Part shown: positions 1 to 51,551 of the stretch, piece by piece
How the letters are laid out: every line of letters begins with the position of its first letter
How positions within the stretch are numbered: the stretch's first letter is position 1
Assembly (NCBI GenBank): GCA_005878095.1
Contig: VBNH01000046.1
Coordinates: 1 to 51,551, forward strand
Reading direction: 5' to 3'
Length of the DNA: 51,551 bases
From: Gammaproteobacteria bacterium
GTDB lineage: Bacteria; Pseudomonadota; Gammaproteobacteria; Steroidobacterales; Steroidobacteraceae
Translations under genes and position numbers: made by a program
The notes under the pieces: model-generated
Told to the model about the DNA's origin: nothing
Database searches by the model: none
The model's input: the letters and a program-made list of their open reading frames with translations, nothing else

Positions 1-1
1 C

Positions 2-1927
2 GAGGAGCTCGCCTCACTGCCGCTGCCCACCTTCGCGACCCTCATCGAGCCGCTCGAGGAGCTGCAGCACCGCATTTCGCGCACCTGGTCGCCGGTGAGT
101 CACCTGAACGCGGTGCTCAATTCCGACGCCCTGCGCAGCGGTTACAACGCCTGCCTGCCGCTGCTGTCCGCCTACCAGACCGATCTCGCGCAGAGCGAGC
201 CGCTGTTCCGGGCCTATCGCACCGTCGCCGAGCAGGAGGGCGCCGCGCTCGCCCCGGTGCAGCGCCAGGTGATCGAGCATGCCCTGCGTGACTTTCGCCT
301 CGCCGGGGTGGGTCTGCCTGCCGCACGCAAGGAGCGCTTCAAGTCCGCGATGCTCGAGCTCAGCCAGCTGCAGGCAAAGTTCGAAGAGAACGTGCTGGAT
401 GCCAGCAACGGCTGGACCCGGCACGTCGAGGATCCGCAGCAGCTGCGCGGGCTGAACGACATGCTCATCGAGCAGGCGCGGCGCCGGGCGCACGAGCGCG
501 GCGTGGCGGGCTGGCTCCTCGCCCTCGACCAGCCGACCTACACCGCGGTGCTCACCGACGCCGAGTCCGAGAGCCTGCGCCGCGCCTTCTACGAGGCGTG
601 GATGACGCGCGCCTCGGATTGCGGCCCGAGCGCCGGCCGCTGGGACAACTCGGCGGTGATGGAAGAGATCCTGCGGCGGCGCCACGAAGCCGCTCGGCTG
701 CTGGATTTTCGCAATTACACGGAGTACGCGCTCGCGACCCGCATGGCCCACAGCGTCGATGAAGTGCTCAAGTTCCTGCGCGAGCTGTCGCGCGCCGCGC
801 GTCCCGCGGCGCTCGGCGAATTCGCCGAGCTCGAAGCGTTTGCCGGCCGCAGGCTCGCCGCCTGGGACGTCGGCTTCTATGCCGAGCGGCTGCAGCGTGA
901 GCGTTTCTCGGTGTCGCAGGAGCAATTGCGGCCGTACTTCCCGCTGCCGCGGGTGCTCAGCGGACTGTTCGAGGTCGCCGAGCGGCTGTTCGGCGTGACG
1001 GTGCGCGAGCGCGCCGGTGCCCCGCTGTGGCACCCGGACGTGCGCTTCTTCGAGATCGCAGGCAGCGCCGGTGAGGCGGTCGGCAGCTTCTATCTGGACG
1101 CCTACGCGCGCCCCCACAAGCGCGCCGGCGCGTGGATGGACGAGTGCGTCGGCCGCAAGCACCTCACCAGCGGCGCGGCGCTGCCGGTTGCCTACCTGGT
1201 GTGCAATTTCCTGCCGCCCGGGGCGGGGCGGCCGGCATTGCTGACGCACGACGACGTGCTCACCCTGTTCCACGAGTTCGGCCACGGCCTGCACCATCTG
1301 CTGACGCGCGTCGACTATCCGAGCCTCGCCGGCATCAACGGCGTGGCCTGGGACGCGGTGGAGCTGCCGAGCCAGTTCCTGGAGAACTACGCCTGGCACC
1401 CGGAGGTTCTGCAGCGCATCTCCGGGCACTTCGAGAGCGGTGCGCCGCTGCCCGCGCAAACCCAGTCGCGGCTGATCGCCACGCGCAGCTTCCACGCGGG
1501 GCTGCAGATGATGCGGCAGCTGGAATTCGCCCTGTTCGACTTGCGCATCCATACCGAGTACTCGCCCGAGCGCGGCGCTCGGGTGCAGCAGCTCCTGCGC
1601 GAGGTCAGGGACGAGGTCGCCGTCGTGCCGGTGCCGGAGTGGAACCGCTTCGCCAACAGCTTCGGCCACGTCTTTGCCGGCGGCTACGCCGCCGGCTACT
1701 ACAGCTACAAGTGGGCGGAGGTGTTGGCGGCGGACGCCTTTGCCGCGTTCGAGGAAAGCGGAGCGTTCGACCGCGCGACCGCACAGCGCTTTCTGGACGC
1801 GATCCTCAGCCGCGGCGGCAGCCGTGACGCCCTCGAGGCGTTCATCGAGTTTCGCGGCCGCCGGCCGGACGTGGCGGCGCTGCTGAAGCAGCACGGCATC
1901 CTCGCCGCGGGCGAGCTCGCAGCCTAA
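2..1927 (+). CDS. prlC: Oligopeptidase A, M3 family zinc metallopeptidase (5' truncated)
   Basis: Cytoplasmic M3 (thimet/oligopeptidase A) peptidase that degrades short peptides such as cleaved signal peptides. The frame is open from the window edge, so the N-terminus is missing: 641 residues are visible against about 680 in the E. coli protein. The visible start (EELASLPLPTFATLIEPLEE) matches the family's N-terminal helices. The zinc-binding HEFGH lies at about 1271-1285 and is followed by the conserved ELPSQFLENY, whose Glu is the third zinc ligand. The in-frame GTG at 95 is internal, not the start. The stop TAA overlaps the ATG of the next gene by one base, so the two are probably co-transcribed. 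Identity is secure; only the start is lost. Confidence 0.95.
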   Translation, partial: EELASLPLPTFATLIEPLEELQHRISRTWSPVSHLNAVLNSDALRSGYNACLPLLSAYQTDLAQSEPLFRAYRTVAEQEGAALAPVQRQVIEHALRDFRLAGVGLPAARKERFKSAMLELSQLQAKFEENVLDASNGWTRHVEDPQQLRGLNDMLIEQARRRAHERGVAGWLLALDQPTYTAVLTDAESESLRRAFYEAWMTRASDCGPSAGRWDNSAVMEEILRRRHEAARLLDFRNYTEYALATRMAHSVDEVLKFLRELSRAARPAALGEFAELEAFAGRRLAAWDVGFYAERLQRERFSVSQEQLRPYFPLPRVLSGLFEVAERLFGVTVRERAGAPLWHPDVRFFEIAGSAGEAVGSFYLDAYARPHKRAGAWMDECVGRKHLTSGAALPVAYLVCNFLPPGAGRPALLTHDDVLTLFHEFGHGLHHLLTRVDYPSLAGINGVAWDAVELPSQFLENYAWHPEVLQRISGHFESGAPLPAQTQSRLIATRSFHAGLQMMRQLEFALFDLRIHTEYSPERGARVQQLLREVRDEVAVVPVPEWNRFANSFGHVFAGGYAAGYYSYKWAEVLAADAFAAFEESGAFDRATAQRFLDAILSRGGSRDALEAFIEFRGRRPDVAALLKQHGILAAGELAA

Positions 1928-2538
1928 TGACCAGAAGACTCACCGCGCGAGCGCTGCCGGCACCGTTGCTGCTGCTGTGCGCCGTGGCCTCGCCCGCGGC
2001 GCGCGCCGAGACCCTGTACGTCATCGAGCAACTGGTGGTCAGTGTCAACAGCGCGCCCGACAGCAGCGGCGAGCGTATCGCCTCGGTCAGGAGCGGCGAT
2101 GCAGTGGAGGTCCTGGAGCGCTCGGGCGATGAGGTCCACGTGCGCACCGCGGGCGGCAAGGAAGGCTGGATCAGGGCGAGCTACCTGTCGGCCGAGGAGC
2201 CGCTGCGGTCGCGGCTGGCGCAATGCACCGCGGAGGTGGCGCGGCTCAAGGAGGAGGTGAGCCGCCTGCAGGCACAGCTCGATGCGGCGCGCACCGCCGC
2301 GAGCGCGGCGCCCGGGGGGGACGCGGCCGCCTCAACCGCGGCGCCCGCCGCCGTGGAGGACGCCCCCAGCCCGCCGCAGCGGACGCTGTTTGCCGCCGCG
2401 GAGCAGGAGAATCCGCGGCGGGTATGGCCATGGGTGCTCGGTGCGGCGCTGCTCGCCCTGTGCGTGGGCTTTGCGCTCGGGGCCCTGGTGCTCGACCGGT
2501 ACATCCGCCGCAAGTATGGGGGCCTGCGCATCTATTGA
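1927..2538 (+). CDS. SH3b-domain membrane protein (TIGR04211/YgiM-like)
   Basis: 203 residues. A signal peptide (cut after about SPAARA) is followed by a bacterial SH3 domain (residues ~27-85, with GKEGWIRASYLS typical of SH3b). Next come a short coiled coil (~90-120, CTAEVARLKEEVSRLQAQL), an Ala/Pro linker, and a C-terminal membrane helix (~167-190, WPWVLGAALLALCVGFALGA) with a basic tail. This order is that of the YgiM-like SH3b proteins of gammaproteobacteria. The SH3 domain should lie in the periplasm; peptidoglycan or protein binding is possible but not shown. It starts on the stop codon of prlC (TAATG), suggesting translational coupling. Confidence 0.85.
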   Translation: MTRRLTARALPAPLLLLCAVASPAARAETLYVIEQLVVSVNSAPDSSGERIASVRSGDAVEVLERSGDEVHVRTAGGKEGWIRASYLSAEEPLRSRLAQCTAEVARLKEEVSRLQAQLDAARTAASAAPGGDAAASTAAPAAVEDAPSPPQRTLFAAAEQENPRRVWPWVLGAALLALCVGFALGALVLDRYIRRKYGGLRIY

Positions 2539-2707
2539 TTATGATTATGCGGGCGCTCGAGCCACCAGCAGCCCTCCGCCGCGTGCGGGTGAGGCGCTCA
2601 AAGTGTGCGCCGCGTCGCGGTGCCGAGGCGCCGGAACTGCCTAGACTGGAGTTTAAGGCACCGGAAAGGCCAGTCAGGGGACAGCCGCCGCGACGCCTCC
2701 GTCCAAC

Positions 2708-3712
2708 ATGACCAGTATCCGGCGCAGCGATTTCGACGTTACCAACAGCGTGCAGGTGAGCTCGCCCGCCGCCGTGCTCGGCGCGGTCGAGGCACTCTAC
2801 CGGCCGACGTGGCCGGGGCTGTCGATGGAGCCGCTGGAGCGCGCCTTCGAGCATTTCGAGCGCCTGTTCGCCGGCAAGGTGCCCGGATACCACGGCGTCG
2901 ACACCGTCTACCACGACCGGCAGCACACGCTCGACATCACGCTCGCGCTCGCGCGCCTGATCGTGGGCTACGAGCGGCAGCAGGAAGAGTCCAGCCGCCT
3001 GGGCGGCGCGCGCGCCGTGGTCGGCCTCGTCACCGGCCTGTTTCACGACGTGGGCTATCTGCGCCGCACCGACGAGAAGAACTCGCGCAACGGCGCGGAG
3101 TTCACCCGCACGCACGTATCGCGCGGCGCGCGCTTCCTGCAGCAGTACCTGCCGGTGCTGGGCTTCCGCTCCTGGGTGCCGGTGGCCTCGGAGATCATTC
3201 ACTTCACCGGTTACGAAGTGCCGTTCGCGCGCATCGAGGAGACGGTTTCCGATCCGCGCGACATCACGGTCGGGCACCTGCTCGGCACGGCGGACATGAT
3301 CGCCCAGATGGCCGACCGCTGTTACCTGGAGAAATGCCGTGACCGGCTGTACGCCGAGTTCGTGCTCGGCGGGGTCGCCCTGCCCTTCAGCCAGGGCAAC
3401 CCCCGGGTGAAGTACGCCTCGGGGCTGGACCTGCTGCGCCAGACGCCGGAGTTCGTGGCGGAGGTGCGAGCTAAGCGGCTCGATGGGGACTTCCATGCAG
3501 CCTACCGCTACCTGGAAGTCCTATTCGGTGGGGGTAATCCCTACATGGAAGCGATTGAGCGCAATATCGAGTACCTGCGCCAGGTGCTGCGCAGCGAGAG
3601 CTGGCAGCTGCTGCGGCGCCGGCCGCCCATCTTCGCGGCCAGCAACGATCCCATGGCCACGATGCGGGGGCTGATGCTCGGGCATATAAAAAGAGTCTGG
3701 TCCGGCAACTAA
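2708..3712 (+). CDS. HD-domain phosphohydrolase family protein
   Basis: 334 residues. The conserved metal-site pattern of HD/PDEase-type domains is visible: YHDRQHTLD (residues ~70-78), then GLFHDVGYLR, where HD is the signature pair, and a downstream EIIHFTGYEV and GTADMIAQMADR that would supply further ligands. The arrangement resembles cyclic-nucleotide phosphodiesterase-type HD domains, but the substrate cannot be read from sequence. It lacks HD-GYP motifs. Its position just before a GGDEF/EAL gene makes a nucleotide second-messenger role plausible, by inference only. The start ATG follows a 169-nt gap from the previous gene with only weak ribosome-binding signal. Confidence 0.8.
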   Translation: MTSIRRSDFDVTNSVQVSSPAAVLGAVEALYRPTWPGLSMEPLERAFEHFERLFAGKVPGYHGVDTVYHDRQHTLDITLALARLIVGYERQQEESSRLGGARAVVGLVTGLFHDVGYLRRTDEKNSRNGAEFTRTHVSRGARFLQQYLPVLGFRSWVPVASEIIHFTGYEVPFARIEETVSDPRDITVGHLLGTADMIAQMADRCYLEKCRDRLYAEFVLGGVALPFSQGNPRVKYASGLDLLRQTPEFVAEVRAKRLDGDFHAAYRYLEVLFGGGNPYMEAIERNIEYLRQVLRSESWQLLRRRPPIFAASNDPMATMRGLMLGHIKRVWSGN

Positions 3713-3713
3713 A

Positions 3714-3787
3714 GGCGCCTAGCCTTGAGTCCCAAGCGGCGGTTAATATGAATCCCCAAAACACAGGGGATCACCGCCTTAGGCGCT
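3714..3787 (+). promoter_or_regulatory. Putative structured RNA leader (three-stem element) before the GGDEF/EAL gene
   Basis: A closing stem pairs GCGCCTA (3715-3721) with TAGGCGC (3780-3786), extended by a G-U pair. Inside are a short hairpin CTTG/CAAG (3724-3727/3733-3736, loop AGTCC) and a long arm: GGCGGT (3738-3743) with ACCGCC (3773-3778), an asymmetric bulge, then ATCCCC (3752-3757) with GGGGAT (3766-3771). A further hairpin GCCCG-CGG-CGGGC (3793-3805) covers the expected ribosome-binding region. I do not recognise a known riboswitch class; c-di-GMP-I and -II consensus features are absent. It could also be a T-less terminator of the HD gene. Confidence 0.5.
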
Positions 3788-3819
3788 GCGCAGCCCGCGG
3801 CGGGCGTAGACGTATGTGA
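3748..3819 (+). CDS. Possible leader peptide (uORF), 23 codons
   Basis: An ATG at 3748, inside the structured element, opens a 23-residue frame beginning MNPQNTGDH. It is rich in arginine (seven Arg, three consecutive near the end). Its TGA (3817-3819) overlaps the GTG start of the GGDEF/EAL gene at 3816-3818. This geometry would allow translational coupling and supports the GTG as the real start. The upstream GGCGG (3738-3742) is at best a weak ribosome-binding site. The ORF may be fortuitous; no codon-usage argument is possible at this length. Confidence 0.35.
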   Translation: MNPQNTGDHRLRRCAARGGRRRM

Positions 3820-6305
3820 CCGCCGCGAGCTTCAAGTTCAGGTACTCCGGCGCCGCCTTCCTGGTGGTGGTGCTGGCCGCGGCTGCGGTGGCGACCGTGC
3901 TGCTCGTGCGTCACCAGGCCGACACGCGCTCCCTGAGCGCGCTCGCCGAGAACGCCGCGCGCGAGCGCGTCGATCCGGAGCTGCAGGCCCGGGCGCAGAG
4001 CATCGCGGCGCACGCGGCGGATGCGATCGCCGGCGCGGTGCGCGCCGGGGACGCGAGCGGGGTGCTGCGCAGGCTCCAGCCCTTCATCGAGAATCCCACC
4101 GTCGCCGCCGTCGGCGTGACGACGCGCTCGGGAAAGCGGATCTTCAACTGGCGGCGCAGCGGCGGCGCGACCCCGGGCGCACTCACCGCCCAGGTGGTCG
4201 CTCCGGTACGCACCTTCGTCGAGAGCATCCCCGGCGCCGCGACGCCCGAGACCCAGGCCACCCTCACCGTGGTGCTCGAGCAGGCGGCACCCGTGCCCGC
4301 GGTGAGCTTGAGCGGACGGCTGGAAGCGGCCGGCGCCGCCCGCTGGCGGCTCACGTGGCTGCTGGGCTTCGCGCTCACCGCGGCGGGCGGGCTCGCCGCC
4401 GCGGCCCTCGCCTGGCGCCTCACGCGGCAGCTGCAGCGGCCGGTCGACTCGCTCATCAAGAGCGCCGAGCGCATCGGCCAGGGCGATTACACCCGACCGG
4501 TCGAGGTGCGCAGGCACGAGGCGCTCGCGGACCTGCAGCAGGCGCTCGAGCGCATGCGCGGGCGCCTGCGCCAGTCCACCATCAACAAGAACTACCTGCA
4601 CAGCGTGCTCAACAGCATGACCGATGCGGTGTTCGTCACCTCCCCGGACGGAGTCATCAAGATGGCCAACTCGGCGGCCTGCAAGCTGCTGGGTTTCGGC
4701 GAGGAGGAGCTCCTCGGCCGCGGCATCATGACGGTGCTCGAGGAGCGTGAGCGCGCCGGCTTCGATCTGCTGCAGGCGGCGCAGGAGACGCGCGAGACGG
4801 TGGTGCGCACGCGCAGCGGTCAGACCATCCCGGTGTCGTTCACCGGCTCGCGCATCGACAGCGACGACCCGCAGTTCCAGGGCAACATCTTCGTGGCGCG
4901 CAACATCACCGACCGCAAGCGCGCCGAGCGCCGCATACGCTATCTGGCGCGCTACGACGCGCTCACCAAGATCCCGAACCGCATGCAGTTCCACCACCTG
5001 CTGCAGCAGACCATCGCGCGCGCGCTGCGCGCCGGGCAGGTGGTGGCGGTGCTGTACCTGGACATGGACCGCTTCAAGGAAGTCAACGACACCTTCGGTC
5101 ACGGCGCCGGCGATCGCACGCTGGAGGTGCTGGCCGAGCGGCTGGCGCGCTCGCTGCCCAAGGAGACGGTGGTGGGCCGGCTCGCCGGGGATGAGTTCGC
5201 GCTGTTCGTGGAGGGCCTGCCGGCGGATGCCGACAACCGCGGACCGATTGCGCAGCTGGCAAGGTCGCTCCTCACCGACGTGTGCCGCCCGTTCCAGCTG
5301 AACCAGCACGAGGTGTTCCTCACCGCGAGCGTCGGTATCGCTTTCTGCCCGCGCGATGCCGAGAACGTCATCGACCTGGTCCGCAACGCCGACGCGGCGA
5401 TGTACTACTCCAAGCAGAACGGCGGCAACACCTTCGCCTTCTACTCCCCGGAAATGAACGCCGCCGCGGTCGAGCGGCTGATGTTGAAGAGCAAACTGCG
5501 GCGCGCGCTGGAGCGCGATGAGCTGGAGATCCGCTACCAGCCCAAGGTCGACCTGCGCAACGGCCGTATCATCGGCGCCGAGGCGCTGTTGCGCTGGCGG
5601 CTGCCGGGGCACGGCGACATTCCGCCCTCGCATTTCATCCCGCTGGCCGAGGAAACCAACCTCATTCTGGATATCGGCGAGTGGGTGCTGAACCGCGTGT
5701 GCCTCGATTACCGCCAGCTGCAGAGCAAGGGCGGCGATCCGGGACGCATCTCGCTCAACCTGTCGCTCAAGCAGCTGCGCCAGGCGAGTTTCATCCTGCG
5801 CTGCCGCTCGGTATTCCGCCGCCACCAGGTGTCCCCGACCGCCTTCGAGCTGGAGATCACCGAGACCACCCTGATGGCCGATCCGCAGCGCACCGTGCGC
5901 CTCCTCGACGAGCTGTACGCGATGGGCCTGCACCTGTCGATCGATGACTTCGGCACCGGCTACTCCTCGCTCTCGGCGCTGCAGCAGTTCCCGATCGGCA
6001 CGCTCAAGATCGACCAGTCCTTCGTGCGCGACGCGACCGACGATGCCGGCGATGCCACCATCGTGCGCACCATCATCGAGATGGGGCGCAGTCTCGGCAT
6101 GGAAGTGATCGCCGAGGGCGTCGAGTCGCAGCGGCAGCTGGAGTTCCTGCGCAGCAACGCCTGCCACTACGGCCAGGGGCGGCTGTTCGGCGAGCCATGC
6201 ACCGCGCAGGACCTGCTGGCACTGCTCGCACGCCAGGCCGCCGGCAGCGCACCTTTTGGGCATCTGCTGCAGCGCGCCGACGGGGCGGTTCCCCGCTCGG
6301 CCTGA
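3816..6305 (+). CDS. Membrane PAS-GGDEF-EAL cyclic-di-GMP signalling protein
   Basis: 829 residues. Order: N-terminal membrane helix (~12-32), periplasmic sensor region (~35-175), second helix (~177-200), HAMP-like linker (~205-257), PAS (~257-370, NSMTDAVFVTSPDGVIKM), GGDEF (~375-540) and EAL (~560-820). The cyclase signature reads AGDEF (residues 457-461) in place of GGDEF, a variant often still active. The phosphodiesterase site keeps E589-A-L, ELEITE, DDFGTGYSSL and EGVE, so c-di-GMP hydrolysis is likely. The start is GTG; a stop codon lies in frame just upstream (3807-3809), and the uORF stop overlaps the GTG. Net activity (synthesis or breakdown) cannot be told from sequence. Confidence 0.92.
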   Translation: MTAASFKFRYSGAAFLVVVLAAAAVATVLLVRHQADTRSLSALAENAARERVDPELQARAQSIAAHAADAIAGAVRAGDASGVLRRLQPFIENPTVAAVGVTTRSGKRIFNWRRSGGATPGALTAQVVAPVRTFVESIPGAATPETQATLTVVLEQAAPVPAVSLSGRLEAAGAARWRLTWLLGFALTAAGGLAAAALAWRLTRQLQRPVDSLIKSAERIGQGDYTRPVEVRRHEALADLQQALERMRGRLRQSTINKNYLHSVLNSMTDAVFVTSPDGVIKMANSAACKLLGFGEEELLGRGIMTVLEERERAGFDLLQAAQETRETVVRTRSGQTIPVSFTGSRIDSDDPQFQGNIFVARNITDRKRAERRIRYLARYDALTKIPNRMQFHHLLQQTIARALRAGQVVAVLYLDMDRFKEVNDTFGHGAGDRTLEVLAERLARSLPKETVVGRLAGDEFALFVEGLPADADNRGPIAQLARSLLTDVCRPFQLNQHEVFLTASVGIAFCPRDAENVIDLVRNADAAMYYSKQNGGNTFAFYSPEMNAAAVERLMLKSKLRRALERDELEIRYQPKVDLRNGRIIGAEALLRWRLPGHGDIPPSHFIPLAEETNLILDIGEWVLNRVCLDYRQLQSKGGDPGRISLNLSLKQLRQASFILRCRSVFRRHQVSPTAFELEITETTLMADPQRTVRLLDELYAMGLHLSIDDFGTGYSSLSALQQFPIGTLKIDQSFVRDATDDAGDATIVRTIIEMGRSLGMEVIAEGVESQRQLEFLRSNACHYGQGRLFGEPCTAQDLLALLARQAAGSAPFGHLLQRADGAVPRSA

Positions 6306-6365
6306 AGCCGGCTCACCCACGCCCGAGTACCGCGCCGCTTCGCCGTATTCGCCGATCCGGCCCCG

Positions 6366-7097
6366 TTACTGGCCGTGCCGGCTGAGGGAAGGGGGCCGGT
6401 CCTCGTTCTGAGCCGCGCGCTCCGTGGCGGCGCGCTCCGCGGCGGCGCGCACCGCCTGCTGTGCCTGCTGCGACAGCGAGCCGAGGGCGGCGCCGGCGGC
6501 CCGCTCGAAGGCGGAGACCACCTCGCTCAGGCGGTTGGCGGCGGCGAGCGCCGCGCCCGAAGCGAGGAACGTCGCCAGCACGTCGCGCCCTTCGCGCCGC
6601 CCGAGGATGCAGTCGAGCGTCACGTGCACCTCGGGAACCGTGCCCCCGGAGGTGTAGTCGGCCTCGAAGCGGCGCACCGCGACCTGCAGCAGATAGTCGG
6701 AGGGGAACGGGCTGGTGGAATCCTCCACCGACCGCCACGCGCCCGAGGCGCGCAGCGTTTCAACGGCGAGCGCTTCGATCACGTCCGCCGCCGGACCCGG
6801 CCAGCGGCTGCCGGCGTAGAAGTTCATGCGATGATCCGCCTGCACCAGCATGATGTGCGAGGAATCGAGCCCGGGGTCGGCCAGCGGATGACCGACCCGC
6901 AGCGATGCCGCCAGCGCCGGGGGCGAGCCCGGGGCGCCGCGGGCCGCGGTCGGGGGCAGGTCGGCGGCCGCGGCGGGCGGCGCACGCAGGTAGTACGTCT
7001 GCTCGGGGCGCGCGCTGCTGTAGAAGAGCCCCGAACAGCCACCGTTCAGGATGCACAGCAGCGACACGGCGCTCACCGCCAGGGGCGTAATTCTCAC
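6366..7097 (-). CDS. ABC-type transport auxiliary lipoprotein (PF03886/DUF330 type)
   Basis: 243 residues, last gene of a four-gene MCE lipid-transport operon. The N-terminus is a lipoprotein-like signal ending at Cys21 (LNGGC). The -3 position is Asn rather than the usual Leu, so the lipobox is atypical. The mature part starts with the family's YYLRAPP strand and contains IMLVQADHRMNFYAGSRWPG, the typical central segment of PqiC/ABC_trans_aux lipoproteins. The C-terminal ~30 residues are an Ala/Gln-rich helix. The GTG start overlaps the stop of the MlaD-like gene by four bases (GTGA). It probably sits in the outer membrane leaflet as the receiving partner for the MCE ring. Confidence 0.85.
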   Translation of the reverse strand: MRITPLAVSAVSLLCILNGGCSGLFYSSARPEQTYYLRAPPAAAADLPPTAARGAPGSPPALAASLRVGHPLADPGLDSSHIMLVQADHRMNFYAGSRWPGPAADVIEALAVETLRASGAWRSVEDSTSPFPSDYLLQVAVRRFEADYTSGGTVPEVHVTLDCILGRREGRDVLATFLASGAALAAANRLSEVVSAFERAAGAALGSLSQQAQQAVRAAAERAATERAAQNEDRPPSLSRHGQ

Positions 7098-8029
7098 CGT
7101 CGGATCTCCACACCGCGCTCCTGCGGCTGATAGATGAGCTGGGCGGGATTCTCCCGCAGGCTGCTCGAGAGTGCGCGGATGTCCTCGGCCGCCTCGCGCC
7201 CCTCACGCGCAAAGCGCTCGAGCTCCGGCAGCCCGTCGCGCGTGAACGAACGCACGTCCTCGCGGTTGTCGGCGATCGCCCTGTCGAGCTGCTCGCTGGC
7301 GCTCGCCAGATGGTCGGCAATGGCGTGCATGCGGCGCGCGGCGGCCTCCACGTCAGGCCCGGCCGTATCGATCAGCCCGTGGGCGCTGCGCGCGGATGCG
7401 GCCAGCTCGGCGCTGGCGCCGCGCAGCTCGGCGACCAGGGTTTTGAGGTCGCGCACGGTCTGAGGCAGCTCGCCGCTCGAGCGCTCGAGGCTCGCCAGCG
7501 TGTTGGCGACCGCGTGCAGATTGGCGTCACTCAGCAGCAGGCCGGCCCGCTGCACCACGGTGCCGGCCGCCGCCACCACTTCCGGGAGACTCGCCAGGAA
7601 CACATCGAAGCCCGAGGGCGCCGAGCGGATCACCGGGAATTTGAGTCCTGCCACCGTCTGCGGCGGGCGCTTGTCGCCGCGATCCTCGCGCAGGTCGATG
7701 TACAGCAGTCCCGTGATTCCCTGCAGCTGCAGCTCCGCGACGGTATGCGCCGATATCGGGGTGGTCGCGTCGATGTCGACGATCACCTCGACGCGGCTGG
7801 AATCGCGCCGGTCGATGCGCATGTCGACCACACGCCCCACGCCGACACCGAGGTAACGCACCGCAGCGCCCCGGTCGAGGCCGCTGACGCTGCCGGTGAA
7901 GTAGATCTCGTAGCGGTTGTAGTCGCGATGCTCGCGGGTGTCGGAATACCAGTAGACGAACAGCACTCCCAGCAGCGCCGCCAGCAGCACGAACGCCCCG
8001 ACCGCGGCGTAGTTCGCCTCACGCTCCAT
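7094..8029 (-). CDS. MlaD/MCE-domain substrate-binding protein
   Basis: 311 residues. One N-terminal membrane helix (VGAFVLLAALLGVLFVYWY) is followed by an MCE domain (~residues 35-120: YEIYFTGSVSGLDRGAAVRYLGVGVGRV, with LQLQGITGLLYIDL). A long alpha-helical C-terminal region (~150-300) has regular A/L heptads, as in MCE proteins that form a periplasmic channel. I chose the start at MEREANY: it follows the ATPase gene by an 11-base overlap and places the membrane helix at the N-terminus. It acts with the upstream permease/ATPase and the downstream lipoprotein to move phospholipid or other lipid between membranes; the substrate is not known. Confidence 0.92.
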   Translation of the reverse strand: MEREANYAAVGAFVLLAALLGVLFVYWYSDTREHRDYNRYEIYFTGSVSGLDRGAAVRYLGVGVGRVVDMRIDRRDSSRVEVIVDIDATTPISAHTVAELQLQGITGLLYIDLREDRGDKRPPQTVAGLKFPVIRSAPSGFDVFLASLPEVVAAAGTVVQRAGLLLSDANLHAVANTLASLERSSGELPQTVRDLKTLVAELRGASAELAASARSAHGLIDTAGPDVEAAARRMHAIADHLASASEQLDRAIADNREDVRSFTRDGLPELERFAREGREAAEDIRALSSSLRENPAQLIYQPQERGVEIRR

Positions 8030-8792
8030 GCGCAGCCCCCCGGCGTGCGCGCGCACGCTCGCCGTGGAAATAGGCCCTGATCCAGGGGTGCGGGTGGTCG
8101 ACGATGCGTTGCAAGGTGTCCGATTCCATGCGCCCGTCCACGATCACCCCGACACGATTGCAGGTACGGAAGATGCTGTCCAGATCATGGGTGATCATCA
8201 CGATGGTGAGCCGCAGCTGTTTCTGCAGGTACAGCACCAACTCATCGAACGCGGCCGCACTCACCGGATCGAGGCCCGAGGTGGGCTCATCGAGAAACAA
8301 CAGGCGCGGATCGAGCGCCAGGGCGCGGGCGAGAGCTGCGCGCTTCACCATGCCCCCGGAGAGCTCGGCCGGGTACTTGCGGGCCGCCGCGGCGGGCAGC
8401 CCGACGAGCCGGATCCGCAGCAGCGCCAGCTCCTCGAGCGCCGGGCGCTCGAGCTCGAGGTGCTCGATCATGGGCAGCTGCACGTTCTGCAGCACCGTCA
8501 GTCCCGTGTACAGGGCGCCGGCCTGGAAGGTGACGCCGTAGTGCGCCTTCACGGAGCGCAACTGCGTCTCGCTCATGCGCGTGATGTCGCCGCCGTCGAT
8601 GCGCACCACCCCGGCGATCGGGCGCTGCAGCCCGAGGATGGTCCGCAGCAGCACCGACTTGCCGGCGCCGGAGCCGCCGACGATGCCGAACACCTCGTCG
8701 GCGCGCACCTCCATGTCGAGCCCGTCGTGCACCACCTGGGACCCGAAGCGGTTCACCAGCCCCTGCACCTGCAGCACCGGGTACAGCTTCAA
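8019..8792 (-). CDS. MlaF-like ABC transporter ATPase
   Basis: About 257 residues. Walker A GGSGAGKS, ABC signature LSGGMVKRAALARAL (the LSGGM variant typical of MlaF) and Walker B LLFLDEPTSGLD are followed by the switch His in ITHDLDS. The start is most likely TTG at 8792, whose codon overlaps the permease stop (TTGA), with GGAG eight bases upstream. GTG at 8777 is the alternative. Together with the STAS-MlaE permease it forms the inner-membrane ABC core of the MCE system. It overlaps the next gene by 11 bases, so the operon is translationally packed. Confidence 0.92.
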   Translation of the reverse strand: MKLYPVLQVQGLVNRFGSQVVHDGLDMEVRADEVFGIVGGSGAGKSVLLRTILGLQRPIAGVVRIDGGDITRMSETQLRSVKAHYGVTFQAGALYTGLTVLQNVQLPMIEHLELERPALEELALLRIRLVGLPAAAARKYPAELSGGMVKRAALARALALDPRLLFLDEPTSGLDPVSAAAFDELVLYLQKQLRLTIVMITHDLDSIFRTCNRVGVIVDGRMESDTLQRIVDHPHPWIRAYFHGERARARRGAAHGA

Positions 8793-9907
8793 ATGTCCAT
8801 CTCCATGAACAGCACCGCGAACAGCGCATCCGCGAGTATCACCCAGAAGATCGCCTGCACGACCGCGACGGTGACCAGGCGCCCGAGCTCGCGCGCCGAC
8901 TCGCGCACCTGCATGCCGTGATAACAACCGGCGAGCGCGATGAGCACCGCGAACACCGGGGCCTTGATGAGGCCGACCCAGAAGGTGGTGGAGGAGATCG
9001 CCTCGGTGACGCGGCTCGCGTACTGGGTGAGCGGCATGTCGAGCAGATAGCGGCATAGCAGCGCCCCGCCGGTGAGTCCGGTCAGATCGGCGATGATGGC
9101 GAGCAGCGGCAGCGCGATGGTGAGTCCCAGCACCCGCGGCAGCACCAGCACCTCGAACGGATCGACGCCGGTCGCGATGAGCGCATCCACCTCCTCGTTG
9201 AGCCTCATGGAGCCGAGCTCGGCGGCAAACGCGCTGCCCGAACGGCCGGCGACGATGATGGAGGTCAGCAGCACTCCCAGCTCGCGCAGCACCCCGATGG
9301 CGACCAGGTCGACCACGTAGATGTCCGCGCCGAGCCCGCGCAGCTGCCTGGCGCTCATGTAGGCGATGATCACGCTGATGAGGAACGCGATGAGCGCCAC
9401 GATGGGCACGGCGGTAATGCCGGTGTCATACACGTGGCGGGCGATCGAAATCGGCCGCAGGCGCCGCGGGCGCACCAGGCCGCGCAGCAACGTCGTGCTC
9501 GCGCGGCCGACGAAGGCCAGTCCGTGGAGCAGGTCGCGACCGGCGACCACGGCGTTGCGTCCGATCGCGGCAAGCGGCTCCGGGGCTTGCGGGACGGAGG
9601 CCGCCGGAGCGCCGGCGGCGCTCGTGTCGGTGAGAATCTCGTCCAGCAGGCGCAGCTGATCCGGGGGCGTGCCCCGGAAGCGCACGGCGACGCCGGCGGC
9701 GCGCGCGCGGCTCAGGAGCTGGCGCAGCGCCCAGGCGCCCGAGAGATCCAGCGCGGTGAGCCGCTGCGTCGCAATCGACACTTGCCGCGCCGCGGCAAGA
9801 TCGAGCGCCGCCACCCCGCTCTCGATGGCGGGGACGTGCTGGGCAACCCACTCGCCCGTCAGTTCGAGCTCCAGGCCCTCGTCGGTGCGCCGAACCTCGA
9901 GGCTCAT
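8789..9907 (-). CDS. MlaE-family permease with N-terminal STAS domain
   Basis: 372 residues. Residues ~1-95 form a STAS-like domain (LDLSGAWALRQLLSRARAAG). From ~130 the MlaE permease domain begins, with five to six membrane helices, the GxGxxY-less ARQLRGLGADIYVVDL segment, and the conserved AGRSGSAFAAELGSMRLNEEVDAL coupling region that contacts the ATPase. In the E. coli Mla system the STAS protein (MlaB) is separate; here it is fused to the permease, a known alternative architecture. The chosen ATG at 9907 removes a spurious upstream extension into dps. The 22-nt gap to dps contains no obvious promoter. Confidence 0.9.
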   Translation of the reverse strand: MSLEVRRTDEGLELELTGEWVAQHVPAIESGVAALDLAAARQVSIATQRLTALDLSGAWALRQLLSRARAAGVAVRFRGTPPDQLRLLDEILTDTSAAGAPAASVPQAPEPLAAIGRNAVVAGRDLLHGLAFVGRASTTLLRGLVRPRRLRPISIARHVYDTGITAVPIVALIAFLISVIIAYMSARQLRGLGADIYVVDLVAIGVLRELGVLLTSIIVAGRSGSAFAAELGSMRLNEEVDALIATGVDPFEVLVLPRVLGLTIALPLLAIIADLTGLTGGALLCRYLLDMPLTQYASRVTEAISSTTFWVGLIKAPVFAVLIALAGCYHGMQVRESARELGRLVTVAVVQAIFWVILADALFAVLFMEMDI

Positions 9908-9929
9908 GCTTGGCCGGGGGCGGGCCGGA

Positions 9930-10412
9930 TCAGCGCTTGGCGTGCAGATGCGCCTCGAGGAACCAGAGATACTTGTCCGTATCGCGCGAGATGCCCGTGA
10001 ACAGGTCGGCCGTGTCGGCATCCCCGAGCCTGGCGGCGGCGTCGATCCCGGCGCGCACCTTGGCGCCGTAGTCGGCCAGCGCCGCGGACAGCGCATCCAC
10101 GTGGGCGAGACCCTCGCTGATGTCCTCCGGATAAGGCCGCAAACTGCTGCTGCGCGCCACCGCGGCGAGCGTACCGCGCGCCGTGCCCCCCAGCGCCGTG
10201 ACGCGTTCGGCCAGCGTGTCGATATGCTCCTCGATGTTCTCGGCCACCTTGTCGAACAGCTCGTGCAGGGCGATGAAGCTCGGGCCCTTGACGTTCCAGT
10301 GCGCGTGTTTGCTCTGCGTGCCCAGATCGATGGTATCCGCAAGGCGCGCATTCAGCAGCTCGATCACCTTGGTCCGGGTGTTGGCCGGCAGGTCGTTCCT
10401 GGTGTCAAACAT
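9930..10412 (-). CDS. dps: Dps-family DNA-binding ferritin-like protein
   Basis: 160 residues, normal Dps length. The ferroxidase signature is complete: SKHAHWNVKGPSFIALHELFD with both His, then ENIEEHIDTLAER with the Asp/Glu ligands. It stores iron as ferric mineral using hydrogen peroxide and protects DNA in stationary phase. The ATG at 10412 has a good AGGAG eight bases upstream; an upstream in-frame start would add 15 unconserved residues. A large hairpin (10468-10516) lies 55 bases upstream. The MCE operon follows after 22 bases, so some read-through transcription is likely. No OxyR or Fur box could be assigned with confidence. Confidence 0.95.
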   Translation of the reverse strand: MFDTRNDLPANTRTKVIELLNARLADTIDLGTQSKHAHWNVKGPSFIALHELFDKVAENIEEHIDTLAERVTALGGTARGTLAAVARSSSLRPYPEDISEGLAHVDALSAALADYGAKVRAGIDAAARLGDADTADLFTGISRDTDKYLWFLEAHLHAKR

Positions 10413-10467
10413 ACTTAAGTCTCCTTTGCATGGCCGCATTTGAGCATCCCGGCGCACGGGAAGGCCA

Positions 10468-10516
10468 ATCGCCTGTCCGGATCGCGATGATAAGCGCGAT
10501 CTATCGGACGGGCGAT
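10468..10516 (-). terminator. Long inverted repeat (19-bp stem) between the ABC permease gene and dps
   Basis: ATCGCCTGTCCG (10468-10479) pairs with 10505-10516 with one G-U, and GATCGCG (10480-10486) pairs perfectly with CGCGATC (10495-10501). The loop is eight bases, with a three-base bulge (TAT). It lies 50 bases after the stop of the ABC-2 permease and 55 bases before the dps start, so a transcript end for the ABC operon is the natural reading. There is no U-run on either side, so it may instead be a Rho-assisted end, an RNA-stability hairpin or part of the dps leader. Confidence 0.45.
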
Positions 10517-10565
10517 ACGGGTGCGGAGGTTGCGGCGCTGCGGCGACGCTCGAAGCGCTGCGCGC

Positions 10566-11513
10566 TCAGGTGTCGTCGCGGTAGCGGCGCAGGCGGATCG
10601 CGCCGAACACCATCGCCGCGGCGACCGCCAGTCCGAGCCACAGGTTGAGATCGGTGAGGGCGGCCCCCAGGTTCAGTCGATCGAGCGCCGCGCCCAATGC
10701 GAACGCGCGCCCGCGGCCGACCTGCATGTGCCCGAACAGCGTCGGCCAGATGCCGTAGGTGCGGTAGACGAGCAGGTCACGCACGTAGTGGGTGTCGAAG
10801 GTGAAGTGCTCGACGATCTGCGCGATCACCGGGGGCAGGGTTGCCCACAGAAACGGCGTGCGCCGCGCCCAGGCCGACACCAGCAGCAGGTACGCGGCGT
10901 ACGGCGCGTACCACAGCACACCCACGATGAGGCACGCGAGCAGCGCGATCTCGGCCTTGAGCCACCCGAGCATGTCCCACCCCGGGATGGGCGGTACGCG
11001 GCCGAAGGCGGCGTTCACCTCCCAGATGCCGGTGAACAGCAGCGACAGCAGCAGCCCGAGCGCAAACACGCCCAGCGGCACCACCAGCAGCGCGACCAGC
11101 AGCTTCGACAGGACGGTCTTGTCGTCCGATACCGGCAGGGACTTCCAGAACAGGATGCTGCGGTCCTTGCGCTCCGCGTACAGGCAGTCGAGCAGGTAGA
11201 AAGCCACCACGATCAGAGACACCACCGACAGCGGCGTGGAAGCCGCGCCCTGCATGACGGCAAACATCGCCATGCCCCCGGGCCGATCGTCGCCCGACAT
11301 GTCGCCGTGCGTCAGGTGGTATTTGAGGCCCGCGACGACGGCGCCGCACACCATCAGCGCGGCGACCACCAGCGGCGCGATCCACAGCGCCCGGTGCTCC
11401 CACAGCTCGCGGCGTACCAGCATGAGGAGCGTGCCGGCGGTGCCGATGCGGGCGGCGGGCGCTGCTTCCCGCGGGCCTTCCCCGGCGGCAGCGTCGGCGA
11501 GGTGGCTGTTCAT
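10566..11513 (-). CDS. ABC-2 type transporter permease
   Basis: 315 residues with a cytoplasmic N-terminal tail and about six membrane helices. After the tail comes LLMLVRRELWEHRALWIAPL, the typical RRELWE coupling helix of YtrC/D- or NatB-like permeases, and the first helix. YAERKDRSILFWKSLPVSD after helix 2 is a hallmark of this family. It is the membrane part of an exporter with the ATPase gene just upstream; the two overlap by four bases (ATGA). The substrate is unknown. In the context of a YtrA-type repressor, export of or protection from an envelope-active antibiotic or peptide is a reasonable inference. Confidence 0.9.
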   Translation of the reverse strand: MNSHLADAAAGEGPREAAPAARIGTAGTLLMLVRRELWEHRALWIAPLVVAALMVCGAVVAGLKYHLTHGDMSGDDRPGGMAMFAVMQGAASTPLSVVSLIVVAFYLLDCLYAERKDRSILFWKSLPVSDDKTVLSKLLVALLVVPLGVFALGLLLSLLFTGIWEVNAAFGRVPPIPGWDMLGWLKAEIALLACLIVGVLWYAPYAAYLLLVSAWARRTPFLWATLPPVIAQIVEHFTFDTHYVRDLLVYRTYGIWPTLFGHMQVGRGRAFALGAALDRLNLGAALTDLNLWLGLAVAAAMVFGAIRLRRYRDDT

Positions 11514-12370
11514 GTGCTTGGTGTCCCCTGCATCTTGGCGACGAACAGGTCGGCGATCGAGGGCGTGCGCAGCTCACCGAAGCCGCGCAGCTCCGCGGCC
11601 GAACGGCCCTCGAACAGCATCGCCACGCGTCCGAACACCTCGCGCTCGTAGAATGGCTTGAGCGCGCGCGCGCGCGGCGCGGCCTCTGCGGCCACGTTCA
11701 GCTGCTGATAGCGGCCGCCGAGCTCCTCGACCGAAGAGCTCAGGGCGATGCGGCCGTGGTTGATGAAAATCACGTCGGTGAACAGGTTCTCCACCTCCTC
11801 CACCTGGTGGGTGGTGAGCAGGATGGTGCGCTCCTTGTCGAAATAATCGTTGAGGAGGGTGTCGTAGAACCTGCGGCGGTACAGCAGATCGAGCCCGAGC
11901 GTCGGCTCATCGAGCACCAGCAGGCGCGCATCGATGGCGAGGATCAGCGCCAGGTGCAGCTGCGTCACCATGCCCTTGGAGAGCTCGCGCACGCGGCTCT
12001 CCATGCGGATATCGGTGCGGCGCAGAAAGTCCGCGGCGCGCGCACGATCGAAGCGCACATGCACACCGCCGACAAAATCCAGGGCCTGGCTCACGCGCAG
12101 CCAGCGCGGCAGCACCGCCACGTCGGCCATGAAGCACACCTCGCGCATCAGCGAGTCGCGCTGCGTGCGCGGATCGAGTCCGAGCACGGTGAGCTCGCCG
12201 CGAAAGGGGGTGAGTCCGAGGATCGCCTTGAGGGCGGTGGTCTTGCCGGCGCCGTTCGGACCGATGAGGCCGACGATCCGGCCGGCTTCGACGCTGAAGC
12301 TCGCGCCATCGAGTGCGCGGGTCGCGCCGTAGGCCTTGGCGAGGCCGCGCGCTTCAATGACTGCTGTCAT
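11510..12370 (-). CDS. ABC transporter ATP-binding protein (YtrB-like)
   Basis: 286 residues. Walker A GPNGAGKTT, signature LSKGMVTQL (a LSKGM variant common in YtrB-type ATPases), Walker B LLVLDEPTLGLD and switch-region TTHQVEEVE are all present. The C-terminal ~70 residues beyond the nucleotide-binding domain are of the extended YtrB/CcmA type. The start at ATG 12370 was chosen because the alternative upstream start adds eight residues lying inside the GntR gene. The gene overlaps gntR by 17 bases and the permease by four, so all three are surely co-translated. Confidence 0.92.
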   Translation of the reverse strand: MTAVIEARGLAKAYGATRALDGASFSVEAGRIVGLIGPNGAGKTTALKAILGLTPFRGELTVLGLDPRTQRDSLMREVCFMADVAVLPRWLRVSQALDFVGGVHVRFDRARAADFLRRTDIRMESRVRELSKGMVTQLHLALILAIDARLLVLDEPTLGLDLLYRRRFYDTLLNDYFDKERTILLTTHQVEEVENLFTDVIFINHGRIALSSSVEELGGRYQQLNVAAEAAPRARALKPFYEREVFGRVAMLFEGRSAAELRGFGELRTPSIADLFVAKMQGTPST

Positions 12371-12779
12371 CTTCTCCACCTGGTGCTGTCGCACCGGCCT
12401 TGGGCGCCGGCCAGGCCGCAGGCGCTGCGGCGCCCACGCGCTGCAGTTCCTCCTGCGTCAGGCCGAGGCGCTGGATGGTGGCATACACTCTCGGCCATTC
12501 CTCCTCGAGGAAGCGCTGGCGCTCGTCCTTCATCAGCGCCTTGCGCGCGCCTGAGCTCACGAACATGCCCAGGCCGCGGCGCTTCTCCACCAGCTGCTCG
12601 TCGACGAGCTGCTGGTAGCCCTTGAGCACCGTGAGCGGATTCAGGCGAAAGTCCGCGGCGACGGTGCGGACCGAGGGCAGCGGGTCTCCTTCCTTGAGAA
12701 CGCCTTCGAGGATCATCGCTACCACCCGGTCGCGCAGTTGCCGGTAGATCGGCAGGCTGTCGTCCCACTGCGGATCCAT
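12354..12779 (-). CDS. GntR-family transcriptional regulator, YtrA-like
   Basis: 141 residues. An N-terminal winged helix-turn-helix (residues ~8-75: IYRQLRDRVVAMILEGVLKEGD, then LPSVRTVAADFRLNPLTVLKGYQQL) is followed by a short helical dimerisation tail (~80-120) and a disordered Pro/Ala end. That short tail without an effector-binding domain defines the YtrA subgroup, whose members repress adjacent ABC transporter genes. It is followed with overlap by the ATPase gene. Candidate binding sites are the inverted repeats at 13291-13312 and 12809-12824. The ligand or signal is unknown. Confidence 0.9.
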   Translation of the reverse strand: MDPQWDDSLPIYRQLRDRVVAMILEGVLKEGDPLPSVRTVAADFRLNPLTVLKGYQQLVDEQLVEKRRGLGMFVSSGARKALMKDERQRFLEEEWPRVYATIQRLGLTQEELQRVGAAAPAAWPAPKAGATAPGGEDDSSH

Positions 12780-12808
12780 GATCGTTTTGCACGGCGCCTG
12801 TGACGGGG

Positions 12809-12824
12809 GATTAGCCGACTAATC
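12809..12824 (-). promoter_or_regulatory. Inverted repeat GATTAG-N4-CTAATC before gntR (candidate operator or RNA hairpin)
   Basis: Perfect six-base arms separated by CCGA, 30-45 bases upstream of the gntR start and overlapping the stop codon of the small peptide gene. The core TAG-N4-CTA is shared with the stronger repeat at 13291-13312. As RNA it would form a six-pair hairpin able to slow transcription or translation between the peptide and gntR cistrons. No convincing -35/-10 pair accompanies it, so an internal promoter is not claimed. Confidence 0.4.
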
Positions 12825-13016
12825 TACCAAAACGGCCGGCTCAGGCTGGCCAAACCAGGCGTGCGTCGACTGCAGCGCCACGTGTCCGCTACTGCGGTGC
12901 GTGCCCGGCGCCTCGGAGCTTGCCTGTACGAAAGTGGCGCTCAGGGCCAGCGTGATGAGGACGGCGCCGGCGCCGCAGCTGACATCACGATAGAGCTCGG
13001 AAACGAAGGTATTCAT
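12819..13016 (-). CDS. Small membrane peptide 1 of the GntR/ABC operon (65 aa)
   Basis: 65 residues: a short polar N-terminus, one hydrophobic segment (GAVLITLALSATFVQA, residues ~17-32), then a hydrophilic His/Ser/Pro tail. It is clearly paralogous to the peptide at 13061-13213: both start MN and share the pattern LYRDxxC-xxGAxLITLxLS followed by FVQxxS and AP. AAGGAG lies seven bases before the ATG. It sits 44 bases after its paralogue and 39 bases before gntR, all on the same strand. It could be a small ABC-transporter partner, a stress peptide or an exported signal; no function is recognised. Cleavage after QASSEA is possible but weak. Confidence 0.75.
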   Translation of the reverse strand: MNTFVSELYRDVSCGAGAVLITLALSATFVQASSEAPGTHRSSGHVALQSTHAWFGQPEPAVLVD

Positions 13017-13060
13017 GGTCGGCTCCTTGACGGTCTGACTGGTTTTGGCGCTCCCCTTTT

Positions 13061-13213
13061 TCAGGCGCTCTGCGCCGACTGGGCGGCGGGGGCGACATGA
13101 AAGGGGGCGGCGGAGGTGGACTGCACAAAGCTCAGGCTCAGCACCAGGGTGATCAGGGCGGCCCCGCTGGCGCAGGTGAGGTCACGATAGAGGGTTGAAG
13201 TGAGGCTGTTCAT
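13061..13213 (-). CDS. Small membrane peptide 2 of the GntR/ABC operon (50 aa)
   Basis: 50 residues, below the usual size cutoff for gene finders. ATG at 13213 with AAGGAG seven bases upstream; stop TGA at 13061-13063. Layout: MNSLTSTLYRDLTC, hydrophobic helix GAALITLVLSLSFVQ (residues ~17-31), then a short Ala/Pro/Ser tail. Over the first ~36 residues it is about half identical to the downstream 65-residue peptide, with LYRD, a Cys at position 14, GA, LITL and FVQ conserved; the tails do not align. The paralogy and two good ribosome-binding sites argue that both are real. It is the first gene after the strong promoter at 13290-13318. Confidence 0.75.
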   Translation of the reverse strand: MNSLTSTLYRDLTCASGAALITLVLSLSFVQSTSAAPFHVAPAAQSAQSA

Positions 13214-13289
13214 AATCGTCTCCTTGGCTGTTGGGGGGTCTTGGCTCTCGGGGGCTACCTGTCGAACAGGCCGTCCTCCTTGGTGATGT

Positions 13290-13318
13290 ACTCTAGTAGC
13301 ACACTACTTGAGTGTCAA
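13290..13318 (-). promoter_or_regulatory. Sigma70-type promoter of the small-peptide/GntR/ABC operon
   Basis: On the minus strand, a perfect -35 TTGACA (13313-13318) is separated by exactly 17 bases from TAGAGT (13290-13295), which matches four of six -10 positions. Transcription would begin near 13283, giving a ~70-base leader before the first peptide. The leader includes an AAGGAGG not followed by a start codon and a small CCTGT-TCG-ACAGG hairpin. The spacer is almost wholly occupied by an inverted repeat (next entry). Confidence 0.75.
13291..13312 (-). promoter_or_regulatory. Operator-like inverted repeat filling the promoter spacer
   Basis: Minus-strand arms CTCAAGTAG and CTACTAGAG around TGTG: nine-base arms with a single mismatch. 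The repeat runs from the last base of the -10 overlap to the base before the -35, so a bound dimer would block RNA polymerase. The adjacent GntR regulator is the obvious candidate; its subgroup typically represses its own operon. The core TAG-N4-CTA recurs at 12809-12824. Binding is inferred, not shown. Confidence 0.65.
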
Positions 13319-13466
13319 GCTATTTCACCAAGCCGGTTCCGGCATCGAGGGGTGCCGGGCGGCCCCAAAGGGCCTCCCGCACGGCCTTGGAGAGCGCCGG
13401 CGCCCGCAGGGTTGACGTCAGACGCTAGAATTCCTCGCTCTTTTCCCCCAGCACGAAGCGCCCGCC

Positions 13467-14447
13467 ATGACATCCGCCGTGAACGTTGCCATCACCGGCG
13501 CCGCCGGACAGATCGGCTATGCCCTCGCCTTCCGTGTCGCCTCGGGTGCGCTGCTCGGGCCGGGCAGGCGCGTGAACCTGCATCTGCTCGAGATCACCCC
13601 GGCGCTCGCGGCGCTGCAGGGCATGGTGATGGAGCTGCACGACTGCGCGTTTCCAACACTCGGGAAGGTGGTGCCGACCGACGACGCGCGCCTCGCGTTC
13701 CGCGACTGTCAGGTGGCGCTGCTGGTCGGCGCGCGCCCGCGCGGCCCGGGCATGGAGCGCAAGGACCTGCTGCTCGCCAACGCGCAGATCTTTTCCGTGC
13801 AGGGCCGGGCGCTCAACGAAGTCGCCGACCGCAACGTGAAGGTGCTGGTGGTCGGCAATCCCGCCAATACCAACGCGCTCATCGCCCGAGCGAACGCCCG
13901 CGATCTCAATCCGCGCAACTTCACGGCCATGACGCGCCTCGATCACAACCGCGCGCTGTCACAGCTGGCGCACAAGACCGAGACGCACGTGAGCGAGATC
14001 CGCCGCATGATCATCTGGGGAAATCACTCGGCCACCCAGTACCCCGATCTGCGTCACGCCGAGGTCGCAGGCAAGCCGGCCAAGTCCCTCGTGACCCAAC
14101 AGTGGATCGAGGAGACGTTCATTCCGGTGATACAACAGCGCGGCGCGGCCGTCATCAAGGCGCGCGGCGCCTCTTCGGCCGCCTCGGCCGCCTCGGCCGC
14201 GATCGACCACATGCACAGTTGGCTCCATGGCACGAGCGCGGGCGACTGGGTCAGCATGGCCGTGCCGTCCGACGGCAGCTACGGCATCGCCGAGGGCGTC
14301 ATCTACTCCTATCCGGTCACCCTCAGCAACGGCGAGTACCGCATCGTGCCGGGCCTCGCCGTGGATGACTTCAGCCGCAAGCGCATGGAGGCGACGCACG
14401 CCGAGCTGCGCGAGGAGCGCGAGGGGGTCAGGAGCCTGCTCGCCTGA
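13467..14447 (+). CDS. mdh: NAD-dependent malate dehydrogenase
   Basis: 326 residues; catalyses malate + NAD+ to oxaloacetate in the TCA cycle. It belongs to the LDH-like, cytosolic-eukaryote/Xanthomonas-type branch. Visible are the Rossmann motif GAAGQIG (residues ~10-16), the mobile-loop [14 protein letters not shown] with substrate-binding arginines, NPANTN, LDHNRA, and the catalytic His in WGNHS. A short GCCTCGGCC triplication encodes Ser-Ala-Ser-Ala within the conserved GASSAASAA segment. The start ATG has no strong Shine-Dalgarno; the preceding 150 bases are shared with the divergent small-peptide promoter. No terminator was seen before fadE. Confidence 0.97.
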
Positions 14448-14512
14448 AGTTTCGCGCAGCCGCGCCCCGGCAAGCTATAGTCGGGCGAAGCCGCGCGACG
14501 CGGAGGATTTTG

Positions 14513-17050
14513 ATGTTGGGCGCTATCGTCTCCCTGACGCTCGTGGTGGCGGCCGCCTACGCGGTCACCCAGGTGGGCGGTGTGATCACCCTGCTGTTCA
14601 TCGCCGCGGTGCTGTTCCTCGCCTACCGCCGGCTGTCGCTGCTCACCTTTACCGTGACGTTCACGGTGCTGCTCTTCGCCTACACGCTGCTCGGCGCCCC
14701 GGCCGGGATCTGGAAGGGGTTCCTCGGGTTGCTGCTCGCGGCGCTGTGGCTCCTCAACGTGCGCACCCTGCGCAAGGCGCTGCTCACACGCCCGTTCATG
14801 AAGACCTACCTGAAGCTCCTGCCGGCCATGTCACAGACCGAGAGGGAGGCGCTGGAGGCGGGCACGGTGTGGTGGGACGGGGAGCTGTTCACCGGCGCGC
14901 CGCACTGGCCGAAGCTGCTGGCCGCAAAGCCGCCGCGGCTGTCCGCCGCGGAAGCAGCCTTCCTCGACGGTCCGTGCGAGGAGCTGTGCCGCATGCTCGA
15001 TGACTGGAACATCACGCACGAGCGCGCCGACCTGTCGCCGCAGGTGTGGGAGTACCTGAAGACCCGCGGCTTCTTCGCGATGATCATTCCGAAGAAGTAC
15101 GGGGGTCTGGAGTTCTCCGCCTACGCGCATTCGTGCGTGCTGGCCAAGATCTCCAGCCGCAGCGCCACCGTGTCCTCCACGGTCGCGGTGCCCAACTCGC
15201 TCGGACCCGCGGAGCTGCTGAACCACTACGGCACCGAGGAACAGAAGAACTACTACCTGCCGCGCCTCGCCCGCGGGGAGGAAGTGCCGTGCTTCGCGCT
15301 CACCGGCCCACGCGCCGGCTCGGACGCCGGTTCCATCCCCGACACCGGGGTGGTGTGCCGCGGGCCGTGGCAGGGGCGCGAGATCGTGGGGCTCAAGCTC
15401 AACTTCTCCAAGCGCTACATCACCCTCGCCCCCGTGGCCACCGTCATCGGTCTGGCGTTCCGCATGTTCGATCCCGAGCGGCTGCTGGGCGGCAAGACCG
15501 ACATCGGCATCACCTGCGCGCTGATTCCGCGCAACACCCCGGGGGTGAGCATCGGACGGCGTCATTTCCCGCTCAACATCCCGTTCCAGAACGGACCCGT
15601 CCTGGGCCGGGACGTGTTCGTGCCGCTGGATTTCATCATCGGCGGCCCGCGCATGGCCGGCAGCGGCTGGCGCATGCTGGTGGAGCAGCTGTCGGTCGGG
15701 CGCTGCATCTCGCTGCCCTCCAACGCCACCGGCGGCGCGAAGGCAGGCGTATGGGCGACCGGCGCCTATGCCCGCATCCGCAACCAGTTCAACATGCCGG
15801 TGGGCAAGTTCGAAGGGGTCGAGGCGGTGATCGCGCGCATGGTGGGCCTCACCTACACCATGGACGCCGCCCGCTCGGTGACCGCCGGCGCGATCGATGG
15901 CGGCGAGAAGCCCTCGGTGCCCTCCGCGATGCTCAAGTACCACGTCACCGAGATGGGCCGCCAGGTGGCCAACGACGCCATGGACGTGCACGGCGGCAAG
16001 GGGATCTGCCTCGGGCCCAGGAACTATCTCGGCCGTGGCTACCAGGTGGTGCCGGTGGCGATCACCGTCGAGGGGGCCAACCTCCTCACGCGCAACCTCA
16101 TCATCTTCGGCCAGGGCGCGGTGCGCTGTCATCCGTTCGTGCTGCGCGAGATGAGCGCGGCCCGCAATCCCGATCGCGCCGCCGGGGTCGATGAGTTCGA
16201 CCGCGCGCTGTTCGCGCACCTCGGCTTCAGCATTTCCAATGCCGTGCGCTCGCTCATCATGGCTCTGACCCACGCGCGCTTCACCGCCGCGCCGGTGCAG
16301 GGTTCCACCGCGCGCTACTACCAGCACATCGTGCGCTTTTCCGCCTCGTTCGCGTTCGCGGTGGATGTGGCGATGCTGACGCTCGGCGGCTACCTGAAGA
16401 AGAAGGAAGGCCTGTCGGCGCGGCTCGGGGACGTGCTGTCCTGCATGTATCTGGCCTCCATGGTGCTCAAGCATCACGAGAACCAGGGCGGTCACGAAGA
16501 GGACCTGGTGATAGTCGAGTGGGCGTGCCGCAACCTGCTGTATCACGCGCAGGAGCAGCTGCACGGTTTCCTGCGCAATTTCCCCAACCGGGCCCTCGCC
16601 GCGCTGATGCGCGCGCTGATCTTCCCGCGCGGTCGCGTGTACTCGGCGCCCGATGACCGCCTCGGGAGCAAGGTCGCGGGCCTGGTGACCAGTCCGACCG
16701 AAGCGCGCGAGCGGCTGTGCCAGTACATCTACTGGACGCTCGAGCCCGCCAACCCGCTTGGACTGCTGCAGGAAGCGCTGCTGCTCGCGGTGCAGCTCGA
16801 GCCGCTCGAGAAGCGCATCCGCGTCGAGGGCGTCAAGACCGGCAAGGTCACCGCCCTGGATCTGCCGGGACGCATCCAGCAGGCGCTCGCCGCCGGCATC
16901 GTGTCGGAAACCGAGGCCGCGGCGCTGCGCGATTACGACCGCAAGGCCATGGAACTGATCCACGTCGATGACTTCGAGCCGCAGGAGCTCGCCGCCCACA
17001 CTGTCCCGGCGTCGCAGTCCGCGGCGAGGTCCAGCGCCCACGTCGCTTGA
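14513..17050 (+). CDS. fadE: Acyl-CoA dehydrogenase, FadE type
   Basis: 845 residues, close to E. coli FadE (814). Two to three N-terminal hydrophobic segments (residues ~1-85) probably tie it to the membrane. They are followed by the acyl-CoA dehydrogenase core (~110-520), with FALTGPRAGSDAGSIPDTG for FAD/substrate contacts and the conserved MDVHGGKGICLGP. The C-terminal FadE-specific domain (DUF1974) ends with HVDDFEPQELAA. It performs the first oxidation step of fatty-acid beta-oxidation. GGAGG six to seven bases before ATG 14513 fixes the start, in preference to the TTG three bases earlier. No FadR-like operator was recognised. Confidence 0.95.
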   Translation: MLGAIVSLTLVVAAAYAVTQVGGVITLLFIAAVLFLAYRRLSLLTFTVTFTVLLFAYTLLGAPAGIWKGFLGLLLAALWLLNVRTLRKALLTRPFMKTYLKLLPAMSQTEREALEAGTVWWDGELFTGAPHWPKLLAAKPPRLSAAEAAFLDGPCEELCRMLDDWNITHERADLSPQVWEYLKTRGFFAMIIPKKYGGLEFSAYAHSCVLAKISSRSATVSSTVAVPNSLGPAELLNHYGTEEQKNYYLPRLARGEEVPCFALTGPRAGSDAGSIPDTGVVCRGPWQGREIVGLKLNFSKRYITLAPVATVIGLAFRMFDPERLLGGKTDIGITCALIPRNTPGVSIGRRHFPLNIPFQNGPVLGRDVFVPLDFIIGGPRMAGSGWRMLVEQLSVGRCISLPSNATGGAKAGVWATGAYARIRNQFNMPVGKFEGVEAVIARMVGLTYTMDAARSVTAGAIDGGEKPSVPSAMLKYHVTEMGRQVANDAMDVHGGKGICLGPRNYLGRGYQVVPVAITVEGANLLTRNLIIFGQGAVRCHPFVLREMSAARNPDRAAGVDEFDRALFAHLGFSISNAVRSLIMALTHARFTAAPVQGSTARYYQHIVRFSASFAFAVDVAMLTLGGYLKKKEGLSARLGDVLSCMYLASMVLKHHENQGGHEEDLVIVEWACRNLLYHAQEQLHGFLRNFPNRALAALMRALIFPRGRVYSAPDDRLGSKVAGLVTSPTEARERLCQYIYWTLEPANPLGLLQEALLLAVQLEPLEKRIRVEGVKTGKVTALDLPGRIQQALAAGIVSETEAAALRDYDRKAMELIHVDDFEPQELAAHTVPASQSAARSSAHVA

Positions 17051-17113
17051 GCAGGGCTACCTTGCGCTGTGAGAGGATGTTTTTCCAAGGAGTCATCTGT
17101 GAAGGAGATGCCC

Positions 17114-17566
17114 ATGCGTACGTTGCTCGTTGCCGCCCTGATTCTCGCCGCCCCGCTCGCCGCCGCTCAGACGCCTGCCGCGCCGGCGAGCGCCGCCGCT
17201 CTGCCGCGTACCCCCTCCCCGCCGGGCGCCGAGGCCTACATCATCTCTCCCAAGGACGGCGCCACGGTGAAGAGCCCGGTACGGGTGCAGTTCGGCCTCA
17301 AGGGGATGGGTGTCGCGCCCGCGGGGGTCAAGTTCGAGAACACCGGGCATCACCACCTGCTCATCGACACCGACGCCCCCGCGGATCTCGCCGCGCCGCT
17401 GCCGGCGACCGACAAGATCCTGCACTTCGGTAAAGGCCAGACCGAGGCGAGCGTGCCCCTGAGCCCCGGCAAGCACACCCTGCAGCTGCTGCTCGGCGAC
17501 CAGAATCACGTGCCGCACAATCCGCCGGTGATCTCCAGCAGGATCACCATCACGGTCACCGGGTAG
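17114..17566 (+). CDS. DUF4399 exported protein
   Basis: 150 residues. A signal peptide (MRTLLVAALILAAPLAAA) is followed by a single beta-rich domain with the family hallmarks: ISPKDGATVKSPV, NTGHHHLLIDTD, ILHFGKGQTEA, LSPGKHTLQLLLGD and HVPHNPPVIS. Clustered histidines suggest metal binding, but the function of the family is not established. Two in-frame start options each have an AAGGAG six bases upstream: GTG 17099 and ATG 17114. The latter gives a cleaner signal peptide. Confidence 0.85.
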   Translation: MRTLLVAALILAAPLAAAQTPAAPASAAALPRTPSPPGAEAYIISPKDGATVKSPVRVQFGLKGMGVAPAGVKFENTGHHHLLIDTDAPADLAAPLPATDKILHFGKGQTEASVPLSPGKHTLQLLLGDQNHVPHNPPVISSRITITVTG

Positions 17567-17596
17567 CGCGCCAGCCGGGCGCCACGGAGCGCCGTC

Positions 17597-18748
17597 ATGA
17601 CGCGCGCCGTCCTGCACGTCGACATGGATGCGTTCTACGCCTCGGTCGAGCAGCACGATGACCCGCGGCTGCTCGGCAAGCCGCTCATCGTCGGCTGGGA
17701 CGGCGGCCGCGGCGTGGTGGCGGCGGCCAGCTACGAGGTGCGCCGGTACGGTGTGCGCTCGGCGATGCCGATGCGCACCGCGCTGCGGCTGTGCCCGCAG
17801 GCGGTGTGCGTGCGCCCGCGCATGCAGCGTTACCAGGACGTGTCCCGTGTCGTGTTCGGGGTGTTTCACGAGGTCACCCCGCTGGTGCAGGGGCTGTCGC
17901 TGGATGAGGCCTTTCTGGATGTGACGGCGAGCCAGGAGCTGCTCGGCGGCGCCGTCGACATCGCGCGGCGCATCAAGCGCCGTATTCGCGAGCTCACCGG
18001 ACTCAGCGCGTCGGTGGGGGTGGCGCCCAACAAGCTGGTGGCCAAGATCGCCTCCGATCTGATGAAGCCCGACGGCCTCACCGTGGTCACGGCCGAGCGC
18101 GTGCGCGCGGTGCTCGATCCGCTGTCGGTGCGCCGGCTTCCGGGCCTGGGGCGCAAGACCGGCGAGCGGGTCGAAGCCGCCGGGATCGGCACCTTCGGTG
18201 AGCTGCGCAGCGCCCCGGATGCGGTGCTGTGGCCCCTGTTCGGCCGCTACTCGGCCTGGATGCGCGAGCGCGCCTCCGGCATCGACACGCGAGCCGTGCT
18301 GCCGGACGTCGAGGAGAAATCCCTCAGCGCCGAGGACACCTTCGAGCACGACGTCGGCGAGCCGCGCGCCCTGCAGGCACAGCTGGCGCGCCTCGCGGAT
18401 GTGGCCGCCGCGCGGCTGCGCACGCGGCAACTGGTGGCGGGCTGTATCGGGGTGAAGATCCGGCGCGACGATTTCACCACCTGTACGCGCCAGCGCGCCG
18501 TGGCCCCGCCGACCTGCGAGCTGCGCGCCATCGCCGGCGTGGCCGCGCAGCTGCTCGGCCGCTGGCTCGCCGGCAACCCGGGTGCGAAACTTCGCCTGCT
18601 GGGCGTGATCCTCACAGAGCTCACGCCTGCCTCGCAGCTGGGACTGTTCGAGCCGGCGGGCGGCCCGGGGGGCCTTGATGCGGCGCTGGACGAGGCGCGG
18701 GCGCGCTTCGGCAGCCAGGCACTGCGCCGCGGCAGCAGCATCGAGTAG
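17597..18748 (+). CDS. dinB: DNA polymerase IV (Y-family translesion polymerase)
   Basis: 383 residues. Catalytic carboxylates are present in HVDMDAFYASVE (residues ~8-19) and SLDEAFLD (~103-110), with the steric-gate/finger region AAASYEVRRYGVRSAMPM, the helix-hairpin-helix PGLGRKTGERVEAAGI and a little-finger domain. Near the C-terminus, QLGLF (in ASQLGLFEPA) is a typical beta-clamp binding motif, so it should load on the replisome. It performs error-prone bypass of DNA lesions. No LexA box could be seen in the 30 bases upstream; the gene may be read from the DUF4399 promoter. Confidence 0.96.
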   Translation: MTRAVLHVDMDAFYASVEQHDDPRLLGKPLIVGWDGGRGVVAAASYEVRRYGVRSAMPMRTALRLCPQAVCVRPRMQRYQDVSRVVFGVFHEVTPLVQGLSLDEAFLDVTASQELLGGAVDIARRIKRRIRELTGLSASVGVAPNKLVAKIASDLMKPDGLTVVTAERVRAVLDPLSVRRLPGLGRKTGERVEAAGIGTFGELRSAPDAVLWPLFGRYSAWMRERASGIDTRAVLPDVEEKSLSAEDTFEHDVGEPRALQAQLARLADVAAARLRTRQLVAGCIGVKIRRDDFTTCTRQRAVAPPTCELRAIAGVAAQLLGRWLAGNPGAKLRLLGVILTELTPASQLGLFEPAGGPGGLDAALDEARARFGSQALRRGSSIE

Positions 18749-18757
18749 CATCGACCC

Positions 18758-20401
18758 ATGTACCTGACGTTCTTCGGCCTCAACGAAAAGCCGTTCGCGA
18801 TCACGCCCGATCCGCGCTACCTGTACCTGAGCGAGCGGCACGCCGAAGCCCTGGCGCACCTGTTGTACGGCATCAACGAGGCGGGCGGCTTCGTGCAACT
18901 CACCGGCGAGGTCGGCACCGGCAAGACCACGATCGTGCGCTCGCTGCTGGCGCAGACCCCGAAGAACGCCGAAATCGCGCTCATCCTCAATCCCAGGATG
19001 ACGGCGCCGGAGTTCCTGCTGACCATCTGCGAGGAGCTCGGCATCGGCGTGCCGGACGCCGCGTGCGGGAGCCTGAAGGACCTGGTCGACATCCTCAGCG
19101 ACTACCTGCTGCGCGCCCACGCCGCCGGCAAGCGCGTCGTGCTGGTGGTGGACGAGGCGCAGAACCTGTCGCCGGACGTGCTCGAGCAGGTGCGCCTGCT
19201 CACCAACCTCGAAACCAACACGCAGAAGCTCCTGCAGATCATCCTCATCGGGCAGCCCGAGCTGCGCGAGCTGCTGTCGCGCAACGAGCTGCGCCAGCTG
19301 GCGCAGCGCATCACCGGCCGTTATCACCTGAATCCGCTGTCGCACGACGAGACCCTCGCCTACGTGCGCCACCGACTGCGGGTCGCGGGCGCGACCACCG
19401 ACATGTTCGCACCCGCGGCGCTGAATGAAACATTCCGGCTGTCGCACGGCGTGCCGCGCGTCATCAACGTCATCTGCGACCGCGCGCTCCTCGGCGCCTA
19501 TTCGCTCGACCGGCATCGCGTGACCACGAACCTGGTGCGCGCCGCCGCCGCCGAGGTCTTCGGCCGGCGCTTCACGCCGCACTGGCTCCCCTGGGCCCTC
19601 ACGGCCGGCATCGCCGCGCTCCTCAGCATCGCCACCGTGACGCTGTGGAACCTGCAGCCGTGGAGCACGCGCTCGGGCGCAGCGCGCCTGCAGCGCGGGG
19701 AGGCGGCGCTTGGCGGCGCGGCGGCTCACCCGGCGCCGACCGCGGTGACGCCTCCGCCCGCACCGCACCTCGCGGAGCTGCTGGCGCAGCACGCCGCCGA
19801 GACCGACACCGACAGCGCGTTCGCGCGGCTGCTCGCGCTGTGGGGCGCCAGGTACCAGCTCAACAGCACCGATCCGTGCAGCCAGGCGACGCAACAGGGT
19901 CTGGAGTGCGTGATCGAGCGCGGCTCCTTCGGCCAGCTGCGTCTGTACAACCGCCCGGCGATCCTCATGCTCAGCGACGGCGCCGGCACGAGTCACCAGG
20001 TGGTGCTCACCGCGCTCGACGAGGAGCAGGCGCGCATCGAGCTCGGCGGCACACGCAGCGTTGGCCTCGGCGAGCTGTCGCACTTCTGGCTGGGGGATTT
20101 CGTCATGCTGTGGCGGCCGGCCAGCTCGCCGGTGAAGGCGCTGTCGGCCGGGATGCGCGGCGCCGAGGTGCGCTGGCTGCGCCGCAGCCTGCAGCGCCTG
20201 CAGGGCGTCGCCGATAACGCTCCGGCGAGCGACGTGTTCGACGCCGAGCTCACCGGCTGGGTGCGCGACTTTCAGCGCCGGCACCAGCTCGCCGTCGACG
20301 GCATCGCGGGTGTGCGCACGCAGATTGCCCTCGCCGGCGCCGTGGGCGGCGCCGATACGCCGCTGCTGTCCGCCGCCGATACTGATCATCATGGCGGGTG
20401 A
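18758..20401 (+). CDS. gspA: GspA/ExeA-like type II secretion ATPase with peptidoglycan-binding domain
   Basis: 547 residues. An N-terminal AAA ATPase (LTGEVGTGKTTIV, Walker A at residues ~50-57; VVLVVDEAQNL, Walker B at ~127-137) is followed by a membrane helix (~270-292, WLPWALTAGIAALLSIATVTL). The periplasmic half has a C39-peptidase-like degenerate region (~340-460) and a C-terminal PG_binding_1 domain (~465-530, VRWLRRSLQRLQG, VRDFQRRHQLAVDGIAGVRT). This is the GspA/ExeA layout, in which ATP hydrolysis with GspB helps assemble the secretin through peptidoglycan. It stops three bases before gspB. Other gsp genes are not in this window. Confidence 0.92.
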   Translation: MYLTFFGLNEKPFAITPDPRYLYLSERHAEALAHLLYGINEAGGFVQLTGEVGTGKTTIVRSLLAQTPKNAEIALILNPRMTAPEFLLTICEELGIGVPDAACGSLKDLVDILSDYLLRAHAAGKRVVLVVDEAQNLSPDVLEQVRLLTNLETNTQKLLQIILIGQPELRELLSRNELRQLAQRITGRYHLNPLSHDETLAYVRHRLRVAGATTDMFAPAALNETFRLSHGVPRVINVICDRALLGAYSLDRHRVTTNLVRAAAAEVFGRRFTPHWLPWALTAGIAALLSIATVTLWNLQPWSTRSGAARLQRGEAALGGAAAHPAPTAVTPPPAPHLAELLAQHAAETDTDSAFARLLALWGARYQLNSTDPCSQATQQGLECVIERGSFGQLRLYNRPAILMLSDGAGTSHQVVLTALDEEQARIELGGTRSVGLGELSHFWLGDFVMLWRPASSPVKALSAGMRGAEVRWLRRSLQRLQGVADNAPASDVFDAELTGWVRDFQRRHQLAVDGIAGVRTQIALAGAVGGADTPLLSAADTDHHGG

Positions 20402-20404
20402 TCG

Positions 20405-21070
20405 ATGTCCTTCATCCTCGATGCCCTGAAGAAGTCCGAGAGCGATCGCCAGCGCCGCAGCGGCCCGGCGCTCTTCGAGGTCAAGGTCGCCCCGCCGCGC
20501 AGCGCGTTGCCGCTGTGGGCCGTCGCGGTTGCGGCGTTGCTGGTGGTGAACCTCGCGATCGTCATGTGGATGCTGTGGCGGCATCCGGCGGCGCGCAGCG
20601 CCGACAGCAGCACGGCCGCTGCCAGCCTGGCGGCCCAGGGGCCACAGGCCGCAGGCACGCCCGCGCCCGCCCCGCTGTCGCTGACGGCGCCTGCTGCATC
20701 CCCAGCCGCCGCGGCGGCCCTGCCGCCAACCCCCGGGGCCGCCAGCGGCGCCGGCGACAATCCCGACGACTACGCGCCCGCGGCCGAACCGGCGGCCGCG
20801 CCGTCGCTCAGCAACCGCGTGCGGCGCGCCACCGCGGACGGCGTGCCCCTGTATCAGGACGCGGCGGCCGCTGCCGGCGCGAGCATTCCGCAGCTGCGGC
20901 TGGATCTGCACGTGTTCGCGCAGCGCCCGCAGGATCGCTTCGTCATGATCAACATGCACAAGCTGCGCGAAGGCGACTCGCTTCCCGAGGGCGTGCACGT
21001 GGACAGCATCACACCCGAGGGTGCGGTGCTGTCGTACAGCGGAGCGCGATTCCTGCTGCCGCGGGACTGA
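20405..21070 (+). CDS. gspB: General secretion pathway protein GspB
   Basis: 221 residues. It begins with the family hallmark MSFILDALKKSESDRQRR, followed by one membrane helix (PLWAVAVAALLVVNLAIVMW, ~36-55), an Ala/Pro-rich spacer (~60-140) and the C-terminal GspB domain (~155-220, LDLHVFAQRPQDRFVMINM through VLSYSGARFLLP). The pairing with gspA, three bases apart, supports the assignment as the GspA-GspB scaffold for secretin assembly. It converges on the next gene with only eight bases between stops. Confidence 0.93.
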   Translation: MSFILDALKKSESDRQRRSGPALFEVKVAPPRSALPLWAVAVAALLVVNLAIVMWMLWRHPAARSADSSTAAASLAAQGPQAAGTPAPAPLSLTAPAASPAAAAALPPTPGAASGAGDNPDDYAPAAEPAAAPSLSNRVRRATADGVPLYQDAAAAAGASIPQLRLDLHVFAQRPQDRFVMINMHKLREGDSLPEGVHVDSITPEGAVLSYSGARFLLPRD

Positions 21071-21078
21071 GGCGGCGG

Positions 21079-22038
21079 CTACTCGGCGACGTACCAGTGC
21101 TTGTCGACCTGCTCGAGCACGAAGTGATCGAAGGGCAGCCCCTGGCCCGTCAGATCGTAGGTCGCGCGCTGTCCTTCGTACTCATAGCGCGGCTCGAGCC
21201 CCTGCACGATGTGCAGGGTCGCCAACAGCATCTCGCGCGTGCCCAGGCTGTTCTGACACGCGGCCACCAGCGTCGCCAGCGCCTTCTTGCCGGTCACGCG
21301 CCGGAAGTTGGGGCTCATCTGCTTGCCGTAGTAGACATCGCACTTGCCCTCCGACAGCAGCTTCTCGGAGGTGGCGAGCAGCTCGACGATCCCGGGTTGC
21401 GCCGGGGCGGTGCTGCGGCCGCCGCCACGCAGCGCGGCGGGCGTACGCGCCGCGGCGGAGGTGCCGTGCCGGCCTGCGATGAGATCCTCGATCTGCGCCT
21501 CGATCTCGGTCGGCAGCGCCGCTTTCCAGTCCTTGCCGAAGGGCTTGAGCGTGACGAGGTTGAGCACCTGCACCTTGCCGCGTTCGCGGGGCTGGCGGCC
21601 GCGGATCAGCACCTCGACCTTGCCGTCCTTTTCCGCAATGCTCGCAATGCCTTCGCCGCCGTCGTATTCCCGGCCAGCCAGATACAGGCGGTCGGCGAGG
21701 GTTGCGTAGAACCCGGTGTCGGTGAGGTGCTCGATCTCGTCGAGCGGCCGGGCCGGACCAAACAGCCGGTTGCGCACCGTGCTGTCACCACGCTTCGCCT
21801 CGTCGTGCAGCAGGGTCAGGATCCGCAGCCGCAGGGCCCGCAGGTCATCCGGATGAATCGCGAACGCCACCGCCTCCGGATCGCCGCTGGCGACGGCCTG
21901 CAGAAACTCGAGCGCCGCGTTCTTCTGGCTCATGCTCACCCCGGTGGCGCTGACCGCCGCCCACGCCTGCGGGTACGCCGGCACGATCGCCAGCCAGGCT
22001 GCCCAGGCCCACGCACACCTCGCCGGAACGTGTCGCAT
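21079..22038 (-). CDS. Hypothetical exported protein
   Basis: 319 residues from the ATG at 22038, which has an AAGG a few bases upstream and opens a plausible signal peptide (AWAAWLAIVPAYPQAWA). The mature protein has a helical first half (KNAALEFLQAVASGDPEAVAF, resembling secreted DUF3828/DUF4878-like folds), a middle strand-rich part (GKVEVLIRGRQPRERGKVQVL), and a C-terminal domain with YDLTGQGLPFDHFVLEQVDKHWYVAE. That ending looks like an NTF2-like or lumazine-type beta-sheet end. Two cysteines (KCDVYY, ACQNSLG) could form a disulphide. I do not recognise a characterised family. It is transcribed divergently from the TonB-like gene. Confidence 0.75.
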   Translation of the reverse strand: MRHVPARCAWAWAAWLAIVPAYPQAWAAVSATGVSMSQKNAALEFLQAVASGDPEAVAFAIHPDDLRALRLRILTLLHDEAKRGDSTVRNRLFGPARPLDEIEHLTDTGFYATLADRLYLAGREYDGGEGIASIAEKDGKVEVLIRGRQPRERGKVQVLNLVTLKPFGKDWKAALPTEIEAQIEDLIAGRHGTSAAARTPAALRGGGRSTAPAQPGIVELLATSEKLLSEGKCDVYYGKQMSPNFRRVTGKKALATLVAACQNSLGTREMLLATLHIVQGLEPRYEYEGQRATYDLTGQGLPFDHFVLEQVDKHWYVAE

Positions 22039-22235
22039 CACACCTTCAGGATATGTCGCCTGTGACGGGGTTTTTCCAGGATAGCGCGTCCCGCCCGGGC
22101 GTGCCGCGTGTGTCAATAACCCCCACATAATGACCAGTTTCACAGAATCCAGCCGCCGTTAGCGACAGGCCGCGTGCATTACGTCATGGTAATTCCCGCG
22201 GCCGGGCGCTGAGCCCAACGGGCGGGTTTTAGATT

Positions 22236-24248
22236 GTGACAGCCGTGGCTTCCCACACCAAAGCGCAGAGTTCGGCCGCAACGCCATCCCGGGGCGTCGC
22301 GCCGCCGCTGCGGCTGACGCTCATCGGCAAGCAACTCCTGGCGTTGACCCGGGACCGCAAGCTCATCCAGACCCTCAGGCGGGTCGCAGACCCCGCGCAC
22401 GAGGTGTACGCCGCCGGCTCCGAGATCGATCTCGCCGGCGCATTGATGGCGCATCAGACCGGGGTCGTGGTCCTGGATGTCGCCGCGCTCGCCAGCCCCG
22501 CCGGGCAGCTGGCGGCGCAGCTGCACGCGCAGTTCCCGGACATCGTGCTCATCGTCACGGGCGGTGCCGGGGACCAGGTGGCTCTCTCGGCCCAGATCAC
22601 CGACGGTTCGGTGCACCGTTTCCTGCACAAGCCCGTCTCCGAGCAGCGCGTGCGGCTGTTTGTCGAGGCGGCCTGGCGGCGGTATGCCGAAGGGCCCGGC
22701 GGCCCCGCAAGCATGGCCGCGGCGCTGGCCGCGCGCGCCCCTCGCGGCGCGAAATGGTGGCTGCTCGCCGCGGGCTTAGCGGCCCTGGCCGCACCATTGC
22801 TGTGGGTCGGCCTGAACGCTCCCCCAACACCGCTGCGCCCGGCGCCGGCGACCGCGGGGCGCTCCGCCGCCTCCACCGCCGGGGATGCGACCCTCGAGGC
22901 TCTGCTGGCGCGAGCCGACCACGCACTCGCCGCCGGTGAGCTGGCGGCGCCGCCCGGAGCGAGCGCCGCGGACCTGTACCGCGAGGCCCTGCGCCGCAAC
23001 GCGCGCGATCCGCGCGCCGTGAACGGCCTCGAGCAGATCATCGACAGACTGCTGTCGGACGCGGAGGGCGCACTGCAGGAGCGACGCCTGCAGGACGCGC
23101 AGCAGCTCGCGGATCAGGCGCACGCCATCGGCCCCGACCACCCGCGGGTGGCGTTCCTCATGGCGCAGATCGGCGCGCAACGCGAACGCCTGGTGCTCGA
23201 CAAGGCGCAACACGCCGCCGCCACCGGCAACGTCGCCGGCGCCCTCGCGGCGCTCGATGACGCCAGGCGCGGCGGGCGTCACTCGACGCTCGTCGAGGAG
23301 GCGCGCCAGCAGCTCGCGCAGCAGCAGGTCGACGAACGCGTGGCGGAGTTTCTCAGGCGCGGCCGCGAGGCGCTGCTGCGCGGGCAGCTCATCGAGCCGC
23401 CGGCAGAGAGCGCGCGCTCCTTCATCGAATCGGCGCGCGCGCTCGCCCCCGGCGATGTGCTCGTGCAGCAGGCGACGCAGGAACTCATCGCGCGCCTGCA
23501 GGCCGAGGCAGGCCGGGCGCTCACCGCCGGCAACCCGGACCAGGCGGACAGCTTGACGTCCGCGGCCGCCGCGGCGGGAGCGCAACGGGCCGACGTCGCG
23601 GCACTGCGTGCCGAGGCACAGCGGCTGCGCGCCACCAGCAAGGGCGACTCGCTGGCGCGTCTCGCCCTCACCTTCAACGAGCGCCTCGCCGCAGGAAGGA
23701 TCACCGACCCTGCCGCCGACAGCGCCAAGTTCTACCTGGCGCAGCTGCTGCAGGCGGATCCGGGCCATCCGACGACGCAGCTCGCGCGCACGGCATTCGA
23801 CACCCGCGTGCTCGATGAAGCGCGCGGCGCGCTGCGCGCGCAGGACTATGCGCTCGCGCGCCGCTGGCTCACCGAAGCCCGTGCCGCGGGCGCCGACGCG
23901 GCGAGCATCGAAGCCGTGGAAACCACCATCGGCGCCGCTCAGGATGCGGCGCAGCGGGCCAGCAGTTATGTCAGCGCGAGCTCCATGACCCGCACGCGCT
24001 ATGTGGCGCCGCTGTTTCCCCCCGACGCCAGCCGGCGCGGCATCGATGGCTGGGTGGACCTGCAGTTCGCCGTCAACACCGACGGCTCGGTCGGCGAGCT
24101 CACGATCGTCGGCGCCCAACCGGTCGGCATCTTCGAGCAGGCGGCGCTCGATGCCGTGCGCCACTGGCACTACCAGCCCGTGATGCGCGACGGGCGGGCC
24201 GTCAGCCAGCGCGCCCGGGTGCGCGTGCGCTTCGCGATGGAGCGATGA
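22236..24248 (+). CDS. Receiver-like / TM / TonB C-terminal domain fusion protein
   Basis: 670 residues. Residues ~25-140 resemble a response-regulator receiver fold (VVVLDVAAL with a possible phospho-Asp, VTGG, and the conserved Lys in LHKPVS). The acidic pair at the first strand is missing (LTLIGKQ), so it is probably degenerate. A membrane helix follows (~169-192, WWLLAAGLAALAAPLLW). Then comes a long periplasmic helical-repeat region (~215-570) with recurring AL/AR heptads. The C-terminal TonB domain (~585-670) contains the conserved GWVDLQFAVNTDGSVGELTI and ALDAVRHWHYQPV. The start is GTG with weak ribosome-binding signal. The stop overlaps the next start (ATGA). It may transduce a cytoplasmic signal to the outer membrane; this is inference. 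Confidence 0.8.
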   Translation: MTAVASHTKAQSSAATPSRGVAPPLRLTLIGKQLLALTRDRKLIQTLRRVADPAHEVYAAGSEIDLAGALMAHQTGVVVLDVAALASPAGQLAAQLHAQFPDIVLIVTGGAGDQVALSAQITDGSVHRFLHKPVSEQRVRLFVEAAWRRYAEGPGGPASMAAALAARAPRGAKWWLLAAGLAALAAPLLWVGLNAPPTPLRPAPATAGRSAASTAGDATLEALLARADHALAAGELAAPPGASAADLYREALRRNARDPRAVNGLEQIIDRLLSDAEGALQERRLQDAQQLADQAHAIGPDHPRVAFLMAQIGAQRERLVLDKAQHAAATGNVAGALAALDDARRGGRHSTLVEEARQQLAQQQVDERVAEFLRRGREALLRGQLIEPPAESARSFIESARALAPGDVLVQQATQELIARLQAEAGRALTAGNPDQADSLTSAAAAAGAQRADVAALRAEAQRLRATSKGDSLARLALTFNERLAAGRITDPAADSAKFYLAQLLQADPGHPTTQLARTAFDTRVLDEARGALRAQDYALARRWLTEARAAGADAASIEAVETTIGAAQDAAQRASSYVSASSMTRTRYVAPLFPPDASRRGIDGWVDLQFAVNTDGSVGELTIVGAQPVGIFEQAALDAVRHWHYQPVMRDGRAVSQRARVRVRFAMER

Positions 24249-25849
24249 GCGCGCGATCCATGAGCACTCCCGCCCGCGTGCTGGTCGTCGACGATGACGT
24301 GCGCTACTGCGAGTGGCTGCGCCATCACCTGGACGTGATCTTGCCGCGGGCGAGCGTCAGCATGCTGAATCGCAGCGAATTCGAGCGCTGGTGCACCGGG
24401 TCCTCCGGCCGCGACTGCGACCTGCTGCTGCTCTCGGTCGTGTTCGGCTCGAGTCCCGAGGACCCGCAGTCTCCGGGGCTGGCGCTGTTGCGCCGCCTGC
24501 GCGAGCGGCCGTCGACGCCCGCGGTCATCGCACTGGCCGAGGACGGTAACGAGCTCACCGCGGTGCGCGCCCTGCACCTCGGTGCGCTCGACTACCTGCC
24601 CAAGCGGCTGCTGACCCCCGAGCGCCTGAGTACCGCGGTGCGCGTGGCGCTGCGGCGCGTCGAACGGCGCGTGGCGCGGCGTCTGGCGAGCCTGGCGAAC
24701 CTGTCGCGCGACCAGGCGCTGCGCGCTGGCGCCGCGCCAGAGGCCGCGCCGGAGTCCGACGCGCTGCCAGCCGCGGGCGGCGCTTCCGCCCTGAACGCCG
24801 GCGAGGCCGCCGTACCCCCCGCCGTGCCCGCTGCCGCAGCCGGCGCCGCACCCGCCCCTGTACCCGCCGCCGTACCCCCCGCCGCTGCCGCAGTCGCCGC
24901 CGCACCCGCTCCTGTACCCGCCGCCGTGCCCGCTGCCGCAGCCGCCGCCGCTGCCGCAGCCGCCGCGGCCCCCGGGTCCGAGCCGCTGCAGGGCGCGGGT
25001 GTGGCGGGGCTGCTCGTGGGCGCAAACCCCGAGGTCATTCCGGGTTACACGCTGCGCCTGAAGATCGGCGAGTCGGCAAAGGCGGTGGTGTATCTCGCCA
25101 CCAGCGCGCACCGCGGACACAACGTCGCGCTCAAGGTAAGCAAGACGCTGCGCGACGAAGCGGCCGGCCGCCAGTTCCTCGAGCGCGAGTACACGGCGGT
25201 CATGGCGGTCAGAAGCCGGCTGGTCGCTGAGATCTACGACTACGGGGTGCACGCGGGCTTCGAATACCTGGCGATGGAGTACCTGCCGCGCGGGGATCTG
25301 AAGGCGCGTATCCAGCGCGGCGTGAGCGAGCGGGAGGCGCTGCATCTCGTGACGCAGATCGCCGCGGCTCTGGAGGTGGTGCACGAGGCGGGGCTGGTAC
25401 ACCGCGACCTGAAGCCGCCGAACGTGATGCTGCGCGAGAACGGCGCCGTGGCGCTCATCGACTTTGGCCTGGCGCGCACCCTCGACGGCAACTCCGTGAG
25501 CACGCAGACCGGTGTGCTGCTCGGATCGCCGTATTACATGAGTCCCGAGCAGTCGCTCGGTGAGCCGCTCGATGCGCGCTCGGATTTCTACAGTCTCGGA
25601 GTCATCTGCTACGAGATGCTGACCGGGCACAAGCCCTACACCGGCAACACCGCCATGGACGTGCTGCAACAGCACGTCAGCGCGCCGCTCCCGGCGCTGC
25701 CGGCCGAGCTGGCGCGCTACCAGCCGCTGCTCACGGGGCTGCTGGCGAAGTCCCGCGCCGAGCGCCCGGGGAGCGCTCAGGAGATCATTGCTGCCGCTAA
25801 CGCGCTGCGCGCGGGCGCCGCCGGGGATGCGCAGTCGAGCGCGGCCTAG
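24245..25849 (+). CDS. Receiver-like / Ser-Thr protein kinase fusion
   Basis: 534 residues. N-terminal receiver-like domain (~10-130): the acidic cluster VVDDD (16-18) and Lys in LPKR remain, but the phospho-acceptor position is Ser64 (LLLLSVV), so phosphorylation there is unlikely. A Pro/Ala-rich linker (~187-245) leads to a Hanks-type kinase (~264-520) with Lys297 in VALKVSK, HRDLKPPN (386-393) and DFGL (406-409), plus SPYYMSPEQ. The glycine loop reads GESAKAVVY rather than GxGxxG. The catalytic residues are intact, so activity is plausible. It is translationally coupled to the TonB-fusion gene and ends on the CTAG shared with the convergent MFS gene. Confidence 0.88.
   Translation: MSARSMSTPARVLVVDDDVRYCEWLRHHLDVILPRASVSMLNRSEFERWCTGSSGRDCDLLLLSVVFGSSPEDPQSPGLALLRRLRERPSTPAVIALAEDGNELTAVRALHLGALDYLPKRLLTPERLSTAVRVALRRVERRVARRLASLANLSRDQALRAGAAPEAAPESDALPAAGGASALNAGEAAVPPAVPAAAAGAAPAPVPAAVPPAAAAVAAAPAPVPAAVPAAAAAAAAAAAAAPGSEPLQGAGVAGLLVGANPEVIPGYTLRLKIGESAKAVVYLATSAHRGHNVALKVSKTLRDEAAGRQFLEREYTAVMAVRSRLVAEIYDYGVHAGFEYLAMEYLPRGDLKARIQRGVSEREALHLVTQIAAALEVVHEAGLVHRDLKPPNVMLRENGAVALIDFGLARTLDGNSVSTQTGVLLGSPYYMSPEQSLGEPLDARSDFYSLGVICYEMLTGHKPYTGNTAMDVLQQHVSAPLPALPAELARYQPLLTGLLAKSRAERPGSAQEIIAAANALRAGAAGDAQSSAA
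24800..24980 (+). repeat. Imperfect Pro/Ala-coding repeats in the kinase linker
   Basis: About three degenerate copies of a ~50-base unit rich in GCCGC and GTACCC, encoding runs such as PAPVPAAVP and poly-Ala. The reading frame is kept. Slippage or unequal recombination could change linker length; nothing suggests an independent element. Confidence 0.6.
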
Positions 25850-27159
25850 GGGTTGGCTCGAGCGCCGCGCCCGCGCTGCTCAAAGGCGCGTCCCAACGCG
25901 AGCGCCAGCACGGCCCACAGGGCCGAAATCCCCGCACCCAGCCAGCCGATCGCCGTGGGACCTGCGCCGAGCCCGCCGGCGAGCCCCTTGTAGAGCGAAC
26001 CGCTGAGCGCATCCCCGCCGCGATAGGCGAAGGTGTCGATGAGGCTCTTTGCCTGGTATTTCTCCTCGCGGCTCACCACGGTGAACAGCGAGTCGCGGCA
26101 CGGGCGCGTGATGGCGTAGTCGGCGACGCGGCGCACTGCGTACACCAACACCAGCACCGTGAAGACCGGCGCCAGCGCGAACAGCGCGTAGCCGACCGTC
26201 ATGATGAGCGGCACCGCGGCCAGCAGCGCCCGCATGCCGAGCCAACTGAACAGCCGGCCGAACAGCAGGAACTGGATCGTCAGCGATGCGGCCTGCACGT
26301 ATAAGTCGATGCCGGCGAAGAAGCGCGTGCGCTCATCAGCGTTGCTGAACGCCTTGGCGACGAACGCCTGCTGCTCGAGGTACAGGAAGGTCGACACCCA
26401 CGTCATGAGCAGCACGAACGCCGCGATGCCGAGCAGGTAAGGCGAGCGCACCACCTGCACGAATGCGGCGAACGCCCCGCTCCCGACCGCGCCGTCCGCG
26501 CGTGGCGCAGCGACACCGTCCTGCATCGCGGCTGTGGGCGCCGGCGCGTGCCCCGCCTGCCGTCGCTGCCAGCGGATGACCTGCGCCATGGACAGCAGCG
26601 ACACCAGCAGGAGTCCTGCGGAGACCGGCAGCAGATTGATGGCACCGATCGGCACGGCGAGCTTGCGGTCGATGAACGGGCCGATCAGCCCGCCGGTGCT
26701 GGCGCCCGCCCAGATGAAACCGAACAGGCGCCCCGCCTGCTCACGGCTGAACACGTCCGCCATCAGGCTCCAGAACGCCGCCACCACGAACAGATTGAAC
26801 ACGCTCACCCACACGAAGTAGGTGCGCGCGATCCAGGTGTGGTCCGCCTGCACGCGGAACCACACCCAGAAGATGAGCAGGTTGGCGGCGAAGAAACCGT
26901 ACACCCACGGCAGAAACACCGAGCGCGGGAAGCGCGAGGTGAGCCAGCCATACAGCGGCTGCAGCAGCAGCATGACGACGAACACCCCCCAGAAAAGGTA
27001 GGGGATGTTTTCCAGCCCCGAGGTGATGCCGAGGGCATCGCGCACCGGCCGCAGGATGGTGTAGCTCGAGAACATGCACAACAGCGTCGCAAACGACGCC
27101 AGCAGCGCGGGCGCCTCACCGGGCTGCAGGACGATGAGGCGCCGCAGCAGCTGGCTCAT
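25846..27159 (-). CDS. MFS-type transporter (ATP/ADP-translocase-like subgroup)
   Basis: About 437 residues with ~12 membrane helices. The early segment FSSYTILRPVRDALGITSG, with its RPVRD motif, and the later TRPCRDSLFTVVSREEKYQAKSLIDTFAYRGGDALSG are typical of bacterial carriers annotated as MFS or NTP/NDP exchange transporters (TlcA relatives). In free-living bacteria the substrate is unknown, so nucleotide exchange should not be assumed. The start is uncertain: ATG 27159 or GTG 27186, neither with a clear Shine-Dalgarno. Its TAG stop overlaps that of the convergent kinase gene in the palindrome CTAG. Confidence 0.8.
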   Translation of the reverse strand: MSQLLRRLIVLQPGEAPALLASFATLLCMFSSYTILRPVRDALGITSGLENIPYLFWGVFVVMLLLQPLYGWLTSRFPRSVFLPWVYGFFAANLLIFWVWFRVQADHTWIARTYFVWVSVFNLFVVAAFWSLMADVFSREQAGRLFGFIWAGASTGGLIGPFIDRKLAVPIGAINLLPVSAGLLLVSLLSMAQVIRWQRRQAGHAPAPTAAMQDGVAAPRADGAVGSGAFAAFVQVVRSPYLLGIAAFVLLMTWVSTFLYLEQQAFVAKAFSNADERTRFFAGIDLYVQAASLTIQFLLFGRLFSWLGMRALLAAVPLIMTVGYALFALAPVFTVLVLVYAVRRVADYAITRPCRDSLFTVVSREEKYQAKSLIDTFAYRGGDALSGSLYKGLAGGLGAGPTAIGWLGAGISALWAVLALALGRAFEQRGRGARANP

Positions 27160-27340
27160 GAGGCGATCAGCCAACGTCAGTCTCACCCGCGCGCGTGGGG
27201 CGCCAGTGTGCCACAGCCCCGCCGGCGCAGTGGCAAGCCGGCCCTCTGGGGAGAATGCCCGGCAGCCTTAGCGCGCGACTTGCGCTTGACGGCCCGGACG
27301 CGGGCGGAGCACTCTCGCGTGACACTGTTGGGGGCAGAAC

Positions 27341-28825
27341 GTGAAAAGAAGAGACTTCTGTGCGGCCGGGGTCGCCGCGCTGGCCGCCGCAACCGTCCCT
27401 TACCGTCGCGCAGCTGCGATCACGAGTGGCGCGGACATTCCCGCCGTGGGGCTCGACGGGCGGCAACTGACTCTCAAGTCCGCAGACATCGAGGACCTGC
27501 GCGCGGGGCTGCGCGGTGAGCTCATCACCGGCGATGAGCCCGGGTACGACGTCGCGCGCCGGCTCTGGAACCCGGCGTTCGATCGCAAGCCGGCCCTCAT
27601 CGTGCGCTGCGTGGGAGCCGCGGACGTCAGGCGCGCGGTGAGCTTCACGGCCGCTCACGGTCTTCTGACCGCGGTGCGCGGCGGTGGCCACAGTGTGTCG
27701 GGCCAGTCCGGGTGCGACGGCGGGCTGGTCATCGACGTCTCGCCCATGCGTGCGGTGGAGGTCGATCCGCTCGCCAGGGTCGCGCGCGTGGAGGCGGGCG
27801 CACTGCTCGGCCAGATCGACCGCGAAACGCTGGCGTTCGGGCTCGTCACACCCGTCGGCACCGTCGCCGACACGGGTGTGGCGGGATTGACGCTGGGCGG
27901 CGGGGTCGGACGCATTGGCCGCAGGTTCGGGCTCACGTGCGACAACCTCACGGCAGCGGAGCTGGTGACGGCGGACGGCAAGTGGCTGCGCGTCAGCGCC
28001 GCCGAGCACCCGGATCTGTTGTGGGCCCTGCGCGGCGGCGGTGGCAACTTCGGCGTGGTGACCTCGTTCACGTTCCGCCTGCACGAGGTCGCACCGATCA
28101 TGTACGGCGGGCTGCTCACCTTCCCGCTCACGGATGCGCGTCAGCTGCTGCACAGCTTCGCGGACCTGATCGCGGCTGCGCCCGATGAGTTGTATGTGGA
28201 CGCGGCCATGGGCACGGCCCCGCAGGGCGTGCGCTGGCTGGGACTCTCCGTCTGCTACTGCGGTCCACAGGCCGATGCGGAGCGGGTGGTCGGGCCACTG
28301 CGCAAACTCGGCAAGCCGCTCAAGGACGAGCTGGCCGCCTCGCCGTACGCCACGCTGCAGGGCAGCGCCGACCTGCGCGGCATCAGTCCCCTGGGCGCCT
28401 ACGGCAAGGGCGGACTCGTCTACGGCATCACTCCCACCCTCATCGATACCATGGTCGAGTTCACCGAGAGCGCGCCGTCGGACGGCGCGGAGATGTGGCT
28501 GCAGCATCAGGGCGGCGCGATCGGCCGCGTGAAACCTGAGGACACCGCGTACTTCAACCGCGGGGCGAGTCACAACGTCGGGGTATTCACGTCCTGGAAG
28601 ATGCCGCCCGGGGACACCGCGCGCGAGATCGACTGGGTGCGGCGCGCCTGGGCGAAGATCGAGCCACAGACGCGCGGCCAGTACGTGAATCTTGCCGCCA
28701 GCGACGATCGTGAAGCCCGCGTGCATGCCGCTTACGGCGACAACTACCCGCGGCTTGCCGCGCTCAAGAAGCGTTACGATCCGGCGAACCGGTTCCGCCT
28801 CAACGCCAACATAAAGCCCGCATAA
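27341..28825 (+). CDS. Tat-exported FAD-binding (BBE-type) oxidoreductase
   Basis: 494 residues. MKRRDF at the N-terminus followed by a hydrophobic stretch and AAA is a twin-arginine signal. The PCMH-type FAD domain (~60-240) has RGGGHSVSGQSGCDGG, in which His is the usual covalent FAD site, and GVAGLTLGGGVGRIGRRFGL. The second Cys of bicovalent enzymes is not at the expected place, so single covalent attachment is likely. A BBE motif ends the protein (YGDNYPRLAALKKRYDPANRF). Such enzymes oxidise sugars, alkaloids or other alcohols; the substrate is unknown. The start is GTG and stands alone, with no operon partner. Confidence 0.88.
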   Translation: MKRRDFCAAGVAALAAATVPYRRAAAITSGADIPAVGLDGRQLTLKSADIEDLRAGLRGELITGDEPGYDVARRLWNPAFDRKPALIVRCVGAADVRRAVSFTAAHGLLTAVRGGGHSVSGQSGCDGGLVIDVSPMRAVEVDPLARVARVEAGALLGQIDRETLAFGLVTPVGTVADTGVAGLTLGGGVGRIGRRFGLTCDNLTAAELVTADGKWLRVSAAEHPDLLWALRGGGGNFGVVTSFTFRLHEVAPIMYGGLLTFPLTDARQLLHSFADLIAAAPDELYVDAAMGTAPQGVRWLGLSVCYCGPQADAERVVGPLRKLGKPLKDELAASPYATLQGSADLRGISPLGAYGKGGLVYGITPTLIDTMVEFTESAPSDGAEMWLQHQGGAIGRVKPEDTAYFNRGASHNVGVFTSWKMPPGDTAREIDWVRRAWAKIEPQTRGQYVNLAASDDREARVHAAYGDNYPRLAALKKRYDPANRFRLNANIKPA

Positions 28826-28856
28826 CGGCGCGAACCAACTTCCGACGTGCGCCGAC

Positions 28857-28900
28857 GGCAGAGCGTGGCTGCGCCGGCGGCAGAGCGTGGCTGCGCCGGC
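28857..28900 (+). repeat. Two perfect 22-bp tandem copies
   Basis: The unit GGCAGAGCGTGGCTGCGCCGGC occurs at 28857-28878 and again at 28879-28900, in the 180-base gap between the FAD oxidoreductase and the glycosyltransferase. The copies are identical and carry no obvious hairpin of their own. The rest of the gap shows neither a gene nor a convincing promoter. Confidence 0.85.
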
Positions 28901-29005
28901 GCTGCAAGCCTGGCCGCGCGCTGCACCGCTTGACACTCAATCCTCATGAAGGTGCAATGCGCCTTGCGGGCGGCGGCCAGGGATCGAAGGGCGATACTCG
29001 AGTCC

Positions 29006-30154
29006 ATGCATCTCGTTGATACCACGCTGTTCTATTCACCCACCAGCGGCGGCGTCAAACGCTACCTCACCGCCAAGCACGCCTGGCTCGCCGCGCACAG
29101 CTCGTGGGAACACACCATCGTGGTCCCGGGACGAGAGGACCGGTTCCAGCGCGGCGGCCTGTGCACGCTGTCGGGCTACCCGGTGCCCGGCACGTTCAAC
29201 TACCGCCTGCCGCTCAATCCGCGCCGCTGGAGCCGGCTGCTCGAGGCGCTCGAGCCGACGCTCATCGAAGCGGGCGACGCGTTTCACCCCGCGTGGTGCG
29301 CCTCGCAGGTCGCACAGCGCCGGGGTATACCGGTGGTGGGCTTCTATCACTCGAACGTGCCGCAGATCATCGGGCGCCGGGTCGGCAGCGCGTTCGCCGA
29401 GCCGCTGATCGGCCGCTACGTGCGCTGTCTGTACGAGCGCTTCGATCTGGTGTTCGCTCCGAGCCGGGTGATGTGCGAGTACCTCGAGGATCTCGGCGTG
29501 CGCCACGTCATGCACCAGCCGCTCGGCGTCGATACCGAGGTGTTCCATCCGCGGCGGCGCACGCTGGCGCTGCGCCCGCGGCTCGCTCTGCCGGCGCAGG
29601 CGCGCGTGCTGATCTTCGCCGGCCGCTTCGCCGGCGAAAAGAACCTGCCGGTGCTGCTGCAGGCTTTCGCGCGCCTCGGAGCTCCGTACCACCTGCTGCT
29701 GATCGGCGGGCGGCGCGCGACGCGCCCCGCCGCCAACGTCACGGTGCTCCCCTACCGGCGCGACAGCCTCGAGCTGGCGCAATGGATCGCCTCCGCCGAC
29801 GCGCTGGTACACGCCGGCACCAAGGAGACGTTCGGGCTGGTGATCCTGGAAGCCATGGCGTGCGCTCGTCCGGTGGTGGCGGCGCGCGCCGGCGCCTTTC
29901 CGGAGCTCATCGACGAGAGCGTCGGGGTGCTCGCCGCGCCCAACTCTGCCTCCGGCATGGCGGAGGCGATCGCGGCTCTCTACGAGCGTGACCGCGACGC
30001 GCTCGGCACCGCCGCCCGCGCCCGCGTGCTCAGACAGTTCACCTGGCAGCGCGCCTTCCACGGCGAGTTCGCCGCGTACGCCTCCCTCATCGGCGCGCGC
30101 CGGCTGCCGGTCGCGCCAGCGCAGATCATCGAGCTCGGCGCGCCGACTTCGTGA
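29006..30154 (+). CDS. Glycosyltransferase family 4-like (GT-B fold)
   Basis: 382 residues from the ATG at 29006 (an ATG at 28946 would add 20 unconserved residues). An N-terminal GT4 domain with YSPTSGGVKRYLTAKHAWL, the sugar-acceptor loop of this fold, is followed by the C-terminal GT1 domain: IFAGRFAGEKNLPVLLQAF and the donor-binding E-x7-E motif in KETFGLVILEAMACARPVV. It resembles mannosyl/alpha-glycosyl transferases that build glycolipids or exopolysaccharides (GtfA/PimB-like). It lacks a signal peptide and is likely a cytoplasmic, membrane-associated enzyme. No sugar-pathway neighbours are visible, so donor and acceptor are unknown. Confidence 0.88.
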   Translation: MHLVDTTLFYSPTSGGVKRYLTAKHAWLAAHSSWEHTIVVPGREDRFQRGGLCTLSGYPVPGTFNYRLPLNPRRWSRLLEALEPTLIEAGDAFHPAWCASQVAQRRGIPVVGFYHSNVPQIIGRRVGSAFAEPLIGRYVRCLYERFDLVFAPSRVMCEYLEDLGVRHVMHQPLGVDTEVFHPRRRTLALRPRLALPAQARVLIFAGRFAGEKNLPVLLQAFARLGAPYHLLLIGGRRATRPAANVTVLPYRRDSLELAQWIASADALVHAGTKETFGLVILEAMACARPVVAARAGAFPELIDESVGVLAAPNSASGMAEAIAALYERDRDALGTAARARVLRQFTWQRAFHGEFAAYASLIGARRLPVAPAQIIELGAPTS

Positions 30155-30172
30155 GTATCGGCGCCTGACACT

Positions 30173-30565
30173 TCAGCGCCGCAGCGCGCGCAGCACCGCC
30201 AGTCCCGCGCGGGTCGCGGCGAGCGCGAGTACGATTCTCCACAGCCAGCGCTTGCGCAGCGGCACCGGTCGCGGCGGGATCGCGCGGTAGAACTGCGCGG
30301 CGATCTCGCGGTGCAGGTGCACGGCGGCGGCGGCGATCAGCCACTCGCGCGGCGGACTGTATATCCGATACTGGTTCGCGCCCAGGCGCTCGACCACGGC
30401 ATCGTCGAGCGCGTCGGGGAATCCGGCCGGCGCCGCGGCACTGAAGGCGAGCGCGGTCGTCTCGCCGGGGCGCTCGGGCGTGCCGCCGATCAGCGTGAGG
30501 CCGAGCGGCCCGGGGGCGCACCGGCAGCGCACCGCACCGCGGAACCTGACCACCGGCTCAGGCAT
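30173..30565 (-). CDS. Hypothetical protein downstream of osmC
   Basis: 130 residues, starting at ATG 30565, which overlaps the end of osmC by eight bases. The first 60 residues are strand-rich (VVRFRGAVRCRCAPGPLGLT). The middle has NQYRIYSPPREWLIAAAAVHLHREIAAQFYRAI. The end is a basic, weakly hydrophobic helix (LRKRWLWRIVLALAATRAGL), possibly a membrane-associating segment. I do not recognise the family. The overlap and shared strand argue that it is real and co-expressed with osmC. Confidence 0.65.
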   Translation of the reverse strand: MPEPVVRFRGAVRCRCAPGPLGLTLIGGTPERPGETTALAFSAAAPAGFPDALDDAVVERLGANQYRIYSPPREWLIAAAAVHLHREIAAQFYRAIPPRPVPLRKRWLWRIVLALAATRAGLAVLRALRR

Positions 30566-31034
30566 CGAAGCGCGGCTCGCAGCGAACCTCGCTGGTGACC
30601 GAGTTCGCGATGAAACACTCATCGTGCGCGCGCTGGTGCAGCTGCAGGATGTCCGCGCGCGCGGGTAATCGCTCGCCCGAGAACGCGACGCGCGGGCGCA
30701 GCGTGACGCGCACCATGGCGGTCCTGCCGGCGGCGTTCCTGCCCAGCACCCCAAGGGCATCGTCGCTGTAATCGTCGACGCGCCAGCCGCCGCCGGCGGC
30801 CAGCGACAGGAACCACAGCATGTGACAGCTCGAGAGCGCCGCGACCAGCGCCTCTTCCGGATCGACCGCCGCCTCGACCGACAACGGCACCCGCACCACC
30901 TGCGGCGAGGAGGACGCGGGCACCTCGACGCCGCCGTCGAAGCGCCAGGTGTGTGCGCGGCTGTAACGCTTGTCGGTGAACGCAGCGGCGCCGCGCGCCC
31001 AGTGGATACTGGCCCGGTATTCGTGCCCTGCCAT
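30558..31034 (-). CDS. OsmC-family peroxidase/redox protein
   Basis: 158 residues. The OsmC fold signature is clear: a catalytic Cys in AALSSCHMLWFLSLAAG, preceded by VDPEEALVAAL, and a C-terminal second Cys in AHDECFIANSVTSEV. The YhfA/OsmC-like group reduces organic hydroperoxides with the two cysteines. An excellent ribosome-binding site (GGAGGT, six bases from the ATG) fixes the start. It is divergent from the amino-acid permease, with 44 bases between the starts. Confidence 0.92.
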   Translation of the reverse strand: MAGHEYRASIHWARGAAAFTDKRYSRAHTWRFDGGVEVPASSSPQVVRVPLSVEAAVDPEEALVAALSSCHMLWFLSLAAGGGWRVDDYSDDALGVLGRNAAGRTAMVRVTLRPRVAFSGERLPARADILQLHQRAHDECFIANSVTSEVRCEPRFDA

Positions 31035-31078
31035 CGCTTTACCTCCGTGCGCTGGTGCGTGGGATTGTACGATAGCGT

Positions 31079-32539
31079 ATGAGTTCCTCCGACCTGCAGC
31101 CGCGCCGCGACCTGACGCTCACGCACGCCACCTCGCTCGTGGTCGGTATCACCATCGGCACCGGCATTTTCCTCAAGTCCGCCGCCATGGCCCAGGCGGT
31201 GGGTACGCCGGCGCTGGTGCTGGCGGCGTGGGTGGCGGCGGGCGTCGTGGCCATGCTCGGCGCCCTGTGCTTCGCCGAGCTCGGCGCGCTACTCCCGGAG
31301 GCCGGCGGCGAGTACGTGTATCTGCGGGCCGCCTTCGGCGAGGTCCCCGGCTTCCTGTACGCCTGCAACAGCTTCGTGCTCGGCGGGGCGAGCATCGCCG
31401 CGTACGGCGCCGCGGTCGCAATCTTCATCTCCGACATCCATACCTTCGACAAGCAGTGGTACGCGTACAGCGTGCACCTGTTCGGCGCCGATTACTCCTG
31501 GCAGTTCGGGACGCGCCAGCTGATCGCGATCGGCGTGATCGGCGTGTTCGCCGCCATCAACTGCGCCGGCGTCATGGTGGGTGGGCGCGTGCAGACGCTG
31601 CTGGCGGTGGCCAAGGTGGCGGCGATCATCGCGGTCGCCGGCGGCACGTTCGCATTCTCCGACGTGCACGACTGGTCGAACCTGGCGGCGCCCACCGGCG
31701 GCGCGAGCGGCGGCCTCGCCGGCTTCGGGGCGGCGATGTTCGCGGCCCTGTGGGCCTACAGCGGCTGGCAGTACCTGCCCATGGCGGCGGGCGAGGTCCA
31801 GGATCCGCAACGCAACCTGCCACGCGCCATCATCGGCGGATCGTTGCTGGTGCTCGCGATCTACCTGGCCATCAACACCGCGTACCTGTACGCGTTGCCG
31901 CTGTGGCAGGTCGCGAGTGCCAACTCCACCGCCTACCCGGAAGCGCCCTCGGTGGCCGCCCGCGCGGTGCAGACCTTCCTCGGCAGCCGCGCCGTGGCGG
32001 TCGCGGCGCTGATATTCCTGATCTCCACCGTCGGCTCACTCAACGGCACCATCCTCGCGCGGGCGCGCGTCTCCTACGCCGCGGCGCGCGACGGGCTGTT
32101 CTTCGCCGGCTTCGGACGCCTGAGCCCGCGCACGCGCGTGCCGCTCACCTCGCTGGTGCTGCTGTGCGTCTGGGCGGCGCTGCTGGCGGTCTCGGGCACC
32201 TTCGATCAGCTCACCAACATGGCGGTGATGTCGTACGCGCTGTTCTGGATTCCGGTGATGCTCGCGGTGCTGGTGCTGCGCCGCCGGCTGCCGCACGCCG
32301 CACGGCCCTATCGCCTGCCGGGCTATCCGTGGGTACCGCTGGTGTTCATGCTGGTCATGGTGTGGATCGTGATCAGCGCGCTGCTCACGAGTCCGAAGGA
32401 ATGTATTGCGACGCTGGTGTTGATCCTGCTCGGCCTGCCGCTGTACCCGCTGTTCCGCCGGCGCCGCCTGCAGCGGCCGCGGGCGGCGGGCGAGACCGCG
32501 GCGGCCGCCGTCACTCCGACTCCAGCTCCCAGAGCGTGA
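31079..32539 (+). CDS. APC-family amino-acid permease
   Basis: 486 residues, about 12 membrane helices. The first unwound helix has VVGITIGTGIFLKSA, the substrate-binding GTGIF motif of the amino acid-polyamine-organocation family. FAELGALLPEAGGEYVYLR and AYSGWQYLPMAAGEVQDPQRNLPRAI are the typical conserved loops. It probably transports amino acids, of unknown specificity. TACGAT ends only six bases before the ATG and no Shine-Dalgarno is present, so the message may be leaderless. The last 29 bases overlap the end of the convergent methyltransferase gene. Confidence 0.92.
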   Translation: MSSSDLQPRRDLTLTHATSLVVGITIGTGIFLKSAAMAQAVGTPALVLAAWVAAGVVAMLGALCFAELGALLPEAGGEYVYLRAAFGEVPGFLYACNSFVLGGASIAAYGAAVAIFISDIHTFDKQWYAYSVHLFGADYSWQFGTRQLIAIGVIGVFAAINCAGVMVGGRVQTLLAVAKVAAIIAVAGGTFAFSDVHDWSNLAAPTGGASGGLAGFGAAMFAALWAYSGWQYLPMAAGEVQDPQRNLPRAIIGGSLLVLAIYLAINTAYLYALPLWQVASANSTAYPEAPSVAARAVQTFLGSRAVAVAALIFLISTVGSLNGTILARARVSYAAARDGLFFAGFGRLSPRTRVPLTSLVLLCVWAALLAVSGTFDQLTNMAVMSYALFWIPVMLAVLVLRRRLPHAARPYRLPGYPWVPLVFMLVMVWIVISALLTSPKECIATLVLILLGLPLYPLFRRRRLQRPRAAGETAAAAVTPTPAPRA

Positions 32540-33089
32540 GCGGCGCGCCGCGCCGCAGCCAGAACCCCAGGCCCGCCTCGCGAAACTGGCGCGTGAGCCG
32601 CGCGCGGTACCAGTGCGCGCTGCGCAGGTGCACGTCGGCATCGGTGCGCTCGTGATCGCAGTTGCGCTCGAAGTCGAGACGCGTGAGGGCGCTGAAGTAC
32701 AGCACGCCGCGGCACAGCCGGCCGAAATTCGCCAGCGCCCGCCGCGCCGCCGCCGCCTGCAGGTACTGCAGCACGTCGTAACAGATCACCAGGTCAAAGG
32801 GCGCCGCTGCGCGGTAGGTCTCGATGCGCCCGCGCTCCCAACCGTAGCGCCGGCACAGGTACTCGCTGCTCTCGAGTGCCACGTAGTGCGCGCGCGGCAG
32901 CAGCCGCCGCAGCGCCGTGCGCAGCATGCCGGTGCCGCAACCGGCTTCCAGGATGCGCCGCACCGGCAGCCCCACGTGCCCGGTGAGCGCGACGATGAGG
33001 CGCGCCCGCGCCTGCATTTCGCGGCGCGTCGCCACCGCGGTGCGCGGATCGAAGTAGTAGCGCTGGTAGTACTCGCGGCCGAAGCGCAT
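32511..33089 (-). CDS. Class I SAM-dependent methyltransferase
   Basis: 192 residues from MRFGREYYQRYYFD (ATG 33089). The longer upstream frame is rich in Arg and unlikely to be translated. SAM motif I is ILEAGCGTGMLRTAL; motif II region VALESSEYLCRRYG; motif IV FDLVICYDVLQYL. The family is the small class I type (methyltransferase domain 11/25-like). The substrate is unknown. It is divergent from the PEBP gene and converges on the permease with a 29-base overlap. Confidence 0.85.
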   Translation of the reverse strand: MRFGREYYQRYYFDPRTAVATRREMQARARLIVALTGHVGLPVRRILEAGCGTGMLRTALRRLLPRAHYVALESSEYLCRRYGWERGRIETYRAAAPFDLVICYDVLQYLQAAAARRALANFGRLCRGVLYFSALTRLDFERNCDHERTDADVHLRSAHWYRARLTRQFREAGLGFWLRRGAPLTLWELESE

Positions 33090-33196
33090 GGTCAGTGTGT
33101 ATGCTGCGGTTAGCTCACGCGCGTTGACGGTAATATGTTCCGGCACCCGCGCGTGAACAAGTTGCGCTCCACGTCTCCGGCGCTGCACACTGCGCC

Positions 33197-33211
33197 GCTT
33201 GCAGTGCAAGC
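33197..33211. promoter_or_regulatory. 15-bp palindrome GCTTGCA-G-TGCAAGC before the PEBP gene
   Basis: Perfect seven-base arms around one central base, starting 30 bases before the PEBP ATG and just ahead of its GAGGAG. The position, in the 137-base divergent region, suits an operator or an RNA hairpin near the ribosome-binding site. No regulator can be named. Confidence 0.35.
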
Positions 33212-33226
33212 ACGAGGAGCGCACCC

Positions 33227-33826
33227 ATGAGACGGACAGGGATGGCGGGCGGCGGGCTCGCCGCGGCGGCTGTGGCCACGGCAGCTCTGCTGGCGGCGCA
33301 CTCGAGCGCCGCCCAAACCCCGCCCGTCAGTGCGGCGGGCAAGTTCACGCTGAGCAGCACGGATATCTCCGCCGGCGGACAGATTGCCGAGCAGCAGGTG
33401 TTCAACGGCTTCGGCTGCAAGGGCGGCAACGTCTCGCCGGCGCTGTCCTGGAGCAGCCCGCCCGCCGGCGCCAAGAGCTTCGCACTGCTGATGCATGATC
33501 CGGACGCGCCCACCGGCAGCGGCTGGTGGCATTGGGTCCTTTACGACATCCCCGCCAGCGTCAGCTCGCTCCCGGCCGGCGCCGGCGACCCGCACAAGAG
33601 CCTGCTGCCCGCGGGTGCAGTACAGGGGCGCACCGACTTCGGCACTCTCGGCTACGGTGGGCCGTGTCCGCCGCCCGGCAAGCCGCACCACTATTACCTG
33701 CGCCTGTACGCACTGAAGGTGGCCAAGCTCGACGTGCCCGCCGATGCGAGCGCCGCCTATATCGGGTTCACGGTGCGCATGCAGTCGCTGGGGAAGGCCG
33801 AGCTCATGGGTGTGTATGGCCGCTAG
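33227..33826 (+). CDS. YbhB/YbcL-family (PEBP/Raf-kinase-inhibitor-like) exported protein
   Basis: 199 residues. A signal peptide (AAAAVATAALLAAHSSAAQ) is followed by the PEBP fold: FGCKGGNVSPALSWSSPP, the DPDAPTGSGWWHWVLYDIP signature, and GYGGPCPPPGKPHHYYLRLYAL. The ligand-binding pocket residues (DPDxP, HW, GxxGPCPP) are intact. Bacterial members have no settled function; small-ligand or lipid binding in the periplasm is inferred. It overlaps a small membrane-protein gene by 11 bases. Confidence 0.93.
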   Translation: MRRTGMAGGGLAAAAVATAALLAAHSSAAQTPPVSAAGKFTLSSTDISAGGQIAEQQVFNGFGCKGGNVSPALSWSSPPAGAKSFALLMHDPDAPTGSGWWHWVLYDIPASVSSLPAGAGDPHKSLLPAGAVQGRTDFGTLGYGGPCPPPGKPHHYYLRLYALKVAKLDVPADASAAYIGFTVRMQSLGKAELMGVYGR

Positions 33827-33983
33827 CGGCCCGCGCGAACGGCGGCCGGCGATCTGGCCGTGGCTGCTGATGCCGGCCATCGTGCTGCTGGTGTTCTACG
33901 CGCTCTTCAAGGTGCACCAGCGGCCGAGAGCTCCTGCGGCGCCACCGCCGGCGCCCGCGGCGAGCACGCCCGGGATGGGCTGA
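33816..33983 (+). CDS. Small membrane protein (55 aa)
   Basis: 55 residues: a basic N-terminus (SGPRERRP), one hydrophobic helix (IWPWLLMPAIVLLVFYALF, ~13-31), then a Pro/Ala-rich tail. It begins inside the last codons of the PEBP gene (11-base overlap) and ends six bases before the GTG of rimO, so it fills the gap neatly. The ribosome-binding site is weak. A real small single-pass protein is more likely than chance because of the clean hydrophobic segment and fit. Confidence 0.6.
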   Translation: MAASGPRERRPAIWPWLLMPAIVLLVFYALFKVHQRPRAPAAPPPAPAASTPGMG

Positions 33984-33989
33984 AGCGCC

Positions 33990-35354
33990 GTGCCGCGCCC
34001 CCGCACGCGACTGCGTCGCGGCCCCGGGGCCGCCGCACCCGCCGAACGTGCGCCGCGAGTCGGCTTCGTCAGCCTCGGCTGCCCCAAGGCGCTGGTGGAC
34101 TCGGAGCGCATCCTCACGCAGCTGCGGGCGGAGGGCTACGAGGTTGCACCGACCTACGAAGCCGCCGACCTCGTCGTGGTGAACACCTGCGGCTTCATCG
34201 ATGCGGCGGTGGATGAGTCACTCGATGCGATCGGGGAGGCGCTCGAGCACAACGGCCGCGTGATCGTGACCGGGTGCCTGGGTGCCAGACCTGAGCGCAT
34301 CCTCGAGCGTCACCCGCGCGTGCTGAAGGTGACCGGTCCGCACGCCTACGAGGACGTGGTGGGCGCGGTGCACGAGCATCTGCCGCCGCGGCATGATCCG
34401 TTCCTCGATCTGCTGCCGCCCGAGGGAGTGCGGCTCACGCCGCGGCACTACGCGTATCTGAAGATCGCGGAAGGGTGCAACAACAGGTGCAGCTTCTGCA
34501 TCATCCCGTCCATGCGCGGCCGCCTCGCCAGCCGTCGCATCGACGAGGTGCTGCGCGAGGCGGAGCGCCTGGTCGCGGCCGGAGTGAAGGAGCTGCTGGT
34601 GATCTCGCAGGACACCAGCGCCTACGGCGCGGACCTGCGCTACGCGCCCGGCGCGTGGCGCGGCACGAGTTACCAGACACGCTTCGTCGATCTCGCCCGG
34701 GGCCTGGCGGAGCTCGGAGCCTGGGTGCGCCTGCACTACGTCTATCCTTACCCGCATGTCGATGAGGTGATCCCGCTGATGGCCGCGCGGCGCGTGCTGC
34801 CGTATCTGGATGTCCCGTTCCAGCACGGCAGCCCCACGGTGCTCCGGCGCATGCGCCGCCCCGCGCACTCGGAAAACACCCTGGCGCGCATTCGCGCCTG
34901 GCGGGCGCAGTGCCCGGATCTCACCATCCGCAGCACCTTCATCGTCGGTTTCCCGGGCGAGACGGACAGCGAGTTCGCGCAGCTTCTCGCGTGGCTGGAT
35001 GAGGCCGAGCTCGATCGCGTGGGCTGCTTCAAGTACTCGCCGGTGGCGGGCGCCGCCGCCAATGCGCTGCCTGACCACGTGGCGCCCGAGCTGCAGGAGC
35101 AGCGCTACGCGCGCTTCATGGAGCGTGCCGCGGCGATCAGCCGGCGGCGCCTGGCGCAGCGGGTCGGCCGGCACCTGCGGGTGCTGGTGGATGCGGTGGC
35201 CGACGGCACGGCCACCGCGCGCAGCGAAGCAGACGCGCCGCAGATCGATGGCGTGGTGCGAATCGCAAATGCCGGCACACTGCGCCCCGGCGACTGGGCC
35301 GAGGTGCGGATCGTGGCCGCGGACGACTACGACCTCACCGGCCGCCTCGCCTGA
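33990..35354 (+). CDS. rimO: Ribosomal protein S12 methylthiotransferase RimO
   Basis: 454 residues; radical-SAM enzyme that adds a methylthio group to Asp of ribosomal protein S12. An N-terminal UPF0004 domain has cysteines in [21 protein letters not shown] and TGCLGARPE, which bind the auxiliary cluster. The radical SAM motif is CNNRCSFC (C-x3-C-x2-C) in [19 protein letters not shown]-terminal TRAM domain ends the protein ([16 protein letters not shown]). The start is GTG at 33990, giving an Arg-rich ~22-residue N-terminal extension before the conserved [11 protein letters not shown] later start is possible but none is better supported. Confidence 0.96.
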
Positions 35355-35387
35355 GGCGCGCGGCGGCCGGCGCAGTCGCTAAGGAAA

Positions 35388-35984
35388 TCAGCCCGCGGAC
35401 ATGCGGAGGGATTTCATGATCTCGGCGGCTTTGTCCTTCACCGCCTGAGCCTTGACCACGGCGGTGGTGAAGTCACCCGAGGCGGACGCGTTCGAGGCCT
35501 CGCTCCACATCGACTTGAGCGAATCGACCCCCGAGGTGGCCGCGGCGAGGCCCTCCTTGGTGACGCCCTTGGGCAGGTGGTGCGACTTGGACAGGGCAGT
35601 CACGCGCTTCTCGGTCTCATCGACCATCTTGAGCACTTCGGTGCTCAGCGGCCCCCAGGCGTCCTTCGCCCTGGCGAGCGCCGCCTCGGCATCGGCCTTC
35701 TTGGCCTCCGCCGCATCCTTCAGCGAGCTGATTGCGGAATTGACGGTCGGCGCCCCCGTCAGCACGGCCTTGTAGTCGCCCTTGGCGAGACTGTCCTTGA
35801 GTGCCGCGAGCTGCGAGTCGACCGCCTGCAGCTGATCCGGAGCGTACTTCTGCGCGTTGTCACGTACCGCGGCCAGAGCCGTTTCCGCGCCCGCGACCGC
35901 CTGCTCGGCCGGCCCCTTCTGGTTCGCACAACCGACAACCAGCACGGCCGCAAGGGCCAGCAGCCAGACAGCATGCTTTTTCAT
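35388..35984 (-). CDS. Helical lipoprotein, unknown function
   Basis: 198 residues. MKKHAVWLLALAAVLVVGC is a textbook lipoprotein signal with LVVGC as lipobox. The mature protein is almost entirely helical, with many Ala/Lys/Asp heptads (AVAGAETALAAVRDNAQKY, SLKDAAEAKKADAEAALARA), probably a coiled-coil bundle. The start at ATG 35984 has GAGG nine bases upstream and excludes an upstream in-frame stretch that belongs to a decayed sulP gene. Function unknown; it stands alone. Confidence 0.85.
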   Translation of the reverse strand: MKKHAVWLLALAAVLVVGCANQKGPAEQAVAGAETALAAVRDNAQKYAPDQLQAVDSQLAALKDSLAKGDYKAVLTGAPTVNSAISSLKDAAEAKKADAEAALARAKDAWGPLSTEVLKMVDETEKRVTALSKSHHLPKGVTKEGLAAATSGVDSLKSMWSEASNASASGDFTTAVVKAQAVKDKAAEIMKSLRMSAG

Positions 35985-36059
35985 TGTTGCGATCCTCTCA
36001 TCACAGTTTTCCTGGCAGCACCTGAACCGCGGGGACCGCGTCTGCTGTGATATGTAAAG

Positions 36060-36303
36060 GGTAGCATGAAGCCCGCCGCAGGGCCGGAGCGCGGTCGCGA
36101 GCGCCACGCGCTCACCGAGATCGCTGCCGCCGAGCGTGAGCGTGGCGGAAGCCAGCACGGCGGCGGACGAGGAGGTCGTGGTGGCCATGGCAAAGCGGCT
36201 GCGGCAGGTTGGCAACCCCCGAATACGCCACCGCTTCGGGCAACAGCAGACCCGCGACGGACAGCCCGGCGAGCAGGTCCGCGCTGGAGGCTCTTGTTGT
36301 CAC
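36060..36303 (-). pseudogene. Remnant of a SulP-family anion transporter gene
   Basis: Minus-strand translation from GTG 36303 reads DLLAGLSVAGLLLPEAVAYS then GVANLP, the conserved first helix of SulP sulfate/bicarbonate carriers. After a break near 36220 another frame continues with SRFAMATTTSSSAAVLASA and then GDL-type GERVALATAL, matching the next SulP segment (normally SRFAxVSATSSSAAVLA). The ~30 residues in between are missing and the frame has shifted, and the gene ends after ~80 codons of a normal ~500-700. This remnant fills most of the 344-base gap between the lipoprotein and the hybrid sensor; the lipoprotein promoter must lie at its end. Confidence 0.7.
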
Positions 36304-36328
36304 GTTCCGGATAACTTAACTTGCGACT

Positions 36329-37465
36329 ATGGACGATCGGCCCTCCCTGATGCGCGAGCTGGCGCACGAGCTGCGCGACGCGCTCAGTCCGATTCGCGCG
36401 GCGATCGACCTGTTACGCCTGCGCAACTTCGACACCGAAGTCAGCCGGCGCGTGGCGGAGAAAGTCGACCGGGGGCTCGATGCCGCGCTGGCCGCAGTCG
36501 ATGCCTTTGTGGCCGCCGATCAATGCGAGAGCGGTACGCTCACGGTCGCCGTGGCGCCCAGTTCCCTGGACCAGATCGTCGAAGCCGCGCGCACCGCGCT
36601 CGCGCCGCTGCTCGCGGGGCGCGCACAGCGCTGTAAGTTCACGCCGCCGAAGCGCCCCGTCGAGGCGCTGGCCGATGCCGCAGAGTCCCTGCGGGTCATC
36701 AGGGCAATGCTTGAGCAGGCAAGCGCAGTCGCGCCGCCGCGCTCGGTCATCGAAGTGTGGGCGGCCGACGGAGACTCGGGGCCGCAGATCCGCGTGCGCT
36801 TCTCCATCGAGACGCCGGACTCGGTCGCCGAGCACTGGTTCGAGAGCTACGGCACCCGCGCGCGGGGAAGCCGCATGGCGCTGCGCACGGCGCGCCATGT
36901 CATGGCGCTGCAGCAGGGAAGCCTCGATCTCAGGCTGCGCTCTCCTGGCGTCGGCGAGCTGGTGGCGGCGTTCGCACCCGTCGGTGCCGGGGGCGTGTCC
37001 GCTGGTGACGGCGGCTCGCGGCCGGCGGCGGCGAGCGAGGAAGGCCGCGCCGCGAGCGGTAACGGGCCGTCGCGCCCCCGCATTCTCATCGTCGAGGACA
37101 GCACCGAAGTACGGGTCATCTACCGCGAAGCCCTCGCTGCCCTGGGTTACACCGTGTCGGAAGCCGGCAATGCGGAAGAAGCACTGCGCACGACGGTCGA
37201 GGCCGCACCGGATGTGGCGCTGATCGACATCCATCTGCCGGGGATGAACGGCTACCGGCTCGCCCAGGCGCTGAAGGCGCGGGCATCCCCCAACATGCGG
37301 CTGGTGATGTTGAGCGGCATGACGCTCGATGACACCACCCTGCGCCTGTCGCGCGATGCCGGCTTCGATGATTGCATCGACAAGGCGGCAGGGCCGAAAG
37401 CCCTGCACGCGCTGCTGCAGCAGGCGCCACGCGCCTCGCTCCCCTCCGCGGCCATGCGGCCGTGA
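36329..37465 (+). CDS. Histidine-kinase-like / receiver fusion (probable degenerate kinase)
   Basis: 378 residues. The start resembles a HisKA dimerisation helix (RELAHELRDALSPIRAAIDLL, His13 equivalent; the usual HELRNPLAPI has changed to HELRDALSPI). The following ~200 residues align poorly with a HATPase domain, and the G1/G2 boxes are not visible. The C-terminal receiver (~250-370) is intact: ILIVEDS, phospho-Asp in VALIDIHLPGMNG, LSGMT, and Lys in DDCIDKAA. It has no membrane helix, so it is cytoplasmic. It could be a phosphotransfer or output-less receiver protein rather than an active kinase. Confidence 0.8.
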   Translation: MDDRPSLMRELAHELRDALSPIRAAIDLLRLRNFDTEVSRRVAEKVDRGLDAALAAVDAFVAADQCESGTLTVAVAPSSLDQIVEAARTALAPLLAGRAQRCKFTPPKRPVEALADAAESLRVIRAMLEQASAVAPPRSVIEVWAADGDSGPQIRVRFSIETPDSVAEHWFESYGTRARGSRMALRTARHVMALQQGSLDLRLRSPGVGELVAAFAPVGAGGVSAGDGGSRPAAASEEGRAASGNGPSRPRILIVEDSTEVRVIYREALAALGYTVSEAGNAEEALRTTVEAAPDVALIDIHLPGMNGYRLAQALKARASPNMRLVMLSGMTLDDTTLRLSRDAGFDDCIDKAAGPKALHALLQQAPRASLPSAAMRP

Positions 37466-37498
37466 CGCAACCGCCCGCCAAGCGGCAGTCTGAGACTC

Positions 37499-37942
37499 AT
37501 GGTCCCCCGGCTGCAGACCGCCACCGCGGAGGACGCGGAGCGCATCCGCGTCCTCCTCGAGCTCAGTGGTCTGCCCACGAGCGACCTCACCGCCTCGAAG
37601 CCCGAGTTCATCGTCGCTTACGAGCACGCCGAGCTCATCGGCGCGGGCGCCCTGCAGCGTTTTGCGGCCGTCGCATTGCTGCGCTCGGTGGCCGTCGCGC
37701 CACATCGGCGCGCTAGCGGCCTCGGCCGCCTCATCGTTCAGGAGCTGGAGCGGCGCGCCCGCGCCGCAGACGTCACGCAGCTGGTGCTGCTCACGCAGGC
37801 GGCGCGGCGATTTTTCGAGCGCCAGGGCTACCGCGCGATCGAGCGCCAGAGCGTCCCGCAGGCCGTGCAGGCAAGCGAAGAGTTCCGTTCGCTCTGTCCG
37901 ACCTCCGCCACCTGCATGGCCAAGACGCTTATTCGACCGTGA
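37499..37942 (+). CDS. ArsN2-like GNAT N-acetyltransferase
   Basis: 147 residues with the GNAT core: [21 protein letters not shown] (acetyl-CoA pyrophosphate loop R/Q-x-x-G-x-G/A as RRASGLG) and [19 protein letters not shown]. The C-terminal [15 protein letters not shown] is characteristic of the arsenic-resistance-associated ArsN2 group, where LCPxSA is conserved. No ars genes (arsC, arsR, arsB) are nearby, so an arsenical substrate is only suggested. The stop lies inside the end of convergent glmS (14-base overlap). Confidence 0.8.
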
Positions 37943-39764
37943 CGCTCTTCGCGAGGTTGCGCGGCTGATCGACGTCGGTGCCCCTCAGGATCGCCGCGTG
38001 GTAGGCGAGCAGCTGCAGCGGGATGGTGTAGACCACCGGGGCCTGCACGTAACTGATGTGCCGCGGCATCTCGATGACGCTGACACCCTCACTCGAGCGG
38101 ATGCCCGACTCGGGATCGGCGAACACGATGAGCTCGCCGCCGCGCGCGCGCACTTCCATGAGATTCGATTTGAGCTTCTCCAGCAGGTCGTTGTTGGGCG
38201 CGACCGCCACCACCGGCATGTCGGCGTCCACCAGCGCCAGCGGCCCATGCTTGAGTTCACCCGCGGGATAGGCTTCCGCGTGAATGTAGGAGATCTCCTT
38301 GAGTTTCAGCGCGCCTTCCATGGCGATGGGATAGAGCGCGCCACGGCCGAGGAACAGCGCGTGGTGCTTGTCGGCGAAGCGCTTCGCCAGGCGGGCGATG
38401 ACCGCATCGAGCTCGAGCGTCTTCTCCACCAGCCCCGGCAGCTCGATCAGGCGCGTGATGAGGCCGCGCTCGCGCTCGGCATCCGCGCTACGATGCCGGG
38501 CAAGCGCGATCACCAGCATGCCGAGTGCGGCGAGCTGGGTGGTGAATGCCTTGGTGGAGGCCACGCCGATCTCGGGGCCCGCGCGCGTCAGCATCACGAG
38601 CTGTGACTCGCGTACCAGAGAGCTCTCGGGAACGTTGCAGACGGCGAGCGTGGACAGGTAGCCGGACTGGCGGGCGAGGCGCAGCGCGGCCAGCGTGTCC
38701 GCGGTCTCCCCGGATTGCGAGACGCTGACGAACAGCGAATCCACCGGCACCAGGGGGTTGCGGTAGCGGTACTCGCTGGCGATATCCACCGTGCAGGGAA
38801 CCTTCGCGACCTGCTCGATGAAATAGCGGGCGCAGGATGCGGCATGAAAGCTGGTGCCGCAGGCCACGATGTGCACGTTCTGGGTGCGCCGGAACACCTC
38901 GGTCGCCGCCGGGCCGAACGCCGCTTCCAGCAGGCGTCCGTTCGCGACCCGCTCCTGCAGGGTGTTGGCGATCGCGCGCGGCTGCTCGTGGATCTCCTTC
39001 AGCATGAAGTGCCGGTACGGCCCCCGTTCGGCGGCCTCCGCCGACAGCTCACTCTCGCGGATCGGGCGTTCCACCGTGCTGCCGTTGCGATCGATGATGC
39101 GCACGGCCTGGCGCCGCACTTCGGCGACATCTCCCTCCTCGAGGAACATGAAGCGCCGTGTGACCGGCAGGAGCGCCGCCACGTCCGAGGCCACGAAATT
39201 CTCATCGGCGCCAAGCCCGATCACGACCGGGCAACCCTCGCGAGCCAGGATCAGCCGTTCGGGCTCGTGCTCACTCACGACCACCAGCGCATAGGCGCCC
39301 TGGAGCTCCGCCACCGTGGCACGCACCGCCTTGAAGAGGTCCCGCACGCTCTGCAGGTGGTAGTGAATGCGGTGCGCGATGACCTCGGTGTCCGTCTCGG
39401 AGGAGAAGCGGTAGCCGCGGCGCTCGAGATCCGCGCGCAGCTCATCGTGGTTCTCGATGATGCCGTTGTGCACGATCGCGAGCCCATCGCGCGAGATGTG
39501 CGGGTGGGCGTTGCGCTCGCTCGGTACTCCGTGCGTGGCCCAGCGCGTATGCGCGATGCCGACGTGGCCGGCGGTGGGCGTCTGCGCGAGCGCCTCGTCG
39601 AGCATGTGCACCTTCCCGACGGTGCGCAGGCGCGTCAGGTGCTTCGAGCCGTTGAGCACGGCAAGACCCGCCGAATCATAGCCGCGATATTCCAGCCGCC
39701 GCAGGCCCTCCATCAGGATAGGGACGACATCGCGCTCGGCGACCGCTCCAACGATTCCACACAT
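37929..39764 (-). CDS. glmS: Glucosamine-fructose-6-phosphate aminotransferase (isomerizing)
   Basis: 611 residues, the usual GlmS length. MCGIVGAV places the catalytic N-terminal Cys at position 2 after Met removal. The glutaminase domain (1-240) holds HTRWATHG and the isomerase part has two SIS domains ([32 protein letters not shown], ending KSVTVE). It makes glucosamine-6-phosphate from fructose-6-phosphate and glutamine, the first step to UDP-GlcNAc for peptidoglycan and LPS. It lies 238 bases downstream of glmU. A stable hairpin is in the leader (39789-39812); no glmS ribozyme signature was found. Confidence 0.97.
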
Positions 39765-39788
39765 CGGCTTCGCGCCTCGATTTGCAGG

Positions 39789-39812
39789 GCCCACGCCTTC
39801 CCGCCCGTGGGC
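39789..39812 (-). promoter_or_regulatory. Hairpin in the glmS leader
   Basis: GCCCACG (39789-39795) pairs perfectly with CGTGGGC (39806-39812), with a ten-base loop. It ends 25 bases before the glmS ATG, just ahead of a weak GAGG. It could modulate glmS translation or message stability or mark processing of a glmU-glmS transcript. Confidence 0.4.
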
Positions 39813-39925
39813 TCGACCTGTAAGTTTGCCTGAAAGGAACGGAGAACGCTGATTTTGCTCGCGAAAGCCGTGATCAAGGTCGCGCCTGCCCGGGCGCGAG
39901 GGCAACGCCAGCCGAGGAGCGGCCG

Positions 39926-40001
39926 GTTGCAGGACAGCGGGCGCGTTGCAGGACAGCGGGCGCGTTGCAGGCCAGCACGCGGGTTGCAGGACAGCAGCCG
40001 C
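39926..40001 (+). repeat. Four tandem copies of a 19-bp unit between glmU and glmS
   Basis: GTTGCAGGACAGCGGGCGC occurs twice identically (39926-39944 and 39945-39963), then in diverged form at 39964-39982 and 39983-40001. All four copies start GTTGCAGG; the last ends two bases from the glmU stop codon. This minisatellite fills a third of the 238-base glmU-glmS gap. Confidence 0.9.
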
Positions 40002-40002
40002 G

Positions 40003-41475
40003 CTATTTCTTGTTTTTCACCGGCCGATGCCAGCCCTCGATGGTCGCCTGGCGCGCCCGCGCCACCGTGAGCTTGCCCGCCGGCACCGCGTGGGTGACGG
40101 TGGAGCCCGCGGCAATGGTGGCGCCCGCGCCGACCGTGATGGGCGCCACCAGCACACTGTTGGAACCGGTGTGCACGTCGTCTTCGATGAGCGTGGCGTG
40201 CTTGTTGGCGCCGTCGTAGTTGGCCACGATGGTGCCGGCGCCGAAGTTGACGCGCTCGCCCACCTGGGCATCGCCCACGTAGGCCAGATGGTTCGCTTTC
40301 GAGCCGGCACCGAGGCGCGAGTTCTTCACCTCGACGAAGTTGCCGATGTGCACTTCGCTCCCCAGGGTGGCGGACGGCCGCACGCGCGCGAACGGCCCGA
40401 TGTTGCAGCCGGGACCGATGAGTGCGCCGTCGATCACGCAGTGCGGGAACACCTGCGTGTCGGCGCCGATCTCGCTGTTGCGGATCACGCAGCCGGCACC
40501 CACGCGCACCCGGTCCCCGAGCACCACCTTGCCCTCGAGCACCACGTTGACGTCGATGAATACGTCCGTGCCGTGGGCCAGCTCCCCGCGCACGTCCAGG
40601 CGCGCGGGATCGGCGAGCGTCACGCCCGCCAGCAGCAGCGCGCGCGCGCAGCGCGCCCTCCATACCGCTTCCAGCTGCGCGAGCTGCGCCTTGTCGTTCA
40701 CCCCCAGCACTTCGCCGACCTGCGGCGCTATGAGCGGCCGGACCGCGAGCTTGTGCCTCACCGCCATGGCGATGACGTCGGTGAGGTAGTACTCGGCGGC
40801 CGAGTTGTCCGGCTTCAATCGCGCGAGCCAGCCGCGCAGCAGCTGCGCGGGGCAGGCGAGCACCCCGGTGTTGCATTCGTGGATGGCGCGCTGCGCTGGC
40901 GTCGCGTCCTGCTGCTCGACGATCCGCTGCACGAGCCCCCGGGCGCTGCGTACGATGCGGCCGTAGCCTTGCGGATCGTCAGCCTTCATGGTGAGGAGCG
41001 CCAGCTGCCGCGGCCCGGCGAGTGCCACGAGCTCAGCGAGCTGGGCGCGACCGATGAGCGGCACGTCGCCATAGAGCACCAGCACCAGGTGTCCGTCGGG
41101 GATGTGTTGCATCGCCTGCAGCACGGCGTGCCCGGTCCCCAAGCGCTCGGCCTGCAGCGTCCAGGAGACCGGCTCGTCCTTGAGTGCCTCGGGCACCTGC
41201 TCGCCCCCATGTCCGTAAACCACCTGGATGGCGGCCGGCGCGAGCGTGCGCGCCGTGTCGATCACGTGCTTCAGCAGCGGCCGGCCTGCGAGCGGCTGCA
41301 GTACCTTGGGGAGCGGCGATTGCATGCGCTTGCCCTCGCCCGCCGCCAGGATCACGACGGACAGCGGGGCGGGAGAGGCTGCGCGCGCAGCGCCGCCGCG
41401 CGCAACCCCGCGGCGGCGCACATCGCGGCCGCGCTTCGAAGCTCGGGTGGTGCGCATGGCCGGGATTGTACTCAT
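40003..41475 (-). CDS. glmU: Bifunctional UDP-GlcNAc pyrophosphorylase / GlcN-1-P acetyltransferase
   Basis: 490 residues. The pyrophosphorylase domain (~37-265) begins [20 protein letters not shown] (signature GxGxRM-PK) and has YGDVPLI for Mg-uridine contacts. The acetyltransferase domain (~285-480) is a left-handed beta helix with hexapeptide repeats, including [20 protein letters not shown] and the catalytic His in NHLAYVGDA. It makes UDP-GlcNAc. The ~37-residue basic N-terminal extension is unusual, but the start is supported by a four-base ATGA overlap with the C13 peptidase gene. An ATG 18 bases further on (41457) is the alternative. Confidence 0.96.
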
Positions 41476-42785
41476 CGTGCTACGGTAAATGAGCGCTGAG
41501 CGTGCCCGGGCTGTCCGAGCGGCAACTCGGCGAGTTTGCGGCGCATGAGCGGTCCCACGTACAGCTGGGGGTTGGAATGCGCCTGGTGCTCGGCGTCCTC
41601 GCGGCGCGCCACCAGCGCGGCGGCCTTGTGGAACGCCTCCTCGAGCGAGGGGCTGCCCGCGAGCGAGTCCTTGAGGAACGCCTCGCCGAACCAGGTGAGC
41701 TCACGGTTGTCCTCGCAGCCAAAGGAGGTGTGCGTGGCATCGGCTGCGGTAATGATCGCCGTGGTGTCGCTCTTGAGCTCGTCGAGAAAGACGCCCGCGT
41801 AGCAGGCCGACACCACCACCACGCGCCAGCGGATCTCGGCATCATCGAGCGCCTCGCGCAGATCCGCGGGCGCCAGCTGCGAGAGCGGCAGCGAGCCGTT
41901 CTCGACCTCCAGCCCGTCCTGCGAGCCGTGCGAGGTGAGGAACAGCACCAGCACATCATCGTCCGGATGCATGCGCGCGGCGAGCAGCTTCAGCGTCTGG
42001 GCGAGTCCGGAGACGCTCGCCAGCGGATACGAATCGCGGTCCTCCACGTCGTTCACCAGCAGCACCGAGCGGTCGCCTGCGCCGAAGCGCTCGGCGAACA
42101 CCCGGCTGGCAAACAGCGTCTCGCGCTTGAACACCGCCTGCTCGCCATCACCGGCGAAGCCGACGAAGTAGACGCCCGACTTGCCCGCCGGGGCGCTCTG
42201 CACGCGCGCGACGGCGGCGGCGATCTGCGCCGGCTGCTCGTAGAACAGGGCTTCCGCCTGATCGGCGTCGTCTGCGTCCTGGGGCTGCTCCGGCTCCTCT
42301 GCCACCCACAGACGCGTGTCGAAGTTCAAGAACCCCATCACCCAGGGCGAGGCGAGCACCAGCGCGAGCGCGATGACCGTCGCGCGCGTGCGCACCACGG
42401 CGTACGCCGCGCCCAGCACGCGCCCGCACAGCAGCGCCATGTAAACGAGTGTCACCACCAGTGCCGTGACCGGCCGCGCCTGCACCAGCGGGCGGTCGCT
42501 CGCCAGCCAGAAGAGAGTGAGCACGAACGGTGCGACCGACAGCGCCGGCACCAGCAGCGCGCGGGTATCGGCCGCGCGGCTGTGCGCGCGCGCCACTATC
42601 GCGCAGGCCCCCAGCGCCAGCAGCAGATAGCAGCCCCAGCCGAAGAGCCCGTCGAGAGCGAGCGGCGCATGCGCCTCGGCATGCAGGGCGTCGAGCCCGG
42701 CCCAGACGGCGAGGTCGAGGATCAGGAGCGCGACCACCTGGTCGAAGTTGACGACGAAGCGCGGCGGCCAGCGGCGCCGCAACAC
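41472..42785 (-). CDS. C13 (legumain-like) cysteine peptidase with N-terminal membrane segments
   Basis: 437 residues from GTG 42785. About four membrane helices (residues ~15-160) precede a C13/caspase-like domain (~195-420): the catalytic His in LFLTSHGSQDG and Cys in VVVVSACYAGVF. GPI-transamidase and legumain share these motifs. The protease should face one side of the inner membrane; the side is not predictable here. Family-like coding potential (GLLAGLARNLSGGLALL) continues in the same frame upstream to 42893 with no ATG/GTG/TTG, so the true start may be a rare codon further 5'. It sits between atpC and glmU, and its stop overlaps the glmU ATG. Confidence 0.82.
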   Translation of the reverse strand: MLRRRWPPRFVVNFDQVVALLILDLAVWAGLDALHAEAHAPLALDGLFGWGCYLLLALGACAIVARAHSRAADTRALLVPALSVAPFVLTLFWLASDRPLVQARPVTALVVTLVYMALLCGRVLGAAYAVVRTRATVIALALVLASPWVMGFLNFDTRLWVAEEPEQPQDADDADQAEALFYEQPAQIAAAVARVQSAPAGKSGVYFVGFAGDGEQAVFKRETLFASRVFAERFGAGDRSVLLVNDVEDRDSYPLASVSGLAQTLKLLAARMHPDDDVLVLFLTSHGSQDGLEVENGSLPLSQLAPADLREALDDAEIRWRVVVVSACYAGVFLDELKSDTTAIITAADATHTSFGCEDNRELTWFGEAFLKDSLAGSPSLEEAFHKAAALVARREDAEHQAHSNPQLYVGPLMRRKLAELPLGQPGHAQRSFTVAR

Positions 42786-42893
42786 CAGCAGCGCAAGGCC
42801 GCCGCTCAGGTTGCGTGCCAGGCCTGCGAGCAGCCCGGGTGGCGCCGCGGAGGGCGTTGCCGGGGAAGGGAGCTCCGATGACGGTTCCAGCGC

Positions 42894-43321
42894 TCAACCC
42901 CGCAATTTGCGCAGACGCTCGAGGACTTTCAGCTGCGCCGCGGCCCGCGCGAGCTCCGCCAGCGCCTCGGCCTGCGTGATGTGCCCGGCCTTGTCCCGGA
43001 GCGCTTCCTCGGCGCGCTGCTTGGCGGCGAGCGCCGCCGCCTCGTCGATGTCGCGGGCGCGCAGCGCGGTATCCGCGAGCACCGTGACCTTGGTGGGTTG
43101 CACCTCGAGGGCCCCGCCGCCGACGAAGAAGAAATGCTGCTCGCCATCGGGGGTCCGCACGCGCACCTCGCCGGCCTTGAGAAGCGAGAGGAGCGGCGCG
43201 TGGCGCGGCGCGATGCCCAGCTCCCCCTGGGAGGCCGGCGCGAACACCATGGTGGCGGGACCGGAGAAGATCTCGCCCTCGGCGCTCACGATGTCGACGT
43301 GAATGGTGGGTGCTTCGGCCA

Positions 43322-43322
<1 letters not shown>
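42894..43322 (-). CDS. atpC: ATP synthase F1 subunit epsilon
   Basis: 142 residues. An N-terminal beta sandwich (IHVDIVSAEGEIFSGPATMV, GELGIAPRHAPLLSLL) and two C-terminal helices (AAKQRAEEALRDKAG, AAAQLKVLERLRKL) give the inhibitory/rotor epsilon fold. It links gamma to the c ring and regulates ATP hydrolysis. It starts on the last base of the atpD stop (TAATG). Confidence 0.97.
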
Positions 43323-47170
<3,848 letters not shown>

Positions 47171-47220
47171 GTCGTCCGTTCCTCTTGAGCGTCTTGCTGG
47201 GCCTGCGTCGCTTTACAACC

Positions 47221-47244
47221 GTGTGAAAGCTCGTGTGAAAGCTC
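47221..47244 (+). repeat. Two tandem 12-bp copies in the atpH-atpA gap
   Basis: GTGTGAAAGCTC is repeated exactly at 47221-47232 and 47233-47244, in the 90-base spacer between atpH and atpA. The spacer is longer than the other atp gaps. The repeat carries no strong hairpin. Confidence 0.8.
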
Positions 47245-47260
47245 GATTCATGGGCGGTCT

Positions 47261-47797
47261 TCAGGCAGTCAGTTCGTAGGCGATGCGCTCGAGCCGTGTG
47301 CGCAGCGTGCCGTCGATCACCAGGTCCCCGGCGCGCAGCACCGCGCCGCCGATGAGCGCCGGGTCGATCTGGCAGTGCAGGCGCACGGCGCGCTTGAGCC
47401 TCTTCTGCAGCGCGGCGGCGAGCTTGTCCTGCTGGCTCACAGCCAGCGGCGCGGCGGAAGTGACCGTGACGTTGGCGACGCCCTGGGCTGCGTCCTTGAG
47501 CTCCTCGAACAGCGCGCAGATCTCCGGCAGGTAGCCGAGGCGCCGGTTGGCGGCGAGCGTGCGCACGAAGTTCTCGCCCGCCTCCCCGAGCGGCGCCGCC
47601 GCGACGCTGGTCAGCAGCTGTGCCAGCTGCGCGGGGGTCACGCGCGGATTTCCCAGCAGGCTCGCGACGCGCGGGTCCCTGACCACCGCGGCGGCCCGCT
47701 GCAACGCCTCCGACCAGGGTCCGAGGCGCGCGTGCACGCGTGCCTCCTCGAAGGCCGCGCGGGCGTAGGGTCGTGCGATGGTGAGCCGGTCCGCCAT
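47261..47797 (-). CDS. atpH: ATP synthase F1 subunit delta
   Basis: 178 residues: an N-terminal helical domain (LTIARPYARAAFEEARVHARL) and the conserved C-terminal part (ALQKRLKRAVRLHCQIDPAL, IGGAVLRAGDLVIDGTLRTRLERI). It joins the alpha N-termini to the b stalk. Nine bases separate it from atpF. Confidence 0.97.
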   Translation of the reverse strand: MADRLTIARPYARAAFEEARVHARLGPWSEALQRAAAVVRDPRVASLLGNPRVTPAQLAQLLTSVAAAPLGEAGENFVRTLAANRRLGYLPEICALFEELKDAAQGVANVTVTSAAPLAVSQQDKLAAALQKRLKRAVRLHCQIDPALIGGAVLRAGDLVIDGTLRTRLERIAYELTA

Positions 47798-47806
47798 GGC
47801 CGTCTC

Positions 47807-48277
47807 TCAGACCTGCGCCGCGAACTTGTCGAGGAGGTCTGCGTGCGAGCGCGCGTCGATCTCGCGCCCGAGGAGCTTGGCGGCCGCACGCACTGCGATG
47901 CCCGCCACCTCACGCCTCAGGGCCTCGCGCGCGCGCGTGGTGTCGAGCTCGATCTGCTGCTGCGCCGCCGCGACCAGGCGCGCGCCTTCGCTGCGGGCGG
48001 CGCCCTTGGCCTGCTCCACCAGATCGCGGGCAGCGTGCTGCGCCTGCTCGATGATGTGGCTCGCGCGCTCGCGGGCCTCACGCACGATTGTCTCCGCCTG
48101 GTCGCGCGCCGCGGCGAGCTCCTGCTCGCCCTTCTCCGCGGCCGCGAGCCCATGCGCGATGCGGGTCTCGCGCTCGTTCATCGGGCCGAGGATCATCGGC
48201 CAGACGAACTTCATCGTGAACCAGATCAGCAGTATGAACACGATCATCTGCACGACGAGGGTGAGATTGATGTTCAC
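47807..48277 (-). CDS. atpF: ATP synthase Fo subunit b
   Basis: 156 residues, exactly the E. coli length. The start is GTG 48277 with AGGAGA eight bases upstream; a longer frame adds ten unconserved residues. One N-terminal membrane helix (VVQMIVFILLIWFTMKFVWP) leads into a long right-handed coiled coil, the peripheral stalk. Confidence 0.96.
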   Translation of the reverse strand: MNINLTLVVQMIVFILLIWFTMKFVWPMILGPMNERETRIAHGLAAAEKGEQELAAARDQAETIVREARERASHIIEQAQHAARDLVEQAKGAARSEGARLVAAAQQQIELDTTRAREALRREVAGIAVRAAAKLLGREIDARSHADLLDKFAAQV

Positions 48278-48310
48278 CGCGTTGTCTCCTGCCTCGGATC
48301 CGCGCACCGC

Positions 48311-48580
<270 letters not shown>

Positions 48581-48637
48581 TCAACTCTCCTCAAAAAGCC
48601 GCCGCGGATATACAAAACCCCGGGCGTACGCCGCCCG

Positions 48638-49930
<1,293 letters not shown>

Positions 49931-50051
49931 TTATATAAGTCCCGCTCGAGGGGCTCTAGAGAGCCGCCGGTCCTGCGCCCTGAGCTGAACGCAAGGGCTT
50001 GACATTTACGTCGGCCGTTCAGTCACTTAGCAACGGCAAAAAAGCCGCGGA

Positions 50052-50080
50052 ATTATAGAGATCGTGCGCGCGTGAGTCCA
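50052..50080 (-). promoter_or_regulatory. Sigma70 promoter of the atp operon
   Basis: On the minus strand, TATAAT (50052-50057, perfect -10) follows TGGACT (50075-50080, four of six -35 matches) at exactly 17 bases. Transcription would start near 50045, leaving a ~115-base leader to atpI. A CGGC-A6-GCCG inverted repeat (50034-50047) lies at the start site. This is the only convincing promoter in the 200-base parB-atpI gap. Confidence 0.7.
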
Positions 50081-50130
50081 CCGCATACGCGCTGCTACGT
50101 AGTGCGCATGCCCAGCGCAGGTGCGCGCGC

Positions 50131-51018
50131 CTAGCGGATATGCGCCAGAATCCCGTCGAGCTCATCCAGGCTGTTGTAGCTCACCACCAGCTTTCCCTTG
50201 CCCCGGCTGCCCGGCTGGATGGCGACGCGGGCGCCCAATTTCTCGGCCACCTCCTGCTCCAGGCGCTCGATGTTCGGGTCGCGGGAAGCGGCTGCCTGTG
50301 CGGATCCGCGCTCTGCCGGGGCCTGCAGGCGGCGCACCAGCGCTTCGGTCTCGCGCACCGACAGACCCTTCTTGGCCACCAGCAGTCCAACCTCGGTCTG
50401 CTGGCGGCGCTGGGTGAGCGCGAGCAGCGCTCGCGCGTGGCCCATCTCGATGGTGCGCTTCTCCAGCAGCTCGCACACCTCCGGCGCCAGCTCCAGCAGG
50501 CGCAGCATGTTGCTGACGCTGGCGCGCGAGCGGCCGATCGCATCCGCGGCCTCCTGGTGCGTGAGTCCGAAGTCGGTGATCAGGCGCGTCAGTGCGCGCG
50601 CCTCCTCCAGCGGGTTCAGGTCCTCACGCTGGATGTTCTCGATCAGGGCGAGCGCGATCGCGGCGTTATCGGGAATCTGGCGGATGACCGCCGGAATCTC
50701 CGTGAGCCCCGCCATCTGCGCGGCGCGCCAGCGCCGCTCCCCGGCGATGATCTCGTAGCGCTGCGAGGCGCCCCCGTCCGCTGCACCGAGCGCGCGCACC
50801 ACGATGGGCTGTATCACGCCCTGTGCCTTGATGGAGTCGGCGAGCTCGGCGAGCGTCTCGGGATGCATGTCGATGCGCGGCTGGTAGCGGCCGCGCTGCA
50901 GCAGGTCGAGGGGCAGCTTCGCCAGCTGTTCCCCGACCGGCGCGGCGGCCGCAGCCGGGGCGCGCGCGCCGAGCAGGTCCGCGAGGCCCCGGCCCAGGGT
51001 CGGTTTTCTATGAATCAT
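50131..51018 (-). CDS. parB: Chromosome partitioning protein ParB
   Basis: 295 residues. An N-terminal basic region (GRGLADLLG, for ParA contact) is followed by the ParB CTP-binding domain, with ADSIKAQGVIQPIVVR, the conserved GERRWRA box and ENIQREDLNPLEEA. The helix-turn-helix is GLTHQEAADAIGRSRASVSN. The C-terminal dimerisation domain contains KGKLVVSYNSLDELDGIL. It binds parS sites near the origin and spreads as a CTP clamp. No parS sequence was recognised in this window. It overlaps parA by four bases. Confidence 0.97.
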   Translation of the reverse strand: MIHRKPTLGRGLADLLGARAPAAAAAPVGEQLAKLPLDLLQRGRYQPRIDMHPETLAELADSIKAQGVIQPIVVRALGAADGGASQRYEIIAGERRWRAAQMAGLTEIPAVIRQIPDNAAIALALIENIQREDLNPLEEARALTRLITDFGLTHQEAADAIGRSRASVSNMLRLLELAPEVCELLEKRTIEMGHARALLALTQRRQQTEVGLLVAKKGLSVRETEALVRRLQAPAERGSAQAAASRDPNIERLEQEVAEKLGARVAIQPGSRGKGKLVVSYNSLDELDGILAHIR

Positions 51019-51551
51019 GGCGTGTCCTCGCCGATCGCGTGGTCCGGGGGCGATTCAGTGTCAGAGGCGGTGCCCGCCGCGGCTGCAAACGCGCTGTCCT
51101 GAACGACCGCCGCGTGCGCCTGGGCGGTGAAAGCCTCCTCCTCGCGCCGGATCATCTCCCCGGCGAGCGCCAGATACGCCAGCGCGCCGCGGGATTCGCG
51201 GTCATGAAACAGCGCCGGCTTGCCGAAGGAGGGCGCCTCCGCGAGGCGGATGTTGCGCGGGATGATGGTGCGAAACAGCTTGTCGCCGAAGTGCGTGGCC
51301 AGCTGCTCACTCACCTCGTTGGAGAGGTTGTTGCGCGGGTCGAACATGGTGCGCAGCACGCCCTCGATCGAGAGCTGCGGATTCGCCGCCTCGCGGATCT
51401 GGTCCACGGTGGTGAGCAGCGCCGACAGCCCCTCGAGCGCGTAGTACTCGCACTGCATGGGAATGAGCACACTGTCGGCCGCGACCAGGGCGTTCACGGT
51501 GAGCATGTTGAGCGCGGGCGGACAGTCGATGAGGATGACGTCGAAGGCTTC
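51015..51551 (-). CDS. parA: Chromosome partitioning ATPase ParA (5' part outside window)
   Basis: 179 codons, including the stop, are visible, running off the right edge. The reading begins EAFDVILIDCPPALNMLTVN, the Walker B region of ParA/Soj ATPases, and continues with MQCEYYALEGLSALL and PRNIRLAEAPSFGKPALFHD. The P-loop lies outside the window. A C-terminal tail of ~45 Ala/Glu-rich residues after EMIRREE is longer than in many homologues. Its stop overlaps the parB start (ATGA). Confidence 0.96.
   Translation of the reverse strand, partial: EAFDVILIDCPPALNMLTVNALVAADSVLIPMQCEYYALEGLSALLTTVDQIREAANPQLSIEGVLRTMFDPRNNLSNEVSEQLATHFGDKLFRTIIPRNIRLAEAPSFGKPALFHDRESRGALAYLALAGEMIRREEEAFTAQAHAAVVQDSAFAAAAGTASDTESPPDHAIGEDTP

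Follow-up and report, generated by a model that had tools for sequence, protein, structure and literature searches.

The two small ORFs described here, sORF1 and sORF2, stand, by their gene layout, at the head of an operon for a YtrA-type repressor and an ABC transporter in a member of the Steroidobacteraceae (contig VBNH01000046.1; the window, i.e. the whole stretch of DNA that was analysed, comprises 51,551 nucleotides). Both are most likely single-pass membrane peptides, judging by predicted location, and we assign a probability of about 0.5 to the reading that they are accessory membrane peptides of the transporter, freed from repression together with it. The second peptide ends in a segment, WFGQPxPA, which is the part of sORF2 most constrained at the protein level, followed by codons that are fixed at the DNA level.

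Two related small ORFs ahead of a repressor and an ABC transporter

The genes following the candidate operator are, in order, sORF1 (13061..13213, minus strand), sORF2 (12819..13016, minus strand), a YtrA-type GntR regulator of 141 aa (12354..12779, minus strand; Pfam GntR, 7.8e-12, residues 12-74), an ABC transporter ATP-binding protein (11510..12394, minus strand; Pfam ABC_tran, 2.2e-20) and an ABC-2 type permease (10566..11513, minus strand; Pfam ABC2_membrane_5, 3.6e-06). The ATPase and permease genes lie downstream of the regulator on the same strand with overlapping ends, and the arrangement of regulator and ABC genes as one operon, judged from the gene layout, is that of the YtrA subfamily. 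This subfamily is described as comprising short GntR regulators in which the N-terminal winged helix is followed by a C-terminal part reduced to about 50 aa (PMC4494728), and the window regulator is of this short form, with 67 residues remaining after the GntR domain.

Upstream of the small ORFs lies a candidate YtrA-type operator, AGTG-N16-CACC (13282..13305, unstranded), which covers the -10 of a candidate operon promoter recognized by its sequence pattern, TTGACA-N17-TAGAGT (13290..13318, minus strand); the small ORFs thus fall within the presumably repressed operon. The candidate operator has the long palindromic form of the YtrA subfamily, with GT/AC far from the centre. The pattern [AG]GTG-N16-CAC[CT] was found upstream in 21 of 22 loci of the genus and in 61 of 69 other loci of the family, with averages of 1.6 and 2.8, respectively, in 20 rounds of shuffling, and a few of the matches (e.g. 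at L128) look like chance. On the other side of the operon, an ORF running in the opposite direction (13467-14447) presumably encodes a malate dehydrogenase-like protein. Such a gene also adjoins the operon at L075, L078 and L080-L082, and at L074, L076 and L077 its place is taken by an ORF that we take to be sigma-factor-like.

The sequence-only reading had described tandem duplicated membrane peptides sharing LYRDxxC, GAxLITL and FVQ, and the ORFs, their coordinates and lengths, the ribosome sites and the common motifs were all found as described. The product of sORF1 is a 50-residue peptide with an N-terminal hydrophobic segment and a short variable tail, and that of sORF2 comprises 65 residues, with an N-terminal helix, a variable linker and a conserved C-terminus (WFGQPEPAVLVD); in both, AAGGAG precedes the ATG. 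The peptides share 59% identity across residues 1-37 (BLASTP E 4e-16), so their likeness is not due to chance, and as far as sequence can tell the ORFs are tandem relatives and real genes with strong ribosome sites. It is doubtful that one of them would escape usual gene calling through its length, as had been claimed, since common gene finders apply a minimum length of 90 nt and sORF1 has 150 nt.

An AlphaFold model of sORF2 consists of a single helix spanning residues 2-33 with no structure beyond it (mean pLDDT 69; 81, 90 and 88 for residues 1-10, 11-20 and 21-30), and the hydrophobic stretch covers approximately residues 15-31. Neither peptide matched Pfam or NCBIfam at E 1 in scans that took in five window proteins, and PHROGs gave nothing for sORF1 and a best E of 0.094 for sORF2. 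A likeness to lactococcin A, the best PDB sequence match, was not significant (E 0.43) and was discarded. A lipoprotein was likewise rejected: a lipobox is recognized by the position of its Cys relative to the hydrophobic stretch, and Cys14 stands ahead of that stretch, so there is no lipobox at this residue. A cleaved secretion signal was also considered; inspection of the sequences showed that the would-be cleavage site is adjoined by Pro in several tails.

Phenol-soluble modulins, the peptides linked to PmtR/Pmt in Staphylococcus aureus, are not known to carry a membrane anchor. By analogy with them, the small peptides of the window could be substrates that the ABC transporter of the operon exports, or signals that the repressor senses. 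A precedent exists in PmtR, a YtrA-subfamily repressor that is reportedly displaced by the peptides exported through its ABC transporter (PMC5080381), and the NCBIfam models for PmtR and PmtA rank second for the window repressor and ATPase, although far under the cut-off (48 bits where 200 are required and 116 where 350 are required, respectively). The window peptides, however, bear their own membrane segment and would thus need no dedicated exporter, and we regard this role as improbable.

Occurrence and selection

A search with sORF1 matched 24 of 99 genomes at E 0.1 or better, all from one genus and including that of the window, the weakest match (G026, E 0.1) not being convincing. The repressor is present in 25 of the 58 genomes of this genus; the operon is absent from 33, many of which are incomplete. 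Each of the 23 genomes with a close repressor encodes sORF2 (24 copies, two of them in one genome), and none was seen by eye in the approximately 500 nt upstream in the two of 25 genomes whose repressor is more distant. The sORF2 loci include 22 from metagenome-assembled genomes, three of these being labelled as Steroidobacteraceae. A pattern search identified nine sORF1-type copies in at least eight of the 23 operon-bearing genomes of the genus, a lower bound as the upstream stretches are incomplete at some loci; one genome has two such copies besides sORF2. At L013/L089 (G031), the small ORFs stand three in tandem rather than two. A single duplication as the origin of sORF1 was considered and set aside, the tree of approximately 40 residues being poorly resolved and requiring four label changes. 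With a profile of sORF2, matches extended to other genera, mostly through the helix part; of the order's 396 genomes, 47 gave a match at E 0.01 or better, a count that includes the genus itself and whose weaker matches are doubtful.

Outside the genus, 50 of 69 other family loci have a hydrophobic ORF (28-130 aa, preceded by a ribosome site) before the repressor, compared with 1.4 (range 0-4) in shuffled sequences and one on the reverse strand. These first ORFs vary widely in sequence, with an FVxST-like motif at 16 of the 69 loci and lengths of 100-120 aa with repeats such as LPEVVVTAPR at others, and they keep the position of the small ORF but not WFGQPxP. At several loci (L122, L125, L136, L140-L143 and L159), the first ORF upstream of the same repressor encodes an exported-looking protein of 110-121 aa; several of these carry repeats such as DLGEVVVTAPR / LPEVVVTAKR, which we take to be reminiscent of TonB boxes.

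Substitutions were counted by the Nei-Gojobori method, for sORF2 both in seven hand-picked pairs using each sequence once and in all 276 pairs, many of the latter being near saturation. In sORF2, pN/pS was 0.39 (7 pairs) and 0.66 (276 pairs) for codons 1-28, 0.26 and 0.36 for FVxSTxxPG, 0.63 and 1.00 for the linker, and 0.00 and 0.13 for WFGQPxPA. In sORF1, codons 1-37 gave 0.37 in two close pairs and 0.52 in 36 pairs, and the tail, for which the alignment is uncertain, gave 1.18 in 36 pairs and 3.13 in the two close pairs, the latter resting on 1.8 synonymous and 18.2 nonsynonymous differences. The sequence-only reading had proposed selection on the N-terminus and helix and named dN/dS of the N-terminal codons as a check, with a near-neutral ratio speaking against its claim. 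The ratios below 1 in sORF1 codons 1-37 and sORF2 codons 1-28 instead point to purifying selection.

Two further parts of that reading stand in narrower form. Within the genus, Cys14 is kept in 23 of 24 sORF2 and all nine sORF1 sequences, but among the 69 other family loci just 11 show a Cys in the first 30 residues of a small ORF. The tails, which had been called unrelated and diversifying, are indeed unrelated between sORF1 and sORF2, and diversification fits the sORF1 tail and the sORF2 linker; the end of the 65-residue peptide is on the contrary conserved among orthologues, and tail diversification is rejected for this end and not supported as a rule for both copies.

Two kinds of constraint at the end of sORF2

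The conserved end of sORF2 is made up of two adjoining parts. The WFGQPEPA codons (12834..12857, minus strand) are under protein-level constraint: in the seven pairs, the WFGQPxPA segment has eight synonymous and no nonsynonymous differences. The final codons after it are GTT (23/24), TTG, GTA and GAT (24/24) and the stop TAG (23/24), and the encoded VLVD shows zero synonymous changes within the genus. GAT is not a rare codon, but GTT, TTG and GTA make up only 1.0%, 1.4% and 2.6% of their synonymous sets in six window genes and 8.6%, 6.2% and 8.6% in the remainder of the sORF2 sequences. VLVD and the stop are thus fixed at the DNA level.

These codons and the stop are overlapped by an element, here designated P2 (TTTTGGTAGATTAG; 12819..12832, minus strand), which resembles an extended -10 and is itself constrained at the DNA level. 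The pattern TGSTANANTA, starting 38 to 96 nt before the repressor, was found at 23 of 23 loci in the genus and 37 of 69 other family loci, with averages of 0 and 0.12, respectively, in 50 dinucleotide shuffles. P2 is present at 35 of 50 other family loci with a small ORF versus 2 of 19 without (Fisher p 9e-6, an optimistic value since the loci are related), and at those 35 loci it lies inside the 3' end of the ORF in 13 cases and past the stop in 22. The extended -10 pattern is TG-N-TA-N-A-N-T, and the promoter label rests on likeness to it, as no -35 box stands out ahead of P2; we refer to P2 as a promoter-like element and not as a proven promoter. In genus g30 (L112, L113 and L115-L118), the small ORF ends in TAA and P2 follows directly, in frame and itself ending in TAG, which at L118 is replaced by TAC.

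An imperfect palindrome (GATTAGTCGGCTAATC; 12809..12824, unstranded) spans the sORF2 stop, and 22 of 23 genus loci keep its core TAGYNNRCTA at the same position. Other genera have a second GSTA 13 bp after the first. The palindrome was rejected as a second YtrA operator, as it is without the AGTG-N16-CACC ends. A conserved RNA hairpin or terminator before gntR was also discarded (z averaged -0.72 across 23 loci and ranged from -2.9 to 1.8, for the stretch beginning 60 nt before P2 and ending 12 nt into gntR).

Given the fixed VLVD codons and stop, the C-terminal conservation might arise wholly from constraint on the DNA of P2 and its flank, with the peptide a dispensable leader. The somewhat lower pS of WFGQPxPA (0.23 vs 0.29-0.37 elsewhere in sORF2, 7 pairs) would fit such a view. 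The absence of nonsynonymous changes among the eight differences in this segment would, on the other hand, have a chance of about 4e-6 from the site counts (S 35, N 133), and P2 occurs in other genera without the WFGQP-coding flank, making this explanation very improbable. A conserved short-ORF C-terminus can, it appears, be both a protein motif, here WFGQPxPA, and a DNA element giving the last codons and stop, and conservation of a short ORF should not be taken as protein conservation without a test of synonymous sites.

A conserved C-terminus just before the repressor could also act during translation. As a regulatory nascent peptide of the arrest or leader type, sORF2 would engage the membrane-insertion machinery through its helix, WFGQPxPA would exert its effect within the ribosome tunnel, and the translation or transcription of the repressor and transporter genes would be set by whether ribosomes stall or are released close to the stop. 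Fujiwara et al. (2024) give four criteria for monitoring-substrate arrest peptides (PMC10987492). Two of them, an N-terminal membrane segment and a conserved C-terminus, are seen in sORF2, the latter in the genus only, and a third, a spacer of more than 30 residues, is a borderline case (counted from the end of the helix, 32-34 to D65 but 28-30 to A61, where the protein-level motif ends); the fourth, a position upstream of secA, secDF or yidC, is not seen, as gntR and ABC genes lie downstream. Arrest at a stop codon has precedents in NAP-stop, NSP-stop and DGMK-stop (PMC10987492). The lack of a clear Shine-Dalgarno sequence upstream of the window repressor would also agree with such regulation. 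Against it, sORF1 and most other genera have no conserved C-terminus beyond the DNA element, and the hairpin values given above are not convincing.

Small ORFs of a second gammaproteobacterial family, f26 (likely Xanthomonadaceae), bear on the same question. With one of them as query, matches at E 0.01 or better were obtained in 58 of 149 genomes, although the weaker matches are doubtful. Among the 30 matches listed (L198-L227), 28 have an ORF before the repressor, and all 28 carry [MV]PYFSFAxxL near the end, a count that is biased because the query carried that end and the filter required a loose version of it. The motif is mostly followed by RPRS or RPRG. These ORFs have a hydrophobic N-terminus and stop a few bases ahead of the repressor start, and their other near-invariant C-terminus, MPYFSFAQxLRPRS, would favour a nascent-chain role; the selection of the ORFs by likeness of their ends weakens this support. 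Synonymous change is furthermore low at the C-terminus (pS 0.056 vs 0.176 in the body), so the conservation may be partly at the nucleotide level, for example in the repressor's ribosome site. Taken together, we consider arrest by sORF2 rather unlikely. A broader version is distinctly unlikely. In it, the YtrA-type repressor/ABC operons of the Steroidobacteraceae and f26 would begin with membrane-targeted nascent peptides of a class that changes from lineage to lineage, and the C-termini of these peptides (WFGQPxPA; MPYFSFAQxLRPRS) would stall or pace translation immediately ahead of the repressor gene. If true, the reporting of membrane insertion or of the state of the envelope by such peptides would extend beyond the protein-localisation genes of the described monitors.

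Proposed role and relation to known systems

For the accessory-subunit reading, at even odds, the evidence from sequence comparison is the presence of sORF2 in all genomes of the genus with a close repressor (23/23), pN/pS below 1, the operator dyad and the small ORFs at 50 of 69 other family loci. The repressor on its operator over the -10 would keep the operon off, and upon its leaving, sORF1, sORF2 and the transporter would be made together. Each peptide would insert as one helix with its N-terminus inside. The outside tail of sORF2, with WFGQPxPA, would most likely dock on a partner, for which the permease is a first guess; since other genera keep the position of the small ORF but not WFGQPxP, this partner would be genus-specific. 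In such a scheme sORF2 would be an accessory or tuning subunit of the transporter and sORF1 a duplicate retained for its helix part. The final sORF2 codons would be fixed for a separate reason, as part of the internal promoter-like element P2, which may supply the repressor and transporter genes with a basal transcript of their own. Speaking against the accessory role, the ytrG product of Bacillus subtilis is, according to the published description, probably no component of its transporter (PMC8060467).

Three known systems share some features with the window operon. The PmtR/Pmt system of S. aureus likewise joins a YtrA-type repressor, an ABC transporter and small peptides in one circuit, but the modulins come from their own psm operons (PMC5080381), unlike the peptides of the window. 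With SecM, MifM, VemP, ApdA and NAP-stop, sORF2 has in common an N-terminal membrane signal, a loose spacer and a conserved C-terminus upstream of a regulated gene; it differs from these monitoring-substrate arrest peptides in having a GntR repressor and an ABC transporter downstream and no RAPP-like motif (PMC10987492). The 54-residue BmrB leader of B. subtilis bmrBCD is also a short ORF heading an ABC transporter operon, but is reported to act by way of a terminator-like structure that lies within the BmrB coding sequence (PMC7828314), and no convincing hairpin was found in the stretch tested here.

Word searches, which covered few subscription papers, found no proteobacterial counterpart, tandem copy, tail motif or promoter-like overlap in print. 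That a YtrA operon can begin with a gene for a small membrane protein is already known from B. subtilis, where the first gene of the ytr operon encodes YtrG (45 aa), a protein with no known function (PMC8060467, PMC12772383). To judge from the present comparison, dozens of genomes have lineage-specific membrane peptides under selection at the place of this gene, and in one type of them the tail motif is sharp enough for testing. As with YtrG, a small membrane ORF stands first in the window operon, upstream of a YtrA repressor and ABC genes and between operator and repressor gene, with both membrane location and operator predicted. YtrA of B. subtilis binds AGTGTA-13bp-TACACT (PMC8060467), and the candidate operator of the window is of the same long-dyad type. 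No secondary promoter is known for the B. subtilis ytr operon according to PMC12772383, and its phylum differs from that of the window. The likeness to YtrG is one of position, and in contrast to YtrG as described in the available text, the window operon has a tandem copy and a conserved tail overlapping a promoter-like element.
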